From Planctomyces sp. (GTDB taxonomy: Bacteria; Planctomycetota; Planctomycetia; Planctomycetales; Planctomycetaceae), in contig JAIXVG010000203.1 of NCBI GenBank assembly GCA_027483145.1, forward strand, positions 1 to 33,434: a DNA stretch of 33,434 nt, written 5' to 3'. Below, one piece after another: positions 1 to 33,434 of the stretch (the stretch's first letter is position 1; the number at the start of each line of letters is the position of its first letter). The notes beneath the pieces were generated by a model. The model was given only the letters and a program-made list of their open reading frames with translations, made no database searches and was not told where the DNA came from. The position numbers were made by a program, and so were the translations under genes.

Positions 1-422
1 CCTTCCCCACTCTGATGAGCAAACCAGTGGTCAATAGCGAGGCTTCCACAGCGCCTGGCCGCAGGCCCCCATACACGATAGCTGACCGTGGGATCATTGG
101 CTTTTTCTGGTGAGGTCCGAATCAATTCCAGCTTCTCTAGACGGGAATCGGACCTGAAAACCCAAGCTGATTGACCGTCGACTGCTTTCCAAAGGAAGCG
201 AATCCCCGTATTCCGTGTGGAACTTGAAGCGGCTGGCTGATATGGCAGAGATTGATTGGTAAAGCACCACACCGCAACTTGCATACACAAACTCACCAAC
301 CCGATCAGCAACACGGCTTCCAGTTTCGCAAACCCCTTCCTGGAAATGTGTTGGAAGCGATGACCAAGGTTGGCCTGTTTGATGTGCTCTTTACCTGAAC
401 CGACGCTCCATGAATCATTCAT
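1..422 (-). CDS. Prepilin-like membrane protein, 3' end outside window
   Basis: The minus strand is open for 140 codons from an ATG at 422 to the window edge, so only the N-terminal part is visible. Residues about 29-54 have the layout of a class III (type IV prepilin/pseudopilin) leader: Lys-Gly at 29-30, Phe at 31, Glu at 35 (position +5 after the predicted cut), then a hydrophobic stretch to about residue 54. Upstream of it is a 30-residue basic leader, longer than usual. The visible rest (residues 55-140) is soluble-looking and unrecognised. By analogy it would be a minor pilin or type II secretion pseudopilin, cleaved by prepilin peptidase and held in the inner membrane. No good Shine-Dalgarno lies before the ATG, so the start is uncertain. 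The real length and family cannot be judged from this fragment. Confidence 0.5.
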   Translation of the reverse strand, partial: MNDSWSVGSGKEHIKQANLGHRFQHISRKGFAKLEAVLLIGLVSLCMQVAVWCFTNQSLPYQPAASSSTRNTGIRFLWKAVDGQSAWVFRSDSRLEKLELIRTSPEKANDPTVSYRVWGPAARRCGSLAIDHWFAHQSGE

Positions 423-946
423 TGAATTGAACACGAATTCGCTCTCCCAAAAGGGATACCAATCCAAAATGGCCTGAGCGGGAAGTTCCCGAGTGAGCCA
501 AATGGACCTGGCATCAACCGTGCAAATTGCAGCAGCCGCAAACCTGGCGCGGCGACTCTGGTTTTGGGACCAGATGAATTGCCAAACTGAGTTGGCACCT
601 CATCTGTGTGAAGTCACAACGGCATGGTCGAACGTCACGGGCCACAAAACCGATTTCGGTTTGGCACCAAGGCAACTCCGGAGAGAGTGAGTTGCGGACT
701 ACGAGGGCCTGTCAGCGACTAACAGAAGTGCGAACCGGGTCATGACGACCGGGATTCGGACAGACAATTGGGGAGCATCAGTTGTGCCAAATGCAAAAAC
801 TAAATGACGTTCACGGCGATTCAATCACTTAAACGCTTTTTGCTTAAGCGATTGCGCATTTGAAGAAAAAGAACACGAGGTGCAATTGTGCTGTGAACGA
901 GGTCGTCGTGCTTGCAAATTAGGCATGGATTCGAAGGCATTACGGG
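423..946. other. Intergenic, no gene seen
   Basis: About 520 bases lie between the start of the prepilin-like gene and the end of mazG. Short open frames exist, but none has a start with a ribosome binding site or a recognisable product. A promoter for the minus-strand prepilin-like gene probably lies near 430-500, but I cannot point to convincing -35/-10 boxes. Confidence 0.5.
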
Positions 947-1912
947 CTATCGCGGTAGTAATTGTTCGCCACGCTTGACCGCCTGATAAACCTCTTCCAA
1001 TTCGGTGAGCGCTACATCCCGCATGGCTCGACCTTGAGAGCCTATCGCTGTTTCGATCGCCCGCACGCGACGCTCAAACTTACGATTACTGGCTCGCAAT
1101 GCCGCTTCCGGATCGATCCCGTATCGCCGTGCAATATTAGCGACAACAAAGAGTACATCGCCAAGCTCGCTAGTGGCGCGAGCATGCTGCTCTGCTGGTA
1201 ATGGTGCATCGATTGTTGGCTTCGCTGAAACCCCGGCTGGTACAAACGGGGGCGCCTCAGCCTCGAACAACTCGACTGAAAGTTCACGCAGCTCTTCCGT
1301 CAACTTATCAAACAGCATTTCCCGCTGTGGGAAGTCATAACCATGGGTGGCTGCTTTGGCCGACAGACGGGCTGCTTTGGCTAAGGCAGGCAACTCCACC
1401 GGTAATCCATCGAACATCGACATCCGGTCTTTCTCCGTCGACTTGATCGCAGCCCAATTCCGACTGACCTCGGCAGGGGTCGCGGCTTCGACATCTCCAA
1501 AGACATGCGGATGTCTCCGAATCAACTTGGCTGTCAGGACGCTCGCCACATCAACCAGATTGAACCGCTGCTCGTCTGCGCCAATCTGCGAATCGAGTAA
1601 AACCTGCAGAAGAACATCCCCCAGCTCTTCGACAATCTCTTCATCCTTACCTGTCTCGATCGCCTCGATCAGTTCAAATGTTTCTTCAATGGTATGAGGA
1701 ACGATTGTTGAAAGCGTCTGTGCCCTATCCCACGGGCAGCCACCGGGGCCACGCAACTTGGCTACCACCTTGCACAAGCTCAGCAGCGATTCCGTCAATT
1801 CTGCCAAGGGTGGAAGTTCTCCCCAAGAAGCCTGGCTGCCCGGCGAATCAGCGGGTTTAGGTTGATCTGTGGCAGGGGTTAACAAATCATTGAGAGGCTG
1901 CGGCGAATTCAT
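947..1912 (-). CDS. mazG: Nucleoside triphosphate pyrophosphohydrolase MazG
   Basis: MazG hydrolyses (d)NTPs to (d)NMP and pyrophosphate, cleaning the nucleotide pool and affecting ppGpp levels; it is cytosolic and Mg-dependent. Two MazG folds are visible. The N-terminal one has the CPWDRAQT signature at about residues 59-66 and the metal-binding acidic motifs EETFE (76-80) and EELGD (95-99). The C-terminal one has EELREL and SELGDVLF, then a typical ASNRKFERR end. The protein is about 321 residues, longer than the usual 260-280. The extra length is a Pro/Ala-rich N-terminal leader of about 35 residues and a roughly 25-residue Ala/Pro-rich insert inside the second domain. I chose ATG at 1912; an in-frame GTG at 1927 is possible, and neither has a strong Shine-Dalgarno. 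The gene stands alone, divergent from the secreted hypothetical protein at 2161. Confidence 0.9.
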
Positions 1913-2160
1913 CAGTATACTTCGCACCAGGGTTCAGGAGCTGACTTCGAAACCGGGCAGAGAAGTGATCCAGATACCTCTACCCACGAGGCCTGGATGT
2001 TCTCGCCCCGGGCGTTTTGCTGCAAGTCGGCTTCACTTGCCAGCTGCGGGTTGATGTGGCAGCTTAGAATGTATCCAGCGAGATAACAGGTCGATCGGAA
2101 CAACCCGGAAATCGCCAAACAGACTCTTTAAATCGAGCCAAGTACCCAATGGAGCAAATC

Positions 2161-2754
2161 ATGAATCGAGACAATCTGCTACAAACCGCACAGTCATGCA
2201 TGCGGAAATCCCCCGCCCGAAGAACCTGGCAGAGATTTGGCTATCTGGTTGTGCTGGGGCAAGTGATTGCGTTTACCTCGATCAACCAGACAAGCCGCAT
2301 TGCAGCGGAGCCAATTGTTGCCAGAGAAGCCGCATCGCCAGAGGAAACCCCGGCGGTCGAACTGTTACCTCACGAGAAGCAATTTGTCGACCAGCTTACG
2401 GGAGCGACTCTCGTGGGACATTTCACGATTGCCGGCCGCGATGATAAGGGGCAACAGCCCGAGCGGTATGAAATTGCGTCGGTCGAAAAGCTGGCTGAGA
2501 GGAAATGGCTAATCACTTCCCGCATCAAGTACGGGAAGCACGATGTCAATGTCCCGGTCCCTATCATGGTTGATTGGGCCGGAACAACCCCGGTGATGTC
2601 ACTTGATGAAGTGACGATCCCACTGTTGGGAACCTTTTCAACACGCGTCTTGATCGACAAAGACCGCTATGCCGGAACTTGGCAGCACGACGCAGTTGGT
2701 GGCCACCTGTGGGGCCGCATCGAACGAGCGGCCAAGCCACAGTCACCAGAGTAG
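2161..2754 (+). CDS. Conserved secreted hypothetical protein
   Basis: A 197-residue protein with a basic N-terminus and a hydrophobic segment at about residues 25-45, read as a signal peptide or anchor. The mature part is rich in beta-type sequence with a compact run: LTGATLVGHFT near residue 75, then RYEI, IKYGKHDVNVPVP, and a C-terminal RYAGTWQH followed by GGHLWGRIE. This resembles a conserved planctomycete hypothetical family I remember, with no known function. The ATG at 2161 is preferred over the ATG at 2149 because GGAG at 2151-2154 sits six bases upstream of it. The gene is single, divergent from mazG and convergent with the pilin gene that ends at 2764, only nine bases away. A periplasmic location is inferred. 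Confidence 0.75.
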   Translation: MNRDNLLQTAQSCMRKSPARRTWQRFGYLVVLGQVIAFTSINQTSRIAAEPIVAREAASPEETPAVELLPHEKQFVDQLTGATLVGHFTIAGRDDKGQQPERYEIASVEKLAERKWLITSRIKYGKHDVNVPVPIMVDWAGTTPVMSLDEVTIPLLGTFSTRVLIDKDRYAGTWQHDAVGGHLWGRIERAAKPQSPE

Positions 2755-2763
2755 CAGCAGTCG

Positions 2764-3120
2764 CTATTGATTGCCTTCGTTCGTCGGAGTATTGCAATTG
2801 CTGCCGCTGCAGACAATTTCGCATGTCCCGTTCAAATCGCAATCATCAACGCCATCGGTGTAACGGGCGCCTGCAGTTTCAGAGATTCCCTTTGCTCCGC
2901 CCGTTCCCGATTTGTAACCAGCGAAGAAGTAGGATTGATCCAATCGACCAATCGCGTTTGAGACGTCGTTGAGTTCGGTATTGACTGCCTTGGCGACTTC
3001 AGCCAGTCCCACGATTGTCCCCAGAACCAGAATGGTCAAGATCAGAACCAGCTCTGCCGACAGAATGGCGCCTGTTTCATCGGTCCAAAGATTGCCCATT
3101 AACGATACGGTCCGGCCCAT
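2764..3120 (-). CDS. Flp-like pilin, copy 1
   Basis: An 118-residue protein with a short N-terminus, then DETGAILSAELVL and a single hydrophobic helix. This is the Flp/Fap-type prepilin layout (Gly before the cut, Ala at +1, conserved Glu at +6), as seen in the tight-adherence pilins of planctomycetes. The C-terminal half is polar and carries DGVDDCDLNGTC near residue 90 with four cysteines; the Asp-x-Asp-x-Asn-Gly spacing resembles a calcium-binding loop. It is very similar to the neighbouring gene at 3309-3638, so this is a tandem duplication. The ATG at 3120 is supported by AGGA at 3127-3130 (six-base spacer); the internal ATG at 3099 has none. The product is probably an exported, prepilin-peptidase-processed pilus subunit. 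No tad assembly genes are in the window. Confidence 0.75.
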   Translation of the reverse strand: MGRTVSLMGNLWTDETGAILSAELVLILTILVLGTIVGLAEVAKAVNTELNDVSNAIGRLDQSYFFAGYKSGTGGAKGISETAGARYTDGVDDCDLNGTCEIVCSGSNCNTPTNEGNQ

Positions 3121-3225
3121 TATGTTTCCTGCGAATTACTAGGTGAGTGAGATTACTAAGTAGGGTGGTCGTGAAACGTATTGAGAGTCGTTGCTACTTG
3201 AGATCAACAGGGTGGACGCAGAAGA

Positions 3226-3257
3226 GCGGGTACTGACTCAATCGAATCAGTACCCGC
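3226..3257 (-). terminator. Stem-loop after pilin copy 2
   Basis: A perfect 11-bp inverted repeat (GCGGGTACTGA at 3226-3236, TCAGTACCCGC at 3247-3257) with a 10-base loop lies 51 bases past the stop codon of pilin copy 2, before pilin copy 1. No clean U-run follows on the minus strand, so it may be a terminator or an mRNA-stabilising hairpin that sets the ratio of the two pilins. Confidence 0.55.
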
Positions 3258-3308
3258 GTCGACTCAGATTCAACCAGCGTGAAGAGCTAGCCTCCACGCG
3301 AGCCAAGA

Positions 3309-3638
3309 CTACTGACCTTCGCCGCCTGGGATGTTCCCGGCACCGCAAACGATTTCGCAGGTACCGTTCAGATCGCAATCATCAACACCGTCGACATAAC
3401 GGCTGCCTGGAGTTTCGGCGATGACCTTAGCGCCACCGGTGCCCGACTTGTAACCGGTGAAGAAGTACGACTGATCGAGACGACCAATCGCGTTCGAAAT
3501 GTCGTTCAATTCGGTATTGATCGCCTTAGCCACTTCGGCCAGACCGACGATAACGCCAATAACGAGGATAGTGAGAACCAGAACGAGTTCGGCGGAAATG
3601 ATCGCACCGCTCTCATCGTTGAGCAACTGACGCAGCAT
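3309..3638 (-). CDS. Flp-like pilin, copy 2
   Basis: A 109-residue paralogue of the pilin at 2764-3120. It begins MLRQLLNDESGAIISAELVL, the Flp-type leader, followed by one hydrophobic helix to about residue 36. The central part (AINTELNDISNAIGRLDQSYF and onward) differs from copy 1 at only a few, mostly conservative positions. The C-terminus again has DGVDDCDLNGTCEIVC, here with three cysteines, and ends Gly-rich. The frame is open upstream to 3752, but I take the ATG at 3638 because it places the processing site as in copy 1 and follows AAGGG about nine bases away. A perfect 11-bp stem-loop lies just downstream, suggesting a separate or stabilised transcript and therefore strong expression. 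Confidence 0.78.
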   Translation of the reverse strand: MLRQLLNDESGAIISAELVLVLTILVIGVIVGLAEVAKAINTELNDISNAIGRLDQSYFFTGYKSGTGGAKVIAETPGSRYVDGVDDCDLNGTCEIVCGAGNIPGGEGQ

Positions 3639-4728
3639 GTGAGAAACCCTTGGCAATTTGTAGATTTTGGATGTGACGAATGACCAACATGGTCTTCGTT
3701 CAATAGACTGCTCCGCTTTGGTGGCCACCGTGCGGAACGTGCTGCGCAGCAAACGAACGTAAAAGACTCTCCAACCGCATCTGAGTGTGGGTCATCCAGA
3801 AGGAGCGCAGTCAGTGAGGCTCTCAGGTCGCAACTTGGCGGTAGCACCACCTATGCCGATAAGCGATGGTGCGGACCAATTGGGGGACTTATCGCAGCAT
3901 CATGCGACCGCACGGAGCCATGCGCAAGTTGCAAGGTCCTTGCTGCCCAACACTTTGCAGAGATGTCTGCAGCGGGCATCGATCTCTGAGCGAGCCGTTG
4001 TCGCATGTTGTCAGTTGGCGACAGTCAAGTGCTGGATGTCCAGCCTGCTTGACACACCTGGCGCGCAGTCGCTTAACAAGGTTGACACCGCGTGAACGGT
4101 AGAAACCCCTCTTACGAATGGTTGCGGCTGCTTGCTAAAGTCGGCTACTGCTTTTTGTCAGCCAAAGCTGTCGACCTCATCAACTGGGGACTCCGCAAAG
4201 GAGTGGCATTTGTTACACCCGGCATCGGGGGCTCAACCGATTGAACCAGCTTAATCTCCCCGATTGACAGAGGCGGCATAATCGATGCCAAATGCTCGGA
4301 ATGGTTTACATCGATATCTTTCGAGATCGCAAAGCCTTTGCTCACAGGACCTTGTGGTGCAAACTCAGGAGGCGATCTGGTACGTTTACATGACCGGTGA
4401 GGTGACAATCATTTCAATTTTTTCTCAATCTCATTAACGCCGTGATAAGCAAATTGAACACTTCTTACCGCGCACTGGTTGTTAAGCCGACTTTTGTGGA
4501 GGAAGTCAAACCTGAATGTGGTAACAATGCCACATGTAAACAACTAATGTTGTTGCGTGGCGGTGATGGACCAACGGAGCCGGCTGGGAGGCATTCCGCG
4601 TACAACCAATTTCGCTGAGTAATTGCAGTGAAACACCGTTGGCCCTCGGTACTTGAACGTCGTATGTTTAAACGCGGGAACGTTGCTTTCGGCTCTCCAT
4701 TAAGACCGAGAAATTAAAGGGCATTGCG
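3639..4728. other. 1.1 kb intergenic, no convincing gene
   Basis: The region lies between pilin copy 2 (minus) and the universal stress protein (plus), so promoters for both should be here. Open frames of 78-102 codons exist on both strands (for example 3787-4095 plus and 4145-4408 minus), but they start at GTG or TTG without ribosome binding sites and show no family pattern. Small inverted repeats are present at 3958-3973 (TGCAGA/TCTGCA), 4516-4535 and 4539-4554. A small RNA or an unrecognised short gene is possible. Confidence 0.4.
4516..4554. promoter_or_regulatory. Two adjacent inverted repeats upstream of usp
   Basis: ATGTGG-8 nt-CCACAT (4516-4535) is followed after three bases by AACAAC-TAAT-GTTGTT (4539-4554). 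Both are perfect 6-bp dyads, about 175-215 bases before the usp start. They could be operators for a dimeric regulator. The functional claim is inference only. Confidence 0.3.
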
Positions 4729-5658
4729 ATGCGAACTGTAAAAACAGTGTTGGTTGGGGTCGACTTGCACCAGGGCGATCGCTTAGCTGCCGGGGAAATC
4801 AACGAAGCGTCGGCGGCTGGTGTTTCGCAAGCTATTCAGCTGGCTCAGAAAGCTGGTGCGAAGCTCGACTTTGTGACTGTCCTGCAAATCAGCGCCGAAG
4901 CGGCTGCCCGAATTGCTGAGGATCATGCCCATTTGTTGCGGTCGGTCGCTGACGTCGCTTTGGAGCAATTGAAGAAGTTGCAGTCACAGGCCGAGTCTGC
5001 GGGAGTTGCAGCGACTTGCGAGGTGCTGTACGGAAGTCCGGCCGACGCCATGATGGAACGAAGTACTGCCATTAAGGCTGATTTGATTATTGTTGGTACC
5101 CGCAACCGCAGTGAATCGACGCGGTTCCTGTTTGGCAGCACTTCCCAAAAGCTGATTCGATCAAGTCCCACTCCGGTCTGGATCGTCAAGCCCGGCAACG
5201 TTCGCGAGATTCTCGAAATTGCCGTTGCGACCGACCTCAGTCCTTACTCAAAAGAAGCGCTCGAAGAGGCCATCGCGCTGGCTCGAATCTTGTCTGCCCG
5301 ACTGTATGTCCTGCATGCGGTGAACGATCCATCGCTGCGCTATCTCGAATCGGTGGGTGTGGCCGAGTCGAGCCTGTCTGAATATCAGAACAAAGAGAGG
5401 AACGTAGCCCACGAAAAGCTGAAGGAGCAAATCGCCAGCACCGACTATCGAGCCGTCCAGCATGGTGTCCAGTTGCAGTTGCTTGACGGCGAACCCGAGG
5501 TTGTGATTCCCGGCTTCCTGGAAGAGAAAGAAGTTGACCTGTTGGTTATGGGGACGAAAGGCCGCAGCGGCTTGCCAGGCCTCGTGATTGGCAATACCGC
5601 CGAACGCCTTCTTCCAGCGGTGATGTGCTCGCTATTGACGATCAAGCCGGCGGTGTAA
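4729..5658 (+). CDS. Tandem universal stress protein (UspA family)
   Basis: A 309-residue cytosolic protein made of two Usp domains (about residues 1-155 and 160-309). Each begins with the beta-strand/Asp pattern of the family (VLVGVDLH; IAVATDLSPYS). Usp proteins of this type bind ATP and accumulate under starvation, redox or membrane stress. The second domain has a nearly complete nucleotide-binding motif, GTKGRSGLPGLVIGNT (Gly-x2-Gly-x9-Gly-Asn). The first has GTRNRSESTRFLFGST, where the second Gly is Asn, so it may bind ATP weakly. The ATG at 4729 follows AAAGG at 4716-4720 with an eight-base spacer. The gene is monocistronic, convergent with the beta-propeller-like gene. The exact stress role is unknown. 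Confidence 0.9.
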   Translation: MRTVKTVLVGVDLHQGDRLAAGEINEASAAGVSQAIQLAQKAGAKLDFVTVLQISAEAAARIAEDHAHLLRSVADVALEQLKKLQSQAESAGVAATCEVLYGSPADAMMERSTAIKADLIIVGTRNRSESTRFLFGSTSQKLIRSSPTPVWIVKPGNVREILEIAVATDLSPYSKEALEEAIALARILSARLYVLHAVNDPSLRYLESVGVAESSLSEYQNKERNVAHEKLKEQIASTDYRAVQHGVQLQLLDGEPEVVIPGFLEEKEVDLLVMGTKGRSGLPGLVIGNTAERLLPAVMCSLLTIKPAV

Positions 5659-5770
5659 CGGGCCGTTAATTCTGAGCGATAAGGTTACGATTGATTGCAG
5701 GGCTTCCGTACCAAGAAGTCACTTGGCAAATGCGGCTTGCAGGCATTGCCCAAGATAATGGTTATCGTCG

Positions 5771-6859
5771 CTAGACTCGCTCCGGCATCGCCCGTCCTGT
5801 AAGAATCTCCCATCTGCGAATGGTTCCCGAAGCATCGATCGTAACGAGGATATCTGCTGCTTCACCAACATGGATGAGCCTGATGGGCCCGTCCGAAACG
5901 CGAAGGCGAGTGACGACTTGGCCCGAGCTGCTGTCAATCACTAATGTTTCTCCGGCAATTGTGGCCAACACGACTTTGAATACGTCGGCTGGCCCGTTTG
6001 TCACTGCTAACTTGCCGACAGCCGACGGCCCACAATTCGTCTGCCAAAGAACGGAGTCAGTCCGTCTGCAAAAGCTGCGTACGCAACCGTAGCAGTCCCC
6101 CGCTACAAATCCCTGACTGTCTGGCCACCATTCCAACGATAATCCGTTTCCCAGTGCAGGGTACATGCCGCATTGAGCAATCGCTCCTGTATCAGCATCC
6201 CAGATAAACCAATTACCGTCTCGGTCATGACCAAGCAACCATTCGCCACACGGAGACAGGGCGATTCGTCTGGTTCCTGGCGACCTGGTGAATTCGGTGG
6301 TCTGCTGATTCAGTTCCCAATCGTCGCCGACTGCTACTGATTCGACAACCTCTCCTTCAGCCGTTTGAAGTAGCAGGAAGGCCCTGTCACCCTTGGGAGC
6401 CAAAATGGCTTGGCTAACTAGTTGCCGGTCGGGGATTGCTAACCAGGGCGAGTTTGGTCCTGAAGACCTATCACAGTAAATCAGTTTCCCCCCATCAATG
6501 GTTGCCAGAAGTTGTTGACCATCGCGAGTTGCTGAGACCGAAGTAATGAGTGTTTCCGGAAGCTGCCAACTTGCTGCGATGTCTCCATTGATGGCGTTGA
6601 CCAACTCGGTTGTTTCGCCATGCTGACTGAGCAGGACCCAGTCAGTCAGTGCCACCCGGTAGGCAGAACGGACGAGGTGTGGTGATTTTGCTGGAGCGGC
6701 TGCTTTGGCGATTGGCCCATCGGTCGCGGCCGAGTAGAGCTGGGCAATCAGGAATGGGGCCGCCACCAACGCGGCAATTGCCAGCAGGAGTTCGATACCG
6801 GTCCTTGCAACGGAACCCAAAGATCGAACCGTCGATCGAAGCAGACTTGCAGAAGCCAT
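5771..6859 (-). CDS. Membrane-anchored WD40-like beta-propeller protein
   Basis: A 362-residue protein. A basic N-terminus is followed by one strongly hydrophobic segment at about residues 18-43 (ELLLAIAALVAAPFLIAQL), so it is probably anchored with the rest outside the cytoplasm. The remainder is built of short repeats in the WD40/quinoprotein style. The clearest is RRIALSPCGEWLLGHDRDG followed by NWFIWDADTG near residues 205-235. The C-terminal one is ILVTIDASGTIRRWEILTG near 340-358. There are too few clear repeats to count blades. Such proteins usually act as binding scaffolds; no catalytic residues are seen. The ATG at 6859 follows AGGG with a nine-base spacer, and a good sigma-70-like promoter lies 50-80 bases upstream. 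Confidence 0.72.
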   Translation of the reverse strand: MASASLLRSTVRSLGSVARTGIELLLAIAALVAAPFLIAQLYSAATDGPIAKAAAPAKSPHLVRSAYRVALTDWVLLSQHGETTELVNAINGDIAASWQLPETLITSVSATRDGQQLLATIDGGKLIYCDRSSGPNSPWLAIPDRQLVSQAILAPKGDRAFLLLQTAEGEVVESVAVGDDWELNQQTTEFTRSPGTRRIALSPCGEWLLGHDRDGNWFIWDADTGAIAQCGMYPALGNGLSLEWWPDSQGFVAGDCYGCVRSFCRRTDSVLWQTNCGPSAVGKLAVTNGPADVFKVVLATIAGETLVIDSSSGQVVTRLRVSDGPIRLIHVGEAADILVTIDASGTIRRWEILTGRAMPERV

Positions 6860-6912
6860 GATTTTCTACCCTAAATGGGAGGAATCGGCAGAGGGAACAA
6901 ACCACTCCTTCG

Positions 6913-6940
6913 AATATAGACATGGCGTCTTTATCGTCAA
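6913..6940 (-). promoter_or_regulatory. Sigma-70-like promoter of the propeller gene
   Basis: On the minus strand, TTGACG (6940-6935) is separated by 16 bases from TATATT (6918-6913). Each hexamer matches five of six consensus positions. A start near 6906 would give a leader of about 45 bases before the ATG at 6859. Confidence 0.45.
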
Positions 6941-7182
6941 TCTGAAATATAGATATTTTGTCTGTATTTGAAAAAATTTACTGAGCTGACAGTATTCTTT
7001 GAGTTGGAAAATGGCCATAAGCCTATTCTGCAAAGTGACTTATGGTTCGTTTTGTTCGCTTCAGGTCGGGGCTGACGGGGGTTGAGACGTATTGCCGTGA
7101 CGATTTCGGCAAGAGCCAGCGTGAAGAGGCCCAATTCTCCAGGGCCTTTGTCTTGAGGCTAGGCAATGTCAACCTTAGGGGC

Positions 7183-7267
7183 GGGGCGCTCCGCAATGCG
7201 GAAGCCCCCAATGCGTTGTGTTTCTAGCCCGGGGGCTTCTAGAACAGCCCCCCGGCACAAACGCATT
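7183..7267. repeat. Double-hairpin palindromic element (REP/MITE-like)
   Basis: Hairpin A (7183-7208) has outer arms GGGGC/GCCCC and inner arms CCGC/GCGG around AAT. Hairpin B (7210-7267) pairs AATGCGTTGTG (7210-7220) with CACAAACGCATT (7256-7267, one extra A) and CCGGGGGCT (7229-7237) with AGCCCCCCGG (7246-7255, one extra C). An alternative hairpin, TTCTAG (7222-7227) with CTAGAA (7239-7244), would compete with the inner arm of B. Whether it is repeated elsewhere in the genome cannot be seen here. Confidence 0.55.
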
Positions 7268-7712
7268 TCGAACAAAGCGAAAGCCCTGCTAGCTCTCGGC
7301 CGGCGCTGGTAGGCGGGTTCCGGTGTTGGCTCTGAGCGGCTTTGGGCCGGATTATTGATGTCGGGCGTCCCCACCAGTCGCCATGCTGGTTGGGTTGCAA
7401 AGCGACAAGATGCAGCGCCATTCGCTCTCGCTGATCACTCAGCGGAAAATCAATAGATTGTTTTCTGATGACCGTCCACCGACACACAGAAACAGCGTGT
7501 TATTGGCCGATGTGTCGCAAGACTCTGAACTCATTGATGTCTTGTCGAATATCATCAGTAACGCGAATGATTCGGCTTAGGCGCGCCTGATGAGGTGGCC
7601 CTCGCTCGTTACAGGTCTGCTATCAATAGCAGGCACGCTCATTGCAGTAAGCAATCGGGCTGTGATGGGGCTGGATCTAGGCTCGTCAGCAACCGCCACA
7701 CGTGAAGGGACG

Positions 7713-7729
7713 CCTGCTTGCAAGGCAGG
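7713..7729 (-). terminator. Small hairpin after the DUF1207 gene
   Basis: CCTGC (7713-7717) and GCAGG (7725-7729) with a 7-base loop directly abut the TAA stop of the DUF1207 gene on the minus strand. The stem is only five base pairs and no U-run follows, so it is a weak terminator candidate. Confidence 0.3.
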
Positions 7730-8932
7730 TTAGTAGTCGTACCGGATCCCGTATCCGACCACTTGCTGGTTGTCACCCAGGAATGAGTACTGATTGTTTG
7801 CCCCATTGAAGAACTGAATACCCGTGCGGAAGAGGTGGTCGCTGGTTGAACCACGCCATTGCCAACCGGCGATGATGTTGATGCTTCCACCCCAATCGGT
7901 TTCTTCGCGCAGGTGTACGTTGACTGCAGCGTACGGCGCGCCGCGCCAGCCGGTGGGTCGATTCGAACTCCACTCAATCCCGGTTTGAATTTCCCAAGGT
8001 AGCGCGCCACCGGTCGTGTAAAAGGCCCAGCCGACTTCGAAGTAGAGTCGCAATTCATCGATAGGGAAGTATCCCATCCCGAGGACCAGAGAATCGCGAC
8101 TGTAGTTTCGCCGTGGGAAGCCCGGGTTTTTGAGCAGGAACTCATCCCCCAGATGCGAGCTAATGTGGTAGTAGCCAAACTTGTATTGAAACGGCCCTTC
8201 GCGATACGTAATGGGTGCCCCGATGCGGAAGTCGACTGCCTTCACATCGCGCTCTTCTTGAGGTTGCATGCGCAGGAACGCACCCCCTTCAACGTCAAAT
8301 TGCCAACCTTCGGGCTGAATTCCGCGACCAGTACCATATCGCAATAGTCCAACGCGTCCCCCTAAGACCGAATCCCAATTGACCTCCCCTTTTGATGGAT
8401 ACAAAAAGGCGGTCGACATCCGAGGTTCTTTTTCCCCAGCCAAGTATGACTTATACATCAACCCTTCGGGCATCAAATGCCAGGCCCACGTTTCCCCTTG
8501 AGCGTCGTCGTTACCAAACAATGGCTCAACCTTGTCGTCATAGCCTAAGGGGTCAGCCATACTCCTATTGAGTGGACCATAAGTCGGCGAGACGTAATTC
8601 AAGTCGAGGTAGTCGTCGTCTGACTGACCACGGGAAACAGCGGTCCTCAGTTCTGACTTCAGCCGAGTCGCGACTGACAAAATGCCGGGCCGGTTGGTTA
8701 CTCCTCCAACTGGCGATAGCCACTCAACAATCGAGCCCGAATCGGTTGCGTCCATGAATGGGAGTTCGGCCGCAGTGACACATTGGCAGGCCAGTCCCAG
8801 CGCCAGCCAGAAGGCGAGGAGCCTACTGGTCCAAAACCGGATGGCGCAATCAGATACCGCGCGCGGTATCCAAGTTGGGAGGGCCCGGTGCGTCTCGCTA
8901 GGGACCAGTGATGATCTAAAGCTATTCAACAT
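7730..8932 (-). CDS. DUF1207 family protein
   Basis: A 400-residue protein with a hydrophobic export segment near residues 38-55 (LLAFWLALGLACQCVTAAEL), preceded by an unusually long N-terminus of about 35 residues. The mature part carries WHLMPEGLMYKSYLAGEKEPR, typical of DUF1207. It continues with many alternating aromatic/polar stretches (FQYKFGYYHISSHLGDEF; LRLYFEVGWAFYT; GIQFFNGANNQYSFLG) and ends in an aromatic residue (RYDY). This suggests an outer-membrane beta-barrel-like fold. DUF1207 is frequent in planctomycetes and has no established function; some relatives are described as similar to copper-associated outer membrane proteins, which I cannot confirm. The frame is open to a TTG at 9010, but the ATG at 8932 has GGAAG nine bases upstream and a sensible signal peptide. 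Confidence 0.82.
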   Translation of the reverse strand: MLNSFRSSLVPSETHRALPTWIPRAVSDCAIRFWTSRLLAFWLALGLACQCVTAAELPFMDATDSGSIVEWLSPVGGVTNRPGILSVATRLKSELRTAVSRGQSDDDYLDLNYVSPTYGPLNRSMADPLGYDDKVEPLFGNDDAQGETWAWHLMPEGLMYKSYLAGEKEPRMSTAFLYPSKGEVNWDSVLGGRVGLLRYGTGRGIQPEGWQFDVEGGAFLRMQPQEERDVKAVDFRIGAPITYREGPFQYKFGYYHISSHLGDEFLLKNPGFPRRNYSRDSLVLGMGYFPIDELRLYFEVGWAFYTTGGALPWEIQTGIEWSSNRPTGWRGAPYAAVNVHLREETDWGGSINIIAGWQWRGSTSDHLFRTGIQFFNGANNQYSFLGDNQQVVGYGIRYDY

Positions 8933-9496
8933 CGATTTTGACTTCCGACCTCTCGCAGATTGGCCGGTCCTGTTCTGCTTGACTCGAGCAATGCAATGAC
9001 CGTGGAACAACCCTTGTTACTTCACCCTGCAGAGCCTCAATCCATCGCAGACGCGTAACGCTCGGATGAAACTAAATCATTGTTGATGCGCATCAACGTT
9101 GTGTCACAAAACCCGTTACGATTCGAAACCTATCAGGATTATGAAAACCCTCCAAGGCCGTCTTTCTTTGCCCGTTCGTCCCAAGTCGCCTGAACTTTGC
9201 AGGCATCCGGCACTTATCGACAGATTCAATTCGTTCGGTTATGACGAAACCTCCTGCCGTAGCAACCTGAAGGTAAAGTCGGATTCTCGCGAATCTGACG
9301 GCGAGAGAATCGAAATCGAGTCGACCGGAACTGCCAAATCGCTCGGCATCAGGCCGGTTATTCTCACCAGGCGATTTGTCCGTTATCCTCGTCAAAGTCA
9401 CGTAAGCAAATGCAAGATTGCTGTTGTAGTTTGATGTAACACTCTTGTGAAAAACAACTTAAGTCTGGTTGGTATGACACTTCCGGGGATTTCTCT
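8933..9496. other. Intergenic between divergent genes, no gene
   Basis: The region should hold promoters for the DUF1207 gene (minus) and the SDR gene (plus). Overlapping frames of about 100 codons on both strands (9093-9434) begin at GTG or TTG without ribosome binding sites and look spurious. A 16-bp perfect palindrome, GTTGATGCGCATCAAC, is at 9082-9097. Confidence 0.4.
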
Positions 9497-10297
9497 ATGA
9501 ACGTTCAGAGGGTGGCACTTGTCACAGGTGCAGGTCGTGGACTGGGGCGGGCATTTGCAGAGCATCTGGCTCAGATGGGATTTTCGATCGGAATCCACGG
9601 CATGCGGGAAAACGGCCCGGCTGAGTATGGCGAGGGGACGACCTTAACGGCCACTGCGGCTGAAATCGAAGCTGAATTTGGCGTAAGGACGGTGCGGGTC
9701 CTAGGAGACCTAACCCGGCCAGCGGACGTGGCCCGGGCGGTAGAGGAAGTTGAGCGACAACTTGGTCCGGTCGAAATTCTGGTCCACAACGCGGGGGGAG
9801 ACATTGCAGCTGCCGGTGGAAAGCCGAACCCGAATGATGCCGTCGCGATCAAAACGGAAGACGTTCGGGCAGTGCTTGAACGAAACCTGATGAGCACGAT
9901 CTTCGTCTGTCAGAGAGTCGCGAGCGGCATGATGACCCGGCGAAGTGGGCGGATCGTTACCATCAGTTCGATCGCAGCGTTTCGTGGGAGCGAACGGGGG
10001 GCAATCTACTCAACAGCCAAGGCAGCGGTTGTGGAGTACACCCGATGCCTTGCCATGCAGATGAGACCATTCAACGTAACGGTCAATTCCATTGCCCCGG
10101 GGGATACTCGCACTGGCCGTTACTTGGGGACCGGGCAAGGCTCGGAGGCGCGGTTGGTTGAGGATGGAACGCTCGACCGAATCGCCCTGGTCGACGAAGT
10201 CGCCCGGGTCGTCGAGTTTTTTGCTGGCCCCATGGGCCAATTTGTCTCGGGCCAAGTGCTACGCGTTGACGGCGGGACTCAATGCTGGCCTGGCTAA
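9497..10297 (+). CDS. Short-chain dehydrogenase/reductase
   Basis: A 266-residue NAD(P)-dependent oxidoreductase of the classical SDR family, cytosolic. The cofactor motif TGAGRGLG is at residues 10-17, NAGG at 98-101, the tetrad Asn at 130, the catalytic Ser at 157-158, and Tyr171 and Lys175 in YSTAK. The end GGxxxFVSGQVLRVDGG-type is visible near 245-263. Length and motifs fit the FabG-like 3-oxoacyl-ACP reductase/sugar dehydrogenase group, but the substrate cannot be told from sequence. An acidic/Gly insert at about 40-50 (PAEYGEGTT) lies just after the cofactor strand. The ATG at 9497 follows GGGGA by about seven bases. No fatty-acid synthesis genes are adjacent, so a housekeeping FabG role is not supported. 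It converges on secDF across a strong hairpin. Confidence 0.88.
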   Translation: MNVQRVALVTGAGRGLGRAFAEHLAQMGFSIGIHGMRENGPAEYGEGTTLTATAAEIEAEFGVRTVRVLGDLTRPADVARAVEEVERQLGPVEILVHNAGGDIAAAGGKPNPNDAVAIKTEDVRAVLERNLMSTIFVCQRVASGMMTRRSGRIVTISSIAAFRGSERGAIYSTAKAAVVEYTRCLAMQMRPFNVTVNSIAPGDTRTGRYLGTGQGSEARLVEDGTLDRIALVDEVARVVEFFAGPMGQFVSGQVLRVDGGTQCWPG

Positions 10298-10395
10298 CGA
10301 CAGACGATCGAAACCGCGTCGATGTTCGTTAACGGTCAGCACAGTTGAGCTATGTCTGAGTCTGACACTCGACGGAGTAAGGCAAAATTCAGCTC

Positions 10396-10432
10396 AGCCA
10401 AACGGGGGGCAAGATTGTCCCCCGAGTTGGCT
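10396..10432. terminator. Bidirectional terminator-like hairpin
   Basis: Between the convergent SDR and secDF genes, CGGGGGGCA (10403-10411) pairs with TGTCCCCCG (10416-10424) around the loop AGAT, with one G-U pair. AGCCAA (10396-10401) and TTGGCT (10427-10432) extend the stem after a small internal loop. It is strong and symmetric but has no U-tract on either strand, so termination is inferred from structure and position. Confidence 0.5.
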
Positions 10433-10442
10433 CAAGCCATCG

Positions 10443-13415
10443 TTAAGCAGCAGCCTTCTTGGCCGGACTTGGGTTACTGCTTACCAGCCAGTAGAGGACT
10501 GGATTGGCGATGTAGACGGTACTGTATGTCCCGGTCACAACCCCGACGATAAAGGAGTAGGCGAAGGTGTGAATTCCTTCTCCGCCGAACGCATACAGGA
10601 CCACCACCACGATAAAGACGGTGAGGGCGGTCAGGATGGTTCGCGACAACGTCTGGTTCACTGACAGGTTAATCATGTCGTAAGTGATGTTCGGGTTCTT
10701 CCCCTTGATCTCGCGGATACGATCGAAAATCACGATCGTATCGTTCAGCGAGTACCCGATAATCGTCAAAATAGCCGCGATAAAGCCCATATTGATTTTG
10801 AAGTCTTCGAGACCCAGCAGCGGTCCAATCGGCGTCATACTGATGTACGAACCAATGGCCATGCTGCCAATAACCACGAGGGCATCGTGGGCCAACGCAG
10901 CGACTGCGGCGTAACCGAAGTAAAGCTTTTCAAACCGGAACCAGATGTAGACGACGATCGCAATCAGGCTAAGGACCAAGGCAGCGATCGCGTTGATCTG
11001 GGTCTCGCCAGCGACTGACGTATCGAACGAGTTCAATTCGTCGAAGATTGGCTCAGTCGCCAATGACTGCTTTACCTGAGCCAAGGCTTTTGCCAGATCT
11101 TCTGCTGTCACCTCGGGCTGCACTCGCAACGTGTGTTCCTTGAACTTGTCTTTGCCAGTCGAGGTTCCAACACCCTTGACTGCCATCAACCCGGTTGGAG
11201 CATCGTACTTGGTTGCGCCGCCGTCTTTGGTGATAGACCGTAAGGCTTCTGCCACGTAGTCGGTTGCGGTTGCTTCAGAGACGAGACCACTAAAAGTTAG
11301 CTTCGATTCCTGACCGCCATTAAATCGAGCGACTTCCGATGAGGCCGCATCCGGCGAGTCGGTGGCAATCGCGATGAGAGTTGGAGGAGTATGTTCGAGC
11401 GTGACTCGCACCAGACTGAATCCACCTTCACTAAAGGCCGTATTGATTCCTTCACGAACTTTGGTGCGGCTTTGCTCGGTTGTCCGCATACGGTACCGCC
11501 GGCCTGAGCTGCCGGTCGCTTCTTCGCCAGAAAGAGTCAGCTTTTCAACGCTGATTGCTCCGGGGAATGCTTTCGAAAGCCGCTGCCGGACATCAGCAAT
11601 CTCATGGCCTTCGGTGAATTCAAAGGTCACCATTGTTCCGCCGGTAAAGTCGATGTCGAAGTTGTCCTTCCCCCGGACATACATGCTGGCGAGGCCACCA
11701 ATAATCACGATTGCCGACAGGGCAAACGCCGGAATTCGCTTGGCCAGAAAATCGATCTTGGTCGTCCCGATGAACTGCATGAACTTGAGGTCGGTCACCC
11801 ATCGCTTACGTTCCATCACTTCAAAGCACAGATGCCCGAAGTAGAGAACGGCGAACATGGCAGCCGTCAAACCAATGAACAGCGAAACGGCAAAACCTTT
11901 GACCTGGTCGGTCCCGATCAACCACAAAATAACGGCCGTAATCAAAGTCGTTACGTTACTGTCGATAATGGCTGCCCAAGCCTTGTCGAAGCCGTTTTGA
12001 ATGGCGCTTCGCAAACTGGCTCCGCGGGCCAATTCTTCTCGCATACGCTCGTAAATCAGCACGTTTGAATCGACGGCCATCCCGATGGTCAGGACCAGAC
12101 CAGCCAGCCCGGGAAGTGTGAATGTCGCTTCAATGAACGCCATCGCTCCAATGACCAGAATTAACGTCAAGACGAGGCACAAATCGGCCACGATCCCGGC
12201 CGACCGGTAGTAGATTGTGATAAAGACAAAGATCCCGAGGGCCGACATCAAAACGGCCGTGATCCCCTTTTGCTGAACATCGGCCCCCAGTAGTGGGCTG
12301 ATGGTGAATTCGCTGATTGGAGTTGTGATCAGCGGGACTTCGAGGGCACCAGCGTTCAAAACGCTGATCAGCTCTTCTACTTCTTTCCGGGTGAACTGGC
12401 CGGTGATTTGGCCGGAACCCCCCGAGATAGCTTCCTTCAAGTTCGGAGCCGAATGAACCTTGCCGTCGAGCAGAATAGCGAGGCGTCGTTCAAACTTTTC
12501 TTTGTCGGGGCGGTTGCGATCGGTCAACCGATAAAAGCGTTCACCACCAACAGCGTTAAACGTAAAGCCGACTGCTAATTGACCGTTTTGATCGCTCTGC
12601 ATCCGTGCGTTGGTCAAGTACTGGCCGGTGACGGCGCGATCGGGTGGTTCGTGAACGACCAATGTTTGCTGAACGGGCTGAGGCTTTCCATCAAGCCCGG
12701 GTCGGGTCACTTCTCGAACGGCAGTCATTCCGCCGCCAAGCCCAACGGCCCCTTCTTTGCCTGGTGCGACGGTTCGCCAACTGGCCACCAGTCGGCCTGC
12801 ATCGCGAATTTCGTCTTGCTCCGGACGTAATCCCTGGGCGCGGGTGATCAGTTGATTATGGTCTTTCTGGTTTGCCAGAATCGCAAACTCAAGGCTTCCC
12901 AGACGGGTGATCAGTTGCTTCTTCTGTTCAACGATGTCGCGATCGGCACCGGGAATAATGATTTCGATGCGATCGGGACCGACTCGCCTAATAGTGATTT
13001 CTTCGGCACCCGATGGATTAAGGCGCTTGCCAATCGACTGGACCAGCTTTTCGACGGTCGCTCCATCAATGACTTTGCCATCCGCTTTGGCCGCTTCCGT
13101 ATCGATCTGATAGACCAGATTCGTCCCGCCAGCGAGGTCAATCCCCAACCGAATCGCTGTCCGCCAGTCGTAACCTTTAAAGCTCTGGTAAGCGAACGGG
13201 GTCAAGGAGATGGCAGCCGCAAATAAGACGACACCAAACTTGAAGCCCAGATCTTTTAGCTTGAGCCAATTAGCCAGCAGCGTGCCTAACACGAACGGAA
13301 GCGTGAAGACGGCAATCGCCAGAATGATCACCTCCCACCCAACTGCTGCGGGTTTGGTGGTGACCACTTCGGTGGATGCTTGCAAGAAAAGGAGCGAGTT
13401 CCAAAAGCCTGTCAT
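10443..13415 (-). CDS. secDF: Fused protein translocase subunit SecD-SecF
   Basis: A 990-residue inner-membrane protein that uses the proton gradient to help the Sec translocon complete protein export. Order: TM1 near residues 22-48; SecD start motif LGIDLAGGTNL at 90-100; the P1 periplasmic region; the SecD membrane block including MAVDSNVLIYERMREE and DSNVTTLITAVILW; the SecF start FDIDFTGGTMVTFEF near residue 587; the SecF periplasmic part; and a last block with SLNDTIVIFDRIREIKGKNP near 885-905. Separate SecD and SecF are more common, but fused forms occur in planctomycetes and some Firmicutes. The extra N-terminal helix pair is typical of the fused type. The ATG at 13415 has GGGA nine bases upstream; a GTG at 13433 is less likely. 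It lies downstream of yajC, as in the classical cluster. Confidence 0.95.
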   Translation of the reverse strand: MTGFWNSLLFLQASTEVVTTKPAAVGWEVIILAIAVFTLPFVLGTLLANWLKLKDLGFKFGVVLFAAAISLTPFAYQSFKGYDWRTAIRLGIDLAGGTNLVYQIDTEAAKADGKVIDGATVEKLVQSIGKRLNPSGAEEITIRRVGPDRIEIIIPGADRDIVEQKKQLITRLGSLEFAILANQKDHNQLITRAQGLRPEQDEIRDAGRLVASWRTVAPGKEGAVGLGGGMTAVREVTRPGLDGKPQPVQQTLVVHEPPDRAVTGQYLTNARMQSDQNGQLAVGFTFNAVGGERFYRLTDRNRPDKEKFERRLAILLDGKVHSAPNLKEAISGGSGQITGQFTRKEVEELISVLNAGALEVPLITTPISEFTISPLLGADVQQKGITAVLMSALGIFVFITIYYRSAGIVADLCLVLTLILVIGAMAFIEATFTLPGLAGLVLTIGMAVDSNVLIYERMREELARGASLRSAIQNGFDKAWAAIIDSNVTTLITAVILWLIGTDQVKGFAVSLFIGLTAAMFAVLYFGHLCFEVMERKRWVTDLKFMQFIGTTKIDFLAKRIPAFALSAIVIIGGLASMYVRGKDNFDIDFTGGTMVTFEFTEGHEIADVRQRLSKAFPGAISVEKLTLSGEEATGSSGRRYRMRTTEQSRTKVREGINTAFSEGGFSLVRVTLEHTPPTLIAIATDSPDAASSEVARFNGGQESKLTFSGLVSEATATDYVAEALRSITKDGGATKYDAPTGLMAVKGVGTSTGKDKFKEHTLRVQPEVTAEDLAKALAQVKQSLATEPIFDELNSFDTSVAGETQINAIAALVLSLIAIVVYIWFRFEKLYFGYAAVAALAHDALVVIGSMAIGSYISMTPIGPLLGLEDFKINMGFIAAILTIIGYSLNDTIVIFDRIREIKGKNPNITYDMINLSVNQTLSRTILTALTVFIVVVVLYAFGGEGIHTFAYSFIVGVVTGTYSTVYIANPVLYWLVSSNPSPAKKAAA

Positions 13416-13593
13416 CTTGATCAATCCCAACACGTGCGAGGCTATGTGACAATATTTGATTTGTAAGAGTGGAGCGAAACGAGGGCCGTATTGCTTGGGT
13501 CAGCCAACTGAATTTAAAGCTGCCCGACCAGGCCGAAGGACTTTAGCAAACGCAGGTTAAACTTGATTGACCAGCAAGCTGAACCGCTTGAAG

Positions 13594-13626
13594 CGGCGGC
13601 TGGAACCAAACGCTAACCAGCCGCCG
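13594..13626 (-). terminator. Hairpin at the yajC 3' end, before secDF
   Basis: CGGCGGCTGG (13594-13603) and CCAGCCGCCG (13617-13626) form a perfect 10-bp GC-rich stem with a 13-base loop; the right arm covers the last yajC codons and the loop holds its stop codon. A second overlapping dyad, CCGCTT-G-AAGCGG (13584-13596), shares the left arm. It could be a partial terminator or attenuator between yajC and secDF, which are 197 bases apart. Confidence 0.45.
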
Positions 13627-14065
13627 TGGTTCCTTTTTCATCCCCGAGGATCTCGGCGATAGCCGAGCGGCGAAAGCGAATCTTGCTGTTGTCATCGACT
13701 CGAATGGTCACTTCTTTACCGTCATCAGAGATATTCGAGACTGTCCCCAGAATCCCTCCGATGGTGGCCACTCGATCGTTCTTTTTCAGGCTACCCAAGA
13801 GCTTTTCCCGCTTCTTCTGCGCCTGCTGTTCGGGCCGCAACAGCAGTAGGTACATCAGCAGAATGATGGGGAGGAACGGGAGGATCGTCATCAATAACGA
13901 GACGGGTTCCCCCTGTTGATTTTCCGGGGGAGGAAGTGCAGCGCCTCCAACGGGGTTAGCCCCCGCGACAGGGCTGACGACCGGAGCCGCCCCCCCGACG
14001 GGCTGAGGACTTTCGGCCCCACCCGCCTGCGCGAATATGAGAAGACAAACGAACACCCACGACAT
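13613..14065 (-). CDS. yajC: Preprotein translocase subunit YajC
   Basis: A 150-residue small membrane protein that associates with SecDF in the Sec holotranslocon. It has a hydrophobic N-terminal segment (residues 2-13), a Gly/Ala/Pro-rich linker (about 15-50), the conserved YajC transmembrane helix at about 56-77 ending in LLLLRPEQQAQKK, and then the cytoplasmic KKNDRVATIGGILGTV block near 93-110. Standard YajC is 85-110 residues; the extra length is the N-terminal hydrophobic segment plus linker, a form seen in planctomycetes. The ATG at 14065 is preceded by GGGA about ten bases away. It sits between tgt and secDF on the same strand, with gaps of about 190 bases on each side, so each gene may have its own promoter. 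Confidence 0.92.
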   Translation of the reverse strand: MSWVFVCLLIFAQAGGAESPQPVGGAAPVVSPVAGANPVGGAALPPPENQQGEPVSLLMTILPFLPIILLMYLLLLRPEQQAQKKREKLLGSLKKNDRVATIGGILGTVSNISDDGKEVTIRVDDNSKIRFRRSAIAEILGDEKGTTAAG

Positions 14066-14255
14066 GTGAAGCGATTCCCACTGGCAGCAAGAAGAGAACA
14101 GAAAGCCTTTTTTGTGAACGACTTACGTCATTACGGCAATCAAACACGGGTTGGCATTTGGGACTGCTTAAACGAGAGTAACGCCTCTGGTTGTCGCGGT
14201 AAAAAATGCCGTAAACAGAAACCTTAACAGTTGTTACTGCAGAATGGGCCGAATG

Positions 14256-15485
14256 TTAGACGGATTCGCCCCACGCAGCAAGTTGACTGGTCCGGAACTC
14301 TTGGGCCTTCCCGGCGATGATGGCTTCCCGCAGCCCGCGCAATAGGGTTTGGTAGAACGTCAGGTTATGGAGCGACAACAGTATGGGACCCAGCATTTCA
14401 CCGGCGATAAACAGGTGTCTTAAGTAACCGCGAGAAAATCGGGTGCAGGCCAGGCACGAACAAGCCGGGTCAAGAGGACTTAAGTCCTTTTGATGAATCA
14501 GGTTACGCATTTTGACTGGCCCGCGACTGGTAAAGGCCATCGCATTCCGGCCATTACGGGTTGGCATCACACAGTCAAAGAGGTCGATTCCCCGCAGTAC
14601 CCCTTCGAGTAAGTCGGTTGGTGTGCCGACCCCCATCAGGTAGCGCGGTTTTTCTTTCGGCAGAACGGGGGTCGTCCATTCCAGCGTCTGGTACATAAGG
14701 GCCGGGGCTTCGCCGACACTCAGGCCTCCGACCGCGTATCCGGGAAAGTCGAGGGGCAATAGGGCGGTCGCCGATCTCTCGCGCATTTCGCGATTGGTGG
14801 CCCCTTGAACAATCCCAAACAACGCCTGCGAAGAACTATTCCAAGCGTCGCGGCAGCGGGCTGCCCACAAAGTCGTGCGGTCGACGGCCAGTTTCAGACG
14901 CTCGATGGGAGTCTCGGCCGGCGGACATTCGTCGAGGCACATCATGCAGTCGGCCCCCAGTTTTTGCTGAATCTCAATGGCTTTCTCGGGAGAGAGCTCT
15001 AAGAGGCTGCCATCGATGTGGGAGCGAAAGACCACCTGCCGATCATCGATCTTCGTCAGCTTCGCGAGACTGAAGACCTGAAACCCGCCACTGTCGGTCA
15101 AAATTGGGCCTTGCCAGTCCATCATGCGATGCAGGCCCCCCAACTCGGCCACAACATCGGCGCCGGGCCGCAAAGCCAAGTGATAAGTATTGGCCAAAAT
15201 CTGCGTTGCACCGGTCGACCGGAGTTGGTCGGGAGTGATTCCTTTCACCGTGCCGAGTGTTCCAACCGGCATAAATGCGGGGGTGGGGACCGGTCCATGG
15301 GGAGTATGCCACACTCCAGCTCGCGCAAGAGTACCGGGATTTTCAGCGAGTAATTCGTAGTGAAAGGGCCGATGGGACAAGTGACTAACCAACAAGCGAG
15401 GGGGAATTGGAGAAGCGGGCTTAATAAGGCGAGGGTCAACCAGACCGATCAACTCTGTCTTGCAGACGATCTCAAGGGGGATCAA
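14256..15485 (-). CDS. tgt: Queuine tRNA-ribosyltransferase
   Basis: Tgt exchanges guanine-34 in the anticodon of Asp, Asn, His and Tyr tRNAs for preQ1 during queuosine synthesis. Visible motifs: [12 protein letters not shown] near the N-terminus; [26 protein letters not shown] with the general acid/base Asp; [26 protein letters not shown] with the nucleophile Asp; and zinc ligands [16 protein letters not shown] plus a later His. No ATG precedes the conserved core. The frame opens at a TTG at 15485, but homology begins around FHYELL (15365), so TTG at 15395 or 15380 could be the true start. None of the three has a clear Shine-Dalgarno. The gene lies only 15 bases after moxR, consistent with co-transcription, and upstream of yajC-secDF. 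Confidence 0.93.
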
Positions 15486-15500
15486 TCGGCCGAGCTTTAG

Positions 15501-16517
15501 CTACGTGTACTTTGGAATCTTTGGCTCTGGCACTTCGTCGACCAGACGTTGAATGATTGCATCGGTAGTCATTCCGTCGGCCTGGGCTTGAAAGTTCGCC
15601 CCCACACGATGCCTGAGCACGGGGACCGCCAAACGCCTGACATCCTGCAGAGCCACAGTCGGGCGACCTTCCATGGCGGCGAGGGCTTTGGCTCCGGCGA
15701 TGAGGAATTGCCCCGCGCGAGGCCCAGCCCCAAAGTCGACCAGGTCTTGCACAAACTTGGGAGCCGATTCGTCTTTGGGGCGTGTCGCCCGGACCAGCCG
15801 CGCGACATAGTTGATGGTCATTGGCCCCGCTTCAATCTGGGAAATCTGCTTCTGAAGATAAACAATCGATTTGGCAGAAAGGACTTTGCGAATCTCGGGC
15901 TTCTCGCCTCCGGTCGTTGATTCGAGAATCTTTTCTTCTTCGGCCAGGTTGGGATAACCCAGAACAATATTGAGCATAAACCGGTCGAGTTGGGCTTCAG
16001 GCAAGGGGTATGTCCCCTCCTGCTCGATTGGGTTTTGGGTAGCGATAACGAAGAATGGGTCGGGGAGCTTGTAAGTGGTCTGGCCAACCGAAACTTCGCG
16101 CTCCTGCATGGCCTGCAACAGCGCGGCTTGAGTCTTGGGCGGGGTTCGGTTGATTTCGTCGGCTAGTAAGATGTTCGTAAAGACTGGCCCCTCGACAAAA
16201 CGAAACTCGCGCTTGCCAGCATCGTTTTCATCTAGGACGTTGGTCCCGGTGATGTCGGACGGCATCAAGTCGGGAGTGAACTGAACACGACGAAAATGAA
16301 CATCAAGAATTTGAGCGATCGTTGAGACGATCAACGTTTTGGCGAGCCCGGGTACCCCTTCTAGCAGGCAATGGCCCCCGGCGAAGATGGTGGTCAAAAT
16401 CTGCTCGATGACAGCCGTCTGGCCGACGATCACCTTGCCCAGTTCCTCCATCATCAACTCGCGATGCTTACGGAACTTTTCGAGGAAATCATCGAAGTCG
16501 CGTCGCTCGGCTGCCAC
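15501..16517 (-). CDS. MoxR-family AAA+ ATPase
   Basis: A 338-residue cytosolic ATPase of the MoxR group, chaperone-like proteins that insert metals or assemble complexes, usually with VWA-domain partners. Walker A is GVPGLAKT (54-61); Walker B is ILLADEINR (116-124), followed by TPPKTQAALLQAMQE. The sensor 1 region ATQNPIEQEGTYPLPEAQLDRF matches MoxR proteins closely. The C-terminal lid has VRATRP and ASSRA-like FGAGPRAGQF. GTG at 16517 is used, supported by AGGA at 16525-16528 with a seven-base spacer. In planctomycetes the gene is normally followed by DUF58/VWA genes; here tgt follows directly, so the usual partners must be elsewhere. It is divergent from the HIT gene. Confidence 0.92.
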   Translation of the reverse strand: MAAERRDFDDFLEKFRKHRELMMEELGKVIVGQTAVIEQILTTIFAGGHCLLEGVPGLAKTLIVSTIAQILDVHFRRVQFTPDLMPSDITGTNVLDENDAGKREFRFVEGPVFTNILLADEINRTPPKTQAALLQAMQEREVSVGQTTYKLPDPFFVIATQNPIEQEGTYPLPEAQLDRFMLNIVLGYPNLAEEEKILESTTGGEKPEIRKVLSAKSIVYLQKQISQIEAGPMTINYVARLVRATRPKDESAPKFVQDLVDFGAGPRAGQFLIAGAKALAAMEGRPTVALQDVRRLAVPVLRHRVGANFQAQADGMTTDAIIQRLVDEVPEPKIPKYT

Positions 16518-16524
16518 GGGTTTT

Positions 16525-16528
16525 TCCT
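16525..16528 (-). promoter_or_regulatory. Ribosome binding site fixing the moxR GTG start
   Basis: AGGA on the minus strand, seven bases before GTG at 16517. The stop-free frame offers no well-placed ATG near the family's usual N-terminus, so this site decides the start. Confidence 0.65.
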
Positions 16529-16696
16529 ATTGAGAGACTGGGTGACTGGGCAGTGTTGACTTATCACCGACACCCCTGCACTGTAAACGGGAAAGAGTTT
16601 GTGGTCGAGCGATCGGAGCAATTGCCAAGGTTGAATTGGACGATCGATCAGACCATCGAGGATGAATAGCCGGGCCGTACGTGCATAGAAACCGCG

Positions 16697-16702
16697 AAGG
16701 AG
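16697..16702 (+). promoter_or_regulatory. Strong Shine-Dalgarno fixing the HIT gene GTG start
   Basis: AAGGAG with a five-base spacer precedes GTG at 16708. This is the strongest ribosome binding site in the window and rules out the upstream in-frame GTG at 16681. Confidence 0.75.
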
Positions 16703-16707
16703 ATCGA

Positions 16708-17043
16708 GTGACCATTTTCAGCAAGATTATCAGCCGCGAGATTCCAGCCGACATTGTTTACGAAGACGAGCATTGCCTTGCTTTCCGGGATGTGAACGCC
16801 CAGGCCCCGCTGCATGTGCTGGTTATCCCTAAGCGGGTCATTCCATCCTTGGTAGAGGTCGATTCGAGCGATGCCACCCTGTTGGGACACCTGCTGGTGA
16901 CCGCCAGTCAGCTCGCCCCAAAGCTGGGCTATGCAAACGGGTTTCGGACGGTGATCAACTGCGGCAGCGACGGGGGACAAACGGTGAACCACCTGCATGT
17001 CCATTTACTGGCAGGTCGCCACCTTGGTTGGCCGCCGGGTTAG
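16708..17043 (+). CDS. HIT family (HINT-like) nucleotide hydrolase
   Basis: A 111-residue histidine-triad protein. The N-terminus TIFSKIISREIPADIVYEDE is the typical HINT start, followed by DVNAQAPLHVLVIPKR, the conserved NCGSDGGQTVNHLHVHLLAGR and the C-terminal Trp-Pro-Pro-Gly. The catalytic triad is His95, His97 and His99; the upstream active-site Asn is in VINCG. HINT enzymes hydrolyse purine nucleoside phosphoramidates and AMP-lysine in the cytosol; the physiological substrate is usually unknown. Length matches the family exactly. GTG at 16708 follows AAGGAG. It is divergent from moxR and followed after 155 bases by the Cys-rich gene, with which no functional link is evident. Confidence 0.94.
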   Translation: MTIFSKIISREIPADIVYEDEHCLAFRDVNAQAPLHVLVIPKRVIPSLVEVDSSDATLLGHLLVTASQLAPKLGYANGFRTVINCGSDGGQTVNHLHVHLLAGRHLGWPPG

Positions 17044-17198
17044 GGGGAAATGGTCGCCCGTTGTTCAATGCGCCCGTGCAAAGCATGAGGCAGTGGTTGC
17101 TGGCTAACGGTCTTGTGGTTGAATTCCTTTAATCAGCGGCCTAGCATGATCGAGAGATTCCTTCGAGAGCAAACCCACCCTTTCGCGTCCTGCGAGCT

Positions 17199-17954
17199 AT
17201 GACCCATCACCTCTATCCTCGATCTCGAGTGTCGCACTGGCGGCATGCAGTCGCGGTATTGCTGATGGCTGTGACGCTTTTGGCACAATTACCGATTCCC
17301 TTACTCCAAGCTGGTCGACAAGCGAGTGAATTCACTGATACTGGGAAAGATCTTTCGATTCCATTCCCGTGCATGCACAAAGCTTGCGGATGCCGATCGG
17401 CCCGGGAATGCTGGCGCAGCTGTTGCTGTTCCAAACCACACGAGCGGCGAGCCTTGTTCGCTCGATTAGGCGTCGACATCTCACCGGGATGGGGCGAACC
17501 GGGGAGCGATGTGAAGTTAGTTTCCGTCGACTGTAGCGATGAATCCGGCGCTTGCTGTTCAGTTGATGAAGCCTGCATAGGACACTGTGAAAACTCTAAA
17601 AGTGAAGCCCGTTTCGCCGACGAGGCTGAGGGCGATTGTCCGTTTTGTGCCACCACGGACGGTCAAGCTGCAGAGTGCAACGTAGCTGCCAGCGACTCAG
17701 TTGCCGGTGACTCAGTTGTTGAAGCAACCGAATCGCACAAGCCGACCATCGTGCTAGTCTCCAGTGCGGCTCGTTGTCGTGGTTTGGGATGGGCGTGGGG
17801 AACTACAGGTGTGGCGGTGATCACTGCCTCCTGCTCAGTTCCCAAACTTTTCGCGTCCTTCAGGCACATCACTAATGATCCTGACGAATACCCGACCGGC
17901 GACCACCAGTCGCTTGATCCTCGTCCGCCGCGCGTAGGCGTTTGGGCTGCCTAG
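17199..17954 (+). CDS. Exported cysteine-rich hypothetical protein
   Basis: A 251-residue protein with a basic N-terminus and a hydrophobic signal/anchor at about residues 16-38, so probably periplasmic. It contains 17 cysteines. Seven lie in one block, C58-C77: PCMHKACGCRSARECW followed by RSCCC. Further clusters are GACCSVDEACIGHC near 118-131 and DCPFC near 144. The C-terminal third has CRGLGWAW and ends Pro-rich. The first block resembles a Cys-rich family that I remember only from planctomycetes, without assigned function. The pattern suggests metal binding or extensive disulfides. The ATG at 17199 has only a weak ribosome binding site. It heads a same-strand run with DUF1559, PepSY-TM and lipoprotein genes, which suggests a common envelope role. 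Confidence 0.72.
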   Translation: MTHHLYPRSRVSHWRHAVAVLLMAVTLLAQLPIPLLQAGRQASEFTDTGKDLSIPFPCMHKACGCRSARECWRSCCCSKPHERRALFARLGVDISPGWGEPGSDVKLVSVDCSDESGACCSVDEACIGHCENSKSEARFADEAEGDCPFCATTDGQAAECNVAASDSVAGDSVVEATESHKPTIVLVSSAARCRGLGWAWGTTGVAVITASCSVPKLFASFRHITNDPDEYPTGDHQSLDPRPPRVGVWAA

Positions 17955-18293
17955 TATCTGGTCAATTTGCATACCGAGGCACGCGGGCTCGTCGAGTCGT
18001 TGTAGTCAGGCTGATTACCTATCACAGCTGGCCTGAACAGACTGACGACTTGCCCTTGGGCATCTGCAACTTCTGAACAGGCGGGTAGACCCGATCCGAT
18101 AACGTCGCGCACTTGCACTTTGTGCAATCTTGGTCGCGCTATCTGAGTGGAGTTTCCCTCGTCGGCAGGATTTGGGCCGATTGATTGCGGAAATCTCTCA
18201 ACTCGTACAGTAAAGCGATCAGTGCGTCTGCAACACGCTGCCAGACCGGTCCCGTCGCTCCAACCGTATACCTCATTTCCTGGAAATTCAAAC
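17955..18293. other. Intergenic before the DUF1559 gene
   Basis: No gene seen. The DUF1559 frame is open back to a GTG at 18147, but that extension lacks any family match. A perfect dyad TTGCAC-TTT-GTGCAA lies at 18113-18127, about 165 bases before the DUF1559 ATG, and could be a regulator site. Confidence 0.4.
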
Positions 18294-19412
18294 ATGATTG
18301 ACTTTGCAAATTCGTCGTCGATTCGTCGCCTGCAACCTCAGGCTAAAGCGGGTTTTACCCTGATCGAGCTTTTGGTTGTCATAGCCATCATTGCCGTGCT
18401 AATTGCGTTGCTACTGCCCGCGGTTCAGCAAGCCCGCGAAGCAGCTCGCCGGACTCAATGCAAAAACAACTTGAAGCAGTTGGGCCCGGACATGCATAAC
18501 TACGAAAGTACGTTTAGCGTTTTTCCACCGGCCTTTCATGCTGCTGGAAGCGAACCTGCTCAGCTATCGATTCATGCCCGCATCCTGCCGTATGTCGATC
18601 AGTCCAATCTGCAAGGATTGTTGCGGTTTGATGTTCCCGCGTTCAGCGGGTCGTTTTCAAGTCAGGTTCCGAATGCAGCGTTAGCAGCCTCTTTCGCTTT
18701 ACCAATTCCGCTATTTCTTTGCCCATCAGATCCCGCTCCTTCAGTATCGAGCGTCACCATTTCTTCGGTGACCTACAACTATGGGGGTAACAACTATATG
18801 GGAAACGTTGGCAGTGGAACGGGCACGTTTTACGATTGGCGTTACCAAACTGATGGTTTCTTCTATCAGCGTTCAAGCGTTCGATTTCGCGATGTGACTG
18901 ATGGAACCTCCAATAGTGTTCTCATGAGTGAATCGGTCCGTAGCGTTGGTCCTGATATCACTCTCCCAGCTGGAACGAAGCCAAGCTTCCCATATCAATA
19001 CGTTGCCAATGGCTCAACGGGTATCAGTCAGGGGACAGGCCCTGGCTATACCGGGGCAAGTGGCGGCTGGCCCAGCGGCACAGTAAGCAACGCCAATCTG
19101 TTGCCTGTTGTTGCTGCAGCGACAACGTGGCGCGGGGGGGGGAGTGCTGCGATGCGTGGTCGAGGACAAGCATGGGCCGGTGGCGGATTGTTCAACACCT
19201 TAACCACGGGATACGTTACACCCAACAGCAAAGCAATTCCGGATATTGCCACACACTCGACGGGCTACTTCGCTCCACGAAGTTGGCATGTTGGCGGTGC
19301 CCACGCCTTGATGGGGGATGGGACGGTGCGGTTTCTGGGGGATAACCTCGACCTTGCTTTGTGCCGTGGTTTACACAGCATCGAGGGCAATGAGATCGTT
19401 GGTGAGTTCTAG
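18294..19412 (+). CDS. DUF1559 domain protein with prepilin-type leader
   Basis: A 372-residue member of the large planctomycete DUF1559 (SBP_bac_10) family. The N-terminus has a canonical class III leader, [19 protein letters not shown], with cleavage after Gly and Glu at +5. It is followed by [20 protein letters not shown] and the [12 protein letters not shown] region. Later come NSVLMSES and a C-terminal [19 protein letters not shown], the H-x-G-G family signature. These proteins look like major/minor pseudopilins; function is unproven, and planctomycete genomes carry many copies. The usual LGLALHNY motif reads LGPDMHNY here, a small deviation. The ATG at 18294 has GGAA eight bases upstream and puts the leader 24 residues in. 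It lies between the Cys-rich and PepSY genes. Confidence 0.92.
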
Positions 19413-19497
19413 TGCTTCGTCAAACTAAAGAAAAGGGGGTGTGTCGCTTGCAAAGTCCGACGACGGACGAGGTTGCGGTGTACTAAACCCCAAAACT

Positions 19498-19533
19498 AAG
19501 CCGTGACACGGCACCATTGTCGTGTCACGGCTT
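19498..19533 (+). terminator. Terminator after the DUF1559 gene
   Basis: AAGCCGTGACACG (19498-19510) and CGTGTCACGGCTT (19521-19533) form a perfect 13-bp stem with a 10-base loop, then TCATTC. It is the best hairpin in the window, 86 bases past the stop. The U-tract is short, so efficiency is uncertain. It implies that the PepSY gene is transcribed separately. Confidence 0.7.
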
Positions 19534-19803
19534 TCATTCGAGGGTCTTCCAGGCTCTCACGTTCTTCGATTTCAAACTTGACCGACTGAACAATCCCTCG
19601 TTTGAAATTTTGCCAGGCACCAGGCCGTTTCGCCTAACCGCAAGTCAGCTGCTAGAGGTTGGCCTGCGGCTGACCTCTCACTGACCGCGAGCAAGCGCAT
19701 CAGTCGATCTCTGCTATTGGCGTAGGCTGGTGGGCCTTACCTCTGGTCTGCCATCAGCAGCAACTAGCTCGACCTGCGGTACTCCTCCCCAATTCCCAAT
19801 TGT

Positions 19804-19807
19804 GAGG
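19804..19807 (+). promoter_or_regulatory. Ribosome binding site fixing the PepSY gene TTG start
   Basis: GAGG six bases before TTG at 19814. The frame is open upstream to GTG at 19730, but that leader has no ribosome binding site and no family match, while TTG gives the usual short cytoplasmic N-terminus before TM1. Confidence 0.6.
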
Positions 19808-19813
19808 TCACAC

Positions 19814-21148
19814 TTGAGTTCCGTCTCTACTAACGTCTCGCCAAGCTGGCCCGACTACCGAACCGTCTGGCGCTGGCACTTCTTTGCTGGGCTATTCTGT
19901 GTTCCATTTGTTCTGGCGTTGTCAGTCACAGGTTGCGCCTATTTGTTTAAGGCCGAGTACGAAGCCTGGGCCGATCAACCCTATGATCGACTGATATTGA
20001 CCGGCCCACAGCTTCATCCCAGCGAACTGGTCACCCGCGCCGTGGCCGCGTTGCCCGGAAGTACATTTCGTAGTTTCGAGCTTCCCCCCACCGATCACTC
20101 CGCGGTCCGAATTCTGCTGTCAAATACTGAGGGGACCATTCGTACCTATTTGCATCCCACTTCTGGAGAGGTGCTCCATCAAGTACCCGAAGAAGAACGC
20201 CTAATGCGCGTCATTCACCGCCTGCATGGAGAGTTAGCGCTGGGGGACTGGGGGTCGCATCTGGTCGAACTGGCTGCATGTTGGACAGTTGTAATGATCG
20301 TGACGGGGTTATGCCTATGGTTTCCCCGCAATTTGAGAACTGCAGCCGGTGTTCTGTACCCCCGTTTGGGGGCAACGGGCCGAGTCTTTTGGCGCGACTT
20401 GCACTCAGTGACCGGGTTCTGGATTTCCGGGGCAGCTCTGCTGTTGATCGCCAGTGGCCTTCCCTGGGCCTCTTTCTGGGGAGATTACTTGAAACTGGCT
20501 CGCAAGGTCAGCGGTACCACTTCCGCCGAACGAGGCTGGTCGAACACCAAAGGCAAGGGAATGGCTTCTGACACAGGACAACAGCCGGCAATCGACTGGG
20601 CTGAGCTCGATCGAGTAGTGGCCACCGCCAATAGACTTAAGTTGGCTGCGCCGGTGCTCGTTTCAGCAGGCGGAGCGAAGTGGAGTGTGAAGTCGATGAC
20701 TGCCAATCGGCCCTATCGAACCGATGTGACAGTCGATGGCCAGACGGGAGATGTCATCAAGCAGGTTTCGTTTGGCGATAAACACCCGATCGACCAGGCA
20801 GTGGCCGTTGGAATCGCCGTTCACGAAGGGCGGCTTTTCGGCTGGCCTAATCAATTGTTGGGGCTTTTGTCTGCGATGGGGCTAATGCTAATTTCGGTGA
20901 CTGGCCTATTGATGTGGTGGCGACGTAGACCACACGGGACTTTGGGTGCACCTGAAGTCTATGTCTCTCCACGCCGCGCGCTATGGCTTCGCTCTTTCGT
21001 GGGACTGATGGGAGTTGCGATGCCCCTGTTTGGGTTTTCGCTGGTGCTGGTCGCGTCGTTTGATAAAGCATGCCAGCAGCTTGCCCCCCGATGGGCCAGG
21101 TGGCTCGGCCTGGGGGTTACCCAGTCTCGCACGATTCCGCAGGAATAA
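19814..21148 (+). CDS. PepSY-associated TM protein (PiuB-like)
   Basis: A 444-residue inner-membrane protein. The PepSY_TM pattern is complete: TM1 VWRWHFFAGLFCVPFVLALSVTG; the loop with PSELVTRAVAALPG (PepSY-like); IHRLHGELALGDWGSHLVEL then TM2 ending LCLWFPRN; WRDLHSVTGFWISGAALLL TM3; a second PepSY-like loop (TDVTVDGQTGDVIK); and AVHEGRLFGWPNQLLGLL with TM4 ending LMWWRRRP. A fifth hydrophobic segment follows near residues 395-415. Histidines in or beside TM1, TM2, TM3 and TM4 could bind heme. Relatives are iron-regulated (PiuB) or ferric-siderophore reductases, so a role in periplasmic iron reduction or uptake is plausible but not shown. The TTG start is supported by GAGG. It overlaps nothing and is five bases from the lipoprotein gene, almost certainly one transcript. 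Confidence 0.9.
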   Translation: MSSVSTNVSPSWPDYRTVWRWHFFAGLFCVPFVLALSVTGCAYLFKAEYEAWADQPYDRLILTGPQLHPSELVTRAVAALPGSTFRSFELPPTDHSAVRILLSNTEGTIRTYLHPTSGEVLHQVPEEERLMRVIHRLHGELALGDWGSHLVELAACWTVVMIVTGLCLWFPRNLRTAAGVLYPRLGATGRVFWRDLHSVTGFWISGAALLLIASGLPWASFWGDYLKLARKVSGTTSAERGWSNTKGKGMASDTGQQPAIDWAELDRVVATANRLKLAAPVLVSAGGAKWSVKSMTANRPYRTDVTVDGQTGDVIKQVSFGDKHPIDQAVAVGIAVHEGRLFGWPNQLLGLLSAMGLMLISVTGLLMWWRRRPHGTLGAPEVYVSPRRALWLRSFVGLMGVAMPLFGFSLVLVASFDKACQQLAPRWARWLGLGVTQSRTIPQE

Positions 21149-21153
21149 CACTA

Positions 21154-21549
21154 ATGAGATCATGTTTACTACTGCTGTTTTGTTTGCTACCAGCTATGGC
21201 AGGTTGTGGTCCGCAGCCCATCGCTGGAGGAACATCGGGCCAATTCTGTGTGAACGGCGAGTTTCTAGGCGATGTTGAACTGAGCCTTTACCCTGCTGAC
21301 TCATCAGAGACTCGAGCAGGCTTTGGAGTCACGACGGACGACGGATGGTTTCAGTTGGTGCAGGAAGGGGCAAATGGCCGCCTATTGCTGCCTGCGGGCC
21401 GCTTTCGGGTGACGGTTAACTCTGCCGGAACCGAATGGCCGATTCCAGCAGACTACACAAAACCCGAGACGACTCCCCTGGAGATCGAGTGGACCGGTGG
21501 AATTGGCTCGCTCAATATCGACTTGGCGGTCCATGCGGCAGACGATTGA
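21154..21549 (+). CDS. Small lipoprotein, carboxypeptidase-regulatory-like fold
   Basis: A 131-residue lipoprotein: basic start, hydrophobic LLLLFCLLPAMAGC with the lipid-modified Cys at residue 18, then one beta-sandwich-like domain. The sequence NGEFLGDVELSLYPAD, a Thr-Thr-Asp-Asp-Gly turn, LLPAGRFRVTV, and IPADYTKPETTPLEIEW follow the pattern of the many planctomycete lipoproteins annotated as carboxypeptidase regulatory-like or transthyretin-like. These have no enzyme activity and are thought to be surface or periplasmic structural/binding modules. The ATG at 21154 has AGGA at 21141-21144, inside the end of the PepSY gene, with a nine-base spacer. It is translationally close to the PepSY gene, which implies a joint role. 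Confidence 0.82.
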   Translation: MRSCLLLLFCLLPAMAGCGPQPIAGGTSGQFCVNGEFLGDVELSLYPADSSETRAGFGVTTDDGWFQLVQEGANGRLLLPAGRFRVTVNSAGTEWPIPADYTKPETTPLEIEWTGGIGSLNIDLAVHAADD

Positions 21550-21625
21550 GCAAGTACGCTAGATGAGAGAACGCTATTCGCTTAGGGTTATGCCAGCTCA
21601 AGCTCGCTAAACTTCATTGCGACGA

Positions 21626-23185
21626 CTACGTCGCCAACAACTGCTGCTCCAGGCTGCCGATCACTTCTTCCAGATTCCAGTCGTGGGTCCCGACCCGCCA
21701 CTTCTCGCCAGTGGCAATTGATTCGGAAATCTTCTTTTCCGCCGACATCACGGTGCTATGGTTCCGCCCCCCAAAGTGGAGGCCAATCTCAGAATAGGCA
21801 CACGAGGTGTGCTTGCGTGCCAGAAACATGGCCAGCATGCGGGGCTTCGCAATCATCTTCGATCGGCTTGGTGACTTCAGCTCTTTTGCACCCAGGCCAA
21901 ACAGCTCGCATACCGCTTTTTCGACATCGGCCAGGCGAATAACGCGGAGGCAATCGTGTTCTAGATCGGAAAGGACCTGCCGCGCCGCTGCCAGGGTGAC
22001 TCGCTTACCTGTGACGGCATGGTAGGTTTCCAGACAGTTGAGTGCCCCTTCCAGCTCCCGCACATTCGCCTGAAACCGGGTTGCGACATAGTTAAGTGTC
22101 TCGGGTGCAAAGTCCGCAGCAAGCTTTTTCGCTTTGGCTTCGACGATTCGCTTTCGGGTTGCTAAGTCGGGGGACTCTAACCTGCAGACTGCACCTGCCA
22201 GAAATCTGGTGATTAACTCGTCACCCAGGCGAGTCAACAGCCGCGGATGTCGATCAGCCGCAATGATGATTTGCCGCCCGTGATCAATCAGCTCGCGAAA
22301 CGTATGCAGAAACTCTTCTCGAATGACTTTAGTCGAGTCAAAGAAATTAGCATCGTCGACCAGCAGCACATCGAGTGAGCGAAACTTATGACGAAACCCG
22401 GGCAGAGTTTTTTCTCGCAGGGCTTGTGTGAAGTAATTGGCAAACGTCTCGGCCGTCAGTAGCAACACATTCGCTTCGGGTCGCGACTGTCTTAACTGTC
22501 GATAAACCCCTTCCAGCAGATGACTTTTCCCGACGCCGACCGGACCATGGAGGTATAGGGTCTGAAATGGGACTGGTTCCCCTTTAGCCAGTTTCTGGCA
22601 TGTCCCAGCCGCCAATTCGGTCCCGGGTGAAACCACGAAGTCAGCCAAGTCGGCGTAGCGACGGGCACGGCTACCCGGAAGCGGGGCTGCCGGTCGCGCG
22701 CTATTGGCACTGGAGGACTCCCGGTTAGCAACCGTCTTTGAAGTGACGGGTGCTGGTACGCCATTGGTTAAGGTGGCAGCCTGCAGAAGTGCCAACCCGT
22801 CGAGCGGAGTGCTGGGTAGACCCGGCTTCGAGAGTGGTTGCCCGATTTGTGCGAGCGAACCGTCAACGTCGAAGCGAACTTCGGACGCTGGTCCCAGGAG
22901 TCCCGTCGCCAGATCCTTCAGGATTTGGCGAAATTCCTTGGACATAAAGCCCAGTAAGAAGGGGCTTCCTGTCCAGACGACAAGTGTCGTATCGACAATC
23001 TCGAATCGAACCTTGTGCTCGAACCAGACAGAGAACCGTCTGGTCCCAATCGTCTGCTGCAGTTGCTGGGTAAGGGCCACCACTTCTGCGCAAGGACTGG
23101 TCGCGTCGGGCAACTTTGGTTGAGCATCGGCATTTTCATTCCGCGCAGAGTCTGCGCGCACCGGAAGCGTCTTGCCGGGCTGCAT
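21626..23185 (-). CDS. dnaA: DnaA-type replication initiator
   Basis: A 519-residue AAA+ protein with the full DnaA domain order. Domain I is about 32-110; a variable Ala/Ser/Pro-rich linker is about 111-180; the AAA+ domain has Walker A GPVGVGKS (214-221), Walker B LLVDD (274-278), the sensor region RLGDELITRFLAGAV (319-333) and NVRELEGALN (374-383); domain IV has SRSKMIAKPRMLAMFLARK (440-458) and the DnaA-box-binding signature GGRNHSTVM (472-480). The usual Asp of RDHTTV is Asn here. DnaA binds oriC and opens it in the ATP form. The ATG at 23185 has a strong AAGGGGG upstream. No dnaN, recF or gyrB neighbour and no DnaA-box cluster are seen nearby, so this may be one of several DnaA paralogues, or a relocated dnaA. 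Confidence 0.92.
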   Translation of the reverse strand: MQPGKTLPVRADSARNENADAQPKLPDATSPCAEVVALTQQLQQTIGTRRFSVWFEHKVRFEIVDTTLVVWTGSPFLLGFMSKEFRQILKDLATGLLGPASEVRFDVDGSLAQIGQPLSKPGLPSTPLDGLALLQAATLTNGVPAPVTSKTVANRESSSANSARPAAPLPGSRARRYADLADFVVSPGTELAAGTCQKLAKGEPVPFQTLYLHGPVGVGKSHLLEGVYRQLRQSRPEANVLLLTAETFANYFTQALREKTLPGFRHKFRSLDVLLVDDANFFDSTKVIREEFLHTFRELIDHGRQIIIAADRHPRLLTRLGDELITRFLAGAVCRLESPDLATRKRIVEAKAKKLAADFAPETLNYVATRFQANVRELEGALNCLETYHAVTGKRVTLAAARQVLSDLEHDCLRVIRLADVEKAVCELFGLGAKELKSPSRSKMIAKPRMLAMFLARKHTSCAYSEIGLHFGGRNHSTVMSAEKKISESIATGEKWRVGTHDWNLEEVIGSLEQQLLAT

Positions 23186-23650
23186 CGTGCACCCCCTTTC
23201 TCCAGGAATACCTCGACGTTCCGGGTCAGCCTCCTGCTACAAACGGCCAAAGCCATTTAAAGCTGGAGTAGTCCATTCGGACGCCGTAGGTCAGCGTGAT
23301 GGGGAACGGGCGAAGCAGGTTCTCAGTTCCTGCAATGCTCGTTCAAGGGTCAACGTTATGTTCAACACTATCGTTGAAATAGACAACAATCAGCACAGCA
23401 GAAAGACCATTGGCTGGACTTCTCGCTGACATCGTTGCTGCCAAATCATCTTTAATGTTGAGGTCCGGATAGTACCCCGCAGCACGAGGGAGTCAAACCA
23501 AAACAGTTCATAATTTCTTTGCATTTGGCTTTGCCGAGTGCAGTGTGCTTGAAACCCTTTAGCAGGCAGTACCTTCGACACGAAAAACTTTTTTCTGATG
23601 GTCAGGACAGCGAAGTCACTTTTGTGCAGAAGTTGTTGATGACCGGTGGA
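23186..23650. other. Intergenic upstream of dnaA
   Basis: 465 bases without a supported gene; it should hold the dnaA promoter. I found no TTATNCACA-type DnaA boxes and no AT-rich unwinding region, so no origin is called. A perfect dyad TTCAAC-ACTATC-GTTGAA lies at 23361-23378, about 180 bases before the dnaA start. Confidence 0.45.
23361..23378. promoter_or_regulatory. Dyad upstream of dnaA, possible operator
   Basis: TTCAAC (23361-23366) and GTTGAA (23373-23378) around ACTATC. A further TCAAC at 23350-23354 repeats the half-site 12 bases away. The spacing suits a dimeric regulator; the role is inference. Confidence 0.3.
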
Positions 23651-24643
23651 TTATCGGTTCGGGAACCGCAGCCAGACATCGCATGTCATCCACGTCCTAA
23701 ATCCCGCCTGTTCGTAAAGTCTTGCCGCAGGAAGGTTTGTGCTGTCGACCGCTAACAGAATCCGGCTGCAGCCCCAGTTGCGGGTGAGAGATGCAGCCTT
23801 CGTGAGTAGGGTTTGCCCCAGTTGTCGGCCGCGCCACTTAGGGACAATTCCCATGTAGACGATTTCCGTCGACTCCTGCTCGGGCTGTTCGTTGAGGAGC
23901 AGCAGCCCCGCTGGTTCACCATCGATCCGAAGTATCACCCAGCCATCATTGTGGAATAAGCCAGTCGAGCGATGGCTGACTAGCGCTTGAGCACCCGAAC
24001 GGAAACCGGCCAGCGCCGGGCAATCGAGACTATCGTGGTAGGTCTCGTCGAGCAGGGCGGCAAACACCGCATCGTCATCTGTTGAGCGATAGGCTTGCCA
24101 AACCTGATTAGCACAGGTGCCAACTCTGTTTGCTGTCTGGTTTGATGATAGATTAGTGGGTGCTAAGTCGTTTGGCGGCAGAAGATCCCACCACTTGAAG
24201 TTAAGCTGGGTCTCATGCTCAAACCCGGCCTGTCGCCAGACCCCCGCGATGAACGAGCTTTCCCGATCAACTGGTGATGTTTCCAAAAGGTACTGGGCGA
24301 ATGGGGTTTGAGGCGACGTGATCGCGGGTTCGAGCTCCTGCAAGAGGGCCACAGCGGTCGCTTCGTCGCCTGGATTTGCCAAGGCAAGAGCGACGATATT
24401 GAGGACTCCATCAGCTTGGCGAATGGCAATGGTCGTTCCCAGGTCGATTGGCTCTCCGTTTGATCGAGGCATTGAAGCGAGCCAGCACTCCAGTTGCTCG
24501 GCTGGCGTTTGCCTGAGAAATTCGTTGTAGTTGGCGGCGCTTGCGGCGGCGGGTTGGCTCGCCAGCAGTTGAACGACGCGAGCGAATTCAGCTTGACTGC
24601 GCGGCTGCAGAAGTTCCCGGGTCACGCTGGCGCCATCTGTCAC
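23651..24643 (-). CDS. GNAT acetyltransferase with degenerate N-terminal copy
   Basis: A 330-residue protein. The C-terminal half (about 180-325) is a clear GNAT domain: a beta strand DGWVILRIDGEPAGLLLL, then the acetyl-CoA loop IVYMGIVPKWRGRQLGQTLL, then ILLAVDSTNLPAARLYEQAGF. GNAT enzymes transfer an acetyl group from acetyl-CoA to an amine; the acceptor here is unknown. The N-terminal half has a similar secondary-structure rhythm (TTIAIRQADGVLNIVALAL; LLQELEP; WRQAGFEHETQL) but no acetyl-CoA loop, so it may be a decayed second GNAT copy. The GTG start at 24643 is supported by GAGG five bases before. It lies between the hybrid kinase and dnaA on the same strand, spaced by 162 and 465 bases, so it is probably not strictly co-transcribed. 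Confidence 0.85.
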   Translation of the reverse strand: MTDGASVTRELLQPRSQAEFARVVQLLASQPAAASAANYNEFLRQTPAEQLECWLASMPRSNGEPIDLGTTIAIRQADGVLNIVALALANPGDEATAVALLQELEPAITSPQTPFAQYLLETSPVDRESSFIAGVWRQAGFEHETQLNFKWWDLLPPNDLAPTNLSSNQTANRVGTCANQVWQAYRSTDDDAVFAALLDETYHDSLDCPALAGFRSGAQALVSHRSTGLFHNDGWVILRIDGEPAGLLLLNEQPEQESTEIVYMGIVPKWRGRQLGQTLLTKAASLTRNWGCSRILLAVDSTNLPAARLYEQAGFRTWMTCDVWLRFPNR

Positions 24644-24648
24644 GGCGA

Positions 24649-24652
24649 CCTC
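24649..24652 (-). promoter_or_regulatory. Ribosome binding site fixing the GNAT gene GTG start
   Basis: GAGG on the minus strand, five bases before GTG at 24643. No in-frame ATG lies nearby. Confidence 0.6.
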
Positions 24653-24805
24653 TTTCTGTCTACTGAAACAGGGATAATCGCACTGCGACTTGGGCTAGCC
24701 GAGGCATTGGCCAGAGGCCATTTCAAAACCCGGTTGGTGAAAGGTTTCGCTCGGCTAATCCCGCTTCCGACATTTCGGCCAGCAGATGATAAGAATCCAC
24801 TTCGA

Positions 24806-27091
24806 TTAGCCAGAGACGCTGCCAATCCCTTCTTGAATGGCTATGAGCAATTCTTCTGGGCTGAACGGCTTTTGCAGAAATACATCGGGCTGAGCGCCGT
24901 TTGATTGCCGCCTGACGGTTTGCTCACTGAATCCGCTGGTCATCACGATCGGCACATCCAGACAAAGTTCGCGCAACTCGGGAAAGATATCAACCCCGGA
25001 TCGGCCCGGCATGGTTAAATCAAGCAGAATTGCTGACAGTACCGGCCGTTCACGGGCAACGAACTCCAACGCAGCATCCCCCGTCCCGTGCTCAATCACA
25101 CAGTAACCACTTTTCTTGAGAACTCGCGCTGCCAGATTGCGGACCATTGGCTCGTCTTCAACGATCATAATTGTGCGAAAGACCTGCATTGATCCGTCTG
25201 AAGCAGGACGAGGGGACGAATTAACCTCCGACAGACCCTCCGCGATCGGCAAATAGACCACGAACTGACTCCCTTCGCCTAGTTTTGAAGAGACGCTAAT
25301 TGCCCCTCGATATTGCCGCACAATCCCCAAAACGGCGGCCAGTCCGAGGCCTTCACCGGTAAACTTCGTAGTGTAGAAGGGCTCAAAAATTCGTTGAGCC
25401 ACTTCGTCTGGCATACCACAGCCGGTATCACAGACTTCGATGGAAATGTAGTTTCCCTCCGGCAATTGCTCTCCAAGGTAAGTGGTCGCGAAAAACTGTG
25501 TTCCCAAGGTAACAACGCGTGTCGAGACCTTGATGCTTCCTCCACTCGCCCGACACGCTTCAGAAGCATTCGTAATCAGGTTCATCACCACTTGCCGAAT
25601 TTGCGAGGCATCGACTTCGATCATCGGTAAATCGGGCTGCAGGTTCTGCTCGAAGTCGACCCCCGGGGGAATCATCGAACGAAGCAGATGAGCCATCTCG
25701 CCCACGATTTGTGAGATATCGTGATCTGCAACAATGATCTTGCCACCACCCGCATAGGCCAACAGTTGCCGACATAAATCGGCTGCCAATCGACACGACT
25801 GCTCGATGTCACTGACTGCCTCAGCCGATTCGCGATCGCTGCGAACACGGCGGCGAACGATTCCCGCATTCCCTAAAATTGTTGTCAACAGGTTGTTGAA
25901 ATCATGAGCGATTCCCCCTGCCAATAGGCCAAGACTTTCCAGCCTTTGGCGAGTTTCCAGCCGATTGGCCAGTACGGCCCGTTCTTGCTCGATCCGCTTC
26001 CGCTCCGAAATATCGCGGCCGCATGCCAACAACAATGGAGGATCGGTTTGTGCAAATAATCCAACCCGGACCTCCACGTCGATAATCTCGCCATTCTTGC
26101 AGCGCTGACGTCCTTCGATTGAGCCGGGAAAGCTGACACCGTTAGCAATTTGACGCCATAGCGCAACTAAGTCTTCGAATGGGTGCCCGACTTGAATGTC
26201 AGAAACATTCATTTGCAGGAGTTCAGCTTCAGAATAGCCCAGAGATTGCTGAGTCGCCGGGTTAGCTGCGAGGATACGACCCTCGACATCGTGAACCACT
26301 AGGCCGTCCATGGCTCGTTCAAACACTAGCCTGAACCGGTCTCGCTCGAAGCGGGCCAGTTTTTTTGCGGCAACTTGAGCCGTTACATCAATGGCTGCCC
26401 CAATGACACCATCATGGGATTCGGTTGATCCCAGGAATGGACGGAGCCGAACCTCATATTCGCGGCTGTTCCAAGGCATCGTGAACTGCACGAGGTCACC
26501 GGCCAGTGCCCGCTCGTAGTGAATGCGAAATGGGCTAGGTCCACCCGTTTCCGACGGAAGAACCTCGTCGATCGACTTGCCAAGCAGCCAGGTCAGGTCG
26601 ACTCGATCAGCGGTATTTCCGAATGAACCGACAATCGATTTCCAGATGAATTGCTTGTCGGTTGTCCAAGCCACAACCGGTAACTGCTCGACGATTGTTT
26701 GGAGTTGTCGCTCAGCCTCGCTCCCTGCAGTGTTGAATAGCGTTCCTGGAAACGACTCGACGACGGTGGTGCGGGTAACAACTAAGCCCTCGCCTGCTTC
26801 CGGGCAGCAAGCCAGAAATGCTTTCCAGCTCTCTTTTTGATGCGTCTCTGGTTGACCGGGTGACTCAAAGGACAACTCGATCTTCTCGAACCGCTGTTGA
26901 CAGGGCAGCTTCGACAATGGAGTGACCGCATACCTCCACCAGGCCTCAGCTTGTTGCCGAGACGCCTCGGTCAAGGGAAGCTGGCTCAGTTCAGCCGGCA
27001 ATGCCGCCGTCAGGCTGGAGAGGGGCAGAAACATTGGAGTTCCGACGGGACCTCCCCCATTCCTGTTTTTAAGAAAGTCATCGAACGGCAT
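24806..27091 (-). CDS. PAS-PAS hybrid histidine kinase with REC domain
   Basis: A 761-residue cytosolic sensor kinase without membrane segments. Order: an unassigned N-terminus (1-125); PAS1 (about 127-240, LQTIVEQLPVVAWTTD); PAS2 with a PAC tail (about 252-365); HisKA with phospho-acceptor His396 in AGGIAHDFNNLL; HATPase with N-box Asn504/Asn508, G1 DTGCGM (555-560), EPFYTTK and G2 GEGLGLA (579-585); and a C-terminal receiver with Glu645/Asp646, phospho-acceptor Asp691, Thr718 and Lys741. The C-terminal REC makes it an internal phosphorelay with an unknown downstream partner. The AHDFNN type is typical of NtrB-like soluble kinases. PAS ligands (heme, flavin or small molecule) cannot be told. 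The ATG at 27091 follows AGGAAG with a six-base spacer. No cognate response regulator gene is adjacent. Confidence 0.93.
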   Translation of the reverse strand: MPFDDFLKNRNGGGPVGTPMFLPLSSLTAALPAELSQLPLTEASRQQAEAWWRYAVTPLSKLPCQQRFEKIELSFESPGQPETHQKESWKAFLACCPEAGEGLVVTRTTVVESFPGTLFNTAGSEAERQLQTIVEQLPVVAWTTDKQFIWKSIVGSFGNTADRVDLTWLLGKSIDEVLPSETGGPSPFRIHYERALAGDLVQFTMPWNSREYEVRLRPFLGSTESHDGVIGAAIDVTAQVAAKKLARFERDRFRLVFERAMDGLVVHDVEGRILAANPATQQSLGYSEAELLQMNVSDIQVGHPFEDLVALWRQIANGVSFPGSIEGRQRCKNGEIIDVEVRVGLFAQTDPPLLLACGRDISERKRIEQERAVLANRLETRQRLESLGLLAGGIAHDFNNLLTTILGNAGIVRRRVRSDRESAEAVSDIEQSCRLAADLCRQLLAYAGGGKIIVADHDISQIVGEMAHLLRSMIPPGVDFEQNLQPDLPMIEVDASQIRQVVMNLITNASEACRASGGSIKVSTRVVTLGTQFFATTYLGEQLPEGNYISIEVCDTGCGMPDEVAQRIFEPFYTTKFTGEGLGLAAVLGIVRQYRGAISVSSKLGEGSQFVVYLPIAEGLSEVNSSPRPASDGSMQVFRTIMIVEDEPMVRNLAARVLKKSGYCVIEHGTGDAALEFVARERPVLSAILLDLTMPGRSGVDIFPELRELCLDVPIVMTSGFSEQTVRRQSNGAQPDVFLQKPFSPEELLIAIQEGIGSVSG

Positions 27092-28117
27092 GATTGACTT
27101 CCTTTTGTAGTCAGAAGATTCAACTTGGAGTTGCAGGCTTGATGTTGATTTAGTGAATGCATTGGGCAGCGGTAGCGGGTTTCAGTGCAGTCAGGGTGCA
27201 TCAGGCCACCGAGTAAAACGATTTTAAATAAGACGTGGATTAACCGACTTGTTAGTTGAATAACCATCAAGTCTCAATCCAATTCGCTTCGATGCAGTAG
27301 GTCTCTGATTGATTCGAAACGCGTTGTGCAGCGGTACTTGATTTCGGGTGAAGAAGCATAACCAAATACCAGGAAAATGTTTACGGAAAAGTTGGTTTCG
27401 TCGGCTGTTGCCGCTCTGCCGGAGAAATCGAACTCACATTGCATTGCATTTTTGTGACGCTTGAGGGAAATCACTTAAACCTTAAAAGGTTTGGTTGACC
27501 AGTGACTAAGCCGATCCGCAATAAGGGCCACCCTCAACCTCTCGCGGACGGCCTGCCCTGAACGACCAAGTCAATCACAAATTACCCATGTTTACAGCGA
27601 GTCCGTCCGAAGTGGTAGCAGCCCCGATTAGTTTGGCTGAAAACGTAGGTCGAAGAGATCGAGCATCGTCCTGCACGGTTGTGGCTGGATTCTTGATCTA
27701 TCAGTTAGGGCGCCGGGAGGTTTTCTGCGGCTGGGGCGCCAAGTGCTGACAATTAGGCCTATCTGTTCCTGTTGTGAAAGTTTTGATTTGTCTTGGACCA
27801 ACTGAAACACCTGGAACAGATTCGCGGTTTTTTCGCTTTGGATTTGCCGACTGTGGGAATTCATGCTCTGCCATCGAGCTAGCGTTGCTGACCTGCCGAC
27901 ACACTTCTAAACTCCTGCGGGAGATTGCATTACGCCGTACACCGGCTGCTTGCAGGACCTGCGATTGGCGTCAACTTGCATTCGCAGTCATTCATCTGTT
28001 GCCTTTTTAGTTTTCGATCTAGCTTGCTGAAGTTACTACAAGCCTGATTAATCGGGTGATTGATAAGCTCTAAGTGCTTATTGTTTCGAGAGTCCCTCTG
28101 GTCGTCCGGAGAGTGTG
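27092..28117. other. 1 kb intergenic between the kinase and ACIII operons
   Basis: Divergent promoter region for the kinase (minus) and the alternative complex III operon (plus). Short frames at 27628-27904 (minus) and 27774-28010 (plus) have no ribosome binding sites and no recognisable product. A dyad AAACCTT-AA-AAGGTTT lies at 27477-27492. I cannot name promoter boxes with confidence. Confidence 0.4.
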
Positions 28118-28798
28118 ATGATTCGGTTTCAGTTTCCATCCTGGCTTGACCGGTTGCTTCCGGTAGCGGCCATTATGATTGCGTTTGGCGCGGTTTACAT
28201 CAGTGGCATCGTGTTGATTGGGGCTGCCCCATCAACGGTTGATGTCGGATATCAGCCAAAGCAACCAGTGCCGTTCAGTCATGCTTTGCACGCTGGCAAA
28301 TTGAAGATGGACTGCCGATATTGCCACACCACTGTCGAGAAAGCGGCACACGCTTCCGTTCCAGCCACGTCGACCTGCATCAAGTGCCACCATGGAACCG
28401 ACGAAAAGGGGACATCCCCGCTGACTGCGATTCACAGCAACAGCCCGAAACTGGCCCCCGTTCGGGAAAGCTATGCGACAGGTTTGTCGGTCGAGTGGGT
28501 CAAGGTTCACGATCTGCCTGACTACGCTTATTTCAACCATAGCGCTCACGTGGCTCGCGGTGTGAGCTGCGTATCGTGCCATGGCCGAATTGACAAGATG
28601 GAAGAGGTTCATCAAGTCAAAGAACTGAGCATGTCATGGTGCTTAACGTGTCACCGCAATCCCGCCCCAAATCTGCGACCGCTCGATAAGGTGACGCAGC
28701 TTGATTGGAAGGCGGATGATGCATTGGCCATCGGCCAGAGAATTCAGGAACAGTTAAAGATTCATCCGAACGAGAATTGTTCGACTTGCCACCGATAG
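28118..28798 (+). CDS. actA: Alternative complex III pentaheme cytochrome c, ActA
   Basis: A 226-residue membrane-anchored multiheme cytochrome. One TM segment (about residues 9-35) is followed by a periplasmic domain with five CxxCH heme motifs: CRYCH near 66, CIKCH near 87, CVSCH near 150, CLTCH near 175 and CSTCH at the C-terminus. Five hemes and the [16 protein letters not shown] context fit ActA of alternative complex III, a quinol:cytochrome c (or direct oxidase) oxidoreductase that replaces the bc1 complex. ActA passes electrons out from the iron-sulfur subunit. The ATG at 28118 is chosen over the GTG just before it because GGAG at 28108-28111 is spaced six bases from it. It is first in the visible operon; actB follows after 123 bases. 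Confidence 0.93.
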
Positions 28799-28921
28799 GT
28801 GCTCGTCAAAATCGCTAAGTATAACTGGGTAAATGTAGTAGTGATGGCCCTGACGAGTTTCACAAACAAGTCGATCAGCCTAGTTTGAGTTTGCCGAGCT
28901 TTGAGCAGCCTGGAGTGTTTT

Positions 28922-31900
28922 ATGGCGGTCCCGGGACCTAAGTTTTACTGGCGCAGTTTGGATCAGCTCGAGCAGACTCCCGAGTTCAACGAGTTTCTGC
29001 AGCGAGAATTCCCTCAAGCGGCCAGCGAGTTTCCACAGGGCCTGTCACGTCGCCGCTGGCTCCAGCTGATGGGAGCGTCGTTAGGCTTAGCTGGTCTGGC
29101 CGGTTGTCGTTGGGAACGGGACATTCTCGCTCCGGATGTGCAGCGGCCTCCGAATCGCATTCCAGGCGTACCGCAGTTTGCTGCCACCTGTTTTGAGTAT
29201 GGCGGAAATGTTCGTCCGCTTGTCGTGACGCTCTATGATGGTCGCCCGATTAAGGTCGAGGGGAACAAGGAGCATCCGCTGAGTAGCGGTGCCTCAGATA
29301 CAATCTCTCAGGCCGCTATTCTGCATATGTACGATCCTGATCGAAGTCAGTCGATCGTTGAGACGGCCGGGACCGAGTCGTTTACTCGCAGCAAAAGCGA
29401 TTTCGACCTCGCTTTCGGGAAGATTCTGGCAGCGGCAAAAGAAGCAAAGGGGAGTGGGTTTGCGATTCTGGCTGAAGGTTCAACGAGTCCGACCCGCGCC
29501 CGGCTGGTTAAAGAGTTTCGCAGCCAGTATCCCGAAGCGCTATTCGTAGAATACGAGCCTGTTTCGTACGAAAACGTCAGCTCGGGGGCCGAGATCGCTT
29601 TCGGCCAGGCGGTGCTGCCTTTCTACGATTTTTCGTCCGCAAAGATCGTCTTTTCGTTGGATTGCGACGCCTTCGGTCATGACCGCACGGCCGTTGCTAA
29701 CATGCGTGGCTGGGCCTCAATGCGTGTTCCCGAATCGGGCGAAATGAACCGAACCTATGCAGTGGAGAGCCAGTTCACCAGTTTGGGCTCTGTTGCAGAT
29801 CATCGGCTGGCCTTAAAAGCCTCCGCGATGGCGGGCTTTCTGTTCGATCTTGAGGCCAAGATCGATCGGATGCTAGCAGACGGAACTGCGAGCGAAGCGG
29901 GTCAGGATCCTGGCCAAAAGTTACAATTGGCGTTAGCAGCCGACCTCGTGCAGCACCGCGGAGCCAGTGTAATTACCGTTGGAACGCACTTGGGGCCAGA
30001 GGTTCATGCTCGGGCTTGTCGGCTCAATGAAAAGCTCGGCAATATCGGAAAGACTGTCCGGTACATCCCTGCGTCCAACATTGGAGGTGAAAGTCAGCAG
30101 GAACAACTGAAGCGGCTTATCTCCAATCTCGATCGCGGTGCGATCTCAACGATTCTGGTTCTTGGTGGGAACCCTGTTTATAACGCCCCAGGTGATTCGA
30201 ATTTCGAGTCGGCCTACAAGAAGGCGTCAACGCGCATTCACCTGAGCGACTATGTCGATGAAACTTCGCTGGTTTCGACGTGGCATGTCAACCGGGCTCA
30301 TCAATTCGAGTCGTGGGGAGATGCCACCACGGCAGATGGTCGGCTAGCGATTCGGCAGCCATTAATTGAACCGATCTTTGCCGGCCAGACCGATGTTGGC
30401 ATTCTGGCTGCGTTGGTCGGTCAAGGAGATGTTCCCGCCGATCAGGTTGTTCGCGCGACCGCACAGGGAATTGATTCTACTCTCAGTGATGACCGGGCCT
30501 GGCAGAAGTTGCTTCATGACGGGTTCCTGGTTGATCAAGTAGTCCCGGCCGCTCAGGTTGCTGTGAAGGCTGGCTTGGAACTGCCTCCGATTGTTGCAGT
30601 CTCAGGAGAGGATCTGGAAGTTGTCTTCACTCCGCATCCAGCACTTTTTGATGGCCGATTTGCTAACAACGGCTGGCTGCAAGAGCTCCCTGATTTCCTG
30701 ACAAAGGTGACTTGGGATAACGTTGCGATTCTTGCACCAGCGACTGCCGACAAGTTAGGTGTGAAGACTGGCAGCCGAATCAGCGTCTCGGTCAACGGTC
30801 GCTCGGTTGCAGCGCCAGTTTATGTGTTGCCTGGGCAAGCGAGGAATTCGATCGGCCTGGCGCTTGGCTATGGCCGAACGGCCGCCGGCCACGTGGGTGG
30901 TCTGGTTCCAACGGGCAACAGTCCTAAAGACACCGTCGAGCCAGTTGGCTTCAACGCCTATCCATTGAGACTTTCCGGGTTATTAAATGTCGCTGTTGGT
31001 GCCAAGGCTGAAGTTCTGGCCGGTACCTACAAGCTGGCCCTTACTCAAGACCATCACGCCATCGATACGATTGGTCTCGAAGGGATCAAGGGACGAATTG
31101 GTGAATTGGTTCGCGAAGCCACTTTAGAGGACTACAAAGCTCATCCTGACTTTGCCCAGCACGTCGTTCACCACCCGCCGCTGGAATCTCTCTGGAAAGA
31201 GCGATCTTCCGAGGGACGGGCCTGGGGAATGTCGATTGACCTCTCAAAGTGTACTGGCTGCAACGCCTGCTTGATCGCCTGCCAGTCCGAGAACAACGTC
31301 CCCATCGTGGGGAAAACCGAAGTGGCTCGCGGCCGGGAAATGCACTGGATTCGCCTCGATCGTTACTTTACCGGCAGTATCGAGAACCCCGAGATCGTCG
31401 GTCAACCGGTTAACTGCATGCAGTGCGAGAATGCACCATGCGAACAGGTTTGTCCTGTTGCTGCGACAGTTCACAGCCCAGAAGGGCTGAACGACATGGC
31501 GTACAACCGCTGTATTGGAACTCGCTACTGCGGAAACAACTGCCCATACAAGGTTCGTCGCTTTAACTTCTTCGATTACAACAAGAAGTACGAAGTAGCC
31601 GAGAGCAATCTGTCGTTGATGGTCCTTAACCCTGAAGTGACCGTTCGTGAGCGTGGGGTGATGGAGAAATGCACCTATTGCACGCAGCGAATTCAAAACG
31701 GCAAGATCATTGCCAAGAACGAGCAGCGTCCTCTGGCAGACGGAGAAGTGGTTACTGCTTGTCAGCAGGCTTGTCCGGCAGGGGCGATCGAGTTTGGTGA
31801 TTTAATGCAAACAGACAGCCGGGTGGCTAAGGCACACGCCAACACTCGAACTTACGGCATGCTCGAAGAGTTAAACAACAAGCCGCGTACGAAGTATATG

Positions 31901-31978
31901 GCCAAGATTCGTAACCCACATCCTAGCCTGAACGAAGGGCATGGTGCTGATCACGGTGGACATGGTCATCACAGCTAG
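28922..31978 (+). CDS. actB: Alternative complex III molybdopterin-like/Fe-S subunit ActB
   Basis: A 1018-residue fusion. The N-terminus has a twin-arginine-like motif SRRRWLQLMG (42-51) and a hydrophobic run ending in GLAGC, with a possible lipidated Cys at 62. The large central part (about 70-760) is a molybdopterin-oxidoreductase fold (ILHMYDPDRSQ; VLGGNPVYNAPGD; HLSDYVDETSLVSTWHVN) that in characterised ActB has lost the cofactor. The C-terminal ferredoxin part has four cysteine clusters: CTGCNACLIAC (about 776), CMQCENAPCEQVCP (about 831), CIGTRYCGNNCP (about 863), and CTYC plus CQQACP (about 916-950). In known complexes these are three 4Fe-4S and one 3Fe-4S centre. A His/Gly-rich tail (HGADHGGHGHHS) is an unusual end. 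The ATG at 28922 follows GGAG by six bases. Confidence 0.95.
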   Translation: MAVPGPKFYWRSLDQLEQTPEFNEFLQREFPQAASEFPQGLSRRRWLQLMGASLGLAGLAGCRWERDILAPDVQRPPNRIPGVPQFAATCFEYGGNVRPLVVTLYDGRPIKVEGNKEHPLSSGASDTISQAAILHMYDPDRSQSIVETAGTESFTRSKSDFDLAFGKILAAAKEAKGSGFAILAEGSTSPTRARLVKEFRSQYPEALFVEYEPVSYENVSSGAEIAFGQAVLPFYDFSSAKIVFSLDCDAFGHDRTAVANMRGWASMRVPESGEMNRTYAVESQFTSLGSVADHRLALKASAMAGFLFDLEAKIDRMLADGTASEAGQDPGQKLQLALAADLVQHRGASVITVGTHLGPEVHARACRLNEKLGNIGKTVRYIPASNIGGESQQEQLKRLISNLDRGAISTILVLGGNPVYNAPGDSNFESAYKKASTRIHLSDYVDETSLVSTWHVNRAHQFESWGDATTADGRLAIRQPLIEPIFAGQTDVGILAALVGQGDVPADQVVRATAQGIDSTLSDDRAWQKLLHDGFLVDQVVPAAQVAVKAGLELPPIVAVSGEDLEVVFTPHPALFDGRFANNGWLQELPDFLTKVTWDNVAILAPATADKLGVKTGSRISVSVNGRSVAAPVYVLPGQARNSIGLALGYGRTAAGHVGGLVPTGNSPKDTVEPVGFNAYPLRLSGLLNVAVGAKAEVLAGTYKLALTQDHHAIDTIGLEGIKGRIGELVREATLEDYKAHPDFAQHVVHHPPLESLWKERSSEGRAWGMSIDLSKCTGCNACLIACQSENNVPIVGKTEVARGREMHWIRLDRYFTGSIENPEIVGQPVNCMQCENAPCEQVCPVAATVHSPEGLNDMAYNRCIGTRYCGNNCPYKVRRFNFFDYNKKYEVAESNLSLMVLNPEVTVRERGVMEKCTYCTQRIQNGKIIAKNEQRPLADGEVVTACQQACPAGAIEFGDLMQTDSRVAKAHANTRTYGMLEELNNKPRTKYMAKIRNPHPSLNEGHGADHGGHGHHS

Positions 31979-32143
31979 GGCTGATTGAATTGAACAACCA
32001 GGCGTGCTTGCCCGGAACTATCAATGTGTTTGTCATTTGGAACGTTAACTTTGTGATTTGACCCGTCTCTTCGAAGAGTTGTGGGTTTACATCGAATGTA
32101 CAAATAGACGATCGAGACCTCTTTGGTACCCGTTCATCGAGAA

Positions 32144-32173
32144 CAACCGAGAACTCGAAAGCAACCGAGAACT
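32144..32173 (+). repeat. 12-bp direct repeat in the actC leader
   Basis: CAACCGAGAACT occurs at 32144-32155 and 32162-32173, period 18, with a third partial copy CGAGAAC at 32138-32144, directly before the actC ATG at 32179. The second copy supplies the only weak ribosome-binding-like GAGA. It may be a regulatory or slippage-derived repeat. Confidence 0.6.
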
Positions 32174-32178
32174 ACAGT

Positions 32179-33434
32179 ATGGCAGCGACTTATCCGCATC
32201 TGCTGGACAATACACCCGAAGTCCCGGGAGTTCGCGCTCCGTTGGTGACCGGTCGACACGACTACTCGTCGGTCACGCAGTCGGTTTGCGGAATTGTGGA
32301 GACGCCTGCTCCGCCACTGGCCTGGTATATCGCTATTTCGATTTCCGGCTCGTTCGCCGCAATGCTGTTTGGGTTGATCGGCTATCTGGTCTTCACCGGT
32401 GTTGGGGTGTGGGGAAACAACGTTCCAGTCTACTGGGCTTGGGATATTGTCAACTTCGTGTTCTGGATCGGTATTGGTCACGCTGGAACTCTGATTTCGG
32501 CTATTCTCTTTTTGTTCCGTCAAAACTGGCGTACCAGCATCAACCGAGCCGCAGAGGCGATGACCATCTTCGCGGTTGTTTGTGCCGGGATTTACCCCGC
32601 TGTTCACGTCGGTCGTATCTGGGTCGCCTACTGGTTGCTTCCTCTCCCTAACCAGTATGCTATTTGGCCAAATTTCCGCAGTCCGCTGCTGTGGGACGTA
32701 TTTGCTGTTTCGACCTATGCCTCGGTCTCGCTGGCATTCTGGTACATGGGGATGATTCCCGACTTTGCGACGTTCCGAGATCGCGCAAAAGAAAAATGGC
32801 GACAAATTGTTTACGGAGCCCTCGCTCTCGGCTGGACCGGTTCAGCCCGGCAATGGCACCGTTATGAACGGGCCTATCTACTCCTTGCAGCGCTCGCGAC
32901 TCCTCTCGTGCTCAGCGTGCACACGGTCGTTTCGTTCGACTTTGCGACTAGCCAGGTTCCCGGTTGGCACACCACGATTTTCCCCCCTTACTTCGTCGCC
33001 GGGGCTATTTTCGGTGGTTTCGCGATGGTGGTCTGCCTGCTAGTTCCAGCCCGAACAATCTGCGGCCTGGAGCATCTGATCACAATGCGGCACATCGAAA
33101 ACATGAATAAGATCATTCTGGCTACTGGCTCGATCGTTGGCTATGCCTACGCGATGGAGTTCTTTATTGCGTGGTACGGCGGCAACAAGTACGAGCAGTT
33201 CACTTTCATTAACCGAGCCTTTGGTCCCTACGCCTGGGCTTACTGGTCGATGATCACCTGCAACGTCCTCAGTCCTCAAATTTTCTGGTTCAAATGGGCA
33301 CGTCAGAGCCTGATCATCACGTTTATCGTAGGTTGTTTCGTCAACATTGGGATGTGGTTCGAGCGGTTTGTGATTATCGTCACATCGCTCAGTCGCGACT
33401 TTCTCCCTTCTAGCTGGGCGTATTACACCCCCAC
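32179..33434 (+). CDS. actC: Alternative complex III quinol-binding subunit ActC (partial)
   Basis: The first 418 residues of an NrfD/PsrC-family integral membrane protein; the frame is open to the window end. After a cytoplasmic N-terminus of about 45 residues there is a regular series of TM helices: [40 protein letters not shown]; the [20 protein letters not shown] helix; [79 protein letters not shown]; and two more by 33390. [21 protein letters not shown] and HVGRIW are typical of ActC/ActF, which bind and oxidise menaquinol. The next genes outside the window should be actD, actE and actF. The ATG at 32179 has only a weak ribosome binding site. It was identified by reading the frame directly. 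Confidence 0.93.

Follow-up and report, generated by a model that had tools for sequence, protein, structure and literature searches.

A tandem pair of putative Tad-type prepilin genes in a planctomycete and the association of their family with one kind of Tad locus

Two adjacent genes on the reverse strand of a Planctomyces sp. contig raise the question of which kind of protein they encode and which machine might use it. The window, meaning the whole stretch of DNA analyzed here, has a length of 33,434 nucleotides. Prepilin gene A (2764..3120, minus strand) is an open reading frame of 118 residues with four cysteines. Prepilin gene B (3309..3638, minus strand), read from the ATG at 3638, encodes 109 residues with three cysteines. 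B lies upstream of A along the direction of transcription, and 188 bases separate the two. Ribosome-binding-like sites, both consensus matches only, were found for both genes: AGGA (3127..3130, minus strand) is located 6 bases 5' of the ATG of A at 3120, and AAGGG (3647..3651, minus strand) 8 bases 5' of the ATG of B. A possible alternative in-frame ATG of A at 3099 is without such a site nearby. For B, a longer form starting from a TTG and reaching 3752 is possible; a ribosome-binding-like site at the usual distance was sought for this form and none was seen. The alignment of relatives to B begins at the Met of the ATG at 3638. Convergent with gene A, an open reading frame of 201 residues was observed at 2149..2754 (plus strand), which had no match in a Pfam and NCBIfam scan at E≤10.

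We compared the two genes with A read from the ATG at 3099. The proteins are identical in 85 of 108 aligned residues (79%), and 41 of the 108 codons are identical. The Nei-Gojobori method gave a pS of 0.70 and a dS of about 2.1, which is near saturation, and a dN of 0.17. The resulting dN/dS of about 0.08 indicates strong purifying selection. A and B group as sisters (local support 0.963) in a phylogeny built from 79 proteins of the family. Thus, A and B are a tandem duplicate pair under purifying selection whose silent sites have diverged. A first-pass annotation of this DNA had described the two proteins as nearly identical, which is too strong for 79% identity. Its statement that the genes differ at many synonymous sites and are both under selection is borne out by these values.

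A and B have the same layout. A short leader is followed by D-E-[ST]-G, the stretch A-I-[IL]-S-A-E-L, a hydrophobic helix and a tail that is about 55 residues long and carries a Cys-framed acidic loop. After the S-A-E-L motif we coined the name SAEL for the pilin family of A and B. The prepilin-type motif reads DESG|AIISAE in B (3588..3617, minus strand), and the same motif is present in A as DETG|AILSAE (3052..3081, minus strand). The cleavage position is predicted, and a cut after the Gly would place the Glu at +6. Among 185 unique family proteins, Glu stands at +6 from this presumed Gly in 179 and at +7 in one, and the search pattern found none in the other five. In canonical Flp pilins the Glu is the fifth residue of the mature protein (+5), and the same spacing was seen in Flp pilins from related genomes and in the TadE of genome G091. 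With the presumed cleavage site, the Glu of the SAEL family appears to sit one residue off the usual prepilin spacing. An AlphaFold2 prediction for B, built on an alignment of 32 sequences, contains a single long N-terminal helix (residues 9-53; 3480..3614, minus strand) with a mean pLDDT of 78-97 across residues 11-50. The overall mean pLDDT was 65.7 and the tail blocks reached only 39-55, so that the helix alone is modelled.

The first-pass annotation had called the proteins Flp-like. Neither A nor B matched Pfam or NCBIfam at E≤10, in a scan whose filters discard most matches above about 0.1. An alignment of 32 members including A and B (A2) gave weak matches to 15 Pfam families. The best was PF16982 (Flp1_like), matched by four members with a best E of 4e-4; the other 14 look like chance. 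Likewise, the 15 NCBIfam families matched by the 32 members were all at chance level (best E 0.0087), as were five matches in a sequence search against solved structures (best E 0.12). A search with PF04964 in the own genome detected only two Flp genes, both on contig C51 (L146:7617-7862 and 7920-8093). Profile comparison by hhalign of the window family with the local Flp pilins gave a probability of 8.9% and an E of 0.0037. Taken together with the Glu at +6 instead of +5, these results speak against Flp-like in the sense of family membership. SAEL is not a member of the PF04964 Flp family, and the own genome encodes canonical Flp separately. The touches of PF16982 and the hhalign E value make a very distant kinship of SAEL and Flp possible.

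The distribution of the family was analyzed in the own genome and beyond. The own genome, an assembly of 4.96 Mb in 625 contigs with a completeness of 89%, has nine members on seven contigs at E<1e-14. Of 170 genomes from the host's family, 139 contain SAEL, with 1-22 copies each. Presence was scored here by a single query, window B, at E≤1e-5, and divergent members may be missed. The SAEL-negative set includes incomplete genomes, and 11 of its genomes are those absent from the list of SAEL matches. Across the phylum, a sample of 392 genomes gave matches in 32, of which 25 are from the host's family and 7 from other families of its class. Among the matches listed from other genomes (at least 17 loci) were Planctomyces sp., Gimesia and Schlesneria, and no named non-planctomycete. 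We recognized no description of the family in the literature searched, the scope of which excluded preprints and most subscription papers. Genome G092, which we take to be that of Planctopirus limnophila DSM 3776, had eight SAEL matches, and two of the six that were read are window-type (C1:25335-25664 and 220077-220403); its Tad-3-type RcpC gene (see below) is located at C1:2365527-2366471.

Several members stand in tandem arrays of 6-8 kb with individually diverged tails. Nine genes lie within 5.7 kb in L064 (G033, 3992-9668), nine in L065 (G030, 3823-9672) and seven in L155 (G081, 3058-10494), suggesting repeated local duplication. In four genomes a long Pro-rich SAEL paralogue was found near an epimerase-like gene (LVTGGAGFIGSHL) and divergent from it. 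These pairs are located in L024 (own contig C405) at 292-852 and 1947-2927, in L070 at 6874-7383 and 8531-9583, in L072 at 3090-4079 and 4540-5286, and in L155 at 1237-2220 and 3058-3762. One family member, G088:C1:895918-896196, contains an in-frame TGA and is perhaps a decaying copy.

The Cys-framed acidic loop DCDLNGTCEIVC was assigned by family conservation in B (3345..3380, minus strand) and in A (2809..2844, minus strand). Both proteins bear D-D-C-D-L-N-G-T-C-E-I-V-C, and the shared C-terminal pattern DDCDLNGTCEIVC named in the first-pass annotation is indeed present in both. The 185 unique complete family proteins were reduced to 74 clusters under 70% identity. Of these, 22 are window-type, defined by D-D-C-D-x-N-x-[ST]-C-[DE]-[LI]-V. 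This selecting pattern fixed D0, D1, D3, C or L at position 8, L/I at 10 and V11, which are uninformative for this reason. The freely tested positions were C2 (21/22), N5 (22/22), [ST]7 (22/22) and [DE]9 (21/22). Positions 4 and 6 vary freely, with Gly at position 6 in 3/22 clusters. At position 12, Cys was found in 16/22 clusters and Asp in 1/22. A and B both combine Gly6 with a Cys at position 12. When position 1 was left free, D1 was found in 102 of 102 unique proteins, a set that was not redundancy-reduced and from which seven truncated proteins were left out. Variability of the loop in orthologues, which had been set as a point against the first reading, was not seen; the loop is conserved among window-type relatives.

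At least two of Cys2, Cys8 and Cys12 are kept in all 106 unique window-type proteins, in a selection that required Cys or Leu at position 8. Cys2 and Cys8 are the pair in 64 of them and all three are present in 40, while one has Cys8 and Cys12 and one Cys2 and Cys12. In the other 52 clusters a D-x-C-D-like core was detected by a strict pattern in 33, and 31 of these have a second Cys within 16 residues. The 19 clusters that lack the core are mostly long Pro-rich forms on the one hand and long-tailed or Glu-less pilins of the loci on the other. Sister loop forms are DDCDNNQC, DDCDCSEI and DFCDxDxxIVC, plus the long loops of the Tad-2 pilins described below. What most members have in common is an acidic turn beside paired cysteines, and a turn closed by a disulfide is the reading that fits this best. 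VKOR as a source of disulfides was searched for in the own genome (89% complete) and was not found. The number of cysteines in the window-type class runs from 2 to 6 and does not fall into two types. The idea of two subunit types with four and three cysteines, correct as a count for A and B, was thus rejected for the class.

Calcium had also been proposed to stabilize the pilus. Such a reading, in which the loop is an EF-hand- or dockerin-type site and calcium stiffens the pilus, draws on D1, D3, N5 and D/E9, which fit the spacing D-x-D-x-[DN]-x-x-x-[DE], and on the near-invariance of the free positions N5 and D/E9. Furthermore, a paralogue on own contig C72 has Cys2 replaced by Gly and keeps the acidic positions. 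The loop of EF-hand and dockerin sites is 12 residues long, with Gly at position 6 and an acidic residue at position 12, and the EF loop does not require Ser/Thr at position 7. In the window-type clusters Gly6 and an acid at 12 are rare, position 5 is always Asn and never Asp, Ser/Thr7 is invariant and position 12 is mostly Cys. Sister classes retain the Cys and not the full acidic spacing. A and B match no Pfam family, and EF-hand and dockerin models were absent from the Pfam matches of A, B and the 32 A2 members. Membership in the EF-hand or dockerin families was rejected on these grounds. We consider a calcium-stiffened pilus unlikely; calcium binding by the loop is possible as judged from the residues, and is not indicated. 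Of the two proposed means of stabilization, disulfides are the better backed, through the cysteine pairs, and the sequence comparison favours a disulfide-closed turn over calcium.

A further reading of the same residues takes the loop as an acceptor of N-glycosylation. The bacterial PglB sequon is D/E-x-N-x-S/T. It is present in 22/22 window-class clusters as D-x-N-x-[ST], where the Asp at -2 was fixed by the selecting pattern, N5 and [ST]7 were free and invariant, and positions 4 and 6 are free to vary. STT3/PglB (PF02516) had no match in the own genome (89% complete) and was detected in 16/170 family genomes at E≤0.001, in 7 of them over the cut-off, against 139/170 with the pilin. Since the sister class DDCDNNQC is also without Ser/Thr, we regard glycosylation as very improbable and keep the disulfide-closed turn as the preferred reading.

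Which machine would assemble these proteins was addressed by reading Tad loci. Three kinds were distinguished, for which we coined the labels Tad-1, Tad-2 and Tad-3. In Tad-1, canonical Flp pilins are near CpaA and RcpC (L147, L151, L154; read in G091, G024 and G157). The own genome has a CpaF-TadB-TadC set on C405, which we infer to be Tad-1. In Tad-2, SAEL-type pilins are located directly 5' of RcpC-CpaF-TadB-TadC in G024, G026, G030, G033 and G089. In G488 and G285, from another family, a CpaA peptidase is located between the SAEL-type pilins and RcpC. All seven Tad-2 loci read carry D-x-C-D-tailed pilins upstream of the assembly genes, with the gene naming checked by Pfam scan for G033 and part of G488. 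Profile comparison (hhalign) of the window family with 12 Tad-2 pilins gave a probability of 99.9% and an E of 6e-35, via the D-x-C-D of the tail. A search of the own genome for Tad-2-type RcpC at E≤1e-15 did not find it. Tad-2 loci contain a further pilin-like gene without the conserved Glu (SAFST, SAFTT, SAYG; L144 10579-10929, L145 5158-5454, L152 5271-5660), which is possibly a minor or tip subunit.

Tad-3 contains a CpaA peptidase, TadE, RcpC, TadG, CpaF, TadB and another membrane protein, and is clearest in G091 (L160). The gene order is clear in G091, G149, G157, G007 and G162; in G005, G088, G090 and G087 only part of the locus is visible and the naming of the genes is based on likeness. 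These nine Tad-3 stretches (L160-L168, about 19 kb each) were searched for SAEL and Flp genes, and none was recognized. In the own genome Tad-3 is in two pieces, C154 (Peptidase_A24, TadE, RcpC, Tad) and C341 (T2SSE, T2SSF), which were placed together because of the gene order in G091. With the set on C405 and the Flp genes on C51, the genome thus contains Tad genes outside the window, a check that the first-pass annotation had suggested. The pair A/B itself adjoins no tad gene.

The link between SAEL and Tad-3 was tested by co-occurrence in the 170 genomes. Two or more RcpC copies were present in 124/139 SAEL-positive and 2/31 SAEL-negative genomes, and within-genus shuffles did as well in 2 of 20,000 cases. 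With the own Tad-3 RcpC as query, 121/170 genomes matched. The match in G089 was reassigned from Tad-3 to Tad-2 before testing, since its locus had been read as Tad-2. Tad-3 RcpC was then found in 120/139 SAEL-positive and 0/31 SAEL-negative genomes (Fisher p 3e-21), with presence defined as E≤1e-15, a level at which some of the matches around 1e-17 are cross-matches to RcpC of other types. Two of the 120 matches are weak or partial, namely G158 (3e-17, at a contig end, uncertain) and G015 (1e-22, 34%). SAEL and Tad-3 agree in 151/170 genomes. Four genera contain both SAEL-positive and SAEL-negative genomes, and the exceptions there are SAEL-positive genomes without Tad-3 (G017, G021, G127, G141). 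Altogether 19/139 SAEL-positive genomes are without Tad-3. Six of these have a Tad-2-type RcpC, with presence taken as listed matches at E≤1e-30, and 13 have neither; below this cut-off, the SAEL-negative genome G136 had a weak match (5e-18, 34%).

Shared ancestry or genome size could produce such a pattern, and SAEL would then be served by the Tad-1 (Flp) machine. SAEL and Tad-3 are both common in the family, and RcpC of any type is present in 153/170 genomes. Against this, none of 20,000 within-genus shuffles equalled the observed agreement. In addition, genomes with Flp and without SAEL (e.g. G014, G095, G150) are also without Tad-3, as are all 31 SAEL-negative genomes, and Tad-1 alone does not predict SAEL. 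We judge service by Tad-1 to be distinctly unlikely. The link between SAEL and Tad-3 is a statistical association and not proof, and shared genus does not explain it.

The position of the homologues upstream of the assembly genes in Tad-2 loci and the co-occurrence with the machine suggest that SAEL works like a Tad pilin. Pilin-type proteins, as the first-pass annotation had it, was right in kind. Alternatively, SAEL proteins could act outside the pilus as pseudopilins or as small proteins of the inner membrane, for instance in type II secretion. The location of A and B away from tad genes and the offset Glu agree with such a role, as does the gene type in Tad-2 loci that is entirely without Glu. 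The place of the homologues in Tad-2 loci and the machine co-occurrence favour Tad, and the high copy number and the purifying selection also weigh against a non-pilus role, which we hold to be improbable. We conclude that A and B are tandem duplicates and that their planctomycete family, associated with Tad-3, is likely one of prepilins of the Tad type (type IVc). The family as a whole probably consists of dispersed Tad-type prepilins that are served by the Tad-3 machine. In the assembly we propose, the Tad-3 peptidase would cleave the SAEL prepilins after the Gly, and CpaF and TadB would polymerize the subunits via their helix. The 55-residue tail would face outward, a Cys-Cys bond closing its loop. 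With several paralogues in each genome, one machine may draw on interchangeable subunits that function in adhesion or polymer binding.

The stronger finding lies outside the coordinates of the pair: the prepilin family is large and dispersed, and a candidate machine can be named for it. It supplies planctomycete surface fibres with a candidate subunit family and, through the within-genus co-occurrence, a candidate machine. In addition, Tad-3 would be an example of a machine with its likely pilin genes lying apart from the assembly locus and expanded up to 22-fold. In the accessible text of one study, Planctopirus limnophila has two kinds of fibres, pili-like ones of 12 nm that bind dextran at its large crateriform structures and stalk fibres of 6 nm at the small ones, and dextran-binding fibres are also described for Gemmata obscuriglobus; this text names no fibre subunit (PMC5394234). 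Excerpts of other sources describe genomes of freshwater planctomycetes as having tad clusters and type IV pili (PMC6461901), compare the fibre bases of other planctomycetes to type IV pilus machinery (PMC8303584) and, in a review, mention 'dedicated pilin-like proteins' (PMC12078418). In the accessible parts of two Tad system surveys no planctomycete pilins were found (PMC4793230, PMC6668835). We put forward as a speculation, and one more likely wrong than right by a wide measure, that SAEL pilins polymerized by the pilin-less Tad-3 are the dextran-binding crateriform fibres. Up to 22 paralogues per genome, most of them not linked to the machine, would vary the composition of the fibres, and the tails would offer a disulfide-closed, sequon-bearing loop for binding or modification. 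If true, SAEL/Tad-3 fibres would be a multi-subunit 'fishing rod' for polysaccharides. The eight SAEL copies in the putative P. limnophila genome make knock-outs feasible; according to the accessible text of a further study, deletion tools exist for this species and three pilQ-like genes are dispensable (PMC11958385).

Comparison with known systems places SAEL most likely as a separate planctomycete prepilin family that is used by Tad machines. Canonical Flp/Fap pilins (PF04964) resemble SAEL in that they have a conserved Glu, a single hydrophobic helix and a short leader containing Gly and an acidic residue. They differ in their length of about 58 residues, the absence of a tail and the spacing of the Glu, and kinship with SAEL is not established. 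A second family expanded in planctomycetes, the N_methyl + SBP_bac_10 (DUF1559) proteins, has at least 41 genes per Planctomycetales genome and a prepilin-type N-terminus according to the accessible text of PMC8567305. In contrast to SAEL, these proteins combine the N_methyl motif with a domain spanning about 270 positions, and A and B match neither model. One such protein is encoded in the same window at 18147..19409 (plus strand). The Myxococcus pilin KilP is a major pilin of a Tad machine and, like SAEL, has a region beyond the first helix. In the available description it is Flp-type and serves predation, and its post-helix region is exposed on the pilus (PMC12075869). Where SAEL has a Cys loop, this description of KilP gives a second helical region, which is unfolded within the polymer. 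Further counterparts are the Tad-2 locus pilins. They share S-[AST]-E-L, Q-S-Y, the D-x-C-D tail and a second Cys with the window family and belong to the same family by profile. Unlike the window pair, their genes are upstream of assembly genes and their loop is longer (C-D-x(about 11)-C) and variable, and in a midpoint-rooted tree they form a clade of their own.
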